The translations under genes and the position numbers were made by a program. A stretch of DNA of 64,000 bases, from contig JAJEIE010000018.1 in the NCBI GenBank assembly GCA_022827625.1, positions 124,001 through 188,000 of the forward strand. The letters run 5' to 3'. Shown here in pieces: positions 1-64,000 of this stretch (positions are counted from its first letter, which is position 1; every line of letters starts with the position of its first letter). The notes under the pieces were generated by a model. It did no database searches. It was not told the origin of the DNA and saw nothing but the letters and a program-made list of their open reading frames with translations. Origin of the DNA: Candidatus Poribacteria bacterium. GTDB taxonomy: Bacteria; Poribacteria; WGA-4E; WGA-3G.

Positions 1-446
1 TGATCATCGGTGACTTCTTTACTACCCACTTGCAGATCTTGGGCACCGCCGGGGAGCGTGAACCCAAATGTCATCACGCCGGGACGGATCCACATCGTAT
101 AGTTTCTATTTGGCCACGTTTCTTTGCCAACGATAACTTGGTACGGTTCAACAATCTTAGGCACTTTTATCCATGCCGTCATTGTCCACTGCCTGAGGTT
201 CATAACGTTGTCATGTGGCACGCTCACATGTCCACCGTCAAATTCAAGTGCTTTCTCAAATTTCCCATCGACCCATGCGACTTCTCCAATAATTTCGCCA
301 TCATGTCCGTTGCCTGAAACATCTTTAACGGTCTTCCCTACACCTTCGTCAAAGAGCCATACGCCAACGACTTCAGCATTGACACAGGCAACACCGAGGT
401 AGCAAGAGATAGCCACTAAGAGCATCAAAACAGTTAGGTTTTTCAT
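1..446 (-). CDS. LamG (concanavalin A-like) domain secreted protein, partial
   Basis: Reverse-strand reading frame beginning with ATG at 446-444 and running off the window edge, so only the N-terminal ~148 residues are visible. Residues 1-24 form a signal peptide (MKNLTVLML..., cleavage probably after VNA). The mature part starts with VVGVWLFDE, the typical opening of LamG/laminin-G-like beta-sandwich domains, followed by a DxSGNGHDG turn and a GGHVSVP strand. It is homologous in layout to the divergent gene starting at 589. Likely exported carbohydrate- or cell-surface-binding protein; the true ligand cannot be told from sequence. The C-terminus is outside the window. Confidence 0.8.
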   Translation of the reverse strand, partial: MKNLTVLMLLVAISCYLGVACVNAEVVGVWLFDEGVGKTVKDVSGNGHDGEIIGEVAWVDGKFEKALEFDGGHVSVPHDNVMNLRQWTMTAWIKVPKIVEPYQVIVGKETWPNRNYTMWIRPGVMTFGFTLPGGAQDLQVGSKEVTDD

Positions 447-588
447 CCTTGTCTCCTTCCTTAATTTTTTTATTGCTTCTTTGTATTTTACCAGATTTAA
501 CGGAAGGCTGCACACATTTTTTTCTCTTGACTTTTTCATATCGTTAAGGTAGGATGTCCACCAATTCCAAATGATGGAGGATGCTGGT

Positions 589-1410
589 GTGCGAAACCTA
601 TCTATTTTACCGATAATCTGCTTAATGGTTCTCTCCATGATGGTTACACCCATGAGCGATGCGGCAATTGATACGAAAAACCTTGTTGGCGTGTGGCTCT
701 TTGATGAAGCCAAAAACGATATGTCTCCTGATTCTACCGATAACGGCAATGATGCTGAATTGCTTAAAGGTGCCGAAGTGGTAGACGATGGAAAATTTGA
801 TGGAGCGTTGAGTCTCGCTGGAGATAACCAATTCCAGATTGCAAGAGTCGAGAGTTCAAAAAGTTTGGATAGTTGTGCTGAGGAATACACCACGACAACG
901 TGGGTGAAGCTAAAGAAAAAAGATAAAGTCGTTTTAGGGGGGTGTTGTAACGACGACCATGCCATCGTTAATTTTATGTATACCAACCTGTTGAACATCT
1001 TTGGACCTGGGAGAGGCGGTGGGCACGGTAAGGTTGAAATTGGCAGTGGACAACTCGCGCCCTCATGGGTTTCGGGTCCGACGCTCGTCAACGATGACCA
1101 GTGGCATCATATCGCTTTCACTTACGACGGAAAGAAGATGATCGCCTATGTCGATGGCAAGGTTGATGCGCAAGCCAATACGGGAGGCGTTTTTGGGTTA
1201 ACAGGGCAAGCCCTCAATATTGGCGGTATGCCCGGCGAGCGTCCCGGGTGGGGACTCATGGACGATGTCGCTATCTTCAATACCGCTTTAAGTGAAGCCG
1301 ATGTCAATGAGATCATGGACAAAGGGCTCGGTAGGCTCTTCGGGTTTACGCCTGTGTCACCAAAAGGACGTCTAACAACGGTTTGGGCAAGCGTAAAATC
1401 AAAACGTTAA
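589..1410 (+). CDS. LamG domain secreted protein
   Basis: About 273 residues from a GTG start at 589. I prefer this start to the ATG at 571 or 574 because a strong ribosome site GGAGGA lies at 576-581, eight bases before the GTG, while nothing comparable precedes 571. An N-terminal hydrophobic stretch (ILPIICLMVLSMM) and SDA|A form a signal peptide. The mature protein opens with LVGVWLFDE and has GDNQF and MDDVAIFNTALSEADV, hallmarks of LamG/concanavalin-like glucanase folds; the last motif is the usual end of the domain. Probable exported carbohydrate-binding or structural protein. It is divergently oriented to a second LamG gene, which suggests a duplicated pair. Substrate unknown. Confidence 0.8.
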   Translation: MRNLSILPIICLMVLSMMVTPMSDAAIDTKNLVGVWLFDEAKNDMSPDSTDNGNDAELLKGAEVVDDGKFDGALSLAGDNQFQIARVESSKSLDSCAEEYTTTTWVKLKKKDKVVLGGCCNDDHAIVNFMYTNLLNIFGPGRGGGHGKVEIGSGQLAPSWVSGPTLVNDDQWHHIAFTYDGKKMIAYVDGKVDAQANTGGVFGLTGQALNIGGMPGERPGWGLMDDVAIFNTALSEADVNEIMDKGLGRLFGFTPVSPKGRLTTVWASVKSKR

Positions 1411-1428
1411 TTTTTGGGTCATATTGCT

Positions 1429-1450
1429 GGCGAGGTTTTCTAACCTCGCC
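1429..1450. repeat. Palindromic hairpin repeat (GGCGAGGTT type)
   Basis: Perfect 9-bp stem GGCGAGGTT / AACCTCGCC around a TTCT loop, just after the LamG gene. It could act as a terminator but lacks a T tract. Including flank, the reverse complement matches the copy at 35157-35180 with one difference, so it belongs to a dispersed family rather than being a gene-specific terminator. Confidence 0.75.
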
Positions 1451-1566
1451 CTAACAATTTAACCTATTGCTTCCGAGCTGCTGTGTCCGTTGTTTCGGCA
1501 GATACGGAATTCGTTAAAAGACCTTTTACAACCTAAAACAGGTTCTTTATCAATTTTAGATCGATG

Positions 1567-1596
1567 TTGACAACGGAAACATCGCCCAGACATAAT
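1567..1596 (+). promoter_or_regulatory. Putative promoter of the Gfo/Idh gene
   Basis: TTGACA at 1567-1572 and CATAAT at 1591-1596 with an 18-base spacer. The ATG of the next gene is at 1607, so transcription from here would give an mRNA with almost no leader; no ribosome site is seen before that ATG. Confidence 0.45.
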
Positions 1597-1606
1597 CGTT
1601 AAAAAA

Positions 1607-2644
1607 ATGCCAAAATATCGGAGTGCAATCATCGGCTGTGGCGGTAGAGCCTACGGTCATGCGAATGCCTATCAACAAATTCCGCAAGCCGAGTTAGTCG
1701 CCTGTGCCAATCGTTCAGATACAGCCCGACGCGAAAAATTCGTTGAAACCTTTGGTATCACAGGTTATGCGGATGCTGCGCAGATGCTCCGTACAGAACA
1801 GCCCGACCTCGTCCATCTCGTCGCTATGCCGGACCAATGGCGTGAACTCATACCGATGGTCTCTGAACTGGGTGTCCCGGCGTGCATCGTTGAAAAACCG
1901 ATCGCTTGTGGTGTTTCAGACTGGCGTTTTTTGTGTGAATTAGAGGCGCGCACGCATACAAAGTTCGGGGTCGGAAAACAGTTCCGTTGGCATCCCGGAC
2001 TCATCGGTTGCCGAGAGGCAGTGCAGAACGGTGAATTGGGGGAGGTTAGTTTTTTAGATTTTTCCTGTGGTATGAACCTTGCTGCCCAAGGCACCCATAT
2101 CATTGATTGGGCGATGTTTCTGAACGACGATTCCCCTATCGTCAGGGTCTTCGGCACCGCGAGCGGCTCTGAATTGTTTGATAGCGACTATCCTGCTCCG
2201 GATACAACTTCGTGTCAGGTTTTGTTTGAAAACGGGGTCTACGGGTTCTGGAACACCGGCTGGACATCCCCGCGTGTAACGGACGACGCTGCTGTTCACA
2301 CACACTGTCGCGTGACAGCCCATGGTGAAACCGGATACGTGCGATTTGAAGAATTCGCTGGATGGCAAATTGTTTCTACAGAGAAGATAGAGAACCATCA
2401 AACAACGCCTGATGAATGGCGTGCGAACAACGATCTTGCACAGGCGCGTCTGACGCAGGCGATGTTCGACTGGCTCGAAGACGATACCCGTCCAGTCGAA
2501 ACGAATCTAAAACTGGCACTGCATCAGTTCAACGCCGTTTTGGGTATCTATGCCAGTGCGCTCTCTCACCAACCGATCGATATTCCGTTTGAACCACCAG
2601 ATGACCTTGATGCCCGACTTCGCGAAATTTTGTCTCGTTCCTAA
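1607..2644 (+). CDS. Gfo/Idh/MocA family oxidoreductase
   Basis: A 345-residue protein. N-terminal Rossmann fold with the dinucleotide-binding turn GCGGRAYGHANAY (about residues 9-21), and the family's EKPIACG motif (about residues 96-102) whose lysine contributes to catalysis. The C-terminal half resembles the alpha/beta dimerisation and substrate domain (GTHIIDWAMFLN, about residues 163-174). Expected to be an NAD(P)-dependent dehydrogenase acting on a sugar or cyclitol in the cytoplasm; the substrate cannot be assigned. The start ATG has no ribosome site and lies about ten bases after a promoter-like -10 box. It precedes a sugar-phosphate epimerase and two zinc dehydrogenases, consistent with carbohydrate catabolism. 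Confidence 0.85.
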   Translation: MPKYRSAIIGCGGRAYGHANAYQQIPQAELVACANRSDTARREKFVETFGITGYADAAQMLRTEQPDLVHLVAMPDQWRELIPMVSELGVPACIVEKPIACGVSDWRFLCELEARTHTKFGVGKQFRWHPGLIGCREAVQNGELGEVSFLDFSCGMNLAAQGTHIIDWAMFLNDDSPIVRVFGTASGSELFDSDYPAPDTTSCQVLFENGVYGFWNTGWTSPRVTDDAAVHTHCRVTAHGETGYVRFEEFAGWQIVSTEKIENHQTTPDEWRANNDLAQARLTQAMFDWLEDDTRPVETNLKLALHQFNAVLGIYASALSHQPIDIPFEPPDDLDARLREILSRS

Positions 2645-2664
2645 TTCCTTGCCTCTTTCAAAAT

Positions 2665-2693
2665 TTGACAAATTCATCGTTTTATGCTATACT
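2665..2693 (+). promoter_or_regulatory. Promoter of the sugar epimerase/dehydrogenase cluster
   Basis: TTGACA at 2665-2670 and TATACT at 2688-2693 with an exact 17-base spacer, 58 bases upstream of the epimerase start. It is one of the best sigma70-type promoters in the window. Confidence 0.75.
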
Positions 2694-2750
2694 ATTAAAG
2701 GTTTTATTTTAGAGTCAGTACAGAGATTTTGAGGTTAAGGGAGTGCTATT

Positions 2751-3485
2751 TTGCCTGTTGAAAGTCCAGCATCTTTAGCGTCGTACATCCAAATCGCACC
2801 CTCGGTGATGTGTGCCGATTTGTGCAACTTAGAAGCCGACATTCGGGAATTAGAAACCGCTGGCATTGACATGCTGCACTTCGATTTGATGGACGCGCAT
2901 TTCGTCCCGAATATGCCGATTGGACTTGCGCTTATTGAACAATTACGCTCTAAAACAGACGCTACTTTCGACATCCACCTCATGGTGGAGAACAACGATT
3001 TCTTTGTTGACGCAGTCACAGAGATTGGCGTTCAGCAGATAGCTGTTCACGTTGAATCAGCGACACATCTCGATAGAACGTTATCCGTAATTCAAGCGTC
3101 TAACATCAAAGCGGGTGCTGCACTGAATCCAGCAACCCCGCTTTCTGAATTGGATTACGTCCTGGACCGACTTGATTTTGTGTTAATTATGACTGTGAAT
3201 CCCGGGTTTGCAGGACAGAAGATGGTGCCAGCAACGCTCCGAAAAATTGCGGAGTGTCGTGCTTTTTTGGACGAACGCGGCGTGGATGTGCCTATTGAAG
3301 TTGACGGGAACGTCAGTTTTGAGAATATCCCTAAAATGGTATCCGCAGGTGCCGATATCTTGGTCGGCGGGACAAGTAGCGTTTTCCACAAATCGGGTTC
3401 ACGGGCTGAGAACGTCCAGCGGACGCAGCAGGCGGTTGCTTTGGGGCTTGCTAAGAGATTTCCTAAAAACTATCGTGAAACATAG
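2751..3485 (+). CDS. Ribulose-phosphate 3-epimerase family protein
   Basis: A 244-residue TIM-barrel protein of the Rpe/AlsE family, which interconverts ketose-5- or ketose-6-phosphate epimers using two aspartates and a metal. The start is TTG at 2751, preceded by AAGGGAG at 2737-2743. Seen in the sequence: HFDLMDAHFVPN (residues 43-54; catalytic Asp45), HLMV (metal His76), NPGFAGQ (150-156), and VDGNV around Asp185, where the family usually has DGG. The GG-x-SSVF phosphate-binding loop is near residue 210. The neighbouring galactitol-1-phosphate-dehydrogenase-like gene suggests a hexose-phosphate role (AlsE-like) rather than the housekeeping pentose epimerase, but this is inference. Confidence 0.85.
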   Translation: MPVESPASLASYIQIAPSVMCADLCNLEADIRELETAGIDMLHFDLMDAHFVPNMPIGLALIEQLRSKTDATFDIHLMVENNDFFVDAVTEIGVQQIAVHVESATHLDRTLSVIQASNIKAGAALNPATPLSELDYVLDRLDFVLIMTVNPGFAGQKMVPATLRKIAECRAFLDERGVDVPIEVDGNVSFENIPKMVSAGADILVGGTSSVFHKSGSRAENVQRTQQAVALGLAKRFPKNYRET

Positions 3486-3600
3486 AGGAACGATGTCCAA
3501 ATTTAATAGTTGAAGGTTCATCGTCCAGCGCCGGTTGGAATTAACCAGAAACCGCCGCGTAATGTAATGGAGCGGCGACCAGATTTAATAGTTAGAAAGA

Positions 3601-4656
3601 ATGGAAGCACTTGTCCTTCACGGAATTGGAGATTTACGATTAGAACAGATTCCCGTGCCACATCTCGCTGACGGAGAAGTTCGCGTCCGAATCGGTTTCT
3701 GTGGAGTCTGTGGTTCCGATATTCCGAGAATTTTTGTCAAAGGTACCTATAGTTTCCCTACAGTTTGCGGACACGAATTTGCAGGTATTGTTGAGGCGTG
3801 TGGTCCCGGTGTTGAAGGTTTTAGTCCCGGCGATCCTGTTGCAGTCTTTCCGCTGCTCTGGTGTGGCAAATGTTCGGCGTGTGAACAAGGAAAGTATGTC
3901 CAGTGTCACGACTACGACTATCTCGGTTCGCGCAGCGATGGTGCCTTCGCTGAATATGTCGTTGCACCGCAGCAAAATTTAATCCCTGTCCCGCAAGGCG
4001 TAACACTCGAAGAAGCATCGATGACAGAACCGGCTGCAGTCGCACTACACGCACTGCGTCGGGTTCAAACGTCGCTTGCGGGAAAAACAGTTGCGATCTT
4101 TGGTGCTGGACCGATCGGGTTGATGACTGCGCAGTGGGCAAGAATCATGGGCGCAGCGGAGATATTTCTCTTTGATATTGTCGCAGAGAAACTCGGACTG
4201 GCGAAACAACTCGGTTTTGACAAAGTATTTAATACCTTAATTGAAAGACCTATTGAGATCATAGAGACACGTACCGACGGAAAGGGCGTGCATATCTGTA
4301 TTGAGGCTGCGGGGGTTCCCGCTACCTATCAGGATGCCCTTGGTAGTGTCAGACGTGGGGGCAGCGTTGTTTTCCTCGGTAACCCTGCTGCAGATGTAAC
4401 CTTATCTGCTGCCCTTATATCACAGGTGATGCGGCGTGAGGTGAGCATTTTGGGGACTTGGAATTCCGATTACAGTGCCGCAGGCAACGACGATGACTGG
4501 CGTACTGTACTTCAAGCAATGGCTTCTGGCGTGCTGGTGCTTGCACCCCTCATAACGCATAAAGTGCCTTTAACGGATAGTTCCGACATGTTACACAAGA
4601 TGTGGGACAAGCGTGAATTTTACGCAAAAGTTTTGATTCATCCATCGGAGGAGTAG
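3601..4656 (+). CDS. Zinc-binding dehydrogenase, galactitol-1-phosphate 5-dehydrogenase-like
   Basis: A 351-residue medium-chain dehydrogenase. Catalytic zinc ligands Cys37 (GVCGSD) and His58-Glu59 (CGHEF), structural zinc cysteines 88, 91, 94 and 102, and NAD-binding IFGAGPIGL. The segment CGSDIPRIF, followed by PGDPVAVFPLL and the DYLGSR-DGAFAEY stretch, closely resembles my memory of E. coli GatD, which oxidises galactitol-1-phosphate to tagatose-6-phosphate. Probably cytoplasmic sugar-alcohol-phosphate oxidation, working with the epimerase upstream. Exact substrate uncertain: sorbitol or L-iditol dehydrogenases share most of these motifs. Confidence 0.8.
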   Translation: MEALVLHGIGDLRLEQIPVPHLADGEVRVRIGFCGVCGSDIPRIFVKGTYSFPTVCGHEFAGIVEACGPGVEGFSPGDPVAVFPLLWCGKCSACEQGKYVQCHDYDYLGSRSDGAFAEYVVAPQQNLIPVPQGVTLEEASMTEPAAVALHALRRVQTSLAGKTVAIFGAGPIGLMTAQWARIMGAAEIFLFDIVAEKLGLAKQLGFDKVFNTLIERPIEIIETRTDGKGVHICIEAAGVPATYQDALGSVRRGGSVVFLGNPAADVTLSAALISQVMRREVSILGTWNSDYSAAGNDDDWRTVLQAMASGVLVLAPLITHKVPLTDSSDMLHKMWDKREFYAKVLIHPSEE

Positions 4657-4659
4657 TCA

Positions 4660-4761
4660 GTTATCGGTTATCAGTTTTCAGTTAACTTCTGTAGCGGTTG
4701 CATTCTGTTTACCTGCCACAAACATCTCTGGACTGACGACTGATAACTGACGACTGATAAC
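4660..4761. repeat. Heptad-arm inverted repeat element, copy 1
   Basis: The left arm from 4660 reads as heptads GTTATCG, GTTATCA, GTTTTCA, GTTAACT. The right arm (about 4727-4761), read on the reverse strand, gives GTTATCA, GTCGTCA, GTTATCA, GTCGTCA. The arms can pair imperfectly around a ~40-base centre. The element ends only eight bases before the ATG of the next gene, occupying the place of its ribosome site. Confidence 0.7.
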
Positions 4762-4768
4762 GAAAAAT

Positions 4769-5827
4769 ATGAAAGCGGCTATACTTGAGAGTCTTGACAA
4801 TTTAAGCGTGAGAGAAGTACCCGAACCCGAAATCGACGATGATGCCGCTTTAATGCGCGTCGAAGCCGTCAGTATCTGCGGCTCTGATGTCCGCATTCTC
4901 CATCACGGTAACCCCAGAGTTGAACCCCCTACTATTATCGGACACGAAAATTCGGGTGTTGTTGTTAAAACCGGCAAAAACGTAACGCGCGTCAAGGAAG
5001 GCGACCGTGTGTCAATTGGTGCTGATGTGCCGTGTGGTCAGTGTCGTTGGTGCCGGGATGGCCTCGGCAACAACTGCCACATCAACTACGCCATTGGTTA
5101 CCAAATCCCGGGTGCTTTCGCGCAATATATGAAACTCCCCCGCCTCGTTTTAGAGGAAGGCCCCGTTACACCGTTCGACGCCTCACTCAGTTTTGATGAG
5201 GCTGCGCTTGCGGAACCCCTCGCGTGTGCTATCAACGGGCTTGAACTCATCAACATGTCCCTCGGAAAAACCGTGGTGATTATCGGTCTCGGACCGATCG
5301 GATGTATGATGATTGACCTTGCACGGGTTATGGGCGCCACGAAAGTCATCGGTGTGCAACGGAGCAAGCTCCGTATGGAGATCGCAAAGTTTTACGAGGC
5401 GGATGCTTACATCGCTTCTGAAGAGGAAGATGTCGTTGAGAGATGCAAAGCAGAGACAGACGGCGAGGGACCCGATATCGTCGTTACGACCTGTGGTTCT
5501 GTCGAAGCGCATGAACAAGCCGTTGAAATGGTCGCCCACCGCGGGTATGTCAATCTATTCGGGGGTCTACCGAAAACCATGCGCCCGATGAGCGTGCTCT
5601 CGAATACTATCCACTATAAGGAGTGCTTCGTCACAGGTTCGCACGGATGTGTGCCGCGCCACCATGAATTAGCAGTTCGACTCCTTGAAAAGGGGTTGGT
5701 CCGGGTGAAACCCCTTATCACACACCACTTTCCGCTCGTTGAAATTGACAAAGCGTTTGAGGCAATGGAATCCCGAAAGGGAATGAAAATTATGATACAC
5801 CCACATCAGGAGGAGAAACGGACCTAA
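4769..5827 (+). CDS. Zinc-binding medium-chain alcohol/polyol dehydrogenase
   Basis: A 352-residue medium-chain dehydrogenase related to sorbitol/L-iditol and threonine dehydrogenases. Catalytic zinc site Cys37 (ICGSD) and His59-Glu60 (GHE), structural cysteines 89, 92, 95 and 103, and NAD site IIGLGPIGC. It lies in a row with another zinc dehydrogenase and a sugar-phosphate epimerase, so a polyol or sugar acid is the likely substrate. The start ATG directly follows a heptad-repeat element and has no clear ribosome site. The stop codon overlaps the apt start by one base, indicating translational coupling. Confidence 0.85.
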   Translation: MKAAILESLDNLSVREVPEPEIDDDAALMRVEAVSICGSDVRILHHGNPRVEPPTIIGHENSGVVVKTGKNVTRVKEGDRVSIGADVPCGQCRWCRDGLGNNCHINYAIGYQIPGAFAQYMKLPRLVLEEGPVTPFDASLSFDEAALAEPLACAINGLELINMSLGKTVVIIGLGPIGCMMIDLARVMGATKVIGVQRSKLRMEIAKFYEADAYIASEEEDVVERCKAETDGEGPDIVVTTCGSVEAHEQAVEMVAHRGYVNLFGGLPKTMRPMSVLSNTIHYKECFVTGSHGCVPRHHELAVRLLEKGLVRVKPLITHHFPLVEIDKAFEAMESRKGMKIMIHPHQEEKRT

Positions 5828-6342
5828 TGCACGATTTTTCGCAGTTTATCCGAGAAATACCCGATTTTCCGAAGGCGGGTATTATATTTAAAGACATCAC
5901 CCCACTTTTAGGGAATCCGACCGCTTTTCATAAAGCGACTGACGAATTCGCACGCCGTTATAAATCTGAAGCGATTGATGCTGTCGTTGGCATAGACGCA
6001 CGGGGCTTCATTTTTGCCGCTGCCCTCGCTTATCGGCTCGGTGCCGCTTTTGTTCCGATTCGGAAAAGCGGTAAATTACCGTTTGATAAATATGAAGTCA
6101 CATACGATCTTGAATACGGTAGTGATACCGTGGCCATTCATCGAGACGCGTTCCCCAAAGGCAGTAAAGTGCTAATCTGCGACGATCTCTTAGCAACGGG
6201 TGGGACGCTTGCCGCATCCGTCAATCTTATTGAAAAGCTGGAAGGGAACATCGTTGGTATTGCTATTTTAATTGAGTTGACCGAACTCAACGGTAGGGAG
6301 CAGGTTCCAGACTACGATATTTTTTCGCTCATTAAATACTAA
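5827..6342 (+). CDS. apt: Adenine phosphoribosyltransferase
   Basis: A 171-residue purine-salvage enzyme that converts adenine and PRPP to AMP in the cytoplasm; length matches the family. It opens with the usual IREIPDFPKAGI-FKDITPLL region (residues 8-28), has VVGIDARGFIFAAALA (53-68) and the PRPP-binding loop VLICDDLLATGGT (115-127). The start ATG overlaps the previous stop codon by one base and is preceded by AGGAGG, so it is probably co-translated with the dehydrogenase although functionally unrelated. Confidence 0.95.
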   Translation: MHDFSQFIREIPDFPKAGIIFKDITPLLGNPTAFHKATDEFARRYKSEAIDAVVGIDARGFIFAAALAYRLGAAFVPIRKSGKLPFDKYEVTYDLEYGSDTVAIHRDAFPKGSKVLICDDLLATGGTLAASVNLIEKLEGNIVGIAILIELTELNGREQVPDYDIFSLIKY

Positions 6343-6420
6343 ATTTTGCCCAGACGCGGCAAAATTTGTCTTTGCTTTACATTATTTTGCCCAGACGCGG
6401 CAAAATTTGTCTTTGCTTTA
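6343..6420. repeat. Tandem 37-bp repeat, each unit with an ATTTTGCC/GGCAAAAT hairpin
   Basis: Two identical 37-base units (6343-6379 and 6384-6420) separated by four bases lie between apt and the tRNA gene. Each contains the inverted repeat ATTTTGCC-CAGACGC-GGCAAAAT followed by TTGTCTTTGCTTT. Each could be a terminator-like hairpin; the tandem arrangement suggests a duplicated terminator. Confidence 0.7.
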
Positions 6421-6433
6421 TATGCGGTCGCTT

Positions 6434-6506
6434 GCGCCTGTAGCTCACTGGATAGAGCAGGGGCTTCCTAAGCCTCGTGTCGGGGGTTCGATTCCTCCCA
6501 GGCGCG
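6434..6506 (+). tRNA. tRNA-Arg (anticodon CCU)
   Basis: A 73-base cloverleaf folds by eye. Acceptor stem GCGCCTG/CAGGCGC (perfect); D arm GCTC...GAGC; anticodon arm GGGGC-TTCCTAA-GCCTC with anticodon CCT; T arm GGGGG-TTCGATT-CCTCC; discriminator G. CCA is not encoded. It reads AGG arginine codons. Confidence 0.95.
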
Positions 6507-6545
6507 TTTGTAACAGGTGTCGGTACGTTCCCTACGCTCACTTTC

Positions 6546-6637
6546 GGTTATCAGTTATCGGACAAGAGCGTTTGGTGGTGGGTGAATGATACGCAACTGC
6601 TATACACCGGCAACTGACAACTGATAACTAATAACTA
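6546..6637. repeat. Heptad-arm inverted repeat element, copy 2
   Basis: Left arm GTTATCA-GTTATCG from 6546. The right arm (about 6609-6637), read on the reverse strand, gives GTTATTA, GTTATCA, GTTGTCA, GTTGCCG. It sits between the tRNA gene and secD. Confidence 0.65.
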
Positions 6638-6663
6638 TTCTAATGTCTTAGGAGTAAATTTGG

Positions 6664-8610
6664 ATGTACAGATTTAGTGTCTGGAAAATTGTTTTAATCC
6701 TTGGGGTTTTGGTGTTTGCCGCGCTATACCTCATCCCTACCCCGGATGATTTCTACAATCCGTTGTACGGAAACCTCCCACTTTGGATGCAGGAAAAACT
6801 TCCCGCCTTTGAAGTCAGCGAAAATAATGCCTTTAAAGTGAACCTTGCAGAAGTCGAATACCCCGAAGGGATCAATTTCCAGGATGCGACCTTTGAACTT
6901 CAGGATGTCTTCCGGGTCCATCTCGGAAAACAGGGACTTGAGGAGACGTTCGATTATGAATTTGATACCACGGAAGCCCGCGAATTCTATGTCCGACTGC
7001 TCTCGGAGAAAGCACTTCAGAACCCACAAGCCACGCTTGACAATCTGCACCTCTATGGAAGCCTACCGGGAACCCTGCGGCGGCTCATACCCGACAGCCG
7101 GTTGAAGTTAGGGTTGGACCTTAAAGGGGGTGTACACCTTGTACTTGAGGTGGATTTGGAAACCTCCAAAGCAGCACTACTCCGCGAACATGCCCACTCT
7201 ATTCCGGAACGCCTTCGCGCAGAGGATGTCTTATGTCGAGACGTCCAGCAGGTGAGTGATCAAGATATCCTGAACGTACTTGTCGGTATTCCGTCCCGAC
7301 TCCGAGGGGATGCGACACAAAAGGCAGCTTATATTGAAAAAGCCGAGGGGCTCTTGAACGAAATTGAATTTTTTGAGGACGCACAGGTTCAAGCCGAAAC
7401 AGAAACACAATCCACGTATCAGTTGAAACTCAGCGCATCAGGCATAGAAAAATATACCGAACAGGCGATTGAGCAGGTCCTCATCGTGCTCCGAAATCGC
7501 GTCGATGCCTTCGGCGTTTCGGAACCTTCGATCCGCCGAGAAGCAAATCACCCTCGGATCATTGTGGAACTTCCGGGTGCTAAAGATTCCTCGAAACCGC
7601 TCCAGATCGTCAAGACGATGGGTAGGCTCGAATTTAAACTCGTAAAAAAATCACCAACCGGCGGGAGTTTATGGAGTGGCACTGCCGATACACCGCCACC
7701 GGATAATATACCCGAAGATAGCGAAATCCGATACCACTACGAGACCGGCAACTGGTACGTCTTAGAAAGTCCTGTACTTTTAAGCGGTGACCGCATTAAC
7801 GACGCTGGTCCCTCTACCGGGAGAACGAGTTTCGACATAGTTGTTTCCATGAGTTTTGATAGTATCGGGAGACGGAAGTTTGGGGAAGTCACGGGCGACC
7901 ATATTGGTGAACACTTGGCGATTCTCCTTGACGGAAGGGTCCAATCCGCACCTGTCATCCAAGACCAAATTATCGGAAACGCCATTATTCAAGGAAACTT
8001 CACTTATGAGGAAGCCAGTTACCTTTCCAATATCCTGAAAGCCGGAGCGTTTCCTGTCGGTGTCCAGATTGCGGAAGAGCGGACAGTCGGGCCCACGCTT
8101 GGACAAGAATCCATTGATGACGGCATTAGAGCCGTTCTCATCGGTTTGGGGGGGGTCTTGATTTTCGTGATAATCTACTACCGTTTATCTGGGATCATCG
8201 CTATTACCGCCCTCGTTTTTAATATGCTCATCATTCTCGGGGCGTTGGCGGGATTTGGCGCAGCGTTGACGCTTCCGGGTATCGCCGGACTTGTACTCAC
8301 TATCGGTATGGCTGTTGACGCGAATGTACTCATCTTTGAGCGAATTCGAGAGGAATTACGAACCGGTAAAACCGTCTGGTCGGCTATTGAAAGCGGCTAT
8401 CAACGTGCATTTATAACGATTTTAGATGCCAACCTGACGACATTCTTTACCGCACTTGTCCTTTACCACTTTGGCACAGGTCCGATTAAAGGATTTGCTT
8501 TAACACTGGGTATCGGTATCCTCGCGAGTATGTTTACAGCGATTGTCGTCACACGCGAAATATACGGTTGGACAGTCGGAAATAGGGACGCGCAAAAACT
8601 TAGCATTTAA
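6664..8610 (+). CDS. secD: Protein translocase subunit SecD
   Basis: A 648-residue inner-membrane protein that helps pull exported proteins out of SecYEG using the proton gradient. One membrane segment near the N-terminus (residues 7-25), then a large periplasmic part beginning with LGLDLKGGVHLVLEVD, the conserved D1 motif. A VSEPSIRREA segment and the second periplasmic half follow. At least five membrane helices fill the last ~150 residues, including GLVLTIGMAVDANVLIFERIREE, the family's transmembrane 4 signature. Length is close to typical SecD (about 600). secF follows after 158 bases containing a repeat element. Confidence 0.95.
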   Translation: MYRFSVWKIVLILGVLVFAALYLIPTPDDFYNPLYGNLPLWMQEKLPAFEVSENNAFKVNLAEVEYPEGINFQDATFELQDVFRVHLGKQGLEETFDYEFDTTEAREFYVRLLSEKALQNPQATLDNLHLYGSLPGTLRRLIPDSRLKLGLDLKGGVHLVLEVDLETSKAALLREHAHSIPERLRAEDVLCRDVQQVSDQDILNVLVGIPSRLRGDATQKAAYIEKAEGLLNEIEFFEDAQVQAETETQSTYQLKLSASGIEKYTEQAIEQVLIVLRNRVDAFGVSEPSIRREANHPRIIVELPGAKDSSKPLQIVKTMGRLEFKLVKKSPTGGSLWSGTADTPPPDNIPEDSEIRYHYETGNWYVLESPVLLSGDRINDAGPSTGRTSFDIVVSMSFDSIGRRKFGEVTGDHIGEHLAILLDGRVQSAPVIQDQIIGNAIIQGNFTYEEASYLSNILKAGAFPVGVQIAEERTVGPTLGQESIDDGIRAVLIGLGGVLIFVIIYYRLSGIIAITALVFNMLIILGALAGFGAALTLPGIAGLVLTIGMAVDANVLIFERIREELRTGKTVWSAIESGYQRAFITILDANLTTFFTALVLYHFGTGPIKGFALTLGIGILASMFTAIVVTREIYGWTVGNRDAQKLSI

Positions 8611-8620
8611 TGGAGGTGTA

Positions 8621-8762
8621 GTTATTAGTTGTCAGTCGTCAGTCGTCGGTTAAAAGACGTTATTGTAACAATCTACCAAACTTAAGAGCCTCAGGGAGAA
8701 TGGTGAATTGTTACAGAGTTCCTCTTTAACTGATAACCGATAACCGATAACCGATAACTGTT
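8621..8762. repeat. Heptad-arm inverted repeat element, copy 3
   Basis: The clearest copy. The left arm from 8621 reads GTTATTA, GTTGTCA, GTCGTCA, GTCGTCG, GTTAAAA. The right arm to 8762, read on the reverse strand, gives GTTATCG three times, then GTTATCA, GTTAAAG. Inside is a second inverted pair, TTGTAACAAT at 8663 and GAATTGTTACA at 8705. It ends a few bases before the TTG start of secF. Confidence 0.75.
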
Positions 8763-8768
8763 AAAACT

Positions 8769-9929
8769 TTGGAATTACTCAGAAATACAAACTTCGATTT
8801 TATCAACAAATACCGCACTGGATTTGTGTTATCAGCGGTGGTCATCGTTATCGGCGTGGTTTTCCTCGTCATCCATCAGGGACCGAACTTTGGGATTGAC
8901 TTTCGGGGCGGCGTTAAAATCCAAGCCAAGTTCAACAGAGTCGTCACAGAGGCGGAATTGCAGTCCAAACTCGCTGAAATCGGGTACGAACGTGCCACGA
9001 TACAGATAGATGAAAGCAGCAATGAAGCGTCTATCTCCATGGGACACCGTCTGGAATTTCAGCAGCAGTTGATTGATATTCCGATTATGGCGGATCCGGG
9101 GGATGCGACTGCCATGCATCTGCAGGTGAGCAGTGCTGTTGAAAAATCGCACCTCTTGGAAGTTGGCGAAACCGTTGAACTTATTGATGGCAATCTGCGA
9201 CAGCGCAATGAGATTACCGCACTCGATACTGTTGCCGACAGCAACGCCGTCCAGTTAACCTTTGCGAACCCGTTCGGCATTGATTTGAGCGAGAACGCAC
9301 ATATCCAAATCCAAGCGAGTGTCGGCAGAATTCTCACAGATGCCCTCCTTGAAGGTGGAAACGGTTGGCAGGCACTTGTTGGCGGTGTCAATGTCTCGGA
9401 AGTCCTTCCCAGTGTCGGGCGCGACCTCAAGTGGGCAGCGCTCTGGTCTGTGCTCTGGTCGATCGTTATCTTGTTGGCTTACATCTCTTGGCGGTTTGAG
9501 TTCCGTTTCGCTATCGGTGCGATTGCCGCCCTCGTCCACGATGTCCTGATTACCTTAGGTATTTTCGCTGTTCTCTCAAAAGAGATTAATCTGCCCACAG
9601 TGGCGGCGTTCCTGACGATTATCGGGTATTCACTCAACGACACGATTGTTGTGTTTGACAGGATCCGGGAAAATTCGCAATCTTTACGGGGCACCGACTA
9701 TACGACTGTGCTGAACCGAAGCATCAACCAATCCCTCAGCCGGACGGTTATTACATCTTTGACAACCCTGTTTGTTGTTTTGGTTATCTTCATCATCACG
9801 ACTTCAGGTGAGGAGATTAACACCTTCGCCTTGGCACTTATCGTCGGTGTATTGGTGGGAACCTACTCCTCCGTCTTCATCGCGAGTCCTATTGTGTATC
9901 TCTGGAATCGCGGACAGCAACCGGCTTAA
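8769..9929 (+). CDS. secF: Protein translocase subunit SecF
   Basis: A 386-residue partner of SecD in the inner membrane. N-terminal membrane helix (about 18-37), then NFGIDFRGGVK, the SecF counterpart of the SecD D1 motif. Five C-terminal membrane helices include AAFLTIIGYSLNDTIVVFDRIREN, the diagnostic SecF signature. About 70 residues longer than the usual ~310, owing to an expanded periplasmic part (about residues 90-190). The start is TTG at 8769 directly after a heptad-arm element, with no recognisable ribosome site, so the exact start is less certain than the identity. Confidence 0.93.
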   Translation: MELLRNTNFDFINKYRTGFVLSAVVIVIGVVFLVIHQGPNFGIDFRGGVKIQAKFNRVVTEAELQSKLAEIGYERATIQIDESSNEASISMGHRLEFQQQLIDIPIMADPGDATAMHLQVSSAVEKSHLLEVGETVELIDGNLRQRNEITALDTVADSNAVQLTFANPFGIDLSENAHIQIQASVGRILTDALLEGGNGWQALVGGVNVSEVLPSVGRDLKWAALWSVLWSIVILLAYISWRFEFRFAIGAIAALVHDVLITLGIFAVLSKEINLPTVAAFLTIIGYSLNDTIVVFDRIRENSQSLRGTDYTTVLNRSINQSLSRTVITSLTTLFVVLVIFIITTSGEEINTFALALIVGVLVGTYSSVFIASPIVYLWNRGQQPA

Positions 9930-9931
9930 TG

Positions 9932-10006
9932 GTTGTCGGTTTTCAGTTATCGGTTATCAGTTAAAGAGCCTCTCGTCCTTAACTTATAACTTATAACTTA
10001 TAACTA
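9932..10006. repeat. Heptad-arm inverted repeat element, copy 4
   Basis: Compact copy. Left arm GTTGTCG, GTTTTCA, GTTATCG, GTTATCA, GTTAAAG from 9932. A short centre of about nine bases follows. The right arm reads GTTATAA three times then GTTAAGG on the reverse strand. It ends eight bases before the next start codon. Confidence 0.75.
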
Positions 10007-10013
10007 TCCACAC

Positions 10014-10757
10014 ATGAAAATATTAATCTTGAGTCCTTATACAACCGGACAAAAATATAAACCCGATAATCTGCTCCGGCGTGAGGATGCTGTTTCACCT
10101 GAACGCCTTCATGGAAAAATAAAAGAGTTATGCGGTTACAATGCCGAGGGGTGGTACCACGAAGATAGAGACTACAGCGCGCCCGCCGGAGAGATGTTCA
10201 CGGGTCCCATGCATGTGCAGTTACGTGCGGGACTGAAACAAATTCGGGAACACGAAGGTTACGGTGAGACGACGCTTGACCTTTATTTTCCGTGGTATGT
10301 GTGTCGCGTTGACGGAAGAAAAGCACCTGTAAACGAGAAGGACACGATCGTTCCTTTTGATATGGCACCGCTGCACGACGCTGAGGTTTTGGAGTTCGGC
10401 GAGACGGGTGTCCCTGAAGCTATGACGGCTTTAATTGAACGCTACGACCTCGTTTTCTCGCTCTTGCGACAAGAGGATATTGTATCCCTACGGCGCGTTT
10501 TTGAGGTGGAACGGGCGGTCCCCCTGATTTTCCTACTCGCACCAAGCCATAGGCACGTCGTTGATGAGCGTTTGTCGAATGTCCACGTTGTTGAAACAGG
10601 ACGAAATTTGACAAAAGCCATCCGTGCCACGAATTGGTCAGTAAAGGGTGTCGTCCTGAGAAGGCTGTGTGAAGCCGCCTGTAGCGAAGGCTTTCAGGTC
10701 TTTGCGCAAGTCAAACAAGATCCCGAGCAACTGCTTGAAATCATCCAGAGTGGGTAA
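10014..10757 (+). CDS. Uncharacterised protein, possibly distant DUF6884-like
   Basis: A 247-residue soluble protein that I do not recognise with confidence. It opens with MKILILSPYTTGQKYKPDN, later has AGEMFTGPMHVQLRAGL and TLDLYFPWYVCRVDGR...IVPFDM. This order (N-terminal strand with a cysteine/serine loop, an xxFTG-pxxxxA helix, then a PxD pocket) recalls DUF6884-type proteins near tRNA-guanine transglycosylase-like genes, but the similarity is weak. No signal peptide or membrane segment. A heptad-arm element ends eight bases before its start and no ribosome site is evident. It precedes the AAA+ activator by 61 bases, on the same strand. Confidence 0.6.
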   Translation: MKILILSPYTTGQKYKPDNLLRREDAVSPERLHGKIKELCGYNAEGWYHEDRDYSAPAGEMFTGPMHVQLRAGLKQIREHEGYGETTLDLYFPWYVCRVDGRKAPVNEKDTIVPFDMAPLHDAEVLEFGETGVPEAMTALIERYDLVFSLLRQEDIVSLRRVFEVERAVPLIFLLAPSHRHVVDERLSNVHVVETGRNLTKAIRATNWSVKGVVLRRLCEAACSEGFQVFAQVKQDPEQLLEIIQSG

Positions 10758-10818
10758 CTGAAATCTACTATTGAATTACAAGCGCGAAATGGATCCTCCT
10801 ATTTGAGGACAGAAGAAG

Positions 10819-12228
10819 ATGGATCTTCCAAAGCTCGTTATCGGCGATAGTTCACGACGCATTATCGGTGCATCCGCACCGATGCAGGCAGTTTTGCGTC
10901 AAGTCGAACAGGTCGCACCCACGAAAGCGACAGTCCTCATCACTGGCGAAACCGGTGTCGGTAAAGATGTCATCGCCGAGGCTATACACGAAAGTAGCCC
11001 ACGAAAAAATCGAGCCTTCAAAGCCGTCAACTGCGGGGCATTTTACCAAGATCTCCTTCAAAGCGAACTCTTTGGACATGAGAAAGGGGCTTTTACGGGC
11101 GCGTCCAGCCAACGCCGCGGGGTGTTTGAGCAAGCAGACGGTGGGACGCTCTTCCTTGATGAGGTCGGCGAAATGTCGCCTGAAGTACAGGTGAAATTTC
11201 TGCGGGTCTTAGAGTCGCAAGAATTTACCCGACTCGGTGGTGAAAGAAATATAAAAGTCGATGTCCGAATTATCGCCGCAACAAATATCAACCTCGCAAA
11301 GTCAGTTAGAGATCGAAAATTTAGGCAGGATCTCTATTATCGGTTGAACCTCTTTCGTATCCATATCCCTCCACTGCGCGACCGACGCGAGGATATTTCC
11401 CTCTTTGTCGATGCGTTCATCTCCGAGCTAAGTGAAGACCACGGAAAAACAATTACCGGTATCACACCCGAAGCACTCAGTTATCTCCAAAATGCAGCGT
11501 GGCACGGCAACGTCCGCCAACTCAGAAATGCTGTTGAATCCGCTATCATTGTCGCGACAACCGATGAACTCCAACTGAAACATTTTCCAATAGATTCGGA
11601 AGCTGAACAGATTACGGCACTGCCTGTTCAAGTATCAGGCACACAACTTGCACCTACGCAGGTTGTCGGCACCGAAATCTCTGAAGAGGTCGAGTTTCCT
11701 AATCAATCCGGGACATCTTTACAGGTCGTAGATTCTGCTACTAACGCAATTACCATAGAAAATATGGCGGTTTACAAGACAATTATCGGGCTTATCTTCT
11801 CTGCAATCCGATCGCTGAATCCAACTTCTACCGCAAGTGATGATACCCCACCCCTGATTCCTGATGAAGATACCAGTTGGATGCAAATTAACGAGACTGA
11901 TGACGCAGCCGACATACTCAGGAAGACACTGGAGGTGCTTTCAGCCATTGCCAAGCTGCTTGAGAATCGCAATCTCAACGCAATCGTTCCTATTGCTACA
12001 GCGTTACAACCAGAGGAAGGGTTAGGTGGGAAGGATAAACCGCTATCGCTGTTTGATGAGGAGGTCATTGGCAAGGTGGGTATGACGATGGCGGAAATTG
12101 AGCGGGCAGCTATCCAGAAAACGCTCGCGGAAACGGGTGGAAATAAGACGGAAGCGGCAAAAATTCTTGACATCGGGGTCCGAACTTTACACCGCAAATT
12201 GGACGCTTACAAACGGGATGAAGTTTAA
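10819..12228 (+). CDS. Sigma54-type AAA+ transcriptional activator with Fis-type HTH
   Basis: A 469-residue regulator. The AAA+ core starts almost at the N-terminus, so the usual receiver, GAF or PAS sensor domain is missing. Walker A GETGVGKD (43-50), the sigma54-contacting GAFTGA loop (90-95), Walker B GGTLFLDEVGE (about 108-118) and a sensor/arginine region (YYRLNLFRIHIPPLRDR). After an unusually long ~150-residue linker (about 270-420) comes a Fis-family helix-turn-helix (GGNKTEAAKILDIGVRTLHRKL, about 440-462). By family it would remodel sigma54-RNA polymerase at distant enhancers. What controls it is not visible; a partner protein or the linker could do so. Confidence 0.88.
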   Translation: MDLPKLVIGDSSRRIIGASAPMQAVLRQVEQVAPTKATVLITGETGVGKDVIAEAIHESSPRKNRAFKAVNCGAFYQDLLQSELFGHEKGAFTGASSQRRGVFEQADGGTLFLDEVGEMSPEVQVKFLRVLESQEFTRLGGERNIKVDVRIIAATNINLAKSVRDRKFRQDLYYRLNLFRIHIPPLRDRREDISLFVDAFISELSEDHGKTITGITPEALSYLQNAAWHGNVRQLRNAVESAIIVATTDELQLKHFPIDSEAEQITALPVQVSGTQLAPTQVVGTEISEEVEFPNQSGTSLQVVDSATNAITIENMAVYKTIIGLIFSAIRSLNPTSTASDDTPPLIPDEDTSWMQINETDDAADILRKTLEVLSAIAKLLENRNLNAIVPIATALQPEEGLGGKDKPLSLFDEEVIGKVGMTMAEIERAAIQKTLAETGGNKTEAAKILDIGVRTLHRKLDAYKRDEV

Positions 12229-12230
12229 AA

Positions 12231-12260
12231 GTGTGCTAAAGTGTGCTAAAGTGAACTAAA
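12231..12260. repeat. Decamer repeats flanking the four-helix-bundle gene, left side
   Basis: GTGTGCTAAA occurs twice in tandem (12231-12240 and 12241-12250) and then as GTGAACTAAA. The CTAAAGT core reappears inverted at 12641-12670 on the other side of the four-helix-bundle gene, so the gene is bracketed by inverted repeat arms. Confidence 0.6.
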
Positions 12261-12261
12261 G

Positions 12262-12621
12262 TTATTGATCGAATTTGGCGTTTGCGGCGGTGAAGATACC
12301 TAAAATTTCACTACACTCCTCATACAGAGGTTTCACAATTTCCCACTCAAGCATTTTCGCATCAACAATAACTTCAAGCCAGTATTGGGTCTCCGCACAC
12401 TCTCCTTCACAGAGATGCATTTTATTTTGGAAATCCCGGCGACTTCGGGCACGATTCGCTTCTCGGTAATTAGCACCAACAGAAGTCCCTGAGCCCGTCA
12501 ACTGATCTTTGATGCGTAGCCCTTCTGGCGTATGAGGCAGCCTCTGGGATAAAAGAACGATCTTCGCAGCGAACTTTTGCGTCCGTTTCTCCAATTGTTT
12601 GGCGAATTCTCTGTTATTGAT
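12262..12621 (-). CDS. Four-helix-bundle protein (23S rRNA intervening-sequence protein family)
   Basis: Small helical protein with the family hallmark LTGSGTSVGANYREANRARS followed by DFQNKMHLCEGECAETQYWLE. Such proteins are encoded in 23S rRNA intervening sequences and also as stand-alone genes; function unknown. The conserved N-terminus (INNREFAKQLEKRTQKF) extends upstream of the first standard start, a TTG at 12594, giving ~110 residues. Homologues begin at M-x-NREFA, and here that position (12621-12619) is ATC, placed six bases after a perfect GGAGGG. Either an ATC start is used, or ATG mutated to ATC and translation falls back to the TTG. The gene is bracketed by inverted CTAAAGT repeats and may be a mobile cassette. 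Confidence 0.8.
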   Translation of the reverse strand: MNNREFAKQLEKRTQKFAAKIVLLSQRLPHTPEGLRIKDQLTGSGTSVGANYREANRARSRRDFQNKMHLCEGECAETQYWLEVIVDAKMLEWEIVKPLYEECSEILGIFTAANAKFDQ

Positions 12622-12640
12622 GAGCTGCCCTCCAACTTGT

Positions 12641-12675
12641 AAACTTTAGAGCACTTTAGATACACTTATAAACTT
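12641..12675. repeat. Inverted repeats flanking the four-helix-bundle gene, right side
   Basis: ACTTTAG occurs twice (12643-12660), followed by TACACTTATAAACTTTA. On the reverse strand this gives CTAAAGTGCTCTAAAGT, the inverted counterpart of the decamer arm at 12231-12260. Confidence 0.55.
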
Positions 12676-12679
12676 TATT

Positions 12680-15340
12680 CTACTGACTGCTATAATAGAT
12701 CGCATTGAAAAGCAGCTTAAAAGTCCCATGAGACTGTCCCCGATGCTGCGGTTTGAAACCGAAAAGAACGACGCGGCCGTCTCCAAGCGGTGTTTCCAGC
12801 AGTGCGGTCTTTTGCCGGATCCGTTTCTCACCTTCAAGCCACCCACTCATCAACGGGTTGAATTCTGGATACGTTGCTACAGCTTTCACATCTCCACGCA
12901 CGCCGTCAAAAACGGGTCCCGATTTAAAGAAGATCGCCATATCTCGCTCCAATCCATACCCTATCGGATGCCTTGTATCTATCCGGACACGCAACAGTGA
13001 ACCCGGACAGAAAAAAGCGTCTTCTTTCGGTTGATTGGCTTTTTTGACAACATTGACGATACCTTTTTCACCCAGTCCGAAGTATTCCAACGGGAGTTCT
13101 GTTGCGCGATTCAGACAGATCAGCGTGCCGCCGTCCTCCACAAATGCTCGCAAATTCGCCAGTCCCTCTGTCCCGATACCCCCGACGTATTCCGGCGGTA
13201 ATTTTCCGGTCGCATGTCCGTTGAGAATGCCGGAAGCACCGAAATCCGGCAAAATGATTGCATCGTAACGATCCACCAAATGTCCTGCCTGAATTTCTGC
13301 ATTCGTGAGACTGTTGTAGATAAATTCGTGCGTATCCAAAACCCAGCGTGTCCACCCTTCATCCATATTCGCCGTCCACGGCTTGTAAAGCCCCAAGCGC
13401 GGTGCCGTCATTTTTGAGAATGACCGATCGAAGGTCTGTTCATCAATAGATTCATCTGCATAAATACGGATGCCGAACGCCGTCGCGAGTGCTGCCATCG
13501 CCTCCATCTCTTGGAGGGGTGGTGCTGCCGTTCTAATCAGGATGCTCCCACGCGGAAACGTTCTGCCGCCGCTATTTATCTCTCGATCTGCTCGGTAAAG
13601 AGTATACTTTGGGCTGTTATCTGCTAATTTCGCATTAAACAGGCGATTGAGGACAATCGCTTCAGCGTTCGTTCGATTCTCGAACAGGTACCCCTTCGGT
13701 TCAGGGACACCCTCCAGACGACCTTCCATTGGTGCCAACACAGGCGTTAGACGTAAATCTGCCTCAAACGGATGCACAACTGAGATTGTTCTAACCCCCA
13801 TCTGTAAAGGCAGGGTCCAGCCAGCGATGTCGTACGGACGTTCGGGTGGCGATTCTGGCGACGGGCGGCGTTCCGGGTAGCGTTGGACTTCAAGCAGGTC
13901 CTTCGCGTGTGCCCGAAACGGTTGCGCCATTAAAACAACAAAAGTTTCCGCCGGATATTCTACGCCATCTGCCGTAAAGGGTGCGTTTGCTTGATGAATC
14001 TCTACACCGCCGCGTTGCAAAATATCTAACATCTTCAGGGTTGTATGGATGTCGCGCTGCTCCGTCGGAATGAGGAACGCCCGAGGCGGTTCATTTTCTC
14101 CTTTCGCGCTCGCGTTAAGTCCCATCTTGTAAAAGTTAGTCTTCAACATCACCTGATGCTCAGCGACGAAATCAAGAATTGACAGTGCTGCTGCCTTCTC
14201 GTATTCTACAATGTTTCGCAGTCGCCACCACCCCCCGGGCCACGGTTCTGGAAAGTTTGTGCGGAGCGTGTATGCGTCCAGTCCGCGTCGGTATCCTCTT
14301 AAAGTATGATGCGGTTGGAAGATGGGGGTCGCTATCTCCACGCGTGCGGCTTCCGTCAAAATCCCTACCATATTATGGCGATACGGGACTGTCCGAAATC
14401 CGCCGTGCCACCATGTATCGTAGACAGCACTCGAAAGCACGCCTGTAAACCCTTCGCTTGTTAAATCGAAGGCGAGCTGCGCGCCGATGAGTGAAAGTGT
14501 ACGTTGTAGAAGCGGCGGGATATTCGGGTTAACGGGTTCAAAATAGGGTGGGATTACAAACCGGGGCCCGCGATAACTCATCTCATGTACGTCATAGACG
14601 ACTTCAGGAAACCATTCCTCGTACAGCACGCGCGTCAGGAGTTGCGTCTCTATCTGCGTTAGCATGAACCAATCTCGATTGTTATCGTGTCCCGTATATT
14701 TATGGTACAACCACGGGATTTCTGAACCTTCATAGGGGGTTCCGACCGTGCGGTTATACCAATCCACGACAATATCCAGACCGTCAGGGTTCGCCGACGG
14801 GATGAGCAGGATTATCACATTTTCGAGAATTTCCTGGATTTGTGGACTGTCAGTGGTCGCAAATTCATACGCGAATTCCATTGACATTTGTGATGAGGCA
14901 ATTTCTGTAGAATGCAGATTACAATTAATCAAGACGACTGCTTTCCCTTCTTGTACCAGCGCATCCAATTCTGCTTGGCTATCTTCTGTTATCTTCCCGC
15001 TTGGCAGTGCGATCCGTCTCTGGATTTCTTGATAGCGTTCCAGGTCCTGCAGGTTTTCCGGCGCGGAAATCAGGAGCATCAGGAAATCGTTGCCTTCCGT
15101 TGTTTGTCCGAGGTCTTCCACCAGAATCCGATCCGAGTTTTCAGCGACGTGTCGCATGTAATCAGAAACCGTCTGCCATCCTACCACCTTATAATCCGCA
15201 CCGACCTGAAACCCAAGGACTTCTTCTGGCGGCATCAGCTGCGCGTATCCCGTCTGCAGTATCAACACTGCACAGATTAGCGATATGATGAATAGAAACC
15301 ACCGTGTTATATCTTTGGGTTTGAGTAGATGTTTTTTCAT
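12680..15340 (-). CDS. M14-family zinc carboxypeptidase-like exported protein
   Basis: A large 886-residue protein. An N-terminal signal anchor or signal peptide (FLFIISLICAVLILQ, residues 16-30, possible cleavage after YAQ) indicates export. The peptidase_M14 fold follows with the zinc triad His143 and Glu146 (NLHSTE) and His252 (VYDVHEMS). NPDGLD (184-189) and DNNRDW (219-224) match the conserved substrate-binding blocks. The remaining ~550 residues hold a region rich in sugar-hydrolase-like or GATase-like strands (DAIILPDFGASGIL; GGTLICLN). Expected to trim peptides or modified C-terminal residues outside the cytoplasm. Monocistronic and convergent with the four-helix-bundle gene region. 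Confidence 0.85.
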   Translation of the reverse strand: MKKHLLKPKDITRWFLFIISLICAVLILQTGYAQLMPPEEVLGFQVGADYKVVGWQTVSDYMRHVAENSDRILVEDLGQTTEGNDFLMLLISAPENLQDLERYQEIQRRIALPSGKITEDSQAELDALVQEGKAVVLINCNLHSTEIASSQMSMEFAYEFATTDSPQIQEILENVIILLIPSANPDGLDIVVDWYNRTVGTPYEGSEIPWLYHKYTGHDNNRDWFMLTQIETQLLTRVLYEEWFPEVVYDVHEMSYRGPRFVIPPYFEPVNPNIPPLLQRTLSLIGAQLAFDLTSEGFTGVLSSAVYDTWWHGGFRTVPYRHNMVGILTEAARVEIATPIFQPHHTLRGYRRGLDAYTLRTNFPEPWPGGWWRLRNIVEYEKAAALSILDFVAEHQVMLKTNFYKMGLNASAKGENEPPRAFLIPTEQRDIHTTLKMLDILQRGGVEIHQANAPFTADGVEYPAETFVVLMAQPFRAHAKDLLEVQRYPERRPSPESPPERPYDIAGWTLPLQMGVRTISVVHPFEADLRLTPVLAPMEGRLEGVPEPKGYLFENRTNAEAIVLNRLFNAKLADNSPKYTLYRADREINSGGRTFPRGSILIRTAAPPLQEMEAMAALATAFGIRIYADESIDEQTFDRSFSKMTAPRLGLYKPWTANMDEGWTRWVLDTHEFIYNSLTNAEIQAGHLVDRYDAIILPDFGASGILNGHATGKLPPEYVGGIGTEGLANLRAFVEDGGTLICLNRATELPLEYFGLGEKGIVNVVKKANQPKEDAFFCPGSLLRVRIDTRHPIGYGLERDMAIFFKSGPVFDGVRGDVKAVATYPEFNPLMSGWLEGEKRIRQKTALLETPLGDGRVVLFGFKPQHRGQSHGTFKLLFNAIYYSSQ

Positions 15341-15597
15341 GATGAGTTTTGCTGTCGGCAGGAGTAGGCTGCCATCGCGACTCCTTTTTTAATTTTTTTA
15401 GAGATACCGATAAGTATAACTGAAAATTAACGGCACGTCAACACAGTTTTCCCAATCCAATCGTCACTGTAGTACCAAATTTTACTAAAACTAAATAGCC
15501 CTAAACTGGCAACTAAGTAACTTGACTTTTTTGAAATTTTATGGTATCGTTATAATAACGGGAAAATAAAAACATTTTCAGGAGGAGACAGGACGGA
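15341..15597. other. Intergenic region between divergent M14 and HEAT-lipoprotein genes
   Basis: AT-rich and without a convincing gene. A TTGACT at 15522-15527 and the motif TATAAT at 15551-15556 are 23 bases apart, too far for a normal promoter; TATCGT at 15545-15550 is 17 bases away. AGGAGGAGACAGGACGGA precedes the ATG at 15598. Confidence 0.4.
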
Positions 15598-16797
15598 ATG
15601 AAAAAAGTTCTAATTATCCCACTGATTGCCCTACTGCTCATGAGTTTTAGTTGCGAAACGAAACAAAAAGGTCCGAGCAATCTATCCGTGGGCAGAAGTA
15701 AATTGATTGAGAGCGGGAACGCTTTGGAAGCTGTTACACTTCTTGAAAAAGCCGAGCAGGAAGAGGCAAATAAACTCGAACCGCGCGCATTGCTTGTGAT
15801 TGCTTATTCTCATGGTCTTGCTACCGGAGACGCTGCCAGCCTCGGTGTTGAAGCCAAATTCAAGAATCAGCGAAGTCAGCGCATACAAGAAATGACCGAT
15901 GCTGAGATAAGACAGATCCTGCAAATTCTCAGTACGCCCTCACGTGTACAGAAAGCCGGTTTACAGGCATTGGTGGATAAAGGCCCCGAAGTATCGACAA
16001 TAATTCTGGAGAGCCTCGCCAAAGGCAGGTATCCCGCACTTCACGAAAATTTTACAGAGATGCTCGTCCAGATCGGGCCTAACGGTCTTGACCTGATTTT
16101 AGCCGAGCTCGCTGATGAAATGACACCGCCTGCTCTCAAGATTAAGTTGGTCCAGGTGCTCTCTGAAATTGACGACCCGAAAAGCATAGATGCGTTGAAA
16201 ACCCTGCAAAGTCAGACGGACGACGCTGCCTTGGCGATGGAGATTAACACGACGCTCTATCAACTCGGTGAAGCCGCATATAAGCAGGACATCATCGACG
16301 GCTTAGATCATAGTGATGTTGCCGTCCGACGCGCCGCTGCGAAAGCCATGGTAGATATTGCGGACATATCAACGAAGGTACTCATTGCAGGATTGGAAGA
16401 CGATGACTCCGAAGTCGTCGCCTCACTTGTAAAGGCGCTCGCTATCCATCAGGACCCTGCCGCCGTTGATCCACTTGTGAAAATCCTCACCAGTGAATTA
16501 AACAAGGACCCGAAACAAGCGGCGATTGATACGCTTGATATTTATGGAGAAAACAGACTCACGGGCGGTTTGGCAAAGCCAATTACAATGCTGCTTATTG
16601 GTGGAACGGTGAGCGATCCAGACAATCGTTTATATCTTGTGCAGCTTCTCAAGAGAGCGCCATTTCAACGGCAGCTGCGGGCGTTACAGTCAGTCGAGGG
16701 ACTTGTGGACAAGCTCTATCAGTATCACCAGAATACGGAGACGGTCGGACTCGTCAAACGTCCACTCGGTGAGCTGCTTGACGCGGTTAGTAAATAA
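15598..16797 (+). CDS. HEAT-repeat-like lipoprotein, paralogue 1
   Basis: 399 residues with a lipoprotein-type signal (hydrophobic residues 4-16 then MSFSC, Cys19 as probable lipidated residue). The mature protein has a short TPR-like opening (SKLIESGNALEAVTLLEKAEQEEANK) and then HEAT-type helical repeats recognisable from IDALKTLQSQTDDAALAM, DGLDHSDVAVRRAAAKAM and GLEDDDSEVVASLVKAL. Likely a periplasmic scaffold anchored to a membrane; partner unknown. AGGAGG precedes the ATG by about twelve bases. A close paralogue of similar length follows on the same strand, so the pair arose by tandem duplication. Confidence 0.75.
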   Translation: MKKVLIIPLIALLLMSFSCETKQKGPSNLSVGRSKLIESGNALEAVTLLEKAEQEEANKLEPRALLVIAYSHGLATGDAASLGVEAKFKNQRSQRIQEMTDAEIRQILQILSTPSRVQKAGLQALVDKGPEVSTIILESLAKGRYPALHENFTEMLVQIGPNGLDLILAELADEMTPPALKIKLVQVLSEIDDPKSIDALKTLQSQTDDAALAMEINTTLYQLGEAAYKQDIIDGLDHSDVAVRRAAAKAMVDIADISTKVLIAGLEDDDSEVVASLVKALAIHQDPAAVDPLVKILTSELNKDPKQAAIDTLDIYGENRLTGGLAKPITMLLIGGTVSDPDNRLYLVQLLKRAPFQRQLRALQSVEGLVDKLYQYHQNTETVGLVKRPLGELLDAVSK

Positions 16798-16821
16798 CGG
16801 GGCTTTTTTATTTTTGCTTCT

Positions 16822-16846
16822 GTAGGAGGGATTTCCGAATCCCGAC
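16822..16846. repeat. GTAGGAGGGATTTCC hairpin repeat
   Basis: GGGATT-TCCG-AATCCC hairpin (16828-16843) within GTAGGAGGGATTTCCGAATC. The same design recurs at 37273-37296 (reverse), 43798-43821, 49438-49460 and 55876-55900. Confidence 0.7.
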
Positions 16847-16911
16847 TTTTTGGTGAAAATGCCCAAATACGCCTAAAACAGGAGAGCCGTATTAATTTTG
16901 TCTTAAATTTG

Positions 16912-16940
16912 TTGACATAAAAGTGTATTTATTTTAAAAT
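16912..16940 (+). promoter_or_regulatory. Putative promoter upstream of HEAT lipoprotein paralogue 2
   Basis: TTGACA at 16912-16917 and TAAAAT at 16935-16940, 17-base spacer. The start codon is about 300 bases downstream. The leader between holds a direct repeat ATTATTTATATAAA (about 17137-17167) and no gene that I can see. Confidence 0.6.
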
Positions 16941-17238
16941 ATCCTTTGCGTCGTGCTTATTCGGATCGGTAGCCTCTGTCCGATAGGTATAAAAAAATCT
17001 ATAGGCGAGAGACCTTAATCGTCTTCGCGTGCAAACTTCACCCGACATCGAGGTTCGCAGCCCACAATCAGGAGCTTTAGGTTGTCTGTGTATTTTTCAA
17101 TTTACAAACGGCGCGTTATGGGGCTGCGCTTGATGTTCATTATTTATATAAACATTATTTATATAAAGTAGGCACGCTATTAAGAGGCGCAAACGGGTGA
17201 ATATAATTGAGATTCCAGGAGGAAAAGATAAACGGAAC

Positions 17239-18423
17239 ATGAAGAAACTTTTGATGATATTACTGCTTATGGGGGTTGTAAGTTTCGGCTGCCAGGAACA
17301 GGTCATCACCCAACTTGAAGTCGGAAGGGGTAAGTTGTTTGCAGGGCTCTCGCTCGAGGCTGTCCAACACCTTGAACGTGCTGAGCAGGAGGAAGAAAAC
17401 AAAGTTGAGCCTCGCGCACTTCTGATTCTTGCCTATAGTAACGCCATTTCAACCGGCGTCGCTAAAACCCATAATGTAGAAGCCAGATACCAAAGTGCCC
17501 GTGACCAGCGCGTTGGTCAATTGGGTGAGTATGAAATAAAGAAAATTCTGCAACTCCTCGGTGAACGACATCGGGTCCAAAAGGATGCCATACAGGTACT
17601 GATTGATAGGGGCGTGCCAGCCGTACCTTTCGTTTTAGAGGACCTCGTTAAAGACCGATATCGCGCTGTCCACGGCGACTTCATTCAAATCTTAATAGGC
17701 ATCGGCGGCCCAGCTGTTAACGACATCCTTAAAGCGGCTGGCGATAGCGGCACGCCGCTTGAGGCGAAGATTCGGCTCGTACGTACCGTAGGCGATATAG
17801 GCGACGCAGCTGCCATAGCGGGATTAGAAGCCCTTCAAAATGCAACCAGCGATGAAGGGTTGAAAATGGAAATTAATACCGCGCTCTACCACCTCGGCAA
17901 CGAAGCCTCCGAAGATAAAATCGTCGCAGGTTTGACTGATGATAATGTTGTTGTCCGACGCGCCGCCGCGAAATCTATGATGTACCTCAAGGAACATCCG
18001 GCAGAGATGCTGATCGCTGCGCTTGAAGATACTGATGATACCGTGCGTATGGACATCGCGAAGGCACTACAAAAATATCCCGACACAGGGGCTGTTGACG
18101 GTCTCCTCGCAATTCTCACAAACGGTTCGAGTCTCAACACGAAACAGGCTGCTATTGATACGCTAAACCATTATGCCGAAAATGGATTCGCTGATGGATT
18201 AGCGCCACGTTTAATCACAATATTGGCAAACCCCGAAGTCGTCAACCATGAGGACAGGCTCCGTATTGTTCAACTTCTCAAGAAACCCGCGCTGCTAAAA
18301 CAGATCGCGGCGGCTGATCAGTACGATAATCTGCCCCACAAACTTGATGTTTTCTATCGGGAGACGGAAACCAACGATATGGTCAAAGATGCCCTCAATG
18401 AACTATTGCTTCAAATTGAGTAG
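17239..18423 (+). CDS. HEAT-repeat-like lipoprotein, paralogue 2
   Basis: 394 residues from ATG at 17239; this start gives a clean lipoprotein signal (KKLLMILLLMGVVSFGC, Cys as lipidation site), whereas the GTG at 17197 would put 14 polar residues ahead of it. AGGAGG lies at 17217-17222, a rather long 16 bases before the ATG. Tandem paralogue of the gene at 15598: shared LEVGRGKLF...LEAVQHLERAEQEEENKVEPRALL opening, INTALYHLG, VVRRAAAKSM and KQAAIDTLNHYAENG blocks. HEAT-like helical repeats fill the mature part. Presumed membrane-anchored scaffold or assembly factor; exact role unknown. Confidence 0.75.
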   Translation: MKKLLMILLLMGVVSFGCQEQVITQLEVGRGKLFAGLSLEAVQHLERAEQEEENKVEPRALLILAYSNAISTGVAKTHNVEARYQSARDQRVGQLGEYEIKKILQLLGERHRVQKDAIQVLIDRGVPAVPFVLEDLVKDRYRAVHGDFIQILIGIGGPAVNDILKAAGDSGTPLEAKIRLVRTVGDIGDAAAIAGLEALQNATSDEGLKMEINTALYHLGNEASEDKIVAGLTDDNVVVRRAAAKSMMYLKEHPAEMLIAALEDTDDTVRMDIAKALQKYPDTGAVDGLLAILTNGSSLNTKQAAIDTLNHYAENGFADGLAPRLITILANPEVVNHEDRLRIVQLLKKPALLKQIAAADQYDNLPHKLDVFYRETETNDMVKDALNELLLQIE

Positions 18424-18514
18424 GCAGACTAAGAGACACTGTTAGTGATTTCCACTGGAATTCTTAGACTTTATTAAGCTTGGTTTACCGGACAACGGCA
18501 GGAGATTTCTTAAT

Positions 18515-19681
18515 ATGCAGGACTATCCGACCGGTATCAAGATTACCAAAGTCGAACAGGTCACGATTGAAATTGATCAGCCTGCTATCGGTTGTAACTC
18601 TCAGGCACCGGAAATAAAACAGCCTGACCCGAACGGGACATGGAAAGAACGGATCATCCGTATTCACACTGACGATGGGACGCTCGGTTGGGGCGTTGGC
18701 AGTTGGGCGACAACGACGGCTGAGGAGGCACAAGGCGTACGCAACCGAAATCCGTTTGATCTCTTGAATCCTGAAGAGGGTGTCGCTCCTGAATTCCGTG
18801 GGCTTGAGAACGCCCTTTGGGATACGATCGGCAAAATCCTCGGCAAGCCAGCCTATCAGCTGATTGGGGAGGATGTCTTCTCAAACGGGTTGCCTGCTTA
18901 CGACAGCACTATCTATTTCAACGATCTCCTTTATGAAACAAAAGCCGAGGGTCTCAAACGAATTGAAAGCGATGTCAAAAGCAGCCTCGCCAACGGGTTT
19001 ACGGCATGCAAGATGAAGATCGGGCGCGGGAACCATCTCATGGAACGCAAAGCCGGTCTACAGCGAGACATAGAGCTCGTCCAACTTGCGCGTCGTACCG
19101 CAGGTGAAGGTTTCAATATCCTTGTCGATGCAAATAACGCATACACCTACGACGAAGTCATCACCTTCCTTAATGAAACAAGCGGTTGCAATGTCTTCTG
19201 GATTGAGGAGATGTTTGACGAAGATGTTGAATTGTATCGCAACCTAAAGGCTTTTATCGAAGAAAAAGGGTTGAAAGTGCTTATTGCTGATGGCGAGACC
19301 CGGACGCGCGACCCACTCGAATTTTACGACCCCTTCTTTGAAGCGGGTGTGATTGATGTTATTCAGCACGACATGAAAGGACTTGGTATTACGGGTTGGC
19401 GGCGGCTTGCCGATATGGCTGCTGCCCACAATGTCCAGTGTGCCCCGCATAACTGGGGCTCTCTGCTCGGTTTTTACCTCAGCCTCCAATTCGGTAAAAC
19501 CATTCCCCATTTCCTCTATGGCGAAGTCGCAACGCTCACGAGTGATGTTGTTGATACCTCTGGCTACGGTTTCACGGATGGAACGTTCACAGTCCCGGAT
19601 ACGCCTGGACTTGGGCTGTCGCTTAATGAGGATGTATATAATGACCGTTACGCCGGAAATGAGGATTGGCAGATTTCCTAA
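18515..19681 (+). CDS. Mandelate racemase/muconate lactonising enzyme family protein
   Basis: A 388-residue enolase-superfamily enzyme. N-terminal capping domain (about 1-130), then the (beta/alpha)7-beta barrel with acid/base CKMKIG (K-x-K, about residues 164-169) and metal-binding Asp in VDANN, Glu in WIEEMF and Glu in ADGE. The second catalytic base is probably His in APHNWGS. This is the mandelate-racemase subgroup arrangement, typical of sugar-acid dehydratases and racemases acting on carboxylates. The individual substrate cannot be assigned. The leader contains GGCAGGAG before the ATG. It fits the carbohydrate-scavenging theme of nearby dehydrogenases. Confidence 0.85.
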   Translation: MQDYPTGIKITKVEQVTIEIDQPAIGCNSQAPEIKQPDPNGTWKERIIRIHTDDGTLGWGVGSWATTTAEEAQGVRNRNPFDLLNPEEGVAPEFRGLENALWDTIGKILGKPAYQLIGEDVFSNGLPAYDSTIYFNDLLYETKAEGLKRIESDVKSSLANGFTACKMKIGRGNHLMERKAGLQRDIELVQLARRTAGEGFNILVDANNAYTYDEVITFLNETSGCNVFWIEEMFDEDVELYRNLKAFIEEKGLKVLIADGETRTRDPLEFYDPFFEAGVIDVIQHDMKGLGITGWRRLADMAAAHNVQCAPHNWGSLLGFYLSLQFGKTIPHFLYGEVATLTSDVVDTSGYGFTDGTFTVPDTPGLGLSLNEDVYNDRYAGNEDWQIS

Positions 19682-19735
19682 TTCTTTATTTTCTTCCTAA
19701 TTGATGGGTACGCTTTTCTCTTTCCCCACTCGGTA

Positions 19736-19757
19736 GGCGCGGTTTCCCAACCGCGCC
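19736..19757. repeat. GGCGCGGTT/AACCGCGCC hairpin
   Basis: Perfect 9-bp stem with TCCC loop inside GTAGGCGCGGTTTCCC. Same architecture as the hairpins at 1429 and 35157 but with a different stem sequence. Confidence 0.65.
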
Positions 19758-19765
19758 GGTTTTCC

Positions 19766-19794
19766 CTGACAAATTCGCTTCTATGTGGTATAAT
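19766..19794 (+). promoter_or_regulatory. Promoter of mnmA-miaA
   Basis: CTGACA at 19766-19771 and TATAAT at 19789-19794, spacer 17. Its -10 context ATGTGGTATAATTAAC is nearly identical to the tnpB promoter at 22124. A composite repeat element lies between this promoter and the mnmA start. Confidence 0.65.
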
Positions 19795-19814
19795 TAACCG
19801 ATAGTGGTTCATTA

Positions 19815-19950
19815 TTCGCAGTGTGTTCATACCGCAAACTGTATGAAGTTCAAGTATTTAAATCGGTAATCTTTCAACGTGCGATAAATCGCACTACTAC
19901 GAACCGTCCTCCTGTTTGTAGTAGGGCAATTCATTGCCCGTTTTTTGTTC
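19815..19950. repeat. Composite palindromic element, copy 1
   Basis: Begins with CCGCAAACTGTATGAAGTTC, then CGTGCGATAAATCGCAC (hairpin GTGCGAT-AA-ATCGCAC), TACTACGAAC, and GTAGTAGGGCAATTCATTGC with hairpin GGGCAAT-TC-ATTGCCC. The same modules recur at 23497-23656 and 35255-35412. It forms most of the mnmA leader. Confidence 0.7.
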
Positions 19951-19961
19951 AAGGTAGAACT

Positions 19962-21050
19962 ATGAAGAGAGTTCTTGTCGCAATGAGCGGAGGCGTAGAC
20001 AGTTCCGTCACCGCCGCCATGATGGTTGACGCCGGGTATGATGTCACCGGCATCACCATGCGCCTCGGCGCGCCGGATACAATCGAAGTAGAACCTGAGC
20101 GGCCCAACTGCTGTTCGCTTGAGGGCATTGAGGACGCACGCCGCGTCGCCACACAACTCGGCATCCCTTTCTACGGCGTGAACTACGAGGACGCTTTCCG
20201 AGAACAGATCATCGATTATTTCGTGGACGAGTACCTCGTCGGCAGGACCCCCAGTCCGTGTATGGTATGTAACAGGGAGCTGAAGTTCGGTAGGCTCCTT
20301 GACCTCGCCAAGACGTTGGAATGCGATGCCATCGCCACAGGACACTATGCTCGTGTTGAACAACATCCAGAGACGGGGCATTATCTCTTACGCAAGGCGC
20401 GCGATGTTAGCAAAGACCAGTCCTATTTCCTCGCCGCACTCACACAGGCGCAATTACAATGCGCCATGATGCCACTCGGTGAATATACGAAAACCGAGGT
20501 CCGCGACCTTGCCCGAAAGTATCAGCTCCGCACCGCTGAAAAGATTGAGAGTCAGGAGCTCTGCTTCGTTGCCGATACCAATTATAGACGTTTCCTCCAA
20601 GACAGGGTACCTGAGAAGATTCAGGGCGGCGATATTGTGGATGGAGAGGGTAACGTTCTCGGTACGCATGACGGCGTGCCGTTTTATACCGTCGGTCAGC
20701 GGCGCGGGTTAGGCATTGCAGTCGGCAAACCGCTCTATGTGACGCAGCTCAACGCGAAGGAGAATACCGTGGTTGTCGGCGACTCCGATGCGCTCCTTGA
20801 GGACACGATGTATGTTGAACGTATCAACCTCATCGCCATTGCGGAATTGACAGAACCGATCCGTGCCCACGTTAAAGTCCGGTCCCGCGACGATGGCGGT
20901 CCGGCGACAATCTCTCCTATCAGCGACACAGAAGCGATTGTGAAGTTTGACGAACCCCGCCGCGCGATTACCCCCGGACAAGCGACGGTCTTTTACGACG
21001 GCGAATACGTCCTCGGCGGCGGTTGGATTGTAGACCGGCGCGACAAATGA
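19962..21050 (+). CDS. mnmA: tRNA-specific 2-thiouridylase MnmA
   Basis: 362 residues from ATG at 19962, matching the family length; upstream in-frame codons lie in a repeat element. It thiolates U34 of tRNA-Lys, -Glu and -Gln in the cytoplasm. PP-loop ATPase motif AMSGGVDSSV (residues 7-16), GITMRL, the first catalytic cysteine in SPCMVCN (about residue 104), GHYA, KDQSYFLA and the second cysteine in ESQELCFV are all present. VGQRRGLGIA is the conserved interdomain motif. The stop overlaps the miaA start (ATGA), so the two tRNA-modification genes are translationally coupled. Confidence 0.95.
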   Translation: MKRVLVAMSGGVDSSVTAAMMVDAGYDVTGITMRLGAPDTIEVEPERPNCCSLEGIEDARRVATQLGIPFYGVNYEDAFREQIIDYFVDEYLVGRTPSPCMVCNRELKFGRLLDLAKTLECDAIATGHYARVEQHPETGHYLLRKARDVSKDQSYFLAALTQAQLQCAMMPLGEYTKTEVRDLARKYQLRTAEKIESQELCFVADTNYRRFLQDRVPEKIQGGDIVDGEGNVLGTHDGVPFYTVGQRRGLGIAVGKPLYVTQLNAKENTVVVGDSDALLEDTMYVERINLIAIAELTEPIRAHVKVRSRDDGGPATISPISDTEAIVKFDEPRRAITPGQATVFYDGEYVLGGGWIVDRRDK

Positions 21051-21967
21051 CTTCAGAACTCATCTGCCTCCTCGGTCCTACAGCGGTTGGCAAAACAGAG
21101 ATAGCCATTGAAGTGGCGCAACGCCTCAACGCCGAAATTGTCTCCGTCGATTCCCGCCAAATCTATCGGCAGATGGACATCGGCACCGCCAAGCCGACTC
21201 CTGAAGAACAGCAGGCAGCACGGCATCACCTCATAGACTGCGTAGACATTTCCCAACCCTTCTCCGTTGCCGACTATCAACGTCTCGCAGACACAGCAAT
21301 CACTGGCATCCGAAACAGAGGCAAGCGCGTACTGCTTGTCGGCGGTGCGGGTCTCTACTTCCGAGCGGTTGTTGACGGCTTGTTTGAAGGTCCGGGGGCG
21401 GACCCGGCGCGCCGTGAACGACTTGCGCAGGAAGCAGCACAACACGGCGTTGATGTTCTCCACGAACGGCTCCGCGCCTGCGATCCAGTGGCTGCTGACC
21501 GAATCCACCCCAATAACATCGTCCGGGTTGTGCGTGCCTTAGAAGTCTATGAGTTAACAGGTACGCCTCTGTCCGAACTCCAACAGCAGTGGCACCCTGA
21601 AAAGCAACGCTATCCGTTTATCGCCTTCTGTCTGACGATGCCGCGGGCGCGCCTTTATCGTCGTATTGAGCAGCGTGTCGATGTGATGCTTGCGAATGGA
21701 TTGATCGCCGAAGTTGAATCTTTATTAGCGGCAGGTTATTCCCGTGATACCGTTGCTCTCCAAAGTTTCGGCTATAGAGAGTTGATCGCGTATCTCGATG
21801 GGGAGTGTACGTATATAGAAGCCGTCTCCCAACTAAAACAGAACACCCGTCGTTTCTCGAAACGGCAACTCACGTGGTTCCGCAAAGACACGCGTCTTGA
21901 ATGGATAGATCGGGAATCTACGCCAGATATTGTTGGGAATATTTTGGAGAGAATACGGAGACGATAG
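21047..21967 (+). CDS. miaA: tRNA dimethylallyltransferase MiaA
   Basis: 306 residues from ATG at 21047, which overlaps the mnmA stop by the ATGA arrangement. It transfers the dimethylallyl group to A37 of tRNAs reading UNN codons. P-loop LLGPTAVGKTEIAIEVA (residues 7-23), SVDSRQIYRQMDIGTAKP (about 36-53), HHLID, LLVGGAGLYFRAV and the C-terminal SKRQLTWFRKD are diagnostic. Length is normal. Transcription is probably from the mnmA promoter. Confidence 0.95.
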   Translation: MTSELICLLGPTAVGKTEIAIEVAQRLNAEIVSVDSRQIYRQMDIGTAKPTPEEQQAARHHLIDCVDISQPFSVADYQRLADTAITGIRNRGKRVLLVGGAGLYFRAVVDGLFEGPGADPARRERLAQEAAQHGVDVLHERLRACDPVAADRIHPNNIVRVVRALEVYELTGTPLSELQQQWHPEKQRYPFIAFCLTMPRARLYRRIEQRVDVMLANGLIAEVESLLAAGYSRDTVALQSFGYRELIAYLDGECTYIEAVSQLKQNTRRFSKRQLTWFRKDTRLEWIDRESTPDIVGNILERIRRR

Positions 21968-22100
21968 AGGATTTGACGATTCGGAGTTACGTTATCAATC
22001 TTCCCGCCAAAACCCATGCTTTAGAATCAACGGTATGAATGCCTTATTGGCATTCACCGGGGGATGTAGGCGGGCATTGGTTTTGTGTGAAAAAATAAGT

Positions 22101-22129
22101 TTGACTTTTACCTAAAAATGTGGTATAAT
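22101..22129 (+). promoter_or_regulatory. Promoter of tnpB
   Basis: TTGACT at 22101-22106 and TATAAT at 22124-22129 with a 17-base spacer, preceding a 5' leader with a strong hairpin. Confidence 0.65.
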
Positions 22130-22143
22130 TAACGTATCAGGTT

Positions 22144-22184
22144 GGCAGACATACAACGCATTGTCGCTTGACAATGTGTCTGCC
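22144..22184 (+). other. Leader hairpin upstream of tnpB
   Basis: Nested inverted repeat: GGCAGACA (22144-22151) pairs with TGTCTGCC (22177-22184), and CATTGTC (22159-22165) with GACAATG (22170-22176), leaving a seven-base bulge. It lies between the promoter and the ATG at 22226 and could modulate tnpB expression. Confidence 0.55.
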
Positions 22185-22225
22185 TCCCACGTTGTAGGGG
22201 ATAAACACCTGATACCTGATATATC

Positions 22226-23350
22226 ATGAAAACCTACAAATATAAGTTTGTTCACCAATCGAATTGTATTCGCATTGGTAACTTGCTTGATGATATGTGG
22301 CAAGTGCACGAATACTTCCATAAGTGGCAGCGGCAACGCTATAAAGAGGGACTGTCGTATGCTAACTATCATGCCATGTCCGCTCATCTGACCGAGTTGA
22401 AACGGACAACGCACCCCCATTGGAAGGCTTTGCCAAGTCAAGCGATCCAACAAGAGTTGCGGCGTATTGATACTGCGTATCAGCGTTTTTTCAATAAACT
22501 TGGGGGTAGACCGCATATCAAACCTCGCCATAAGTTTAAGTCGATTACGTTTCCGGGTCAAGCGGGTTGGGAACTGAAAAACAATCGTATCACACTGAAC
22601 TTTCGTAAATGGGAAAACGGTAAATGGCGATATGATCGCGTGCCTTATACTTTTTTCAAACACCGCCAGTGGCATGGAAGCATTAGGCGTATTACAATTA
22701 AGCGTGATAACTGCGGCGACTATTGGCTTTGCATCATCACGAACTACACGGACATGGAAAGACTGCCAACAACAGGTCAGAGCGTTGGGGCAGACTTCGG
22801 CATGAAAGACGCGTTTCTCACACTCAGCAATAGCGAGAAAATACAATCGCCACAATTCTTGAAACAGTCCTTGAAAGAACTTCGCACACTCAATAAGGCA
22901 CTGAGTCGAAAAGTCAAAGGTTCGCGTAACTGGTGGCGGTATGTTCTTCAACTTACAAGGTTGTATCGGCATATCGCTAACCAACGCAGAGATTGGCATT
23001 TCAAACTTGCCACTGACCTCTGTAAGCGGTTTGATATGATCGTCACCGAGACACTGAATCTTGACGGCATGAAACGGCTTTGGGGACGCAAAGTCTCTGA
23101 CCTCGCCTTTAGGCAATTTGTTGAGATACTCGAATACAAGTGTTTCAAACATAAGCGTGAGTTCCGTCAAGTCGGACAGTGGACTGCGACAACAAAACCT
23201 TGTTCAGGGTGTGGGCATCACAACAAACATCTAACACTTTCAGATAGACAGTGGACATGTCCTGAATGTGGCTCTCACCACGACCGAGACGTAAACGCTG
23301 CGATAAACATTTTACGGGCTGCTTGTGATCCCGTTGTGGAGCAGATGTAA
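22226..23350 (+). CDS. tnpB: RNA-guided endonuclease TnpB family protein
   Basis: 374 residues, full length for the family. By family, TnpB is a programmable nuclease guided by an omega-RNA transcribed from the element's right end; it favours element persistence. The RuvC catalytic triad is intact: Asp190 (GADFGMKD), Glu276 (VTETLNL) and Asp355 (HDRDVNAAINI). The zinc ribbon between them has Cys326, 329, 345 and 348 (CSGCG...CPECG). The N-terminal wedge/REC part is standard (HEYFHKWQRQRYKEG). No disruption seen, so probably active. The long open frame on the opposite strand is only its shadow. Confidence 0.92.
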   Translation: MKTYKYKFVHQSNCIRIGNLLDDMWQVHEYFHKWQRQRYKEGLSYANYHAMSAHLTELKRTTHPHWKALPSQAIQQELRRIDTAYQRFFNKLGGRPHIKPRHKFKSITFPGQAGWELKNNRITLNFRKWENGKWRYDRVPYTFFKHRQWHGSIRRITIKRDNCGDYWLCIITNYTDMERLPTTGQSVGADFGMKDAFLTLSNSEKIQSPQFLKQSLKELRTLNKALSRKVKGSRNWWRYVLQLTRLYRHIANQRRDWHFKLATDLCKRFDMIVTETLNLDGMKRLWGRKVSDLAFRQFVEILEYKCFKHKREFRQVGQWTATTKPCSGCGHHNKHLTLSDRQWTCPECGSHHDRDVNAAINILRAACDPVVEQM

Positions 23351-23425
23351 GACCAAAGATGGCAAACTGCTACGAAGCACAAGTCCCAGCGTTTACGCTG
23401 TGGGTGCCTTGACTCCCGTGATGCA
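23300..23425 (+). ncRNA. Possible omega-RNA (reRNA) region of tnpB
   Basis: By analogy with studied TnpB systems the guide scaffold overlaps the 3' end of tnpB and continues to the right end. Here the DNA after the stop has a hairpin CCCAGCG-TTTA-CGCTGTGGG (23385-23404) and ends near TGACTCCCGTGATGC. Position and boundary are inferred from the family; no RNA evidence is possible from sequence alone. Confidence 0.3.
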
Positions 23426-23496
23426 AGAACCGCCTTCAGAAATTTCCCATACCCCTAACACCCCTTGAAGTCCTTACACAAAAAGACATCTTTGTT

Positions 23497-23656
23497 GTAG
23501 CACAAACTGTATGAAGTTTCAGAAATGATTTGGTAATTGACGGGCAATAATGCACGTCGCATTTGGTCGAGTACGCCGCAGAATTGCCCTACTACAAACA
23601 GAAAACCGGTTCGTAGTAGTGCGATTTATCGCACGTTGAGAAGTTACCGAATTAAA
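23497..23656. repeat. Composite palindromic element, copy 2
   Basis: Contains GTAGCACAAACTGTATGAAG, GGTAATTGACGGGCAATAAT, the hairpin module GTAGTAGTGCGATTTATCGC and AGTTACCGAATTA. It is the reverse-complement counterpart, with local changes, of 35255-35412, and shares modules with 19815-19950. No reading frame inside. Confidence 0.7.
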
Positions 23657-23713
23657 AAATTAATCTTTATTTATGGTTATATAGATAAGCGGACATTCGC
23701 GAAGGTCTTGTAC

Positions 23714-23732
23714 CACAAACTGTTAGTTTGTG
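23714..23732. repeat. CACAAAC-TGTTA-GTTTGTG hairpin
   Basis: Perfect 7-bp stem with TGTTA loop; one of seven dispersed copies of the same hairpin family. The surrounding 23660-23845 holds other short repeat remnants (GCCCTGTAAGGGC) and no gene. Confidence 0.65.
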
Positions 23733-23845
23733 TCGCTGGTGCACCCTTCAGTCCGATAGGAATGGCATGTTTGTAGCAAATCTCCCATACTGTCTTTTAG
23801 CCCTGTAAGGGCGGTATCTCTATAGCAAATAGTCAAATTTTGGAT

Positions 23846-23874
23846 TTGACAAACAGCCTCAAATACCCTATAAT
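23846..23874 (+). promoter_or_regulatory. Strong promoter of the restriction-modification genes
   Basis: TTGACA at 23846-23851 and TATAAT at 23869-23874, exact 17-base spacer: both boxes match consensus. The methyltransferase ATG is at 23919. Confidence 0.8.
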
Positions 23875-23918
23875 CATATCAATTTTCTCGCATAAAATAA
23901 CAGGCAGGCGCAAGTGAA

Positions 23919-26180
23919 ATGAACCAAACTGATTTCCTTCAAATCGGACAGCAGAAGGGCTATATTGAACTCCTCAACGAAGGGACAACAATCCACTACA
24001 TCACTCCGAATAAAAAAGACAGATTTACCGACCCCGAAGAACAAGTCCGTGCCAGATTTTACGTCGAGTTAATCGAGTATTTCCAATACTCCCCAAACCG
24101 AATAGATTTAGAAGTACAGGTTCCACGCAGAACGCCTTCCGATCGCGCCGATATTGTCGTCTTTCAAGATGATGAAAAGAAAGATCCCTTCATTGTGGTT
24201 GAATGCAAAAAGGACGGAATCTCTGAAGCAGAATTCGATCAGGCAATTGAACAGGCTTTTGGCAATTGTAACTCTTTAGGTGGATATTACACCGCTGTCA
24301 TTGCAGGGAATACGCGGCGTTCTTTTGATGTCAAAAACTATAAACCGGGCGAACGCTCCGAAAATATCATCGCCGATCCACCCATTGGATACGGCAAAGT
24401 TCAAGAATGGCGGTTTCTGAAAGGTGTCCCGAATTCGGAGCTTACTGTCATCGAAAGGAGCGATCTCATCCGTGTGCTTGAGAAATGCCACGATACACTC
24501 TGGCAAGGTGGGAAATTTGCGCCTACACAAGCATTTGACGAACTCGCCAAAATCCTTTTCATCAAAATCCGAGATGAAAAGAAAGCAAGACGGGACGGTG
24601 AACCCTACGATTTTCAAATAAAAACGCATGAAACCTCAGAATCCGTTGCCAATCGCATTAACGCACTCTATCAGGAAGCAAAAGCGCAAGACCCAGAGGT
24701 ATTTACTGAAAATATTGAGATTGATGAAAATCGACTGTTTTCTGTTGTCAATCACTTGCAAGGGATTAGTCTCAACCAGACCGATTTAGACGTGAAAGGT
24801 GTTGCTTTTGAGCGATTCTTAGGCAACTTTTTCAAGGGCGAAATCGGGCAGTTTTTCACGCCTCGCGAAGTGGTTGAGTTCATGGTTGATATGGTTACGC
24901 CTCACCATGAAAATTTAATCCTTGATCCCGCCTGCGGTTCGGGCGGTTTTTTGTTGCATGCCATGGATTACATCCGCAAGCAGGCATCTGACTACTACGA
25001 GGAGGGAAGCCGCGAACACTATACCCACTGGCACGATTTCGCCGAAAAGCGACTCTTCGGAATTGAAGTCAACGACTCAATCGCTCGTGTTGCGAAAATG
25101 AATATGATTATCCACGATGATGGGCATAGCAACGTCATTAGCAACGATGCGCTCGTCGGTTTCGACAACCTCTACAACCAGCACAGAGAATTTGAAGAAG
25201 ATAAATTTGATGTAATCCTTACCAATCCACCTTTCGGGGCAGTCATCAAACAATCCGAATTACCGTATCTTAAAAATTACGAACTCGGCAAAGGAAATGC
25301 CTCTCAAAAGACTGAAATTCTATTTCTTGAACGTTGTTTCGATTTCCTCAAGTGGGAAACTGGAAAACTCGCCATTATCCTACCCAATGGTATCTTAACC
25401 AATTCCTCATTGCAATACGTCCGGGACTACATTGAACGCCACTTCCAAATTCTCGCTGTCGTTTCACTGCCACAGATTGCCTTCTCACATTACGGTGCGG
25501 GTGTGAAAACGTCCATCTTATTTCTCCGAAAGTTCTCGAAACAGGAATATGAACGTTATCAAGCCGCCATCAATCAAATTACTAAAAAGAACGAAGCGAT
25601 TTATGTGCCTCAGATCACGGCACTTGAGGATGAACGTAAAGCAGAATTATTAAAAGGTTCTCCAAAACAAGCTTTCACGATGGAGACTTTTAGACCGAAA
25701 TTCCAAGAGAGCTTGGACAAAATTGATACCCTAAATCAGAAACTTGACAAAGCACCAACGAAAAAGGTGCAAACCCTCCGCTCTCTTTTCTTCCCGGAAA
25801 TGGAGCCTACACCTATCACAGAATTTGAATTGTTTGACACGCAAACCGCACGGGCGGAACTTAAAAAACAGACAAGCGAATTGAACGCACTGGAGAAAGA
25901 ATACAAAGCAGCGTTTAAGGCAGCAGCCGAACCGGAGTGGGAGAGCCAAATCAAGTCGGAATACAAAGAGAAGATTGACGTTGTTAAAGAGGAATGGGCA
26001 GATAAAAACGCAGCGGACATCCGCGAATGGGTTCGAGAAAACGCCAATCATCCCATCTTTATGGCGATTGCTGAGCGCATCGGCTATGACGCAACGGGAC
26101 GCAAAGACGATGTTAACGACCTTGATACCATCCACGCTGCGTATCGAAAATTCACCGAGAACCCAGATTTTTTCGCGTAA
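23919..26180 (+). CDS. Nuclease-DNA adenine methyltransferase fusion (type I/IIB-like restriction-modification)
   Basis: 753 residues combining a nuclease-like N-terminus and an N6-adenine methylase. Residues ~30-130 resemble the HSDR_N domain of restriction enzymes: Asp78 (DRADIVVF) and Glu95-x-Lys97 (VVECKK) form a PD-(D/E)xK site. Residues ~190-560 are an HsdM-type methylase with GQFFTPREVVEFM, SAM motif I LDPACGSGGF (about 334-343) and catalytic NPPF (about 437). The C-terminus is charged and coiled-coil-like. A specificity subunit gene follows but no HsdR translocase. This is like the BcgI-type arrangement, in which one chain both cuts and methylates. Consensus promoter 45 bases upstream. 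Confidence 0.85.
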   Translation: MNQTDFLQIGQQKGYIELLNEGTTIHYITPNKKDRFTDPEEQVRARFYVELIEYFQYSPNRIDLEVQVPRRTPSDRADIVVFQDDEKKDPFIVVECKKDGISEAEFDQAIEQAFGNCNSLGGYYTAVIAGNTRRSFDVKNYKPGERSENIIADPPIGYGKVQEWRFLKGVPNSELTVIERSDLIRVLEKCHDTLWQGGKFAPTQAFDELAKILFIKIRDEKKARRDGEPYDFQIKTHETSESVANRINALYQEAKAQDPEVFTENIEIDENRLFSVVNHLQGISLNQTDLDVKGVAFERFLGNFFKGEIGQFFTPREVVEFMVDMVTPHHENLILDPACGSGGFLLHAMDYIRKQASDYYEEGSREHYTHWHDFAEKRLFGIEVNDSIARVAKMNMIIHDDGHSNVISNDALVGFDNLYNQHREFEEDKFDVILTNPPFGAVIKQSELPYLKNYELGKGNASQKTEILFLERCFDFLKWETGKLAIILPNGILTNSSLQYVRDYIERHFQILAVVSLPQIAFSHYGAGVKTSILFLRKFSKQEYERYQAAINQITKKNEAIYVPQITALEDERKAELLKGSPKQAFTMETFRPKFQESLDKIDTLNQKLDKAPTKKVQTLRSLFFPEMEPTPITEFELFDTQTARAELKKQTSELNALEKEYKAAFKAAAEPEWESQIKSEYKEKIDVVKEEWADKNAADIREWVRENANHPIFMAIAERIGYDATGRKDDVNDLDTIHAAYRKFTENPDFFA

Positions 26181-26222
26181 GCCCCGATAGAGAAAATCAA
26201 ATTTTTCTTACCTATCGGGGCG
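26181..26222. terminator. Hairpin directly after the methyltransferase stop codon
   Basis: GCCCCGATAG (26181-26190) and CTATCGGGGC form a perfect 10-bp stem around a ~21-base loop that itself contains GAAAA/TTTTC. There is no trailing T tract. It overlaps the region where the specificity-subunit reading frame should begin. Confidence 0.5.
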
Positions 26223-26335
26223 ATATTTTAGGTAGGTTGGATCCGAATTACATAAAAAATATTTCCTATATCAATAATGTCAATACGCGTTACCCGTTAG
26301 TTCCATTAGGTAGTTTGCTCATGGAACCACCAATG
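26187..26335 (+). pseudogene. hsdS: 5' fragment of the specificity-subunit gene, out of frame
   Basis: Translated in the frame of GAT at 26187, this stretch gives residues typical of the N-terminus of type I specificity subunits (IFLTYRGDILGRLDPNY, then RYPLVPLGSLLMEPP) ending at ATG 26333. The continuation expected after EPP, YGANEIAVNGDPQTDVRYIR, is present but in the +1 frame from 26337. One surplus base at about 26336 therefore breaks the gene. No ATG starts this fragment; the first candidate is TTG 26237. Confidence 0.65.
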
Positions 26336-26381
26336 GTATGGTGCGAACGAGATAGCAGTAAACGGCGATCCTCAAACGGAT

Positions 26382-27590
26382 GTGCGATATATTCGGATTA
26401 CCGACATCGATGATCATGGAAACCTCCGAGGTGATGATTGGAAAACAGCAAAGAGAATTGATAAAAAATACGCTCTTGCTCGGAATGATCTTTTGTTTGC
26501 CAGAAGCGGTGCAACAGCAGGTAAGGCGTTTATCCATAAAAGAGAAGATGGTGAGGCTATCTTTGCGGGATATTTAATTCGTTTCAGATTTGATGAAACG
26601 CGTGTAAATCCTTTCTTTGTGTTTTACTATACCCTTTTGAGTCGATATAGGCTTTGGGTGCAGATAATACAAAGACCATCAGGACAACCGAATATCAACT
26701 CAAGGGAATTTAAGGCGTTTGAAATCCCTCTCCCACCCCCAAGTATTCAAAATCACATCGTTACCATCATGAAATTTGCTTATGCCCAGAAAAAGCAAAA
26801 AGAACAGGAGGCAGAAGCACTTTTGGATTCAATTGATGATTATGTGTTGACAGCGTTGGGAATTGAGATGCCAGAGGCGGACGAAAGAAAGTGCTTTGTA
26901 ATTAATGCTAACGAAACGGTTGGTAGACGGGTTGATTCATTCTACTACCAATCTAAATTTAGAAGCGTTGATCAAATTATGGAAAACGTGCAGTTTGATG
27001 TTTTCAATTTGGGTGCCTTGATAAACGAAATTTCCAGTGGTGCTACCCCAAAAGTTGATGAAAACTATTATACGGATTCGTCTGGTATTCCGTTTTTAAG
27101 AGTCCAAAATGTTACCAATTACGGAATTGATTTGAGCGATGCAAAATTCATCACACGGGAAGTTCATAACGGCATGCTTAAACGTTCGCAACTAAAAAAA
27201 GACGATCTGGTATTTACGATAACTGGTAGAATTGGAAGTGTCGCGGTTGTCCCAGATAACTTTGAAGGAAATATAAATCAGCATTCTGCTCGATTCCATC
27301 TTAAAAATCAGATTACAAACATTACCATCAACCCCTATTACGTTGCAGCTTTTCTTAACTCCCAACTTGGTAAATCTTTGGCTATTAGAGAAGTGACGGG
27401 TGGCACCCGCCCCGCTTTGGACTATAAGGCTCTTAAATCCCTCAAAATTATTCTTCCGCCAATTGAACTTCAAAATGAAATCGTCACAGAGATTAAAAAT
27501 TGCTTTACAAAAGTTTCGGAGCTGAGACGCGAAGCCGATGCAGTTGTGGAACAGGCGAAAGAGAGAGTTGAGCGGATTTTACTGCGATAG
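26382..27590 (+). CDS. hsdS: Restriction-modification specificity subunit (HsdS-type), 5' frameshifted
   Basis: About 402 residues in the open frame from GTG 26382. Contains the end of target-recognition domain 1 (RSGATAGKAFIH, PSGQPNINSREFK, IPLPPPSIQNHIV), a helical spacer, and a complete second domain (LINEISSGATPK, FLRVQNVT, LVFTITGRIGSVAVV, PALDYKALKSL, ILPPIELQNEIV) followed by a C-terminal helix. The subunit would choose the DNA site for the upstream methylase-nuclease. GTG 26382 is not a natural start: coding similarity continues upstream in this frame to 26337 and then jumps frame at 26336. Either a recent frameshift mutation or a sequence error. Confidence 0.8.
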   Translation: MRYIRITDIDDHGNLRGDDWKTAKRIDKKYALARNDLLFARSGATAGKAFIHKREDGEAIFAGYLIRFRFDETRVNPFFVFYYTLLSRYRLWVQIIQRPSGQPNINSREFKAFEIPLPPPSIQNHIVTIMKFAYAQKKQKEQEAEALLDSIDDYVLTALGIEMPEADERKCFVINANETVGRRVDSFYYQSKFRSVDQIMENVQFDVFNLGALINEISSGATPKVDENYYTDSSGIPFLRVQNVTNYGIDLSDAKFITREVHNGMLKRSQLKKDDLVFTITGRIGSVAVVPDNFEGNINQHSARFHLKNQITNITINPYYVAAFLNSQLGKSLAIREVTGGTRPALDYKALKSLKIILPPIELQNEIVTEIKNCFTKVSELRREADAVVEQAKERVERILLR

Positions 27591-27965
27591 TTCTAACCCA
27601 ATCTGCTATTCGCCAGTTTTGAGCATTTCAACAAAGTGTTTCAAGTAATTTAGTACTCCATCGGAGTGTTATGTGTCTTATGTAATGCATCTGCTGAAAT
27701 ATCTATGTAGGAATGTCTAATTTCTCTTGCCTGTGTAAAGCAAAATACTACTCCTCTGTTATCAGATTCAATTGAAATCTGTCCACCTTGCACGTTATCA
27801 TTAATTTCAAGTAATTCGCATTGTGGGAGTAGCAATGGCATAAACCGTCTGAACCGCGGATTACGCGGATTATGCTCCAACGGAGCGATATGTCTGTAGC
27901 ACTATGCTCGCGACATTAGCGGAAGGTATTAATCGGAGGTTTACAGAATTTTCTGGGAAATTACC
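27591..27965. other. Intergenic repeat-rich region
   Basis: No gene supported. It holds short palindromes (ACTCCATCGGAGT near 27655; GCTCCAACGGAGC near 27875) and the phrase CGCGGATTACGCGGATTATG near 27856. A 76-codon reverse frame here reads through these repeats and is not convincing. Confidence 0.5.
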
Positions 27966-28904
27966 ATGAAAAAAAGAAAAAGACGTTCTAAAACACCAAG
28001 AAGACATCATTTTAAACCTAGATGGTATTTAAATGGATTTTCTATATGTGGCAAACAAAATTATTGTCATGCAATGAATGTTGCTTCAGGAAAACCATTA
28101 CATAGCACTAATGTAATTAATTTAGGGGTCGCAAAACATTTTTTTAGAATTGCAGACGACTTCGCCGGGCTTGAGCCTGCTACTGCTGATTTTGATAACC
28201 TAGCAAGCCAAGTCTTTTCACAAATAATTTTAGAGGATGCCTTGCTGTGTAATGAAAATGATTTCCAAATTGTTCAAGAATTTATGGCAAGAATGATGGC
28301 TTTTGATCTTGTAAGTCATAATTCCATAATAACAGCTGCAAAAACTCTTTGGCCTGAAGATGTAACCAAAAATGATGATGTAGAAACAGTACCAATGCAG
28401 CTCTGCTACTTGCTTGAGTTTAGAGGCGTTATAAATAATCTAAATTATAAATTGTTAGTTGCAGACAAAGATAACTGTTTTATTTGTCCAGACAGTGTGT
28501 ATTTTACAACAACACGCGATGGCCAATTGCATTTTTACTTCCCATTAAATAAAAAAATATGTTTGTACGGGTGTTCTTCAAATCAAGATTTTCATTATCC
28601 TAATCCTCTAACCTCATCAGTAAATACCTTATTATTTTTACACAGCCACAAATTCGTTTATTTTTCTGATTGGGATTTAAAAATTCATAATGGCATTGAT
28701 GAAGTACCGATACAAAGTTTCATAAACACAGGAGTAGATGGTATGCTAGAATCTTGGATATCAATCAACGATCATGTAGTTCACCCGGGTAAAGAACAAG
28801 TGCTTAATTTTTCCATATACCAAAGCCATGTTCCTGTAGAGGCAGAGGTGGCATCACATAATTATATACGTAATTTAATCCAAAAAATTGAAGGTAATCA
28901 ATAG
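27966..28904 (+). CDS. DUF4238 family protein
   Basis: 312 residues. Opens with a basic stretch and RRHHFKPRWYLNGFS, the signature start of DUF4238, and has the family's later CPDSVYF and FPLNKKICLYG blocks (about residues 178-205). Function is unknown; members often occur in accessory and defence-type regions. The gene is visibly more AT-rich than its neighbours, with A-rich codons (AAA, AAT, ATA), a sign of recent transfer. It sits between the restriction-modification genes and a truncated PIN toxin, and its 3' end lies only 12 bases from the broken toxin end. Confidence 0.75.
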   Translation: MKKRKRRSKTPRRHHFKPRWYLNGFSICGKQNYCHAMNVASGKPLHSTNVINLGVAKHFFRIADDFAGLEPATADFDNLASQVFSQIILEDALLCNENDFQIVQEFMARMMAFDLVSHNSIITAAKTLWPEDVTKNDDVETVPMQLCYLLEFRGVINNLNYKLLVADKDNCFICPDSVYFTTTRDGQLHFYFPLNKKICLYGCSSNQDFHYPNPLTSSVNTLLFLHSHKFVYFSDWDLKIHNGIDEVPIQSFINTGVDGMLESWISINDHVVHPGKEQVLNFSIYQSHVPVEAEVASHNYIRNLIQKIEGNQ

Positions 28905-28916
28905 AATCATGTATAC

Positions 28917-29075
28917 CTACAAAACGCAAATTGAAAAAACCTCCGCTGCATCAATAGCTAAACACATCAGGCGATTCAACGGAACATTATGAAAAAGGAA
29001 GTCAACTTTGTCAGAGCCAATTTCTTGCGTATATCGTTTGACGAGTCCACTGGCATCAAAGTAGAAATAATACAC
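28917..29075 (-). pseudogene. Truncated PIN-domain toxin
   Basis: A 52-codon frame from GTG 29075, overlooked because it is short. It begins YYFYFDASGLVKRY, the N-terminal PIN motif with the first acidic catalytic Asp, continues with QEIGSDKVDFLF and ends PLNRLMCLAIDAAEVFSICVL then stop. Full-length PIN toxins continue about 80-100 residues with further acidic residues, absent here. It lies immediately downstream of a coiled-coil antitoxin-like gene (starts overlap the stop region by a few bases), giving a typical antitoxin-toxin order, but the toxin should be inactive. The break is next to the AT-rich DUF4238 gene. Confidence 0.65.
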
Positions 29076-29077
29076 AC

Positions 29078-29404
29078 CTATTTCTCGCGTTCTTCAATAA
29101 TCGCACGGCTAAACTCATTATCCTCAGCGCGGATGCCGTGACGTGCCATACGCTTGCGAAGTTCCTCAAGCGGCATGAGTTGTATGTCGGCGATGCCGAG
29201 ATGTTCACGCATTTTCTGAAGAATTTCTGCCTCAGATGGCTTGTGGGTGGTATCAAGGTCGGACAGTATGTTCACTGTCTGGCGATTTTTCGGACCCCCA
29301 GCGATCGACGCATCAACGAGCTGCGAAAGTTGCAGTCGCATCTCCGCAACGGCTTTCTCTAACCGAGCTAATCTTTCTGTTAATGTTTCAAGCGTCTCTG
29401 TCAT
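29078..29404 (-). CDS. Coiled-coil antitoxin-like protein
   Basis: 108 residues. The N-terminus is a predicted coiled coil (TETLETLTERLARLEKAV, AEMRLQLSQLVD), and the C-terminal part is mixed charged helix (EILQKMREHLGI...EELRKRMARHGI). I know of no catalytic motif. Its position just upstream of a PIN-domain toxin remnant on the same strand supports an antitoxin role. The assignment rests on context; it could also be an unrelated small regulator. Confidence 0.6.
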   Translation of the reverse strand: MTETLETLTERLARLEKAVAEMRLQLSQLVDASIAGGPKNRQTVNILSDLDTTHKPSEAEILQKMREHLGIADIQLMPLEELRKRMARHGIRAEDNEFSRAIIEEREK

Positions 29405-29529
29405 GAGAACCTCACTCCTTACGTAACCGCAAAGTTGGTCTTATTATAGTCTACCTATCCAAAGCAGCATATCTCCACTAAAAGTATTATAGCACAGACA
29501 AAGCGTCCGGGTCAAAAAGAATCCCGATT

Positions 29530-32322
29530 TCATTTATCCCGTCTTTCTGTAATTCCGTGCTCTTCGCAATACTCCCGAATAATCGGCAAAAAAGCATCAG
29601 CATATTTTTCACATTTCGCAGGACTTACGCGATCAATCTGCATAAACGCTTCTTCAGTTTGCGGAAAATAAGTCGCCATCTCTTTCAGTGTCTTGTCCCA
29701 GAAGATGACAAATGCCGAAACCCCTTCCTCCTCAGCAATCGTTTTCCGCTTCTCTCGAAGTCGTTCAAAAAGCTCCAGGTCGTATTCATTCGATTCCGAA
29801 GAGGTCGTTTTAGAAGTATTCGGTATCTCAGTTCTATGCTTGGCTGAATCTGTTCCATGTGTCTTGAAGTATTTACGGATAATTGGTAAAAAGACATCAG
29901 CGTATTTTTCGCATTTCGTGGGGCCCACACCCGGCATCCGCCTAAAGGATTCTTCAGATGTCGGAAAATAGGTCGCCATCGCCTGCAGTGCTGTATCGTG
30001 AAAAACTTCGTAAGGTAGTACGTCCGCCGCCTCGGTGATTCTGTTTCGTTCAGTCCGAAGTAACTCAAAAAGTTGCGGAGAATATTCAGGCGATACCTCG
30101 GATGCCGCAGGGTTTGTTGACTCCACCGAAAATCCCCAAAATTGATCGCCTCCGTTAAGCACCCCCCAACCTTTTTCTGTCAAGCGAAGACTGCCGTGTC
30201 GCGCATCGCGTTCAAGGAGTTTGTGTTGGAGGAATTGAAGAGACAGATATCGCCATTCTGCTTTACTGTACTTTGTGCCAATCCCGTGTGTGGAAAGCCT
30301 ATCATGTCTGTTCTCAAGAATCTTTTTCCGGCGTGAACCTCGCAGGACATCGATAATATAGGCTTCTCCAAACATCTGTTTTGTCCGAAAGACACAGGAA
30401 AGAAATTTTTGCGCTGGAATCGTCAAGTCAATCCGTTCCTTTTCCGACTTGCAGCAGTTGTCACACATGCCACAATTATCGTTCTCGTACTGTTCCCCGA
30501 AGTAGGCTAACAACACTTTTCGACGGCATGCCAGTGAAGTTGCCCACGAAACAAGCGTCTGGGATCGTTCTTGTCGTCCCTCCCTTTCGGATGGTGCCCC
30601 CTGTTCAATAAAGTGGTTAATAGTGTCTACGTCCCCATAACTGAATAGTAGTAGACAATCTGCTGGAAGTCCATCACGCCCGCTGCGACCAATCTCCTGA
30701 TAGTAGGATTCCGGCTCCTTCGGCAACCCAGCGTGTAGTACGAAACGAACATCCGCTTTATCAATACCCATCCCGAAAGCGATTGTAGCGACGATGACCT
30801 GAATATCCCCATTGATGAAAGCGTCCTGATTGTGTTTACGGGTTTCATCATCCAGATCTCCATGATACGGAAGTACAGAAATTCGTCTGACAATTAGATC
30901 CCGACACAATGATTTAACTTGTTTTATCGTTTGACAATAGATAATACCGGATTCTTGGCGGTGCTTATGAAGAAACGCAACGGTCTGATCCAGCAACTCA
31001 ATTTTCGGCTCAACGGCGATGAAAAGGTTTTTCCGATCAAAACTACCAATGAACGCATTTCCCTCATCAAACTTGAGCAATTTTTTGATGTCCGTTTGAA
31101 CGCGTGGGGTCGCAGTTGCTGTGAGGGCAAGACAAACAGCACTTTGGAATCGCTCCCGAATGGAGACCAGTTGTCGGTATTCTGGACGGAAATCGTGTCC
31201 CCACTCCGAAATACAGTGCGCTTCGTCAATCGCGAGGCAGGCGACATCTGATTCGTCAAGCATCAGAAGTATTTCAGGTCGGACAAGCGTTTCAGGTGCG
31301 AGGTAAAGAAGTTTTATTTTTCCTTGTTTGACACGCTGCATTATCGTTTTCTGTTCTGAATAGTTGAGAGTGCTGTTGAGGAAGGCTGCGCGGATACCTC
31401 TGTTTTGCAGTTGCATCACCTGGTCCTGCATGAGCGAAATCAATGGTGAAACAACTACCGTCATGCCATCAAAAATGAGTGCAGGCAATTGATAACAGAG
31501 CGACTTTCCACCGCCCGTTGGTAGAACAATCAAGGCATCTCGCCTTTTGAGGATGTGGTCAATGATGTCCTTCTGGAATGGACGAAACGCTTCATGTCCG
31601 AACACGTTTTGGAGAATCTCTAAGGAGTTTTGTAGAGGTGTTGGGAGTGGGAGCGGTTTTTCTTCATCAAGTGGTTTTTCTTCTTTCTGTTTTCCATCTT
31701 CGAGGAACCACCCAGAGAGTTGCGCGTAGTGTCGTTCTTCAGCATCGGGTTCGCCTTTCGGTCGCCATCGATGTGCTAACGATACACGTAGGAGTGTTCC
31801 CGCAGGGATTGTCTCAACCGGTTCTTGGAAACCGACGAAAGTGAGCGTGCAACCACCATTTTCGGTAGGGTAGCGATACCGTATGCGTCTGCCTTCTGTA
31901 TCGCGGATGAGCGGCTGATCCGGTCTCCAAAACGTTGTACTGTAGTTCGGTACATCATCCTCGGTAGGCATGTAAAGCGAGCCGCTACTTGTGGTTTTCA
32001 ATAAGCCTTCATAAAGTTCTTGGGGATGCCCAGTTTTCGGTGGCATTAAGAGTTCAATAGCACTCACTAACTCTTTCAGAGCTTTCGCGGGGTGTAGAAG
32101 CCTCTTTTTGTAGACGACGATGTTTTCATTATGAGGTGGAATTAGTGAAGTTTCAGGTTTAGCCGTTATCTCCCAGATTTCACCGATGTTATATTCCCGA
32201 TTCGCACCGTCATGCGGGTCAGCGTTAAATGGAATCAGTCGAACACTTTTCCCTGTCTCCGTAATACCACCGATGCATGCCCCACCCCCCATCCGAGTTT
32301 TCGCAACAATAAGTACTCTCAC
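29530..32322 (-). CDS. RecQ-type helicase with N-terminal OB-like domain and two HRDC domains
   Basis: 930 residues. Residues ~1-205 form an extra domain opening MRVLIVAKTRMGGGACIGGI with GESVRLI-type strands; I believe this is the dual-OB-fold domain seen with DUF488 proteins. The RecQ core follows: FRPFQ (246-250), Walker A PTGGGKS (268-274), DEAH (366-369), ATATP, QEIGRSGRDG. Then comes the RecQ zinc site (CRRK...CGMCDNCC), a winged-helix region, and two HRDC domains (about 748-823 and 847-925). A 3'-5' DNA helicase for repair or defence. Its start overlaps the upstream DUF488 stop by four bases, indicating one operon. Confidence 0.9.
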   Translation of the reverse strand: MRVLIVAKTRMGGGACIGGITETGKSVRLIPFNADPHDGANREYNIGEIWEITAKPETSLIPPHNENIVVYKKRLLHPAKALKELVSAIELLMPPKTGHPQELYEGLLKTTSSGSLYMPTEDDVPNYSTTFWRPDQPLIRDTEGRRIRYRYPTENGGCTLTFVGFQEPVETIPAGTLLRVSLAHRWRPKGEPDAEERHYAQLSGWFLEDGKQKEEKPLDEEKPLPLPTPLQNSLEILQNVFGHEAFRPFQKDIIDHILKRRDALIVLPTGGGKSLCYQLPALIFDGMTVVVSPLISLMQDQVMQLQNRGIRAAFLNSTLNYSEQKTIMQRVKQGKIKLLYLAPETLVRPEILLMLDESDVACLAIDEAHCISEWGHDFRPEYRQLVSIRERFQSAVCLALTATATPRVQTDIKKLLKFDEGNAFIGSFDRKNLFIAVEPKIELLDQTVAFLHKHRQESGIIYCQTIKQVKSLCRDLIVRRISVLPYHGDLDDETRKHNQDAFINGDIQVIVATIAFGMGIDKADVRFVLHAGLPKEPESYYQEIGRSGRDGLPADCLLLFSYGDVDTINHFIEQGAPSEREGRQERSQTLVSWATSLACRRKVLLAYFGEQYENDNCGMCDNCCKSEKERIDLTIPAQKFLSCVFRTKQMFGEAYIIDVLRGSRRKKILENRHDRLSTHGIGTKYSKAEWRYLSLQFLQHKLLERDARHGSLRLTEKGWGVLNGGDQFWGFSVESTNPAASEVSPEYSPQLFELLRTERNRITEAADVLPYEVFHDTALQAMATYFPTSEESFRRMPGVGPTKCEKYADVFLPIIRKYFKTHGTDSAKHRTEIPNTSKTTSSESNEYDLELFERLREKRKTIAEEEGVSAFVIFWDKTLKEMATYFPQTEEAFMQIDRVSPAKCEKYADAFLPIIREYCEEHGITERRDK

Positions 32323-32807
32323 GGTAAAATATCTTCGACCTCCAAATTAAATGTTTGCGCTAACTTATCCGCTACCAATGAGCGGTGACATGCTTCAGGG
32401 GCAGTTTCCACACAAAAGAGCGCAACGACTTTGGCATCAGATTCCAATTCATCCAAAAGACTTTGCGGTTCAAACGCAGTGAGGCATTCGGTGTGATAGG
32501 CTTCAATAAATGCTTTTCCCAAAGCAGTACGTTTGCGTTTAGCAGTTTTCGTCGCTTTGTCTGCCGCTGCCTGTTTTTCTCGAACAGCTTTTGTCGGTCC
32601 GAGGTCTTTACGATAGATGTATCGGATACCGAATTCAGCGAGTCGCGTTTGCAACCGTATGCTATTCGCGAATGCATAAGTTGACCCGCGGACACCACGG
32701 CGACTACGGATATCGCAGAATGTATCAACCCCAGCGTCGCATAAAGCCTCAAAAAAACTGGACTCGTCGAATCCGTACACGCCAATGGTAACAATTTTGA
32801 TTTGCAT
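32319..32807 (-). CDS. DUF488 family protein, operon gene 2
   Basis: 162 residues. The family's opening strand IVTIGVYGFDESSFFEAL, the FCDIRSRRG loop and the C-terminal motif LFCVETAPEACHRSLVADKL with the diagnostic C-x-E...CHR pattern are present. A basic insert (DKATKTAKRKRTALG) lies in the middle. Biochemical function of DUF488 is unknown; cysteine and acid placement suggests a catalytic pocket and the genomic company suggests nucleic-acid work. It lies 11 bases after another DUF488 gene and overlaps the helicase start by four bases, so it is co-translated. Confidence 0.88.
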   Translation of the reverse strand: MQIKIVTIGVYGFDESSFFEALCDAGVDTFCDIRSRRGVRGSTYAFANSIRLQTRLAEFGIRYIYRKDLGPTKAVREKQAAADKATKTAKRKRTALGKAFIEAYHTECLTAFEPQSLLDELESDAKVVALFCVETAPEACHRSLVADKLAQTFNLEVEDILP

Positions 32808-32818
32808 AGTGGCTTAAA

Positions 32819-33373
32819 TTAAGAGTATTTTTTTCGAGAATGAAATGTCTCGGCACCAAACATCGACAATTGTCCGCCTGTCAGTCGTTCGATAACTTGC
32901 GCCTGCGTCAGTTGCTCACCAGTTTCGTCGATATGCATGACCGCTATATCTTCATTCGTGAGGGTTACACCGATGAGTTTACAACGGTGGCACGTCTCCG
33001 GTTTTCCCTCGCTACACATCAGGACAATGGATTGCTGTTGCGAAAAGGCAGTCCGAAGGCGTTGGATACCGTGCTGGTAGGATTCCGTGGCTTTGACCTT
33101 TTCGTAATCAACTTTTCCGTTGACGTAGCACGTTTCATCGTCCGGTCTGCCGCCGAGTGTATCCCCCATGAAGATATAGCGGATCCCGTGCTGTTCCAAT
33201 GTTTTCGCGAGCGGTGCTTTCGAGAATTCCGGTTTATAGCGGGAATAGGGTGCTGAACGGACATCAATGAGATAAGCAATCTGGTGGGCATGTAGCAGCT
33301 CAATGAGTTCCTCTATCGAACGACTTCCATAGCCTATCGTGTAAATTGGAGTGAGGACAGATGAGTGTTCCAT
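32819..33373 (-). CDS. DUF488 family protein, operon gene 1
   Basis: 184 residues. Starts with IYTIGYGSRSIEELIELL and YLIDVRSAPYSRYKPEFSK, the classical DUF488 N-terminus; YIFMGDTLGGRP is the middle motif and VLMCSEGKPETCHRCKLIG carries the C-x-E...CHR signature. It is a different subfamily from the downstream DUF488 (shorter insert, longer tail with GGQLSMFG). First gene of a three-gene operon with a second DUF488 and a RecQ fusion; promoter at 33383-33411 with a very short leader. Confidence 0.9.
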   Translation of the reverse strand: MEHSSVLTPIYTIGYGSRSIEELIELLHAHQIAYLIDVRSAPYSRYKPEFSKAPLAKTLEQHGIRYIFMGDTLGGRPDDETCYVNGKVDYEKVKATESYQHGIQRLRTAFSQQQSIVLMCSEGKPETCHRCKLIGVTLTNEDIAVMHIDETGEQLTQAQVIERLTGGQLSMFGAETFHSRKKYS

Positions 33374-33382
33374 GATGAATAT

Positions 33383-33411
33383 ATAGTATCACAGGATCCC
33401 CGAAAAAACAA
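33383..33411 (-). promoter_or_regulatory. Promoter of the DUF488-DUF488-RecQ operon
   Basis: Read on the reverse strand: TTGTTT at 33411-33406 and TACTAT at 33388-33383, 17-base spacer. The start codon at 33373 is only about ten bases below the -10 box, so the leader would be extremely short. Confidence 0.6.
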
Positions 33412-33575
33412 TCGAATATTCTTGTTTAGGCGAGGCTATTTAATTCTTCAAATTCCCAACAGGTTTGGGAGGGCGAACATCTAAAAAATCCTGCAAATCC
33501 TATAGTTCTGTAAATCCTGATTCTGACGTACCACTGTCCATTGCTAACCACTATCTGCCAATTGCTAAAAATCAT

Positions 33576-33604
33576 TTGAATTTCAGAAAAATATCCTGTA
33601 TAAT
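33576..33604 (+). promoter_or_regulatory. Promoter upstream of the zinc peptidase gene
   Basis: TTGAAT at 33576-33581 and TATAAT at 33599-33604, spacer 17. A ~175-base leader without genes follows (33605-33780). Confidence 0.65.
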
Positions 33605-33812
33605 TCCCTTAAACCTAATAATATCTAAGAAAAAATCAAAACACAATCTGGCAGAATAGCCATTAGCAATCAGATATAGGCTATAAAGCAAACATAGTAA
33701 GTGTAATTAAATTGCTGATCGCTGAAAGGGTTGCGTAGCAACCCGATCTGATGGCTGACTGCTACTTGGAGGTGTCCATCATGTTTTGGGGTTTCTTTGA
33801 CCACTGTATTTC

Positions 33813-34481
33813 GTGTTCCTCGCACCAGGACTCGCGTTGTCCCTATACGCAACGTTTCGCACAAAATCAACTTTCTCAAAATACGCAAAAATCGGTTCAC
33901 GGAGCGGATTGACAGGCGCACAAGCCGCGCAACTCATGCTGAATAAACACGGTGTCAGCGGCGTGCGGATTGAACGCTCCGGCGGATTTTTAACCGACCA
34001 TTACGATCCACGCGAGAAAGCACTACGACTTTCCGAAGATGTCTATTCAAGCCAATCGCTCTCCGCAATAGGAGTCGCCTGCCATGAAGCAGGGCACGCC
34101 ATGCAGGACGCACACGGCTATGCGATGCTAAACCTACGCACTGCCCTCGTGCCTGCGACGAACTTCAGTTCAACTTTTGCATATATCGTAATGATAGCAG
34201 GATTCTTCCTCCAGATGGCGGGCTTGATACTCATAGGTGTTGGACTCTTTACGGTAGGCGTTGTTTTTTCTTTGATCACACTTCCCGTTGAATGGGATGC
34301 AAGCAGACGCGCCAGGATTGCAATAGATGAAGCCGGAATGCTCTCACCTGAAGAAAGTCGACATGCCAGCAAAGTCCTAAACGCAGCGTTCTTGACCTAC
34401 GTCGCTGCAGCAGTGACAAGCCTCCTGACTCTGGTCTATTATCTATTTCGGTTAGGTGTCTTGGGGGGCGGGGATGAATAA
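33813..34481 (+). CDS. Zn-dependent membrane peptidase (YugP-like), 5' frameshifted
   Basis: 222 residues in the open frame from GTG 33813. Membrane-bound zinc metallopeptidase with CHEAGHAMQDAHGY (the HEAGH zinc motif), two or three hydrophobic helices afterwards (FAYIVMIAGFFLQMAGLILIGVGLF; a C-terminal helix) and an acidic third ligand in the DEAGML region. The natural start is almost certainly ATG 33781, behind GGAGGT at 33768-33773 with ideal spacing. That frame gives MFWGFFD and then should continue P-LYFVFLAPGLAL, but one C is missing at about 33802 and the frame breaks. Likely a mutation or sequence error in GACC(C)A. Confidence 0.8.
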   Translation: MFLAPGLALSLYATFRTKSTFSKYAKIGSRSGLTGAQAAQLMLNKHGVSGVRIERSGGFLTDHYDPREKALRLSEDVYSSQSLSAIGVACHEAGHAMQDAHGYAMLNLRTALVPATNFSSTFAYIVMIAGFFLQMAGLILIGVGLFTVGVVFSLITLPVEWDASRRARIAIDEAGMLSPEESRHASKVLNAAFLTYVAAAVTSLLTLVYYLFRLGVLGGGDE

Positions 34482-34487
34482 TCGGTA

Positions 34488-34636
34488 GTTGTTGGTTATA
34501 AGTTGTTAGTTATAAGTTAAAGAGGGAGTTTGTAAAATTCGCCACTTCTTGGAGTACTCCAAGTTGGGAGAGATTGTTACAAAAATGGCTCTTAACTAAC
34601 CACTTATAACTTATAACTAACCACTAACAACTATTC
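34488..34636. repeat. Heptad-arm inverted repeat element, copy 5
   Basis: Left arm from 34488: GTTGTTG, GTTATAA, GTTGTTA, GTTATAA, GTTAAAG. The right arm, read on the reverse strand, gives GTTGTTA, GTGGTTA, GTTATAA, GTTATAA, GTGGTTA, GTTAAG. The centre includes GGAGTACTCC and ATTGTTACA, the latter shared with copy 3. It lies between convergent genes and overlaps the VOC stop region slightly. Confidence 0.75.
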
Positions 34637-35062
34637 ACCTTTGCTTGCAATATCAACCCCTGGCCATTGGTCGTCTTGTTCCGTAATATCAACGACAATA
34701 CCATCAGGGTCTTCCACTTTGAAAGCAACCGAGGGGAGATCGTCCGAATTCGGATCGTAAGGTTTACTGCCATCTAAACCTTCCCAGGTAATCTCGAAAC
34801 CGAGGTCTTCACACCGCGCTGCCGCCTCTCGCAAATTCGGGACACGAACACCGATATGTAGATAGTCCAGCATACCGCCGACATGCTTCGGACGGTCAGG
34901 TCCGCCGTGCTGAAAGACGCGGAAGTTATGATAACCATCCGTGAGATCGTAGCAGCCGTTCATTGTTGAAAAGACGCGCAAGCCGAGGGCATCGCGCCAG
35001 AAGCGGATACTCTTTTCCAAGTCCGTCGTGCGGACACCAATGTGTACAAGTGTTGTTGACAT
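34631..35062 (-). CDS. VOC-superfamily (glyoxalase/dioxygenase-like) protein
   Basis: 143 residues with the paired beta-alpha-beta-beta-beta modules of the vicinal-oxygen-chelate fold. The first metal His is in LVHIGVRTTDLEKSI, a second in YLHIGVRVPNLREAA, and the terminal Glu probably in DPDGIVVDITEQ. Such proteins include lactoylglutathione lyases and extradiol dioxygenases; the substrate is not identifiable. A hairpin of the GCAAAC family lies just upstream (35085). Confidence 0.85.
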   Translation of the reverse strand: MSTTLVHIGVRTTDLEKSIRFWRDALGLRVFSTMNGCYDLTDGYHNFRVFQHGGPDRPKHVGGMLDYLHIGVRVPNLREAAARCEDLGFEITWEGLDGSKPYDPNSDDLPSVAFKVEDPDGIVVDITEQDDQWPGVDIASKGE

Positions 35063-35084
35063 GAGAGATCTCCTTATTTGTAGT

Positions 35085-35101
35085 GCAAACTTTTAGTTTG
35101 C
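35085..35101. repeat. GCAAAC-TTTTA-GTTTGC hairpin
   Basis: Perfect 6-bp stem preceded by TTGTAGT; member of the dispersed hairpin family also at 23714, 43697, 43769, 45905, 52383 and 53480. Confidence 0.65.
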
Positions 35102-35156
35102 GACTTATAGGACACAATCTATGGTAAACCTTAGAATTAATTGGACACTCTGAGTT

Positions 35157-35178
35157 GGCGAGGTTAGGAAACCTCGCC
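35157..35178. repeat. GGCGAGGTT hairpin, second copy
   Basis: GGCGAGGTT-AGGA-AACCTCGCC plus flank AGC; its reverse complement matches the copy at 1429-1450 apart from one loop base. Confidence 0.7.
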
Positions 35179-35254
35179 AGCGGTAGAGGGCGGCCCGTCT
35201 TCACTGAAAGGTCTGTTTATTTATCTGGTTTACCATAAATGAAGATTAACTTAT

Positions 35255-35412
35255 TAATTGGGTAATTTCTAAACGTGCGATAAATCGCACTACTACGAAC
35301 AGACCCGTTTGTAGTAGGGCAATTCTGCGGCGTACTCGACCAAATGCGAAGTGCATTATTGCCCGTCTTTTACCGAATTATTTTTTGAATTTCATAAAGA
35401 TTGTGCTACAAG
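35255..35412. repeat. Composite palindromic element, copy 3
   Basis: Carries CGTGCGATAAATCGCACTAC, GTTTGTAGTAGGGCAATTCT, GCGGCGTACTCGACCAAATG and TTTTACCGAATTA, ending ATTGTGCTACAAG. It is a reverse-complement counterpart of 23497-23656. The stretch 35063-35458 contains nothing else but hairpins. Confidence 0.7.
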
Positions 35413-35458
35413 AAACTTACGGGTTCTAAAAAATACACGCAATGTGTTTCTTAAGACT

Positions 35459-36250
35459 TTAGATCCAGACAGTCGGTTCACGGTTTTCGGCGCGGTGTTC
35501 GTAGAGAAGTTTAACATCATCTGGTAGTTTATCGAACGTCTCGCCCGGAATCATTGCAGTATTCACACCGAAGAGTTCCAAATTGAGCCACCACGGTGCA
35601 TATCGAACAACAACAGCAGTCCGTTTCCCCGCGCTCGGATTTTCTGCGTTAGAATGCCAAATCCGGCTATCCATGATAAGAACGCTGCCCGCACTACCGG
35701 TGGCTTGCAATTCACCATCAAGGGGGTTCCGATCACCGATACCGTCTTCTTTGCCTCTCGGATTCCGAAGGTCTACATGCGTCTTCGGAACAATCCATGT
35801 GCCGCCGTTTTCCGTCGTGAAATCCGAGAGCATCCAGAGCGTCGTAATACCGATAACCGCACTCGGAAAGGGTTGTGGAATGTGCCATTTCTGGTTCAGA
35901 TCGTATGGAAAATCGGAGTGATATGCACGCACCAATTCATAATGCGGTGGACGAATCTTGTATTCCGTCTGAGAGATCCGTACCTGTGGTCCCAACAACT
36001 GCTGGATAGCAGCGAGGAGCCGCGCATTCGCCAGGTGTTCAGCAAATTTCGGCATAAAACTGATAACATTGCGTTCCCATCTGCCGTTCTCTTTGCTGAA
36101 TTCGTTATAGTCAACTTCTGAGGTTTCGACCTCTTCACGAACCGCGTCAACAACATCGGCGGGAATAGCGTTCTCTAAGACGCACCAACCTTCTTCCCGC
36201 AACTGCGTGACATAAGGTTCGACTGCTTCTAATAGGTTGTCGGTTTCCAT
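35459..36250 (-). CDS. Phytanoyl-CoA dioxygenase (PhyH) family protein
   Basis: 263 residues from ATG 36250, preceded by GGAGATTCCA; the longer in-frame start at 36280 lacks this support. Fe(II)/2-oxoglutarate oxygenase with iron ligands His111 and Asp113 (YHSDF) and distal His199 (IWHSN), and a 2-oxoglutarate arginine in KRTAVVVRY. PhyH-like enzymes hydroxylate varied small molecules, so the substrate is unknown. The SCP2-domain gene ends 17 bases upstream on the same strand and may be co-transcribed. Confidence 0.88.
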   Translation of the reverse strand: METDNLLEAVEPYVTQLREEGWCVLENAIPADVVDAVREEVETSEVDYNEFSKENGRWERNVISFMPKFAEHLANARLLAAIQQLLGPQVRISQTEYKIRPPHYELVRAYHSDFPYDLNQKWHIPQPFPSAVIGITTLWMLSDFTTENGGTWIVPKTHVDLRNPRGKEDGIGDRNPLDGELQATGSAGSVLIMDSRIWHSNAENPSAGKRTAVVVRYAPWWLNLELFGVNTAMIPGETFDKLPDDVKLLYEHRAENREPTVWI

Positions 36251-36267
36251 TGGAATCTCCTTACACG

Positions 36268-36666
36268 TTATGAATCGCAACCGGTTTCTCGTTCGCGGTT
36301 ATAACGGACTGCTGTCTTGATGAGAGGCGCGAGTCGCATGACCTTGCCAAGTGAACCGATGACGCCAATCTCACGGGTCGTTAGTGCACCCATGACGTTG
36401 AGTTCACCCGTCCAAAATTTGTAGGCAACGTCGCCTGTCATCGTGAGTTCAACATCGGGGTCGACATCTTCACAGATGCCGCGAGCAATTGTCCATTCGC
36501 CATTCGCTGCCGTTAGCGTCATTGTGCAGTCGGGTTGGGTGTAGTTGAACTGAACATGTAGGTTCAACGACTTGAGTGCGGCTTGTGCTTCTGGAAGCGT
36601 AGCGATTTCTTCAAAGAGTTCACTAATATAACTATAGAGTTGGTCAGGTGCTTCAAATATAGCCAT
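36268..36666 (-). CDS. SCP2 sterol-binding-domain protein
   Basis: 132 residues from ATG 36666; a longer in-frame extension upstream overlaps the divergent ogt gene and looks non-coding. Fold features of the SCP2 lipid-binding domain: VQFNYTQPDCTMTLTAANGEWTI-type strands, PDVELTMTGDVAYKFWTGELNVMGALTTREI and GSLGKVMRLAPLI near the end. It probably binds a lipid or acyl-type ligand in the cytoplasm. Located just upstream of a PhyH gene on the same strand; the combination suggests lipid-like substrates, but this is inference. Confidence 0.82.
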   Translation of the reverse strand: MAIFEAPDQLYSYISELFEEIATLPEAQAALKSLNLHVQFNYTQPDCTMTLTAANGEWTIARGICEDVDPDVELTMTGDVAYKFWTGELNVMGALTTREIGVIGSLGKVMRLAPLIKTAVRYNRERETGCDS

Positions 36667-36717
36667 GATTTGTGCTATAACATAGCATAATAACAGACTG
36701 GAGGTCAAATTAAAAAA

Positions 36718-37245
36718 ATGAATCCATTGAAAAAATTTCCTGAACACGATGACTTTGTTTCGCGGGCTATTGCCTACGCGTCTCCAATCGGATGTATCGG
36801 TATAGTTGCGGCGGATGAGGATCACATTTCGCATCTTTTCTTTGCTGATGGCTTTCCATCCGATGAACCCTCCCACCTTCGAGTTCAGTATCCGGTGCTG
36901 ACGCGTATGGCGGAGCTCCTTGACCGATATTTTGCTGGTCAACCGTTTGATACCGCCACGCTCCCGGTCCGAGTAGAGGGCGGAACTCGCTTTCAGAATG
37001 AGGTCTGGGATGCTATCCGACAGATTCCTCACGGAGAGGTACGGAGCTACAGGTGGATCGCCGAAAAGATAGGGAACCCGAAGGCTGTTAGAGCTGTCGG
37101 CAGTGCGGTCGGTGCAAATGCTATTTCTATTTTTATCCCGTGTCATCGGGTCATTAGAAGCGACGGGACATTGGGGGGCTACGGTGGTGGTATAGAACGG
37201 AAACGCCAACTCTTAGCACTTGAAGGTTATAAGATAAAAAAATAG
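36718..37245 (+). CDS. ogt: Methylated-DNA--protein-cysteine methyltransferase
   Basis: 175 residues, normal length. Suicide repair protein that removes methyl groups from O6-methylguanine. Active-site IPCHRVIRSDGTLGGYGGG (from about residue 139) with reactive Cys, plus FQNEVWDAIRQIPHGEVRSY and AVRAVGSAVGANAI, the DNA-binding helix region. It starts in the ~50-base divergent gap from the SCP2 gene; a weak GGAGGTCAAAT precedes the ATG. Confidence 0.93.
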   Translation: MNPLKKFPEHDDFVSRAIAYASPIGCIGIVAADEDHISHLFFADGFPSDEPSHLRVQYPVLTRMAELLDRYFAGQPFDTATLPVRVEGGTRFQNEVWDAIRQIPHGEVRSYRWIAEKIGNPKAVRAVGSAVGANAISIFIPCHRVIRSDGTLGGYGGGIERKRQLLALEGYKIKK

Positions 37246-37272
37246 ACGTTCTCTTGCAGGCACGTTAAAAGA

Positions 37273-37296
37273 GTCGGGATTACAAATCCCTCCTAC
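37273..37296. repeat. GTAGGAGGGATTT hairpin, inverted copy
   Basis: GTCGGGATT-ACA-AATCCCTCCTAC, the reverse-oriented counterpart of the repeat at 16822-16846, between ogt and the PLP enzyme. ACAGGAG at its end supplies the ribosome site for the next gene. Confidence 0.65.
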
Positions 37297-37308
37297 AGGA
37301 GTTTTTTA

Positions 37309-38514
37309 GTGACATCTCAGAAAAATTTAGGTAAAGCAACCCAAGCCATCCATGCGGGTGAAACGTCGAAAGACACCGCCGAAAAAAGTGGAACCCCGTT
37401 GTTACCACCCATCTATCAAAACAGCACGTTCCGATTCGCAACGGCTGCTGAATGTGCAGAAGCATTCCAAGATGAAGAAAGCGGTTACGTCTACACCCGT
37501 TGGGGCAATCCGACACAGGATATATTAGAGGAGAAACTCGCTGTCCTTGAGGCAGGTGAAGCTGCACTCGCAACGGCATCGGGAATGGGGGCGGTCAGCA
37601 CAGCACTGCTCACCGCTTTGGTTGATGGTGGGCATGTGGTGGCTATGGAGAATCTCTATTCCGCTACGTTCCAAATCCTTAATGAAGACCTTCGGCGGTT
37701 CGGGATTGAAACAACGTTTGTTGATGCCACAGACCCGACGCAAATTGCGCGCGCCATCAAGGCGGATACGAAGGTGCTCTACCTTGAGAGTCCGACAAAT
37801 CCGCTCTTAAAACTCGTGGACTTGCGGAAGTCTGCCGAGATCGCGAAAGCACACGGGATAACTTCAATCATTGACAATACATTTTCAACGCCGTGCGGAC
37901 AGCAACCGATTCCACTCGGTATCGACGTTGTCGTTCATAGTATGACGAAGTATCTAAGCGGCAACGGGGCGGTTGTTGCCGGTGCGATTGTCGGAGAAAA
38001 GACGTTCATTACGCGTGCGAAAGAAGGGGCGTTGCGTAACTTTGGAGCAGTCATCAGTCCGTTCAATGCGTGGCTAACACTACATGGCATCGCGACGCTA
38101 CCGTTGCGCTATACACGACATTGTGAAAATGCGGGACGCGTCGCGGCGTTCCTTGAGGCGCACCCAGCGGTAACGTGGGTCCGTTATCCCGGTCTGCTCA
38201 GCCACCCACAGCATGAACTCGCCAAGTGCCAAATGGATGCCTTCGGTGGTATGATAACGATGGAACTCAAAGGTGGACACACTGCCGGTGAAAGCCTTGT
38301 AGATCAACTTCAACTCTGCTCACTCGCCGTCAGTTTGGGAGACGTACGCACCCTCATCTGCCATCCTGCCTCAACAACGCATTCACATGTACCAGCAGAA
38401 ATTAGACACCGCACCGGCGTTACAGATGGCTTGGTCAGAATTTCTATTGGGCTGGAAGATGTTGAGGATATTCTTTCAGACTTTGCGCAAGCCTTAGAGT
38501 CCTGTACCTCTTAA
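37309..38514 (+). CDS. Cys/Met metabolism PLP-dependent enzyme (cystathionine gamma-synthase/methionine gamma-lyase type)
   Basis: 401 residues from GTG 37309. Trans-sulfuration PLP enzyme: YTRWGNPTQDILEEKLAVLE near residue 65, ATASGMGAVS, the PLP contact DNTFSTP and the Schiff-base lysine in HSMTKYLSGNGAVV (about residue 211). The C-terminal SLGDVRTLICHPASTTHSHV motif is typical of methionine gamma-lyase, O-acetylhomoserine sulfhydrylase and cystathionine gamma-synthase. Which reaction is catalysed cannot be decided. Its last 21 bases overlap the convergent TPR gene. Confidence 0.9.
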   Translation: MTSQKNLGKATQAIHAGETSKDTAEKSGTPLLPPIYQNSTFRFATAAECAEAFQDEESGYVYTRWGNPTQDILEEKLAVLEAGEAALATASGMGAVSTALLTALVDGGHVVAMENLYSATFQILNEDLRRFGIETTFVDATDPTQIARAIKADTKVLYLESPTNPLLKLVDLRKSAEIAKAHGITSIIDNTFSTPCGQQPIPLGIDVVVHSMTKYLSGNGAVVAGAIVGEKTFITRAKEGALRNFGAVISPFNAWLTLHGIATLPLRYTRHCENAGRVAAFLEAHPAVTWVRYPGLLSHPQHELAKCQMDAFGGMITMELKGGHTAGESLVDQLQLCSLAVSLGDVRTLICHPASTTHSHVPAEIRHRTGVTDGLVRISIGLEDVEDILSDFAQALESCTS

Positions 38515-39732
38515 GTTCTGAATATACGTTTCGCTGATACTGTTTGAAGGGTGTGCGCCTTCTTTATGTGGTTCCGCAAATTGGGTGAGCAGTTTCCGAT
38601 ATGCCTCGACCGCTAACTCTGTATCGCCGTTGTCTTCGTAAATTTTGCCAACCCAATATTGCGCTTGTCGGCGGTTGTCGTAATCGTATGTGCTGTTATC
38701 GGCAACCTTTTGATATGCCTCAATAGCGCTCGCCATATCTTGGTTAGCGTAGGCGATTTGCCCGATATAAATTTGGGAGTTCGCAGCATTTTCGTTGCGA
38801 GGATACAAATCGATCGCTGTTTCAAGTTGGGCGATGGCTTCGTCATACTTTCCGAGTCTTTCATAAGCCCAGCCTCTATAGAAGTGAGCATCTTGCCCGG
38901 CTTTTGCGTCTGGATACATATCAATAACTGTCTGGTAGGCTGCTACCGCCTCCTCATATTTACCTTCCGCGAGATGGGTCTGCGCAATACCGAAACTCGC
39001 AAGCGGTGCCAAGATCGGATCACCGGAATCAACGACATTTGTGAATTCCACTCGCGCGTTTTCGTATTCTTGTTTCTTGAGATAAATTTCGCCAGTAACG
39101 TACAGAATCTGGTAGAGGAGTGGACTATCGCTAAAGGGTTCACGGAGCGTATCCAGTTGTGCGAGCGCGATGTTCAATTCACCTTTACCGTAGTAGCACA
39201 TCGCTGTGTTAAACTGCGCCTGCTCCGAGAGTTCACTCCCTGGATACGCCGTGATTAATTGATTGTAAAGTGTCAATGCGCGGTCGTAGTATGCTGCGAG
39301 TGACTCCAGTGTTCCCGTCCGTTTTAACTCCTCCGCAATCTGGTAAGAGGCGAAAGCGATGGCGTACATCGAATCGTCTGCCAACTCGCTATCTGGGTAA
39401 TTGTTAATGAGTCGGCGAAAGAGGGCAAAAGCCTCTTCATCTGTACGTGGGATACGCGAGGCGAGTTGATAGATAGCATCATCTGCCCAGAGGCTGTCGG
39501 GGTATTTCTCAAAAACTTCACGATAGGCAGCTCGGACTTTCCGCAAACGGTTTTTGTCTGGCTCATCTAATGTTATCGGTGGATTGTCGAGTGTCTGTGC
39601 TTCTGTCCATGCTTTGTCGGCGTTGTCGTAATAGTGGGCATAACTTTCACTCTTATTCGTGACGCGCCCCAACCAGAATCCACCAGCAAGGGCAACAATA
39701 ACACAAATTTCTGCGATTATAAACTTTTTCAT
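38494..39732 (-). CDS. TPR-repeat protein, membrane-anchored
   Basis: 412 residues with an N-terminal membrane segment (IAEICVIVALAGGFWLG, residues 5-21; no clear cleavage site) and then eight or more tetratricopeptide-like repeats, for example FEKYPDSLWADDAIYQLA, NNYPDSELADDSMYAIA, AEGKYEEAVAAYQTVIDMYP and LGKYDEAIAQLETAIDLYP. The pattern resembles YbgF/BamD-type scaffolds facing the periplasm. Partner unknown. It converges with the PLP enzyme gene, the 3' ends overlapping by 21 bases. Confidence 0.85.
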   Translation of the reverse strand: MKKFIIAEICVIVALAGGFWLGRVTNKSESYAHYYDNADKAWTEAQTLDNPPITLDEPDKNRLRKVRAAYREVFEKYPDSLWADDAIYQLASRIPRTDEEAFALFRRLINNYPDSELADDSMYAIAFASYQIAEELKRTGTLESLAAYYDRALTLYNQLITAYPGSELSEQAQFNTAMCYYGKGELNIALAQLDTLREPFSDSPLLYQILYVTGEIYLKKQEYENARVEFTNVVDSGDPILAPLASFGIAQTHLAEGKYEEAVAAYQTVIDMYPDAKAGQDAHFYRGWAYERLGKYDEAIAQLETAIDLYPRNENAANSQIYIGQIAYANQDMASAIEAYQKVADNSTYDYDNRRQAQYWVGKIYEDNGDTELAVEAYRKLLTQFAEPHKEGAHPSNSISETYIQNLRGTGL

Positions 39733-40117
39733 CTCTTTTCTCCTTGGCGAGTATTTATTTCAACTATGTTAGCACAGTTCTTGAAATGTGTCAAGCACGA
39801 TTTAGTGTAGCAATATAGCAAATTTTGTGCCGATTCTGAAAACACTCGACGGGTGAGATATTGTAGAAGATGATCCAGGGGGCACTGCACAAAACGGAAC
39901 AAACTTTATACCCAGTTGCCCGAAATCGTGCAGACTTGACTAACATTAATTCTCTTGACAACATAAGGAGACTATGATAGAATGTGTGAAAGTATAGCAG
40001 TCGCTTTTCTTCTGAAAAGAAAGGCGTAAATCAGATTTGATAAAATTGTTAGCGATTATAATAGACCTTAATCAAACAGCCTCTAAAATCGAGGCACACT
40101 AAAAAGAGAGGATTTTT
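39733..40117. other. Intergenic region upstream of the amino acid transporter operon
   Basis: No gene seen. Holds the transporter promoter (39955-39983) and a ~130-base leader with AGAGAGGA before the GTG at 40118. Confidence 0.5.
39955..39983 (+). promoter_or_regulatory. Promoter of the amino acid ABC transporter operon
   Basis: TTGACA at 39955-39960 and TAGAAT at 39978-39983, exact 17-base spacer. Confidence 0.7.
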
Positions 40118-41134
40118 GTGCGCAAATTTTTGTTTCGCATTTCCGCATTCGTTTTCGTAATTTCATTAATGATCCCATTACTCGCAAGCAGCGATGAAGG
40201 GGTTCTGGAAAGAGTTAAAAACAGGGGACGGCTCATTTGTGGGGTCCACGGTAGCCTGCCCGGCTTCGGGTTCCTCAATGAAAACGGTGAGTGGACCGGC
40301 TTTGATGTAGACTATGGGAGAGCCATTGCTGCTGCCGTGCTTGGTGATCCGAGCAAAGTAGAATTCGTGCCATTGAAAGCACCTGAGCGGTTTCCCGCCT
40401 TGCAGACAGGCGAAATAGATGTCTTAATCCGAAATACAACTTGGACGCTTACGCGTGATACCCAAGTCGGCGCGGATTTCGCACCCCCAACCTTTTATGA
40501 TGGACAAGGGTTTATGCTGCCGAAAGAACTCGGTATCACCTCCCTTGAGGAATTGGCAGGCGCAAGTATCGGCGTGACGGCAGGTAGCACCACCGAGTTA
40601 AATTTGACGGACACGATGCGGGCTTTAGGGGTTGATTTCAACCCAGTCGTCTTTGAAGAAATTGATACCCTCTATAACAGCTATGAACAGGGACGTTGTG
40701 ACGTGGTAACCTCTGATAAATCTCAGCTCGTCGCACGCCGTCAAGTGCTCAAAGACCCAGAAGCGCATGTTATACTTGAGGCGACCATCTCAAAGGAACC
40801 CCTCGGACCTGTTACCGTCCATGGCGATAACAAATGGAACGATGTTGTGAGTTGGGCGGTTTACGCCACCTTTTTCGCTGAAGAACACGGAATCACACAA
40901 GCCAATATCAATACCTTTGAAACCCAGAACCCCGAAATCCAACGGTTCTTAGGCAAAACCGGCGATATCGGAGAGAAACTCGGTTTGTCGAAAGATTGGG
41001 CGCATCAAGTCGTTTCCGCTGTCGGCAACTACGGTGAGATCTTTGAACGCAACCTTACGCCCCTGGGTCTACCCCGCGGGGTCAATAAACCGTGGACGCA
41101 AGGCGGACTCCTCTACGCAATGCCGTTCCGCTAA
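40118..41134 (+). CDS. aapJ: Polar amino acid ABC transporter, substrate-binding protein
   Basis: 338 residues from GTG 40118 (AGAGAGGA upstream). Signal peptide (FLFRISAFVFVISLMIPLLASS). Family 3 solute-binding protein: VLERVKNRGRLICGVHGSLPGF, GFDVDYGRAIAAAVLGD, the FPALQTGEIDVLIRNTTWT segment and YEQGRCDVVTSDKSQL. The order and wording match general L-amino acid binding proteins (AapJ/BztA). It collects amino acids in the periplasm and hands them to the permeases encoded next. First gene of a four-gene set. Confidence 0.92.
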   Translation: MRKFLFRISAFVFVISLMIPLLASSDEGVLERVKNRGRLICGVHGSLPGFGFLNENGEWTGFDVDYGRAIAAAVLGDPSKVEFVPLKAPERFPALQTGEIDVLIRNTTWTLTRDTQVGADFAPPTFYDGQGFMLPKELGITSLEELAGASIGVTAGSTTELNLTDTMRALGVDFNPVVFEEIDTLYNSYEQGRCDVVTSDKSQLVARRQVLKDPEAHVILEATISKEPLGPVTVHGDNKWNDVVSWAVYATFFAEEHGITQANINTFETQNPEIQRFLGKTGDIGEKLGLSKDWAHQVVSAVGNYGEIFERNLTPLGLPRGVNKPWTQGGLLYAMPFR

Positions 41135-41185
41135 AGGTGTATTAGCAGGCAGCAATCGGAGCTAACAACTGACGACTCCTAAAAA

Positions 41186-42355
41186 ATGGCACTGAATTCT
41201 ACGACAATCCCTTTCTGGCGAGATGTTCGCGTCCTACGCGTGCTGCTCCAAGTCCTTTTTCTCATTGGCGTTCTGCTCTTAGCGGGTATCCTCTACGCAA
41301 ATATGCGCAGCGGATTGAACGACCTTGGGCTAACGCTCAACCTCGATTTTCTGGGGAGTGAAGCCGGGTTCGATATCTCCGAAGGGATTGAATACGAGCC
41401 TTCAGATACGTATCTCAAGGCGTTTTGGGTGGGCGTCGTGAACACCCTAAAGGTGAGTCTCATCGGGATTGTCTGTGCAACAATTCTGGGGCTTATTGTA
41501 GGTATTGCGCGCCTTTCGAGCAACTGGCTTATCCGAACTGTCGCTGCGATCTACGTCGAATGTTTTCGGAACATTCCGCTGCTACTCCAGATACTTTTTT
41601 GGTACACTGCTGTTATCCTTCAACTGCCGAGAGTTCGGGACAGTATTTCACTGTTCGGAGATGTTTTCATTAACCAGCGCGGGGTCTACCTGCCCGCGCC
41701 TGAACCCACTTCGGGTTTGAGGATATGGGGTGTCTATCTTCTCGTAGGTCTTATCGTCGCAGCAATCCTCTATGTGCTACGGGCAAGGCAACTTCGCCAA
41801 CGCGAGCTTCCTGGGTTTCGTGCAAAGTGGGCACTACCCGCTTTCCTCATTATCGCACTGATCGGGTGGTTTCTGACGCCAGAAAAGCCGTTTAGACTTG
41901 ATCCACCTGTTTTGAGAGGTTTTAACTTCGTGGGTGGCATCAGTTTATCCCCTGAATTCTCCGCACTTTTAATCGGGCTTTCTGTTTATACGGGGGCGTT
42001 CATCGCCGAAGTCGTCAGGAGTGGAATACAAGCCGTCGTGAAGGGGCAACGGGAGGCTGCGAAAGCTGTCGGATTAAACGAATCACAAATCCTGCGGTTA
42101 GTTGTTCTACCGCAAGCCGTCCCCATCATCGTACCGCCGCTCACAAGTCAATATCTCAACCTCGCTAAAAACTCGAGTTTAGCGATCGCTATCGGTTTCC
42201 CAGATGTATTCAGCATTGGCAACACGATGATGCTCCAAACGGGGCAATCCATACCTGTGTTTGCGATGATTATGGTAAGTTATCTGATTATGAGTTTAAC
42301 AACATCCGCGGCTATGAATTGGTACAATCGCTGGATTAACCGTGTTCGACGCTAA
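41186..42355 (+). CDS. aapQ: Polar amino acid ABC transporter, permease 1
   Basis: 389-residue inner-membrane permease with about eight hydrophobic helices. It carries the ABC permease coupling loop with the EAA motif (GQREAAKAVGLNESQILRLVVLPQAVP, split around residues 290-315) that contacts the ATPase. The split of conserved helices around a loop with GLRIWGVYL matches AapQ/BztB. Partner of the next permease. Starts 51 bases after the binding-protein stop, behind a fragmentary repeat. Confidence 0.9.
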   Translation: MALNSTTIPFWRDVRVLRVLLQVLFLIGVLLLAGILYANMRSGLNDLGLTLNLDFLGSEAGFDISEGIEYEPSDTYLKAFWVGVVNTLKVSLIGIVCATILGLIVGIARLSSNWLIRTVAAIYVECFRNIPLLLQILFWYTAVILQLPRVRDSISLFGDVFINQRGVYLPAPEPTSGLRIWGVYLLVGLIVAAILYVLRARQLRQRELPGFRAKWALPAFLIIALIGWFLTPEKPFRLDPPVLRGFNFVGGISLSPEFSALLIGLSVYTGAFIAEVVRSGIQAVVKGQREAAKAVGLNESQILRLVVLPQAVPIIVPPLTSQYLNLAKNSSLAIAIGFPDVFSIGNTMMLQTGQSIPVFAMIMVSYLIMSLTTSAAMNWYNRWINRVRR

Positions 42356-42384
42356 AAGTCCAACGCGTAAGAGGAACCTCGAAA

Positions 42385-43596
42385 ATGGCCGAATCGGAGT
42401 TTACACAAGAAATTAGACCGCCTAAAAATACGATAGGTGTTTTGCCTTGGATTAAAGAAAATCTCTTTAGCTCATGGTACAATACGCTCTTAACCGTCAT
42501 TGCTCTCGGTATTTTATTTTTTCTTTTAAAGGGCGTTTTCACGTGGGCATTCACGGAGGCGAAGTGGGAAGTTATCCCCGCCAATCTGCAGCTTTTTGCA
42601 ATCGGTGCTTATCCGATAGCCGAAGCCTGGCGCGTTTGGATTGTCCTTTATACCGTGTGTGCGTTGACAGGGTTAAGTGGCGGAATCTGGGGCGGATTGA
42701 CGCTCAGGTTTGCTGTCAGCATCGGAGGCTGCGGAATCGTATGTGCCTTTCTGTCGATGGGTATATCAATGCTGGGTTGGGCGACACGCGCATGGATACT
42801 CGGTGGTGTCGCATTACTCGCAGCCTTGCTCTTTCTCGGAACCCGTAGCGTGAGCGTATTTCCAAAGATACGCCGCTGGGTACTTGTGGGATGGATACTC
42901 TCTTTTCCTTGGACGCTGATAATGCTGCGCGGTTTTGGTGAGAATGCTGTCCTCACAACAAATTGGGGTGGACTTCTCCTGACCTTGATTCTCGCAGCTG
43001 TTGGCATCTGTTTCTGTTTTCCGCTCGGCGTCCTTCTCGCACTCGGACGGCGAAGCACTTTACCGGCTGTCAAATGGGTCTCAACTGCCTATATTGAGAT
43101 AGTCCGGGGCGTGCCGCTAATCACGATCCTGTTCATGGCGCAGGTCGTGATCCCGATTTTTATGCCTGACAACATCCGCCTTGATAAAGTGCTGCGAGCG
43201 ATGCTTGGGATAACACTCTTCTCTGCGGCTTACATGGCGGAGAACGTCCGGGGCGGACTTCAATCGATTCCGAGGGGACAGTATGAAGCCGCACAAGCAG
43301 TTGGGCTCAACTATCCGCTGACGATGCTGTTTATCGTTTTGCCACAAGCACTCCGTTCTGTCATACCCGCGATTGTTGGGCAATTCATAGCACTCTTTAA
43401 AGATACATCCCTCGTTACCATCGTCGGGTTACTCGACCTCTTAGGCATTGCGAAAACTGTTATCGCGAACCCCGATTGGCTCGGATTACAGGCAGAGGTA
43501 TATATTTTCGTTGCGGCGATCTATTTTGTTTTCAGTTATTCGATGTCTTATGCCAGCCAAAGGATAGAGGAAGCTCTCGGTGTTGGAAAAATCTAA
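42385..43596 (+). CDS. aapM: Polar amino acid ABC transporter, permease 2
   Basis: 403 residues, about eight hydrophobic segments. EAA loop RGQYEAAQAVGLNYPLTML and the family-typical YIEIVRGVPLITILFMAQVV are present. It forms a heterodimeric channel with the preceding permease (AapM/BztC-like), sharing its length and layout. Starts 30 bases after the first permease; AGAGGAACC precedes the ATG. Confidence 0.9.
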   Translation: MAESEFTQEIRPPKNTIGVLPWIKENLFSSWYNTLLTVIALGILFFLLKGVFTWAFTEAKWEVIPANLQLFAIGAYPIAEAWRVWIVLYTVCALTGLSGGIWGGLTLRFAVSIGGCGIVCAFLSMGISMLGWATRAWILGGVALLAALLFLGTRSVSVFPKIRRWVLVGWILSFPWTLIMLRGFGENAVLTTNWGGLLLTLILAAVGICFCFPLGVLLALGRRSTLPAVKWVSTAYIEIVRGVPLITILFMAQVVIPIFMPDNIRLDKVLRAMLGITLFSAAYMAENVRGGLQSIPRGQYEAAQAVGLNYPLTMLFIVLPQALRSVIPAIVGQFIALFKDTSLVTIVGLLDLLGIAKTVIANPDWLGLQAEVYIFVAAIYFVFSYSMSYASQRIEEALGVGKI

Positions 43597-43841
43597 TCAG
43601 ATTCTCGTAGCATAACCCAAGTTGCTACTTACAAAATTTTAGGTAAGCAACCCCTGTTTTAAGGAAAGGCGTTCCTTCTCCAGAGAGGTTTTGTAGCGCA
43701 AACTGTTAGTTTGCGTGCTTTCTCAGACAATCTAAAAGTTTCTACAGCAATCGTGGCAACTCACGTTAGCATAAACTGTTAGTTTGTGCAATACACTGTA
43801 GGAGGGGTTTGAAAACCCCGATACTATAATGGATTAAAAAA
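43597..43841. repeat. Repeat-filled gap inside the transporter operon
   Basis: Contains hairpins CGCAAAC-TGTTA-GTTTGCG (43697-43715), GCATAAAC-TGTTA-GTTTGTGC (43769-43789) and the GTAGGAGGGG-type hairpin (43798-43821). No gene; the repeats separate permease 2 from its ATPase. Confidence 0.65.
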
Positions 43842-44603
43842 ATGTCTACGCTTGAAAACGCAACAAACGACCCTATTATCGTCTGTGAAGATGTCCACAA
43901 ATGGTTTGACGATTTCCATGTCCTCAAAGGGGTTACGACCTCGTTCCGAAAAGGCGAGCGAGCTGTGATTTGCGGTCCCTCCGGATCAGGGAAGTCCACG
44001 TTCATCAGAACGCTAAACCGACTTGAAGAACATCAACGCGGCAAAATCGTCGTTGATGGAATTGAACTCACCAACGACCTCCGGAATATCGATCTCATCC
44101 GTCGAGAAGTCGGTATGGTGTTTCAACAGTTCAACCTGTTTCCGCACCTAACAAATCTACAGAATATAACATTAGGTCCCATCCGTGTGAGGAAAATGCC
44201 GAAAAGCGAGGCGGAATCAGTCGCTTTAGCTCTCTTAGAACGTGTTGATATTGCAGACCAAGCGGAAAAGTATCCCGCGGAAATTTCGGGTGGACAACAA
44301 CAGCGCGTCGCAATCGCAAGGGCTTTAGCGATGGAACCCAAGATTATGCTCTTCGACGAGCCAACGAGTGCGCTTGACCCAGAGATGATTTCGGAAGTGT
44401 TAGACGTGATGCGGGAGTTAGCGCACTCCGGTATGACGATGCTTGTGGTTACCCATGAGATGGGATTTGCCCGTGAAGTCGCTGACCGAGTCCTCTTTTT
44501 CGATGAGGGGTTGATTGTTGAAGAGGCGGCACCCGCAGATTTCTTTGATAACCCGCAGCACGAACGCACGAAACTTTTCATCTCACAGACACTGCAGCAT
44601 TAG
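43842..44603 (+). CDS. aapP: Polar amino acid ABC transporter, ATP-binding protein
   Basis: 253 residues, usual length. Walker [11 protein letters not shown]-loop [11 protein letters not shown], signature [15 protein letters not shown], Walker [14 protein letters not shown] and the switch histidine in VVTHEMGFA. Drives amino acid uptake through the two permeases. Lies 245 bases from the permease gene, a gap filled by palindromic repeats. Confidence 0.93.
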
Positions 44604-44624
44604 CGTTTAGCCCAGGAGTCAAAG

Positions 44625-44921
44625 TTGCGATATAGTTTTGAATGGGATATTGAGAAAGAAAAGCAAAACAAGCGAAGGCACAGGACCTCTTTTGTACAAG
44701 CAGCAGCTATTTTTCAAGATCCAAATCAGATTACCACTTTTGATGAAGATCATAGTGATGCTGAAGACCGTTGGATAACTTTAGGTTTCGACAGAAACGG
44801 TATTTTACTGATTGTCGTGCACACTTTTGAGGAAACCGAATACTACATAAATATCCGTATCATTTCTGCTCGTAAAGCGAGTCGAGCCGAAACCAAACAA
44901 TATGAGGAATTTAATCGATGA
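44625..44921 (+). CDS. brnT: BrnT family toxin
   Basis: 98 residues from a TTG start at 44625 preceded by AGGAG. Opens YSFEWDIEKEKQNKRRHRTSF and has DRWITLGFDRNGILLIVVHT and IRIISARKASRAE, the classical BrnT (RelE-like RNase) blocks. By family it blocks translation and is neutralised by BrnA encoded downstream. Overlaps the next gene by four bases (ATGA). It follows aapP on the same strand, so it may be transcribed partly from the transporter promoter. Confidence 0.88.
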   Translation: MRYSFEWDIEKEKQNKRRHRTSFVQAAAIFQDPNQITTFDEDHSDAEDRWITLGFDRNGILLIVVHTFEETEYYINIRIISARKASRAETKQYEEFNR

Positions 44922-45118
44922 AAGCAGAATACGATTTTTCAAAAGGGGAACGCGGTAAGTTCTATAGAGCAGATGCCGTTTTCCAACTTCCTATCTATCT
45001 GGAAAAAGATGTTGATGAGTTTATGCGTCATCTCGCCGATGCTAAAGGAAAGGATGTTGGAGAGCTCGTCAATGAATTGCTCCGCCGCAATATCCAATTG
45101 ATTCAGGCGATCCAATAA
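44918..45118 (+). CDS. brnA: BrnA-like / CopG-type antitoxin
   Basis: 66 residues overlapping the BrnT gene by four bases. N-terminal MKAEYDFSKGERGKFYRAD and a FQLPIYLEKDVDEFM segment, with the helical VGELVNELLRRNIQLIQ tail, fit short ribbon-helix-helix antitoxins. BrnA proteins bind their own promoter and the toxin. The name brnA is given from the pairing; the sequence resembles both BrnA and general CopG antitoxins. Confidence 0.75.
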   Translation: MKAEYDFSKGERGKFYRADAVFQLPIYLEKDVDEFMRHLADAKGKDVGELVNELLRRNIQLIQAIQ

Positions 45119-45135
45119 ACAGAGGGTATCGCCTT

Positions 45136-45894
45136 ATGCGATTGAATAACAAAGTTGCCATTGTCACAGGTGCTGGACGCGGGATTGGTAAAGCAGTAGC
45201 CCTCCGATTCGCCGAAGAAGGAGCGAAGGGCGTCGTTGATGATGTGAACGATGCTATTGGTACCGAGACCGTTACTGCGATCACGGATGCAGGGGGCGAG
45301 GCACTCTTTGTCAACGCTGATGTCTCTGATGCTACCGATGCAGAAAGACTCATCGCTGCAGCTGTTGACGCTTACGGCACGGTTGACATCCTTGTGAACA
45401 ATGCGATCTGTTCGACAGCCGATGTGCTGAACAACAATTGGGAAGCGAACTTAGCGGTCGCGCTTCGTGGCACCAGTCACTGTTCCAACGCCGTCATTCC
45501 TGTGATGCAAAAGGGTGGCGGCGGTAGCATTGTTAACATCGCCTCTGTCAACGGACTTATCGGCTTACAGGCGATTCACGCCTATTCTGCTGCGAAAGGT
45601 GGCGTTATCGCACTGACCCGCTCTATGGCAGTCGCGCACGGTAAAGACAACATCCGTATCAACTGTATCTGTCCGGGAACAATTCAGACCGAAGTTTGGG
45701 AACCGATGATTGAACGCAACCCGCAGATATTGGATGAGATTATACCATGGTATCCGTTAGGGAAAATTGGGCAACCGGTTGACATTGCTAACGCTGCCCT
45801 CTTCCTCGCCTCCGATGAAGCCGGTTTCGCAACGGGAGCAGTCTTTGTCATTGATGGGGGGTTAACCGCAGGCAATCATCAGTTTCCAATCTAA
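45136..45894 (+). CDS. Short-chain dehydrogenase/reductase
   Basis: 252-residue SDR. NAD(P) motif VTGAGRGIGKAV (residues 10-21), NNAICST, catalytic Ser in NIASVNGLIG, and the YSAAKGG catalytic Tyr-x-x-x-Lys. The C-terminus ends with the common GAVFVIDGGLTAGN. Substrate uncertain: 3-oxoacyl-ACP reductase-like or a sugar dehydrogenase. It starts 17 bases after the antitoxin gene; GAGGGT precedes it. Confidence 0.85.
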   Translation: MRLNNKVAIVTGAGRGIGKAVALRFAEEGAKGVVDDVNDAIGTETVTAITDAGGEALFVNADVSDATDAERLIAAAVDAYGTVDILVNNAICSTADVLNNNWEANLAVALRGTSHCSNAVIPVMQKGGGGSIVNIASVNGLIGLQAIHAYSAAKGGVIALTRSMAVAHGKDNIRINCICPGTIQTEVWEPMIERNPQILDEIIPWYPLGKIGQPVDIANAALFLASDEAGFATGAVFVIDGGLTAGNHQFPI

Positions 45895-45904
45895 ATTGCT
45901 GTAG

Positions 45905-45923
45905 CACAAACTTTTAGTTTGTG
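45905..45923. repeat. CACAAAC-TTTTA-GTTTGTG hairpin
   Basis: Perfect 7-bp stem after TGTAG; copy of the dispersed hairpin family between the SDR and PhyH genes. Confidence 0.6.
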
Positions 45924-46000
45924 GCATTTGGGGTAACCTTTTGAGAGATTTCAACCTTTAAATCGAACTCACGTGAGGTTAGAATATACGGAGAAGCACA

Positions 46001-46852
46001 ATGGTAACACAAGAACAAATTGATTTTTTTCAAGAAAATGGGTATCTCAAATTTGGAAAAGTTTTAGATAGCAATGGCGTTGATGCCATGCGAGCCGGGT
46101 TAGATGCCATCATTGACTTGGAACTCACTCAAGGCGATGATTCCTCACCCGAGTTCAAATATGGACACGACCGTCATGACACGCAACTCGATCGGCAGAG
46201 TGGTCATCCGCGTGCAATCCATCAATACGTCAATATGTGGAAGCGGGAACCACACTATGAGGCAGCCATTCACCATCCGCTCATTGCCGGCACAGCCCGC
46301 GCCCTCTTGGATACCCCCGAAGTCCGTCTCTGGCACGATCAGGTGATCTCCAAACCCCCGCGCGACAACGGACATTTCGGATACCATCACGACTTCTTCT
46401 TCTGGCCCCTCAGTCCACCGAACATTGTGAGTTGCTGGCTCGCTTTAGACGATGCGACAGTCGATAGCGGTTGCATGCACGTTATGCCGAAGAGCCATAA
46501 AGACGAACGTTTCTCGGTCACAGCGCGGGCAGCAGCAGATACAGTGACAGCGAAAGCACGTGAAGAGGGGCGTGAACCGCCGCCGAATCAGTGGACGGAA
46601 AGACAGAAGTTGGACATCAGTCACGGTATTCCTGTAGAATTGAAAGCAGGCGAGTGTATGTTCCATCACTGCCTCAACTGGCACGGCACACCGCCAAATG
46701 TTACGGAGCATCAACGTCGAGCGTTTGTCATGATTTTCATGGCGCAAGATGTCTGCTATAACAACGCCCAATCCCCGAACCACGTCCTTGTTCCGACAAT
46801 CGAGGTTGCGGATGGTGAACCCCTCGTTGGGGATGCGTTCCCTGTAGCGTAA
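46001..46852 (+). CDS. Phytanoyl-CoA dioxygenase (PhyH) family protein
   Basis: 283 residues, different from the copy at 35459. Iron ligands His129 and Asp131 (YHHDF) and His228 (NWHGT), with RRAFVMIFMAQ carrying the 2-oxoglutarate Arg. Predicted Fe(II)/2-oxoglutarate hydroxylase; target unknown. It precedes a sulfatase and follows an SDR, suggesting oxidation of complex natural products. Ribosome site GGAGAAGCACA precedes the ATG. Confidence 0.88.
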   Translation: MVTQEQIDFFQENGYLKFGKVLDSNGVDAMRAGLDAIIDLELTQGDDSSPEFKYGHDRHDTQLDRQSGHPRAIHQYVNMWKREPHYEAAIHHPLIAGTARALLDTPEVRLWHDQVISKPPRDNGHFGYHHDFFFWPLSPPNIVSCWLALDDATVDSGCMHVMPKSHKDERFSVTARAAADTVTAKAREEGREPPPNQWTERQKLDISHGIPVELKAGECMFHHCLNWHGTPPNVTEHQRRAFVMIFMAQDVCYNNAQSPNHVLVPTIEVADGEPLVGDAFPVA

Positions 46853-46980
46853 TGCTGCATGGAATCGCGGTTAAAAGCCGCTCCTACGGCAGAGTTCAAC
46901 GTCAACGTTTATTACAAGAGTTTTTGTAAAAAACTATACAAAAAAATATAATCTATTGCACCGAAGATGGAGAGTTTTAT

Positions 46981-48399
46981 ATGGAAAACAGACCCAATGT
47001 CATTTTTGTTCTAACAGACGACCAAGGCCCCTGGGCGGCGGGTTGCTGTGGGAATGACGAGGTACGCACACCCTATCTCGACCAATTGGCTTCAGAAGGT
47101 ACGCGCTTTCCCAATTTCTTTTGTACAAGCCCTGTCTGCTCGCCAGCACGTGCGAGTCTCATGACAGGACGTATCCCTTCTGCACACGGTGTCCACGACT
47201 GGATTCGCGACGGCAACATGCCTCCCGATCCTGCTCGCTACCTCGATGGATTGACTTGTTATACCGATGTTTTAGCCGATAATAACTATACGGTCGGGTT
47301 GAGCGGCAAATGGCACCTCGGCGACAGTCTCACGCCACAGCACGGGTTCAGCCACTGGTTTGCGCTGCTCACTGGCGGCAGCAAATACAATGACGCGGAT
47401 ATGATCCGGGCCACTCCGACTTCAGAAGGTCAGGTTGAAATGCAACCCGGCTACCTCACCGATGTCATCACCGATGACGCGTTAAACTTTATCTCGGCGA
47501 ACAAAGATGGACCTTTCTATCTCAGCGTCAACTATAACGCACCGCATACCCCGTTTACAGGACACCCGCAAGACATCGTTGATTCCTATGACGATTGTCC
47601 CTTCAAAACGTGTCCACAGGAGGCGTTACACCCGTGGGCAGTCCAAGGTGCAGCCGTTCACATGGGGAATCGCGAATCGTTGAAAGGCTATTTTGCAGCC
47701 ATAACAGCCCTCGATTTAAACGTCGGGCGGATTCTTGATAGGCTTACTGAACTCGGCATCCGTGAAAATACACTTATTGTCTTCAGTAGCGATAACGGTT
47801 ATTCGTGTGGACATCACGGGTTTTGGCATAAAGGCAACGGCACATTCCCGCTGAATATGTATGAAAACTCTGTAAAAGTCCCCTTCATTATAAGTCAACC
47901 CGGTAGGATTCCAGAGGGTCGCGTCAGTGAAGCGATGGTCAGCCAATACGATTTCATGCCGACCCTCCTCGATTACCTCGGCCTACCCGATCCGAATGAC
48001 GATATGTCCCCAGGCAGAAGTTTCGTCCCCGCGCTTTCTGGAGAGACGAATGACGCGAAAGATGAGATCGTCATCTATGATGAGTACGGTCCCGTCCGTA
48101 TGATTCGGACGCAAGAGTGGAAATATGTCCATAGGTATCCGTATGGACCTCACGAACTCTATGACCTCGTGAACGACCCGGATGAACGGAAAAATCTGAT
48201 AGATGAAAAATCTCAGACTGCCCGAATAGATGACATGCGACAACAGTTGGGAGCATGGTTCCAGCGATACGTTCTACCGGAATTAGACGGCGCGAGATGC
48301 TCCGTTACCGGTGGCGGACAAGCCGCGAAGATAGCGGAAGGACAATGTGGTGAGGGCGCGTTCCATCCCAGATATGCTCCGCCTCAACGAAATGTGTAG
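46981..48399 (+). CDS. Sulfatase
   Basis: 472 residues. Formylglycine-forming motif CSPAR (Cys53-Arg57, in FCTSPVCSPARASLMTGR), metal Asp in LTDDQG (13-14), GKWHLGD, NAPHTP, FSSDNGY and a C-terminal HELYDL block. Cleaves a sulfate ester, probably from a sulfated glycan or steroid; the enzyme needs a formylglycine-generating activity elsewhere. No clear signal peptide is seen, so its location is uncertain. ATGGAGAGTT precedes the start. Confidence 0.9.
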   Translation: MENRPNVIFVLTDDQGPWAAGCCGNDEVRTPYLDQLASEGTRFPNFFCTSPVCSPARASLMTGRIPSAHGVHDWIRDGNMPPDPARYLDGLTCYTDVLADNNYTVGLSGKWHLGDSLTPQHGFSHWFALLTGGSKYNDADMIRATPTSEGQVEMQPGYLTDVITDDALNFISANKDGPFYLSVNYNAPHTPFTGHPQDIVDSYDDCPFKTCPQEALHPWAVQGAAVHMGNRESLKGYFAAITALDLNVGRILDRLTELGIRENTLIVFSSDNGYSCGHHGFWHKGNGTFPLNMYENSVKVPFIISQPGRIPEGRVSEAMVSQYDFMPTLLDYLGLPDPNDDMSPGRSFVPALSGETNDAKDEIVIYDEYGPVRMIRTQEWKYVHRYPYGPHELYDLVNDPDERKNLIDEKSQTARIDDMRQQLGAWFQRYVLPELDGARCSVTGGGQAAKIAEGQCGEGAFHPRYAPPQRNV

Positions 48400-48528
48400 A
48401 ATTTCTAAACTATCAAATTTGCGCCCCTTCTACTATGTTTTACGGCGTACTCGCCTATAAGCGATTTGCTTCACGATGATTGTGGGTTGATTCCGACCGG
48501 TTCTGGGTTATGAGAGGATTGTTAACAA

Positions 48529-49431
48529 TTGGACATCTGCAAGGACAACGGACGCAGCAGTTCAGATTTAATCGCTAAAAAAATGGCGAGAGCGTTTGCC
48601 CCCGGCAATATTTCGTGTATTTTCAAGGTTATTCCACATCTCGACGCGACTCGTATGCACTCGCTCGGTATGGGGTTCACCGTTACAGAAGGTGTAGAAG
48701 TTACCGTCTCTGACGCTCACGAAACGGAGGTGCTATTTAACGGAGAAGATATCAAGTTTCCGACAGTCCTTGCTGTTGTTGAGCGGTTGATTCAAAATAG
48801 TGGCGTTACAGGCATAAGGGTAGACTTGACTTCCCCGTTACCACTCGGTTGTGGCTTCGGACTTAGCGGTGCCGCTGCACTCGCAACAGCCTACGCCCTT
48901 AATGAACTCTTACATCTCCGCAAAGGGACAGAATCCCTTGCGATGGTAGCGCATGTCGCAGAGGTTGAAAATCGCACCGGCCTCGGAGATGTGTGCTCAC
49001 AATATCACGGGGGCTGCCTCGTCAAATTGCAGGAAGGCGCGCCTTTGGTCGCTGATAGATTGCCGATCGCAGAACAACCGATCTATTACCGTTACTTCGG
49101 ACCGATTCAGACAAGCGAGGTCCTCGGAAACCGAGAGCAGACCCTTCGTATTAATCGGGCTGCTGATGTGGCTTTGAACACTTTGCGAACGCTTGCGCAC
49201 GCCAAACCGAATACCGAACTCTTTAACGCATGCTTTGCTGTTTCAAAACAGTTTTCGGTGGAGAGCGGTTTGCTCAGCGACGCGCGGGTCATCGACACAA
49301 TCGCGCAGATTGAGGCGGCAGGTGGTGTCGCATCAATGATCATGTTAGGAAACGGCGTTTTTAGCACGCATCCTTTCGCGGGAGCAGTGAAAACAAGATT
49401 GGTTAACAATCCTGCACGGCTTATTTTCTAG
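48529..49431 (+). CDS. GHMP kinase, archaeal pantoate-kinase-like
   Basis: 300 residues from TTG 48529 (GAGAGG upstream); ATG 48583 is an alternative that still keeps the first conserved motif. It has FAPGNISCIF near the N-terminus, resembling the APGH(I/V)TGFF start of archaeal pantoate kinases, and the GHMP ATP loop PLPLGCGFGLSGAAAL (about residues 104-119). VENRTGLGDVCSQ lies in the middle. Archaea use pantoate kinase in coenzyme A synthesis; bacteria normally use pantothenate kinase. The bacterial occurrence suggests a modified role or transfer. It may instead phosphorylate another small acid. Confidence 0.6.
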   Translation: MDICKDNGRSSSDLIAKKMARAFAPGNISCIFKVIPHLDATRMHSLGMGFTVTEGVEVTVSDAHETEVLFNGEDIKFPTVLAVVERLIQNSGVTGIRVDLTSPLPLGCGFGLSGAAALATAYALNELLHLRKGTESLAMVAHVAEVENRTGLGDVCSQYHGGCLVKLQEGAPLVADRLPIAEQPIYYRYFGPIQTSEVLGNREQTLRINRAADVALNTLRTLAHAKPNTELFNACFAVSKQFSVESGLLSDARVIDTIAQIEAAGGVASMIMLGNGVFSTHPFAGAVKTRLVNNPARLIF

Positions 49432-49437
49432 GTACAG

Positions 49438-49460
49438 TGGGAGGGGTTTGCAACCCCGAT
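49438..49460. repeat. GGGAGGGGTTTG hairpin repeat
   Basis: GGGGTT-TGC-AACCCC hairpin within the leader of the following gene; same family as 16822, 43798 and 55876. Confidence 0.6.
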
Positions 49461-49478
49461 TTCTTTGGAGTAGGTAAA

Positions 49479-51386
49479 ATGAGGATACTGCTCTACTTTT
49501 CGCTTTTTTCGGTGTCTGTTGCCTTCGGTGCCGTGGAAATTGAAAATGCAACCTTCGGATTCAGCGACGGCTATAAAACAGGGACATGGGCACCTTTGAC
49601 TGTTACTGTCCGGAGTCAGGATGAACCGGATGTATTTACTGGAGACCTGGTGGTGGAGGTTCGGAATTTTACTTCAAATACACCGTTTGAACGATACGCC
49701 ACCCCACTGCGACTCAGTCCAACGGGACGACAGCAGAAACACTTCTCTGTTTACTGCCCGAAGAATGCGACACGACTTGTTATAAAACTTGTGTCCACAA
49801 CACTTGTAGAAAGCGATTTCTTACACACTTCTTCTAACGCTGATGCGTCCCATGAGGTGCTATTACCCACACCTATCGCGCGTAAAGACTATCTTTTGTT
49901 GGTGTTGGCACCGAGCGGTGATAAGTTAAAACGATTTATTGACAAAAGACCCTTAAAGGTTGCTAACGGCGCACAGGTGCATGTTAAATACCTACCGGAT
50001 TCGACTTCACTGCTACGGGACTGGATCGGTTATAGTGCTGTTGATGTACTTGTTATCCGTGAGACCTTTTTGACAGAGAGACATGTCTCTAAAGCAAAAC
50101 AGACAGCGCTCCTGGATTGGGTCCAGCGCGGTGGCACACTTATTATGTCCGGCGGCGGTAGTTTTAACGCACTGCGTGGCAGTTTTGTAGAACCTTTCCT
50201 ACCCGTTGCGTTGAAAGGTTTAACAAAGACAGGGACGCTCTCGGATGCCTTGTTTGAACGGCTCGGTTTTCACGGTTCTGATGGCGATGAAATTTCATTT
50301 GAACGTATTGTGTTCGCGCCGAGAGTCGGGTGTGAAACGTTAATCGGTACAGCGGAAGATATTTACGTTGCAAAACGGAACTTTGGGGATGGGCAAATTC
50401 TCTGTCTCGCTTATGATTACAACGCATTGCCGTTCTCGGAGCAGGAGGTGGGTCAAGCCTTCTGGCAACATTTGCTGAGTGCGTCGGGTAAGTCTCCACG
50501 ACATCTTGCAGATCAGTATGCGCTTTCTCGTCAACATGAGGAGCGGATTTATAAACAGTTTCTCTCGAAAATGCCGACCCAAGTGCCACTCGTTAAACTA
50601 TTGGCGGTAGCCTTACCGGTGTACCTTCTCGCTTTTGGCGGTTTTCTGCGCAGTGTTAGGAGGTTTAAACGAAAGTCGTCCGGCTACTGGGTAGGCGGCT
50701 GCCTCTTTATTCTCCTTTCGGTGAGCACAATTGCGGTGGCGCGAAATATTTTGCCTAACAAGATGACAGCAGACCAGCTGTCGATCTTGTCGGTCTATCC
50801 TGAGCGACAGCGGGCGCATCTACAAAGTTTTGTTTCTATCAGGACGGCAGCGCAGACTGAAACGACCATTGGGTTTCCAAACGGGACTTTTATTCGCCAT
50901 CAGGAAACTGAACTGCCCCAACGGATTGGAACGTTGATGTATGATTCAGATGTTCAATTGCAAGGGGTCTTTGTAGAGCCGTGGCACCCGACGATCTATG
51001 TCAAAGAAGCGTTTACGCAGCAACTACCCCTTGAACTTGAAGATGCGTGGCGCGTCACAGGTAAGCAAATAACTTACTTAGGCGATATTCCACTCCGTGC
51101 GAATCCTAAACAGGGGACAGAACGTTCGACAGCACGTCTCCCGCTACGTCCCATGTCAAAGATGCCGCCTGATGAAGAACTCGACGACACGCGGGAAGCA
51201 TTTGCGAGAATCCTACAACAAGAGGGCGTATTGCAATATCTGATGATGGAGACGGATTTGAGTCGGCAATCCTATATTATTGGATGGACTTCTCGGAGCT
51301 TTACTGACATAACAACGGATGGAAATTTTAATGCAAACAGTGATACTTTAGTAATTTTTCGTCCAACTGCCATTCCAAAGAGGTGA
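49479..51386 (+). CDS. Uncharacterised exported/membrane protein with GATase-like region
   Basis: 635 residues from ATG 49479; GGAG at the right distance favours it over the in-frame GTG 49437, which would read through a repeat. Signal peptide (LLYFSLFSVSVAFG). Extracytoplasmic beta-rich N-terminus, a strand-loop like type-1 glutamine amidotransferases (DVLVIRETFL...LLDWVQRGGTLIMSGGGSF, about residues 187-230), and two membrane helices (about 370-388 and 405-422) with a long C-terminal domain after them. Similar architectures occur in DUF4350-type proteins. Function unknown. Stops four bases before the kinase gene, so the two are probably co-expressed. Confidence 0.65.
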   Translation: MRILLYFSLFSVSVAFGAVEIENATFGFSDGYKTGTWAPLTVTVRSQDEPDVFTGDLVVEVRNFTSNTPFERYATPLRLSPTGRQQKHFSVYCPKNATRLVIKLVSTTLVESDFLHTSSNADASHEVLLPTPIARKDYLLLVLAPSGDKLKRFIDKRPLKVANGAQVHVKYLPDSTSLLRDWIGYSAVDVLVIRETFLTERHVSKAKQTALLDWVQRGGTLIMSGGGSFNALRGSFVEPFLPVALKGLTKTGTLSDALFERLGFHGSDGDEISFERIVFAPRVGCETLIGTAEDIYVAKRNFGDGQILCLAYDYNALPFSEQEVGQAFWQHLLSASGKSPRHLADQYALSRQHEERIYKQFLSKMPTQVPLVKLLAVALPVYLLAFGGFLRSVRRFKRKSSGYWVGGCLFILLSVSTIAVARNILPNKMTADQLSILSVYPERQRAHLQSFVSIRTAAQTETTIGFPNGTFIRHQETELPQRIGTLMYDSDVQLQGVFVEPWHPTIYVKEAFTQQLPLELEDAWRVTGKQITYLGDIPLRANPKQGTERSTARLPLRPMSKMPPDEELDDTREAFARILQQEGVLQYLMMETDLSRQSYIIGWTSRSFTDITTDGNFNANSDTLVIFRPTAIPKR

Positions 51387-51389
51387 ACC

Positions 51390-52313
51390 ATGGATGTGCT
51401 ATCCCTCGGCATTTATGTCGTTGATGTGTTAGGACGGCCGATAGATCAGTTCCCTGAAAAAGGAAAATTAGCACTCTTTGATGAACTCGAAATCCATACG
51501 GGCGGCTGTGCCAACAACACGGCTATCGCACTCGCGCGCCTCGGTATTTCTGCGGGGGCGATGGGCAAAGTTGGGACTGATGCTTTCGGTAATCTCATTC
51601 TACAAGGACTCACGGACAACGGGGTCAATGCAGCAGGCATGCGGCAAGATACTGATGTCAGCACCTCGTTTACGTTTGTTGCGATTGCTTCTGATGGGGA
51701 ACGGACTTTCTACCACTACATCGGCGCGAACGGTGAGCTTTGTGAAGCCGACCTTGACTGGGAACTAATCAGAACCGTCAAAATTTTGCACATTGCTGGC
51801 GCACTCGTCATGCCCCGTTTTGACGGGACACCGATGGCAAATGTGCTCCGAACAGCGAAGGCATTGGGTATAACCACTTCACTCGACACAGCGTATGATG
51901 CTACTGGGAAGTGGATGGAGACGCTTGAGCCCTGCTTGCCTTATGTGGACATCTTTATGCCGAGTATCGTTGAGGCAGAACATCTCACAGGTCTGTCTGA
52001 TTACAGAGAGATCGCTCAAGTTTTGCGACGTAACTACGATATTGACACCCTCATCATTAAAATGGGTGAAAATGGGAGTTACGCCACTACACCGGAGGCG
52101 AAACACTTTGCCCCGGCGTATCCTGTAGATGTTGTTGATGCAACGGGGGCAGGCGACGCTTATGCTGCGGGTTTTCTCGCTGGGACTATCATGGGCTGGG
52201 ATTTAAAGGCGGCGATGGAATTAGCATCTGCAACCGGTGCTGCCTGTGTCACTGCTATCGGGACAACTGCCGGTATCCAGAACCTTGAAGAGACTTTGAA
52301 AATCAGCGGTTAG
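51390..52313 (+). CDS. PfkB-family carbohydrate kinase
   Basis: 307 residues. N-terminal GG-rich sugar-binding region HTGGCANNTAIALARLG (about 36-52) and C-terminal ATP and anion-hole motif VDATGAGDAYAAGFLAG (about 249-265) with catalytic Asp. These identify the ribokinase/PfkB family (ribokinase, fructokinase, KDG kinase and similar), cytoplasmic. Substrate not identifiable. Lies three bases after the membrane-protein stop, GAGGTGAACC supplying the ribosome site. Confidence 0.88.
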   Translation: MDVLSLGIYVVDVLGRPIDQFPEKGKLALFDELEIHTGGCANNTAIALARLGISAGAMGKVGTDAFGNLILQGLTDNGVNAAGMRQDTDVSTSFTFVAIASDGERTFYHYIGANGELCEADLDWELIRTVKILHIAGALVMPRFDGTPMANVLRTAKALGITTSLDTAYDATGKWMETLEPCLPYVDIFMPSIVEAEHLTGLSDYREIAQVLRRNYDIDTLIIKMGENGSYATTPEAKHFAPAYPVDVVDATGAGDAYAAGFLAGTIMGWDLKAAMELASATGAACVTAIGTTAGIQNLEETLKISG

Positions 52314-52382
52314 CAGTCGGCGATCAGCGGTCGGGGCGTTCGTTCCGCTAACGCTCCACTCACTCTCAGCGGAGTTGTGTAG

Positions 52383-52401
52383 CGTAGACTGTTAGTCTGC
52401 G
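52383..52401. repeat. CGTAGACTGTTAGTCTGCG hairpin
   Basis: Diverged copy (one mismatch) of the TGTTA-loop hairpin family, preceded by TGTGTAG and immediately upstream of the ABC ATPase gene. Upstream at about 52312-52335 is a short heptad-like stretch (GTTAGCA, GTCGGCG). Confidence 0.55.
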
Positions 52402-52413
52402 TCATAAAAAACT

Positions 52414-53433
52414 ATGAACCACACAGCTATTGTCCAAACAGAAAATTTATCCAAATGGTACGGTGAAGTCATGGGCGTAAACGATATAACCCTGACAATT
52501 CACCCTGGCATAACCGGCTTATTGGGTCCAAATGGGGCGGGCAAAACGAGTTTGATTAAACTCATGACCGGGCAACTCAGACCCAATCAAGGTGAAGTCA
52601 AAGTCCTCAACCAACCGGTGTGGAACAACCCTGACCTGACGAGACGGGTCGGCTACTGCCCCGATATAGAATTGGCGTATCAGTTCATGAGCGGCTTTGA
52701 GTTTGTCGCTTTTTTCGCAACGTTAAGCGGATACGATAAATCAAAAGTTGAATCTCGGAGTCTACAGGTTCTGGAAACTGTGGACATGCTACAGGCAAAA
52801 GACCGACCGATCGGCTCCTATAGCAAGGGGATGCGGCAGCGCATCAAACTCGCGCAGGCGTTGGTACACGACCCCGAACTCCTTTTCCTTGACGAACCGC
52901 TTACCGGTTTGGATCCGAATGGGAGACGGCACGTCCTCGCGCTCCTAAGCGAGTTTGCGGATAAAGGGATCAGCGTCATCGTTTCAAGCCATATTCTCTA
53001 CGAGATTGAGGCATTGACAGAAACAATCTTGCTTATTCATCAAGGGCGCATTCTCGCTGAAGGCACTATCTCCGATATCCGAGAACTGATTGACGAACAT
53101 CCCCACAAAGTCTATTTAACCACCGATGAACCGCGCCGCTTGGCGCAAGTTTGTCTCCCTTTTGAGGATATCCTGAGCGTAACTTTTGTCAATAGTGCCG
53201 AATCAGAAGCAGTAAGCCCCGCTGGTAAAGGGGATAGCCCCGAAGCAGTAAGCCCCCCTGATAAGGGGGGTTGGGGGGTTGACGGCGCAGGCGATATTGT
53301 CATCGAAACGGACAGACCGGAGGCTTTCTACGCCAGACTTCCCGAACTTCTCATCGAAAACGAGTTAAACGTCTCCCAACTCTACTCCCCCGATGATAAC
53401 CTCGCCTCTGTGTTTAAGTATTTGGTGGGTTAG
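52414..53433 (+). CDS. ABC transporter ATP-binding protein
   Basis: 339 residues. Walker A GLLGPNGAGKTS (about 34-45), signature SYSKGMRQR, Walker B LLFLDEPLTGLDP and a switch His (SSHILYEIE). The type fits multidrug or antibiotic-export ATPases; no permease is adjacent in the window. The C-terminal extension contains an in-frame insertion (about residues 265-290) made of two GAAGCAGTAAGCCCC copies, one in a palindromic CCCCCCTGATAAGGGGGG context, so the gene has absorbed an intergenic repeat. Confidence 0.88.
   Translation: MNHTAIVQTENLSKWYGEVMGVNDITLTIHPGITGLLGPNGAGKTSLIKLMTGQLRPNQGEVKVLNQPVWNNPDLTRRVGYCPDIELAYQFMSGFEFVAFFATLSGYDKSKVESRSLQVLETVDMLQAKDRPIGSYSKGMRQRIKLAQALVHDPELLFLDEPLTGLDPNGRRHVLALLSEFADKGISVIVSSHILYEIEALTETILLIHQGRILAEGTISDIRELIDEHPHKVYLTTDEPRRLAQVCLPFEDILSVTFVNSAESEAVSPAGKGDSPEAVSPPDKGGWGVDGAGDIVIETDRPEAFYARLPELLIENELNVSQLYSPDDNLASVFKYLVG
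53206..53277. repeat. Palindromic repeat inserted inside a coding sequence
   Basis: GAAGCAGTAAGCCCC occurs at 53206-53220 and again at 53242-53256. The second is followed by CCTGATAAGGGGGGTTGGGG, forming CCCCCC-TGATAA-GGGGGG. It reads in frame and adds about 24 residues (EAVSPAGKGDSPEAVSPPDK and so on). Confidence 0.7.
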
Positions 53434-53479
53434 ATATTTCATAGTAAATTCCGCAATTACTTGAACACTTCTATTGTAG

Positions 53480-53498
53480 CGCAAACTGTTAGTTTGCG
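53480..53498. repeat. CGCAAAC-TGTTA-GTTTGCG hairpin
   Basis: Perfect 7-bp stem after TTGTAG, identical to the hairpin at 43697-43715; between the convergent ABC ATPase and tgt genes. Confidence 0.65.
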
Positions 53499-53500
53499 TG

Positions 53501-54693
<1,193 letters not shown>

Positions 54694-54725
54694 ATCTACT
54701 AAGATCTCATCTGAGGAAAAATAAA

Positions 54726-55139
54726 ATGGATTGTATTTTTTGTGAGATTGTCGCTGGGAACATTCCAGCAGCGAAAGTTTACGAAGACGAATACGTTTTC
54801 GCTTTTATGGATATTGCACCCGCAAATCCTGGACATACCCTCGTCATACCGAAGCAACACTATAGAAACCTCTACGATATGTCCACGGAAGTCGGTAGCA
54901 AAATTATGCAAGCCGCGATTCCGATCGCAAACGCGATTCGGACGGCACTGAATCCCGATGGACTTAACCTGTTTCAGTCAAACGAAGCCGCGGGATTCCA
55001 GACGGTGTTCCATTTCCATCTCCACATCATTCCGCGATGGGAAGGGGACCCAATACGGTTACCGTGGCGACCCAGCGAGGGGGATATGGAGGAGATCGGC
55101 AACACTGCGGCAAAAATTCGAGAGGCTTTGAGGGAGTGA
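54726..55139 (+). CDS. HIT-family hydrolase (histidine triad)
   Basis: 137 residues from ATG 54726; the longer frame from 54675 runs through its promoter. Opens DCIFCEIVAGNIPAAKVYEDE and carries the triad motif FHFHLHIIPRWEGD near residue 95. HIT enzymes hydrolyse nucleotide-phosphate bonds such as AMP-lysine or diadenosine phosphates. Housekeeping, divergent from tgt. GAGGAAAAATAAA precedes the ATG. Confidence 0.9.
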   Translation: MDCIFCEIVAGNIPAAKVYEDEYVFAFMDIAPANPGHTLVIPKQHYRNLYDMSTEVGSKIMQAAIPIANAIRTALNPDGLNLFQSNEAAGFQTVFHFHLHIIPRWEGDPIRLPWRPSEGDMEEIGNTAAKIREALRE

Positions 55140-55171
55140 AACGGGAAACTGGGAGGTCAATACTTAAAAAT

Positions 55172-55879
55172 ATGAATATCTTAATTACCTCAGCGGCTTC
55201 TGCACTGGCACAACAGGTGGCAACCGCTTTGTCTGAGGAACACACTATCCGACTCACGGAACTACACAACGTTGAGAGCGATTTTGATTTCGTGCAAAGC
55301 GCACTTGGGCATGACGAGGCGACCAACGAACTCGTTCGCGGTATAGATGTTATTATCCATATCGCCGAGATACCACCTGATCTCCTCGCTGAAGCCGATC
55401 AGCCCGACAACTACGCGATCGACTATCAAACGCGCTGCACCTATAACTTACTCACGGCAGCAGCAGAGGAAGGCGTCAAACGTTTCATTTATGCCAGCAC
55501 CCTCCGCCTCTTTGAACAACACGGTGAAAACTGGACAGTCACGGAGAGTTGGCGACCTCGACCTTCTGTCGATAGTTTCGTGCTTTCAAAGCATTTGGGC
55601 GAATTCACATGTCGGGAGTTCGCACGCGAACGGAAAATCAACGTAACGTGTCTACGCCTCGGCAATCTCGTCACTGCTGAAACCGCTGCAACCACTGAAT
55701 ATGATTCCGCATGGCTAGAGATCAACGATGCAGTCGCAGCCTTTCAAGGCGCACTCACATCGCCTTCCCCGTGGGACATATACCATATCCAATCGGAATT
55801 TCCAGGGGCCCGTTTTTCTGTCCGCACGGCGAAGGCTGAAATTGAGTTTAATCCCCAATTTGTGCCACCATCACGGTAG
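55172..55879 (+). CDS. NAD-dependent epimerase/dehydratase-like protein
   Basis: 235 residues from ATG 55172, GGGAGG upstream; an in-frame extension from 55037 overlaps the HIT gene and is unlikely. Extended-SDR type: short N-terminal strand MNILITSAASALAQQV (the glycine loop is degenerate), VIIHIAE, YASTLRLFE in the position of the active site and an internal SKHLGEFTCREFA (YxxxK is replaced by SxxxK, so activity is doubtful). Followed on the same strand by a related but better-conserved epimerase-like gene. Substrate unknown. Confidence 0.7.
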   Translation: MNILITSAASALAQQVATALSEEHTIRLTELHNVESDFDFVQSALGHDEATNELVRGIDVIIHIAEIPPDLLAEADQPDNYAIDYQTRCTYNLLTAAAEEGVKRFIYASTLRLFEQHGENWTVTESWRPRPSVDSFVLSKHLGEFTCREFARERKINVTCLRLGNLVTAETAATTEYDSAWLEINDAVAAFQGALTSPSPWDIYHIQSEFPGARFSVRTAKAEIEFNPQFVPPSR

Positions 55880-55900
55880 GAGGGATTTCCAAATCCCGAC
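55876..55900. repeat. GTAGGAGGGATTTCC hairpin
   Basis: GGGATT-TCCA-AATCCC within GGTAGGAGGGATTTCC; followed at 55902-55921 by a single heptad-type arm (GTTATAA, GTTATAA, GTTAAGG on the reverse strand). Confidence 0.65.
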
Positions 55901-55944
55901 CCTTAACTTATAACTTATAACCCTTGTAGGAAGGAGGCATACCA

Positions 55945-56670
55945 ATGAAAGTTCTCATTTTAGGGGGCAACGGTTACCTCGGACCGCATGTCGTGAAAGC
56001 CTTAGAACCTTACTACACCTTACGTGTCACGGACATCAACGAGATTGAGACGCAACATGAATCGATGCATATTGATGTGGGTTCATTGGATCAGGTCATG
56101 CGTGCCGCTGAGGGGATGGACGCAATCCTCAATTGCTCCGTACTCCGGCATGATCGACAGTTGGCTTTCGATGTTAGCACACGCGGGTGTTATAATACAA
56201 TGCGTGCCGCTGTTGAACACGGGATTCGCCGTGTGATTAACACGGGTCCCCATTTTACCATTCAGGGCGACAGTTATACCACCTTTGATTACGAGATTAA
56301 TCCCGATGTCCCGCCGCATACAAGCACGGGTCTCTATCCAATAACCAAAGGACTCGGACAGGAAATTTGCAAAGTCTTCACCGAACATTACGATATTTAT
56401 GTCCTTTGCTACCTGTTTCTGAGTTTCCGTGAACACAAAGATCAAGCCGAAGGCACGGATCTCAACCCGTTTTCTGTCAGCTGGAGGGACGCAGGTGAAG
56501 CCTTCCGACTCGGCTTAGAAATTGATCTTGAAGCACTCCCGTCGCGTTGTGAGATTTTCAACATTTTTGCCGATCTACCGCATCAGCGATTCTCCAATCT
56601 CAAAACGAAGCGCATCTTAGGGTTCACACCACAGGATAATTTTGAGCAAATGTGGCATAAGAAGATATGA
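55945..56670 (+). CDS. NAD-dependent epimerase/dehydratase family protein
   Basis: 241 residues. N-terminal nucleotide-binding turn LILGGNGYLGPHVV (residues 4-17), AEGMDAILNCSVL and a PITKGLGQEICK segment in the YxxxK position (Y in GLYPITK). Short extended-SDR with dehydratase-like fold; substrate unknown. AAGGAGG upstream. The stop codon overlaps the next gene's start (ATGA). Confidence 0.82.
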   Translation: MKVLILGGNGYLGPHVVKALEPYYTLRVTDINEIETQHESMHIDVGSLDQVMRAAEGMDAILNCSVLRHDRQLAFDVSTRGCYNTMRAAVEHGIRRVINTGPHFTIQGDSYTTFDYEINPDVPPHTSTGLYPITKGLGQEICKVFTEHYDIYVLCYLFLSFREHKDQAEGTDLNPFSVSWRDAGEAFRLGLEIDLEALPSRCEIFNIFADLPHQRFSNLKTKRILGFTPQDNFEQMWHKKI

Positions 56671-57434
56671 ACATTCAACTCTTAGCACATCGGGGCGGCA
56701 TGGACCGCGCACCGGAAAATACACTTGCCTCCTTTAAACAAGCATTGACAGACGGTGCTGACGGATATGAGTGCGATGTCTGCCTCACCCAAGACAAACA
56801 GCCTGTGTTGATTCATATCGGCTTCAACAACAACAACATTCGGAAAGCCACTGGATGTTCGACCCCTCTCGATCAACTCACTTGGAAAGATGTGCAGCAC
56901 TTAACAGTAGAAGCGTCTGATGAACCCATAGCACACCTTGATGATGCACTCCGGTTTACACGGGAGAACCAGATGCCGTGCTTTGTTGAACCAAAGTCGG
57001 ACGCACCGGAACTACTTCCTATCGTTGTGGAACGAATACAACACTTTGATGTTGTCCATCTGGTTAGTATACTTACTTTTTACATCAGGAAGCATCTGCT
57101 TGTGGAGGCAAAACGTTTAGAGTCCAAGTTGAAAACGAGCGCAATCCTCATCAATCCGATGGCGAACTTCCTTAAGGCAGCTACCGTAATTGAGGCAGAC
57201 CGTATTATCTTAGGGTGGAGTGGGATTAATCACTTCGGACTCTATAACACTTTCACGCGTGCTGTTAAACGGCAAGTCAAGCAACTTCGCGCAAATGGGA
57301 TTGTTGTTGAGGCTGGGTTTATCAAAACAGCGAAGGACGTGGCTTGGGCAGTCTCTCCAGATAAAGCGGGCGGTGTTGATGGCTTATGGGTGGACGATGT
57401 GCCTTACATCAGACGCTGCCTCCAAGAGCTCTAA
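56667..57434 (+). CDS. Glycerophosphodiester phosphodiesterase-like protein
   Basis: 255 residues with a TIM-barrel GDPD fold: HRGGMDRAPENTLASF (His8, Arg9, Glu17), YECDV (Glu35 and Asp37 metal ligands) and LIHIGF (His50). In true GDPDs the second His is followed by Asp (HD); here it is Ile51, so classical catalysis may be altered. Ends DGLWVDDVPYIRR. Overlaps the epimerase stop by ATGA and is probably co-translated with it. Substrate uncertain. Confidence 0.8.
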   Translation: MNIQLLAHRGGMDRAPENTLASFKQALTDGADGYECDVCLTQDKQPVLIHIGFNNNNIRKATGCSTPLDQLTWKDVQHLTVEASDEPIAHLDDALRFTRENQMPCFVEPKSDAPELLPIVVERIQHFDVVHLVSILTFYIRKHLLVEAKRLESKLKTSAILINPMANFLKAATVIEADRIILGWSGINHFGLYNTFTRAVKRQVKQLRANGIVVEAGFIKTAKDVAWAVSPDKAGGVDGLWVDDVPYIRRCLQEL

Positions 57435-57546
57435 CCTTAAAGGTTCGTAGTAGGGCAATTCATTGCCCGTTTTCCTGATTCATGCAAGAGCTTTAACCTT
57501 AAAGGTTCGTAGTAGGGCAATTCATTGCCCGTTTTCCCGATTCATA
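57423..57546. repeat. 62-bp tandem duplication with GGGCAAT hairpins
   Basis: The phrase starting CAAGAGCT at 57423 recurs at 57485 with few differences over about 62 bases. The first copy supplies the last codons of the GDPD-like gene, so the duplication copied the gene's 3' end with its hairpin (GTAGTAGGGCAATTCATTGC). A further single hairpin of this type is at 58884-58912. Confidence 0.7.
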
Positions 57547-57572
57547 GCGAAGTTATGAGGTTAGAAAAATCG

Positions 57573-58856
57573 ATGAATATTACCGTCTGCAATCCGCTAT
57601 TAAGAACCCCGCTGTCCCTTATCGTTGATGATTCGTGTCCGGTCATCAACCTCACTTATTACTGGATCCACCAGCGACACGCTTGGAAAACACGCCACCA
57701 ACCCGGCGTTCCCCCTGACCGTTGGGAGGGGGATGCCATTCAATTAAAAAAAATGCCCCCAACAATCCCTGCTGATTTCGCGTGGGAATGGGCAGAATGG
57801 TGTGCAGAAAATGGTGTGAAAGGCAAGTTTAGCCTCATTCCGTATCCTGCTGGAATCGGACGTGTTGACGAAGGATTTCCTGATTTCCCGATACACGAGT
57901 ATCAAGCATGGTTGCGAATTTACCGAGAAATCATCTGGCCCAACTTCGATCTGACCCCGGAGATGCTCACCCATACTGCCGTCGTTGATCTCGACACATT
58001 CACTCTCACCGAAGCGTGGGAACAGGTGGAATGGGTGGATCCGCCTGTTGACAACAGACTGACAGACTATATCATCACGGCGATGGAAATGCTGGATAAT
58101 GTTGGGATTCCGTGTGAGGGTGTAACGAGTCCCGGTGCATTTGGGAAGCGTCAAGAAGCAGCCTATGCGAAGGCAGTGCTAACCGCTTCACAACACGTCA
58201 ATAACAACCCGCGTCCGTTTTATTTTCTCTGGCTCAAACACGATGAACTTCCAGATGTCCCAATCTGGTATGCTGAAAAAGAGAAGGGGATCGCGATTGC
58301 CAGTATTGTTTCGTGTGCTGGGGATTGGTTCGGGGGTTGGACAGGATACGATTTGGGGAGTGCTGACCGATTCATTACGGCAGACTTGCAAGGCGGTCGC
58401 CTGCCACCGATTCTCGAAAAGGAACTGCCGTGTGTCCTCGTCGGACACTGGCCCGGATTCTATTTCAACGGCGAAAAAAGCGGGTTTGAGGTACTGAAAA
58501 CGGTTAAGGCACGCCTCAGCGATTATGATCCGGAGGGCACGAAAACGATTTGGATGAAGAACTCGGAAATCGGACACTATGCGATGGCACGCCAGCTCAC
58601 CGATATTACGGTTTCTCCGGTAGATGCGGTTTCTAACCGCATCCAACAAATTAAAATCTCCACGCAATTCCCAACAGCGAACTTCACACTCGCCATTGAT
58701 GCTGCCGTTCGCTTTATTCAGGTCAACGGGTGGGAGCTGCGCCAAGTCCATTCACGACGTGATTTTCAGAAAGATACTTTTTTCTCTGAAGGTAAACAGA
58801 CATTTGTTGCCTTCGACTTAGAAATCGGAGACACCGTTCTTGAATTGACACTATGA
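57573..58856 (+). CDS. Uncharacterised protein, polysaccharide-deacetylase-like barrel
   Basis: 427 residues from ATG 57573, preceded by GAGGTTAG; upstream in-frame ATG 57555 lies in the repeat. I cannot name it. LSLIVDDSCPVINL near residue 11 resembles the strand with two metal-binding Asp in NodB-type deacetylases, and further blocks (EWAEWCAENGVKGKFSLI, LTHTAVVDLDT, GVTSPGAFGKR) fit a barrel of that superfamily. No signal peptide. Residues after about 290 include VLVGHWPGFYFNGEKSG and a beta-rich tail. Next genes on the reverse strand are unrelated. Confidence 0.65.
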   Translation: MNITVCNPLLRTPLSLIVDDSCPVINLTYYWIHQRHAWKTRHQPGVPPDRWEGDAIQLKKMPPTIPADFAWEWAEWCAENGVKGKFSLIPYPAGIGRVDEGFPDFPIHEYQAWLRIYREIIWPNFDLTPEMLTHTAVVDLDTFTLTEAWEQVEWVDPPVDNRLTDYIITAMEMLDNVGIPCEGVTSPGAFGKRQEAAYAKAVLTASQHVNNNPRPFYFLWLKHDELPDVPIWYAEKEKGIAIASIVSCAGDWFGGWTGYDLGSADRFITADLQGGRLPPILEKELPCVLVGHWPGFYFNGEKSGFEVLKTVKARLSDYDPEGTKTIWMKNSEIGHYAMARQLTDITVSPVDAVSNRIQQIKISTQFPTANFTLAIDAAVRFIQVNGWELRQVHSRRDFQKDTFFSEGKQTFVAFDLEIGDTVLELTL

Positions 58857-58883
58857 GAGCCACAAGAAGTAGGCAAGCTCTCT

Positions 58884-58912
58884 GTTCGTAGTAGGGCAAT
58901 TCATTGCCCGTT
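58884..58912. repeat. GTAGTAGGGCAATTCATTGC hairpin, single copy
   Basis: GGGCAAT-TC-ATTGCCC hairpin after GTTCGTAGTA, the same module as in 57423-57546 and in the composite elements. Confidence 0.65.
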
Positions 58913-58920
58913 AGCACACT

Positions 58921-59670
58921 TTACGGAATCAGAATACGACCCCCACTCGCAATCACCGTCGAACCCGTCATATAACTCGACTCTTCACTCAAGAGGAACA
59001 CGATGACATCCGCCATCTCTTCCGGTTCACCGAGTCTACCAAGAGGCGTGGTAGACCGGAGCTGTTCCTTCATTTCTGGGGACACCTCATTGAGCATATC
59101 CGTTGCGATCGCGCCCGGTGCCACCGAATTGATACGGATATTGTGGCGTGCCAAGGGTCCACAACACGATTTCGTCAGCGAGATAACCCCGGCTTTCGCG
59201 GCTCCGTAAGGCAGTTGATCCGGACGCACTGCCAATGCCGCGATTGAGGAAACATTGACGATACGTCCGAACTGCTGCGCGACCATTCCCGGTTTAACCG
59301 CCCAAATCACGTTGAATGGACCCGTTAGATTAACCGCAATAATCCGATCCCAGTGTTCAGGTGTGAGTTCATCAAACACCATATCACCGACAGCCCCGGC
59401 GTTGTTTACTAACAGGTCAATTGTGCCGAGTTCTCCTGTTATTGTTGTAACCATACTGTTCACGGCTTCTCTATCCGCAATATCCGCTTGCACGGGTATT
59501 GCGTGTTGTCCGAGATCGCGAATCTGTGTACAGACTTCCTCTGCTTTAGCCGTTGAACGTGAATAGTGGACAGCCACAGTCGCGCCTTCACCTGCAAGTT
59601 TAAGTGCCGTCGCTTTTCCGATACCGCGGCTTCCTCCTGTTACCAACGCAACCTTTCCTTGAAATCGCAT
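58921..59670 (-). CDS. Short-chain dehydrogenase/reductase (FabG-like)
   Basis: 249 residues. NAD(P) motif VTGGSRGIGKAT (residues 10-21), NNAGAVGD, Ser in NVSSIAALA, and the catalytic YGAAKAG. Ends SGGRILIP, an uncommon C-terminus. It is the last of a reverse-strand cluster (TIM-barrel isomerase, cupin, aldo/keto reductase, SDR), probably one operon with spacings below 25 bases. 3-oxoacyl reductase or sugar dehydrogenase; substrate unknown. Confidence 0.85.
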   Translation of the reverse strand: MRFQGKVALVTGGSRGIGKATALKLAGEGATVAVHYSRSTAKAEEVCTQIRDLGQHAIPVQADIADREAVNSMVTTITGELGTIDLLVNNAGAVGDMVFDELTPEHWDRIIAVNLTGPFNVIWAVKPGMVAQQFGRIVNVSSIAALAVRPDQLPYGAAKAGVISLTKSCCGPLARHNIRINSVAPGAIATDMLNEVSPEMKEQLRSTTPLGRLGEPEEMADVIVFLLSEESSYMTGSTVIASGGRILIP

Positions 59671-59681
59671 CGAATCTCCTT

Positions 59682-60584
59682 CTACAAAAGTGCTTGTAGT
59701 TTCTCCCCCACCTCATCAGGGACCGGTGTCGTGGCAGCAGCGAAATTCTGCTCCACTTCCGAAGCATTCTTAGAACCCGTCAGGTTCATCGCTATACGAG
59801 GTTGCCGAAAACAGAATTGAATCGCAAGGTTCAATAGATTCAGATCATTATCAGCTGCCCACTGCCAGAGTCGATGCGCCTTTTCGGCATCAGATGTACC
59901 TAAGTGCATCCGTTCAGCCGATACATCCGGTTCAACCCCCGAAAGCAATCCCATCGCAATCGGACTCCCGTTAATAATCCCAATGTCGTTTTCTGTCGCA
60001 AGCGGTAACAGCCATTCGTTGGCAGTCTGACTCAGAAGCGTGTAATCCAAGTACGTGAGAATCACATCAACAACACCCGTTTTGATGGCGGTTTTGTGGA
60101 ATTCGTGTTGCCGAACACCGAGTCCGATGAACTTAATCAGACCTTCCTCACGCATCCGTTGGAGTTCATCCAGCGCACCGCCCTTCGCCACAACGGGATC
60201 CATGCTATCTGGGTCGTGTACTAAGCAGACGTCGAGATAATCCGTTCCCAGTAGACGTAGACTGTTCTCAACGCTGCGACGCGTCCCCGCGCCACTAAAG
60301 TCGCCACGCCATTCTGGGTGTGTGCCTGTTTTTGTAGCGAGATAAATCTTCTCCCGCCATCCATCAGCGAGTGCAAGCCCTACCCGTCTTTCGCTCTCAC
60401 CGTAGAGTGGCGCGGTGTCGAGATAATTGATGCCTAAGTCAATGGCTCGGTGTACCGCTTCGACTGCTTCATCGTCGGTGACGTCACCTCTACCGAGTCC
60501 CGCACCACCCATACCGAGGCAGGTGACCTCTAATTCTGTGCGTCCCAACCGTCGCATCGGCAACGGACTTACTTGTGTTGACAC
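59682..60584 (-). CDS. Aldo/keto reductase
   Basis: 300 residues. AKR barrel with LDTAPLYGESERRVG (Asp, Tyr of the catalytic tetrad; about residues 55-70), KTGTHPEW (Lys) and DVCLVHDPD (His). GLLSGVEPD and a C-terminal LNLTGSKNASEVEQN bind the cofactor. Reduces a sugar or ketone with NADPH, or runs in reverse. Eleven bases from the SDR gene and 24 from the cupin gene. Confidence 0.87.
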   Translation of the reverse strand: MSTQVSPLPMRRLGRTELEVTCLGMGGAGLGRGDVTDDEAVEAVHRAIDLGINYLDTAPLYGESERRVGLALADGWREKIYLATKTGTHPEWRGDFSGAGTRRSVENSLRLLGTDYLDVCLVHDPDSMDPVVAKGGALDELQRMREEGLIKFIGLGVRQHEFHKTAIKTGVVDVILTYLDYTLLSQTANEWLLPLATENDIGIINGSPIAMGLLSGVEPDVSAERMHLGTSDAEKAHRLWQWAADNDLNLLNLAIQFCFRQPRIAMNLTGSKNASEVEQNFAAATTPVPDEVGEKLQALL

Positions 60585-60608
60585 AGTTTGCCTCCTTACA
60601 AGGAAAAA

Positions 60609-60974
60609 TTAAAAAATTCGATGGAGATGTCCGCGACGCGCATCGGGGGGAATCACGCTCACCCACTGCACCCCTTTAACGACATCGTCCGGCGTATGTC
60701 CGTGCTCAACACCTTTAGGCGTGACGACCAAGTCTCCAGGACCGATGCGATAGGATTCAGACTGTCCATCAGCTGTTCGGAGCGTCACTGTCGTCGTGCC
60801 TTCCGTGAAATACCAATACTCATCGAAATCGTGATAGTGAAGTTCCGTCGGGTTTTCTTTCGAAACAGCGAAGGCTCCGATTGTTGTCATATCTGGGGTA
60901 TCCAAGACTTCTCCGAGTACATCGCCGATCCGCTCGCCTTCACCGAGTCGAATAACGCAAAGATTCGTATCCAT
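60609..60974 (-). CDS. Cupin-domain protein
   Basis: 121 residues forming one cupin barrel: ELHYHDFDEYWYFTEGTTTV contains the metal His and Glu of motif 1 and VTPKGVEHGHTP the His of motif 2. Probably a sugar isomerase or dioxygenase-type accessory enzyme in the same catabolic operon. Its start overlaps the TIM-barrel gene's stop by one base. Confidence 0.82.
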   Translation of the reverse strand: MDTNLCVIRLGEGERIGDVLGEVLDTPDMTTIGAFAVSKENPTELHYHDFDEYWYFTEGTTTVTLRTADGQSESYRIGPGDLVVTPKGVEHGHTPDDVVKGVQWVSVIPPDARRGHLHRIF

Positions 60975-61735
60975 CAGATCACTCCTATGTCTTTTAGATG
61001 TTGGAGTGAATCTGCTACGCGCGCCTGGACACCCGCTTCGTCAAGGTTTTCCCCCTCAATGCCTTCGAGTTCCATTGTAAAGGGACCGTAGAATCCAGCG
61101 GCGTTCAACGTCTGAAATACCGCTTTGAAATCAACCACGCCTTCGCCAAGTGCCGGAAAGTGCCATGTTCGATAACCGCCGTTTGTATCCTTGAGGTGGA
61201 CTGCCCCGACATGCGGGATGACCTTCTCAACCTCTGCGACCGCTGTTACATTGTGGTTGTAGTAGTAAACGTTGCCGGTATCAAAATTAACACAGATGTT
61301 CGGATGGTTCACGGCTTTCATCGTCTCCAGTGCGATGTCGCCGTTGTGTACCATATCTGGATGGGTTTCCAAGCAGACCTTGATGCCTGCAGGTGCAGCG
61401 TTCTCACCGATGGCGCGCAGTCGATCATGGACGACGTTACGATCTGTATCCCCGGCATGAACACTGACGAAGATGATGTTCACTCCCATCTGCACAGCGG
61501 TATCCAAGGTCGTCTGGAAATCTGATACAACCGTTTCAGACTGAACATCGCATCTACCCAGCAGACTCGTAGCAGTGAGTCCGTGTGCGTCCAATTCTGA
61601 CTGGAGTGCGTCTACAGATTCAGCCGAAGGCACCCCAATTTCCACGTTCGTCAAACCGATTTCCGCTAAATGTGCGTAGGCTCCGGTGCGAAACTGTAGG
61701 TAACTCCCCAAATTACATGCGATGATATTTTCCAT
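60974..61735 (-). CDS. Sugar phosphate isomerase/epimerase (xylose-isomerase-like TIM barrel)
   Basis: 253 residues from ATG 61735, with AGGAGATTG upstream; an in-frame TTG two codons earlier is less likely. ICLETHPD carries a metal Glu, CVNFDTGNVYYYN the Asp, VGAVHLKDTNGG the His and Asp and FTMELEGIEG the final Glu: the four-carboxylate and histidine pattern of AP-endonuclease-2/xylose isomerase barrels. Isomerises or epimerises a sugar or cyclitol. First gene of a four-gene reverse cluster with cupin, AKR and SDR. Confidence 0.87.
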   Translation of the reverse strand: MENIIACNLGSYLQFRTGAYAHLAEIGLTNVEIGVPSAESVDALQSELDAHGLTATSLLGRCDVQSETVVSDFQTTLDTAVQMGVNIIFVSVHAGDTDRNVVHDRLRAIGENAAPAGIKVCLETHPDMVHNGDIALETMKAVNHPNICVNFDTGNVYYYNHNVTAVAEVEKVIPHVGAVHLKDTNGGYRTWHFPALGEGVVDFKAVFQTLNAAGFYGPFTMELEGIEGENLDEAGVQARVADSLQHLKDIGVI

Positions 61736-61756
61736 TTTCAATCTCCTATAAGTAGA

Positions 61757-62764
61757 TCACGGAATTTTTCGTAACACTGTATTGCTCAATAATATCTCTA
61801 TACCCAACAGCAGCACTGCCGGTATCAGGATATATGATGCCAACTCTTTGTGGTCAACAGTACGAATGACCGCGAATTTCGTCTTTTCAAACAGATCGAT
61901 TTCTGCATAGATTCGCTGCAGCGACTGCGGATCTGTGGCGCGAAAATAGCGGCCTCCTGTTATGCTGGCAATCTGTTTTAAAGTATCTTCGTCAAGATAG
62001 GTTAAAACCTCACGATATCTTTTACCGAAGGTTGTATCTGGATATGGAATGCGTGCACCGCCCTCTTTCCCCATACCGATTGTATAAACCTTAATTCCAA
62101 GGGAGCGCGCGAGCGTAGCTGCGGTCTCTGGGTCTATACTACCAGCGTTGTTTTCTCCATCGGTCAAGAGGATGACAACCTTTGTTTGCGATTCCGAGGT
62201 TTCTAACCGATGCGTGGCAGTTGCGAGAGCATCACCGATAGCTGTACCGTCCTCTAACTGCCCGATTTCTACATCACGGAGCAATTCTATTAGGACTGAA
62301 TAATCCAACGTGAGTGGACAGAGTGTGAAACTCTCACCCGCAAAAATAACTGAACCGATGCGATCATTTTCGCGGTGGGACAGAAAGTCGTTGATGACCG
62401 ATTTCGCGATCTGGATACGGTTCACGCCTTTAAAGTCTTCCGCCCGCATACTCTCCGAGATGTCGAGTACTAAGAGAATATCAATGCCTTCCGCAAATTT
62501 ACGTTCCTGGCTTTGGGTGAGTTGCGGACGAGCGAGTGTAAAAATAAGAAGGGCGAGAACGATAAATCTCAGAATGCTAAGGGTCGGTAGGACTTTGACC
62601 GAGAAGGTCTCCCGCATCTGTTGGATACCTGCTGCGAATCCCTGTCTGAAGTCAGAAAAATGGACGACGGGGACGATCGCCTGTTTGCGGAACCATCGTA
62701 ACACAAATATTAGCGATGGCAGAACAATCAGCAGGACAAGAAAGAGGGGAGAAACTAACTGCAT
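61757..62764 (-). CDS. batA: BatA-type von Willebrand factor A membrane protein
   Basis: 335 residues from ATG 62764; the longer in-frame reading from 62845 overlaps the upstream gene. Two N-terminal membrane helices (FLVLLIVLPSLIFVLRW; LRFIVLALLIFTLARP), a VWA domain with MIDAS motif DISESMRAED and LTDGENNAGS, and a C-terminal helix (ILIPAVLLLGIEILL). Bat proteins are linked with envelope stress tolerance and MoxR ATPases; no MoxR is in view. The upstream bactofilin-like gene ends five bases before its start. Confidence 0.85.
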   Translation of the reverse strand: MQLVSPLFLVLLIVLPSLIFVLRWFRKQAIVPVVHFSDFRQGFAAGIQQMRETFSVKVLPTLSILRFIVLALLIFTLARPQLTQSQERKFAEGIDILLVLDISESMRAEDFKGVNRIQIAKSVINDFLSHRENDRIGSVIFAGESFTLCPLTLDYSVLIELLRDVEIGQLEDGTAIGDALATATHRLETSESQTKVVILLTDGENNAGSIDPETAATLARSLGIKVYTIGMGKEGGARIPYPDTTFGKRYREVLTYLDEDTLKQIASITGGRYFRATDPQSLQRIYAEIDLFEKTKFAVIRTVDHKELASYILIPAVLLLGIEILLSNTVLRKIP

Positions 62765-62769
62765 ACCCG

Positions 62770-63855
62770 CTACACCCTTTCTGACCAGGAGATATTTCTG
62801 CGCGAGTCTTGCGGCAACATCGCGCGAATACTGCCCAACACACATAATCCGATACCGATCGCGTTGATGAGGAGAAAGGTCACCCAGTCAATATACGGCA
62901 GGGCTGTCGCCATGAAATAGAGAATATAACTAAAAATTACGCCGAGAGGTCTCAATCGTCCTGAAAAGAGTGTACTACCGAGCGTGAGGAAAATCACTGT
63001 TTTCCCAAAGACTGCCAGTGGCACCAAGAGGACGAATACCAACAGCATGAACGGGATGCCAATTATTGACAGGGTCAGTAACGTCAGGATTAGCGGTATC
63101 ACAGGCACCATCAGGATCCCAAATAAAATACTACCGATCGGTCTGTGCACCAGCAAATCACTCATCGCGTTTATCGGTTTTAAAAATAAGAGTGCTATCA
63201 ACAGGTACATCAGGACGGAAAACCCAGACTTTGCCAAGGTTAACCGTAAATTCCACTGCTTATCGGGGGTTTCCCAGAAAATGTAGGGGTGCATTACAAG
63301 TTTTACCGCAGCAGGCACCACCTCCCAGTGATTGCTTATTTGAAGGTCGGCTACGCCGTCTGTGTGTCCTGACACCTGCCCACCTATAATCTGAAGTGTC
63401 CCCTTCACTTGTGATTCTTGTGTCAGGGTAACATCTCCACCAAAGACCAACATATTTCCAGTGACAGTCCCTTGTAGTCTCACGTCACCAGCAATGACGA
63501 TGAGTGCCGTTAGCACGTTATCCGCCCTCAGTTCATAATCGGTGGCGATTCTTAGGATACGCCGCTCCCTTTCGTTGGGAGAGGGGTTTGTTATCTCAAT
63601 GTGCTGTGGGTCAGTCGTTTCAACTTGTGGCGTTGGTTTGTCAGAGTGATTTTCCGAGATTGATTCTGTTATAGGTGGGGTTTCTGACGCTTGTCCTGTT
63701 TCGCTTTGGGCAATAAGAAGGTGGTCTGCCGGTTTTTCATGTCTGAAGTCAGGGTGTTGCGAGTCTGAAACTCGCAGATCGCTATTTGAAGTGTGCCCGA
63801 ACACTGGCAGGACGCTAAAGATTAAAAGAAAAAAAATAATTTCTATGTGTTTCAT
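62770..63855 (-). CDS. Membrane protein with bactofilin-like repeat segment
   Basis: 361 residues. Signal peptide (IEIIFFLLIFSVLPVFG). A Ser/Thr/Pro-rich stretch (about 25-100) leads to short beta-helix-like strands reminiscent of polymer-forming bactofilins (ADNVLTALIVIAGDVRLQGTV, MLVFGGDVTLTQESQVKGTL, IIGGQV), followed by about five membrane helices (from residue 210). Outer-facing scaffold plus membrane domain; function unknown. Five bases upstream of batA on the same strand, so co-transcribed. Confidence 0.75.
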   Translation of the reverse strand: MKHIEIIFFLLIFSVLPVFGHTSNSDLRVSDSQHPDFRHEKPADHLLIAQSETGQASETPPITESISENHSDKPTPQVETTDPQHIEITNPSPNERERRILRIATDYELRADNVLTALIVIAGDVRLQGTVTGNMLVFGGDVTLTQESQVKGTLQIIGGQVSGHTDGVADLQISNHWEVVPAAVKLVMHPYIFWETPDKQWNLRLTLAKSGFSVLMYLLIALLFLKPINAMSDLLVHRPIGSILFGILMVPVIPLILTLLTLSIIGIPFMLLVFVLLVPLAVFGKTVIFLTLGSTLFSGRLRPLGVIFSYILYFMATALPYIDWVTFLLINAIGIGLCVLGSIRAMLPQDSRRNISWSERV

Positions 63856-63953
63856 ACTTTCTTATGTCTTAGATGAGGATAAATGTCTGGATAAATTATA
63901 AATGGAACTTTCTTTGATGTCAATGCTTTTTTCTAATTGCTTGGTTTAATTCC

Positions 63954-63982
63954 TTGACATCTACCCGCGAATTTGGTATGAT
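63954..63982 (+). promoter_or_regulatory. Promoter pointing out of the window
   Basis: TTGACA at 63954-63959 and TATGAT at 63977-63982, exact 17-base spacer, in the divergent gap after the reverse-strand membrane protein. Presumably drives a gene to the right of the window. Confidence 0.6.
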
Positions 63983-64000
63983 AAATACAAGATGATATTT

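What the first reader, a model, noticed from the sequence alone, without database searches (positions are those of the whole stretch)
22010..23430. Orphan tnpB with intact RuvC site and a plausible guide RNA region
All three catalytic acids and four zinc cysteines are present and the gene has its own promoter and leader hairpin, but no tnpA accompanies it. A hairpin lies just after the stop codon where the omega-RNA scaffold is expected.
Basis: partly seen in the sequence, partly recalled or inferred. Interest (0 to 1): 0.5.

Follow-up and report, generated by a model that had tools for sequence, protein, structure and literature searches.

The report
TnpB element with pseudoknot leader RNA
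A small mobile element in a sponge-symbiont bacterium carries an RNA-guided DNA cutter without its usual partner transposase gene, and where that gene would sit there is a conserved knotted RNA just before the start codon that probably controls how much cutter is made.

Summary
The tnpB at 22226-23350 has the RuvC triad (D190, E275, D355) and four zinc cysteines. Unoccupied sites in relatives fix the element at 21996-23413: no target duplication, flank motif TTAT, guide from 23414. The right-end RNA scaffold covaries across 40 copies. No tnpA accompanies it. The host is a Candidatus Poribacteria genome.

The unexpected part is the "leader hairpin". It is a ~95-nt pseudoknotted RNA running from the predicted transcript start to the tnpB start codon. 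In 64 copies the pseudoknot, which was not in the model used for alignment, pairs in 95.2% of cells with strong compensatory change. Rfam has nothing like it. In three closed relatives, 41 of 48 full-length TnpB genes have it and 49 of 55 leaders precede tnpB. In related tnpA+tnpB elements, tnpA occupies this slot and tnpB overlaps the tnpA stop codon. The tree implies repeated swaps. Transcript 5'-end strand S can pair with either of two tandem partners before the ATG, and there is no Shine-Dalgarno motif.

Best reading: an IS200/IS605 tnpB-only element whose leader RNA replaces tnpA-coupled translation. The RNA structure is shown; its role is inferred. In passing: the left-end hairpin loop carries a high-copy palindromic repeat.

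The parts
21992..21995 (+). flank motif TTAT (insertion target, presumed TAM)
   Evidence: Relatives show ...GTTACGTTAT|TCCTGTGATGCAAG without the element (zero-mismatch match in G010). TTAT/TTAC lies 20-36 nt before the left-end loop in 49 of 60 copies examined, against 11 of 60 in a control window.
21996..23413 (+). whole element (1418 bp), tnpB-only IS200/IS605 type
   Evidence: Unoccupied sites and right-end comparison of copies, all diverging directly after ...GGGTGCCTTGAC (8 exact copies of GGGTGCCTTGAC in the genome, 0 for the reversed control).
22013..22066 (+). left-end hairpin CCCATGCTTTAG...GGGATG, loop interrupted
   Evidence: Uninterrupted in sister copy L040 (CCCCATGCTTTAGCTTGTGGGATGTAGG) and in tnpA+tnpB elements such as L228.
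22025..22059 (+). dispersed palindrome AATCAACGGTATGAA..TTCACCG inserted in the left-end loop
   Evidence: 56 matches of the pattern in this genome, 0 for the reversed control; absent from L040 left end.
22101..22129 (+). sigma-70-type promoter TTGACT-17-TATAAT
   Evidence: Direct reading; promoter-like pair in 58 of 63 leader copies.
22134..22221 (+). pseudoknotted leader RNA (model R1 match 22129-22232)
   Evidence: A1: 95.4% of cells paired, covariation 0.457, 0 of 500 shuffles; 64 sequences in A2; fold -37.5 kcal/mol, z -4.9 without pseudoknot.
22134..22141 (+). leader strand S (P1 5' strand)
   Evidence: Starts 4-6 nt after the -10 box in the 58 copies with a recognised promoter, so probably at the transcript 5' end.
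22144..22184 (+). leader P2 (22144-22151 with 22177-22184) enclosing P3 (22159-22165 with 22170-22176)
22152..22196 (+). leader pseudoknot: 22152-22158 pairs with 22190-22196 inside the loop of P4 (22185-22188 with 22198-22201)
   Evidence: Not in the model, yet 95.2% paired, covariation 0.789 against shuffled 0.158, 0 of 500.
22208..22221 (+). tandem partners S1 (from 22208) and S2 (from 22215) of strand S, ending 4 nt before the ATG
   Evidence: S:S1 90.6% and S:S2 96.1% paired with double changes in 63 distinct rows.
22226..23350 (+). tnpB, RNA-guided endonuclease, 374 aa
23336..23413 (+). omega-RNA scaffold and right end, 3' hairpin 23385-23404
   Evidence: 40-copy alignment: 91.8% of cells paired, covariation 0.425, 0 of 500 shuffles.
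23414..23433 (+). predicted guide (right flank TCCCGTGATGCAAGAACCGC)
   Evidence: Starts at the mapped right end; length assumed from known TnpB systems (recalled).

Best explanation
SHOWN: this is a tnpB-only IS200/IS605 element (21996-23413) with an intact RNA-guided nuclease gene, a covarying omega-RNA scaffold at its right end, flank motif TTAT, and a guide equal to the right flank. SHOWN: its mRNA leader is a conserved pseudoknotted RNA that fills the slot between promoter and tnpB ATG, which in related tnpA+tnpB elements is filled by tnpA. INFERRED: in the two-gene elements tnpB is translated by coupling to tnpA (ATGA overlap); in tnpB-only elements the leader RNA does that job and sets TnpB output. 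INFERRED: strand S at the transcript 5' end pairs either with S2 (stem closing 4-5 nt before the ATG, start hindered) or with S1 (S2 and the ATG region free), so start access depends on which pairing wins. INFERRED: TnpB with omega-RNA cuts TTAT-flanked unoccupied copies of the site, so the element is restored by copying; mobility would need a TnpA in trans.
For: Protein and residues. Ends, flank motif, guide. Scaffold covariation. Leader structure. G-U cells outnumber A-C cells 56 to 17, pointing to selection on the sense RNA rather than on DNA. Linkage to tnpB: 49 of 55 leaders and 41 of 48 full-length TnpB genes in three closed genomes; TnpB lies downstream by tblastn in 28 of 30 further loci, mostly starting at the model's ATG, and the other two translate as TnpB-like N-termini. 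Slot swap: 32 Y1_Tnp loci scanned, one R1 hit, in L254, where a tnpB-only element lies beside a truncated tnpA; in five of five junctions read, tnpB overlaps the tnpA stop; L226 (tnpA) is sister to L037 (leader), 100/95, and their DNA similarity begins at the tnpB start. No SD 4-mer in the 20 nt before the start in 64 of 64 copies, against 15 of 45 long window ORFs with one (10% in random windows). S:S1 and S:S2 both lie between 5 and 95% in 27 of 64 computed ensembles.
Against: No RNA, ribosome or cleavage data. Ensembles ignore the pseudoknot, and one pairing is above 0.8 in 44 of 64 copies (31 S1, 13 S2), so a balanced switch is not general. Many window ORFs also lack an SD motif, so its absence is suggestive only. 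Shuffle controls do not correct for relatedness. 7 of 48 full-length TnpB genes lack an R1 leader and 6 of 55 leaders lack tnpB. The element's left-end loop is interrupted and the genome has no IS605-type tnpA like those of relatives, so this copy may be immobile.
Confidence: 0.55

Rival explanations
1. The leader is an operator bound by TnpB (or its RNP), giving feedback control; the ribosome-access switch is secondary.
For: Leader is nearly confined to tnpB and conserved in P2 and in the joining nucleotides while the pseudoknot sequence drifts, as expected if a protein reads P2 and the shape.
Against: At least one structurally intact leader (L299) precedes a non-TnpB gene with the ATG at the same place. 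No likeness to the omega-RNA scaffold was seen by eye.
Confidence: 0.2
2. The leader is cut off and acts as a small RNA or self-cleaves (ribozyme), comparable to the 5'tnpA RNA of IS200.
For: Compact pseudoknot starting at the transcript 5' end; IS200 tnpA 5' ends give a stable processed RNA of ~111-125 nt (PMC12594629, passages).
Against: No match to any Rfam family at E<=10; nothing resembles a known catalytic core (by eye, from recall).
Confidence: 0.12
3. The leader senses a ligand (riboswitch).
For: Topology (hairpin with internal loop pairing to the loop of a second hairpin) resembles the ZTP riboswitch (recalled, not tested).
Against: The pseudoknot has no fixed sequence (37 different 5' strands in 64 rows), unlike a binding pocket built on that pairing; no metabolic gene is linked.
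Confidence: 0.06
4. The structure matters as single-stranded DNA during transposition, not as RNA.
For: IS200/IS605 transposition uses folded single strands (recalled).
Against: It is absent from the tnpA+tnpB elements that share the ends, and G-U cells exceed A-C cells 56 to 17.
Confidence: 0.04
5. An ordinary dead tnpB; the leader is a leftover without function.
For: Left-end loop interrupted by a repeat; many tnpB fragments in the genome.
Against: ORF and all catalytic residues intact; leader covariation in 63 distinct copies.
Confidence: 0.03

Closest known systems
TnpB of IS200/IS605 elements (ISDra2 TnpB, PDB 8bf8/8ex9/8h1j)
   Same: RuvC triad, TNB zinc finger, right-end omega-RNA followed by the guide, 5' flank motif matching the insertion target; E 6e-42.
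   Different: Flank motif here TTAT/TTAC (ISDra2 TTGAT is recalled); tnpB has its own promoter and a structured leader and no tnpA.
tnpB-only (IS1341-like) elements
   Same: tnpB without tnpA, ends shared with tnpA-bearing relatives.
   Different: The conserved leader RNA between promoter and tnpB; not found in the searches (listings only).
IS200 tnpA 5' leader / 5'tnpA RNA (Salmonella; PMC12594629, passages read)
   Same: Structured 5' end of an IS200/IS605-family transcript controlling translation.
   Different: That is a stem-loop hiding the tnpA ribosome site and a processed sRNA; here a pseudoknot with tandem S partners before tnpB, without an SD motif.
RAGATH-18-derived RNAs with IS607 TnpB (PMC11061315, search listing only)
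   Same: Conserved RNA class tied to TnpB.
   Different: Those are guide RNAs downstream of tnpB; this one is upstream and in addition to the omega-RNA.

Membership tests
IS200/IS605 TnpB (RNA-guided nuclease) | Family profile above curated cut-off | tested here: met
   NF040570 233.8 bits, cut-off 100; it does not reach the stricter IS200_TnpB exception model (229 against 425).
IS200/IS605 TnpB (RNA-guided nuclease) | RuvC D/E/D and CxxC...CxxC | tested here: met
   D190/E275/D355; C326, C329, C345, C348.
IS200/IS605 TnpB (RNA-guided nuclease) | Omega-RNA scaffold at the right end with guide from the flank | tested here: met
   Covariation 0.425, 0 of 500 shuffles, 40 copies; right end mapped to the base. 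Structure only; no RNA seen.
IS200/IS605 TnpB (RNA-guided nuclease) | RNA-guided DNA cleavage | not testable with these tools
   Needs biochemistry.
IS200/IS605 element ends | Subterminal hairpins, insertion after a short motif, no target duplication | tested here: met
   Unoccupied sites in seven loci read (L291-L296, L311). The left hairpin loop is interrupted in this copy.
IS200/IS605 element (autonomous) | Y1 transposase tnpA in the element | tested here: not met
   None beside it; three Y1_Tnp genes elsewhere in the genome, none with these ends by reading of L031-L033.
Known Rfam RNA families (leader) | Match to a curated family | tested here: not met
   0 matches at E<=10.
Riboswitch | Ligand binding | not testable with these tools
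   -
Leader RNA also outside Poribacteria | R1 match upstream of TnpB in other phyla | tested here: inconclusive
   0 of 6 plasmid TnpB loci, 0 IMG/VR contigs for one exact pattern; too few to generalise.

The most novel reading that the evidence does not exclude
A previously undescribed class of cis-acting pseudoknot RNA, which swaps with the tnpA gene in IS605 elements of Poribacteria, starts translation of an RNA-guided nuclease without an SD motif and works as a two-state switch (strand S pairing with S1 or S2); host genes have occasionally captured the promoter-leader module (L299).
Probability: 0.4. Interest if true: 0.75.

Novelty: new variant of a known kind. Interest (0 to 1): 0.6.

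Why it matters
TnpB is the ancestor of Cas12, and how its dose is controlled in nature is little known. Here a compact RNA module repeatedly takes the place of the transposase gene in front of tnpB. That makes the question 'how do tnpB-only elements express their nuclease, and why do they persist without tnpA?' directly testable with a ~95-nt leader and reporter fusions. It would also be a new structured RNA family, and possibly a portable SD-less translation starter.

Tried and rejected
1. The hairpin at 22025-22059 as leader or element-specific structure: rejected. It is a dispersed repeat (56 in the genome), absent from the left end of sister copy L040.

2. The genome's own Y1 transposases (C20, C24, C7) as the source of mobility: not supported. 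By reading, they are flanked by other palindrome families and do not carry the TnpB element's ends.

3. RNAfold on the single right-end sequence gave no excess stability (z 0.09). The scaffold is supported by covariation only.

4. Leader in other phyla: 0 of 6 plasmid loci; viral contigs 0; 99 Poribacteria loci fetched for another motif, 744 kb, 0 hits (this also serves as a specificity control).

5. P1 with S1 alone or S2 alone: both are supported, so neither was dropped.

6. Rfam on leader and right end: nothing credible (one chance match of 11 bits against a gathering score of 55).

7. Rows dropped: L034 and one of two L219 segments of the 42 found were left out of A3; L221 was left out of the tree because of Ns and was never scanned with R1; one search set aside 4 of 64 copies (1 at a contig end, 3 without a recognised loop).

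8. A note gives 3 control matches; the table shows 2.

Full report
CHECK OF THE OBSERVATION. The ORF 22226-23350 (374 aa) matches guided_TnpB NF040570 with 233.8 bits against a cut-off of 100, and Pfam OrfB_IS605 and Cas12f1-like_TNB above their cut-offs. Aligned to ISDra2 TnpB (8bf8, E 6e-42) it keeps the RuvC acids, here D190, E275 and D355, and two CxxC pairs, C326/C329 and C345/C348. A promoter TTGACT-17-TATAAT lies at 22101-22129. There is no tnpA beside it; the genome has three Y1_Tnp genes, all elsewhere.

ORGANISM. A diagnostic repeat found in the window was scanned against GTDB genomes. The window's genome has 5.02 Mb in 41 contigs.

ENDS, FLANK MOTIF AND GUIDE. Copies from the same genome agree up to ...GGGTGCCTTGAC and then differ completely. 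GGGTGCCTTGAC occurs 8 times, its reversed control 0 times. A 20-base probe made of TTAY and the first bases of the right flank, with up to 2 mismatches, matched 49 places in 31 of 38 genus genomes against 2 places for the reversed control (one of the 49 is the element's own right end). By my reading of that list, 25 of 37 relatives have a match beginning TTAT. Six of these places were read with flanks and a seventh, in G010, is exact. All seven lie, by reading, at the 3' end of a gene encoding a sequence like ...L(T)(I/V)RSYVIPV.QE, and six of the seven have TTAT (L294 has TCAT). The window's left flank continues into that same sequence. The element is therefore 21996-23413, with no target duplication. 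Across leader-bearing copies, TTAT or TTAC precedes the left-end loop at 20-36 nt in 49 of 60, against 11 of 60 in a control window; several exceptions belong to other subfamilies.

RIGHT-END RNA. Forty copies of the region GTGGAG...(TATCAC or TTGAC) were aligned (A3). Three helices pair in 91.8% of cells with covariation 0.425; no shuffle of 500 reaches it and slid versions give 0.03-0.11. This supports the predicted omega-RNA scaffold; a single-sequence fold does not (z 0.09). The guide starts at 23414.

THE LEADER RNA. The upstream regions of 12 TnpB copies in the genome showed the same architecture with different sequences. Twenty-seven copies from this genome and relatives were aligned (A1). 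Written on the window (coordinates): strand S GUAUCAGG at 22134-22141; P2 GGCAGACA/UGUCUGCC; a pseudoknot strand UACAACG at 22152-22158; P3 CAUUGUC/GACAAUG; P4 UCCC/GGGA whose loop holds the partner CGUUGUA at 22190-22196; then two tandem partners of S, CCUGAUA CCUGAUA, and the AUG 4 nt later. With S paired to the second copy, 95.4% of 889 cells pair, covariation is 0.457 (0 of 500 shuffles; slid 0.04-0.09). A covariance model without the pseudoknot (R1) gathered 64 sequences (A2). The pseudoknot, not used in that alignment, pairs in 95.2% of 438 cells with covariation 0.789 against 0.158 shuffled and 0.04-0.13 slid. There are 37 different pseudoknot 5' strands in 64 rows. Shuffles do not correct for relatedness. 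G-U cells outnumber A-C cells 56 to 17, which points to the sense RNA. Rfam has no match at E<=10.

PLACE IN THE TRANSCRIPT. 58 of 63 copies have a promoter-like pair, and S starts 4-6 nt after the -10 box in those 58, so S is probably the 5' end of the mRNA (inference). None of 64 copies has an SD-like 4-mer in the 20 nt before the start; 15 of 45 mechanically chosen long ORFs of the window do, against 10% of random windows.

LINKAGE. R1 matches 49 of 84 Poribacteria genomes: 38 of 38 of the genus, plus two other genera of the order. In three closed genomes 49 of 55 leaders are followed by TnpB, and 41 of 48 full-length TnpB genes have a leader. The seven without: two follow a gene that reads like a serine recombinase (L309, L310; IS607 type, by reading); two (L306, L307) have, by eye, another pseudoknot leader with its own repeated S partner (TTACCTTATC / GATAAGG...GATAAGGTAA; TTGTAGC / GCTACAA); L308 appears leaderless; L304 and L305 have none I could see. 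R1 found nothing in these seven. The six leaders without TnpB: two precede a truncated tnpB (L300, L301); L298 and L302 are partly decayed; L299 precedes a 121-aa membrane-type protein with the ATG exactly where tnpB's would be and, by eye, all helices kept; L303 (33 bits) precedes a secreted-type protein. A seventh case, L297, lies outside these three genomes, before a small membrane protein. R1 gave no hit in 99 other Poribacteria loci, 744 kb.

SWAP WITH tnpA. Relatives carry full tnpA+tnpB elements whose left end has the same hairpin type (CCCCATGCTTTAGCTTGCGGGATGTAG, L228) and the same promoter core. Of 32 Y1_Tnp loci scanned, one has a leader: L254, where a tnpB-only element lies beside a truncated tnpA. 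In the five junctions read (L226-L230) tnpB starts in an ATGA overlap with the tnpA stop. In a 64-protein tree the 'leader' label needs 5 changes, at least 3 forced by well supported branches. L226 (tnpA) is sister to L037 (leader, own genome) with support 100/95, while some long branches are unsure. DNA similarity of L226 and L037 begins at the tnpB start. The module between promoter and tnpB ATG has thus been exchanged more than once.

HOW IT PROBABLY WORKS. Shown: gene integrity, ends, scaffold covariation, leader structure, linkage and exchange. Inferred: the leader replaces translational coupling. S can pair with S1 (90.6% of cells) or S2 (96.1%); nearest-neighbour ensembles without the pseudoknot put both between 5 and 95% in 27 of 64 copies, S1 above 0.8 in 31 and S2 above 0.8 in 13. 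For the window S1 dominates (0.96). I propose that S:S2 hinders and S:S1 permits start at the AUG. Feedback by TnpB binding, RNA processing and ligand sensing remain open.

COMPARISON. The nuclease is an ordinary member of IS200/IS605 TnpB as far as tested. The leader has no counterpart in Rfam or in the literature searches made (titles and abstract openings, plus passages of PMC12594629 and PMC10278001). No paper in the library holds both 'Poribacteria' and 'TnpB'. The nearest printed idea is the structured IS200 tnpA 5' end, which hides the ribosome site and yields an sRNA.

Noticed in passing
window 22025-22059; L056-L085 and others: Palindrome AATCAACGGTATGAA(stem)TTC(A/C)CCG: 56 matches in this genome, present in 33 of 60 genomes searched (own and relatives), stems covarying. 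Copies often sit between arms of another hairpin, even nested in themselves (L082/L026); contiguous flanking stems of 7 bp or more in 17 of 153 copies, against a control mean of 1.7% (maximum 4.6%) with re-paired flanks. A mobile hairpin that favours hairpin loops is the bold reading; its mobiliser is unknown.
   Followed up: partly
L031, L032 (C20, C24) and L033 (C7): Solitary Y1 transposase-like genes flanked by two further palindrome families (TCTATAGACATAGCACTCCGCTGGAGTGC type; GTAGTAGTGCGATTCATCGCAC type), like REP-associated RAYT genes (recalled).
   Followed up: no
L299, L303, L297: Leader RNA matches in front of non-TnpB genes (membrane or secreted type); in L299 the ATG is at the same model position. 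Possible capture of the promoter-leader module by host genes.
   Followed up: partly
L306, L307: A different tnpB-only subfamily has, by eye, its own smaller pseudoknot leader with a repeated S partner.
   Followed up: no
L291-L296, L311: The insertion site is the 3' end of a gene family found across the genus (about one to five near matches per genome in those with any), so the guide would address many relatives.
   Followed up: partly
L205/L254 (G007): A tnpB-only element lies directly after a truncated tnpA, probably inserted in it.
   Followed up: no
window 23919-27590: By reading of the translations, a type I restriction-modification locus (methylase-like 23919-26180, specificity-like 26382-27590) directly downstream of the element.
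   Followed up: no
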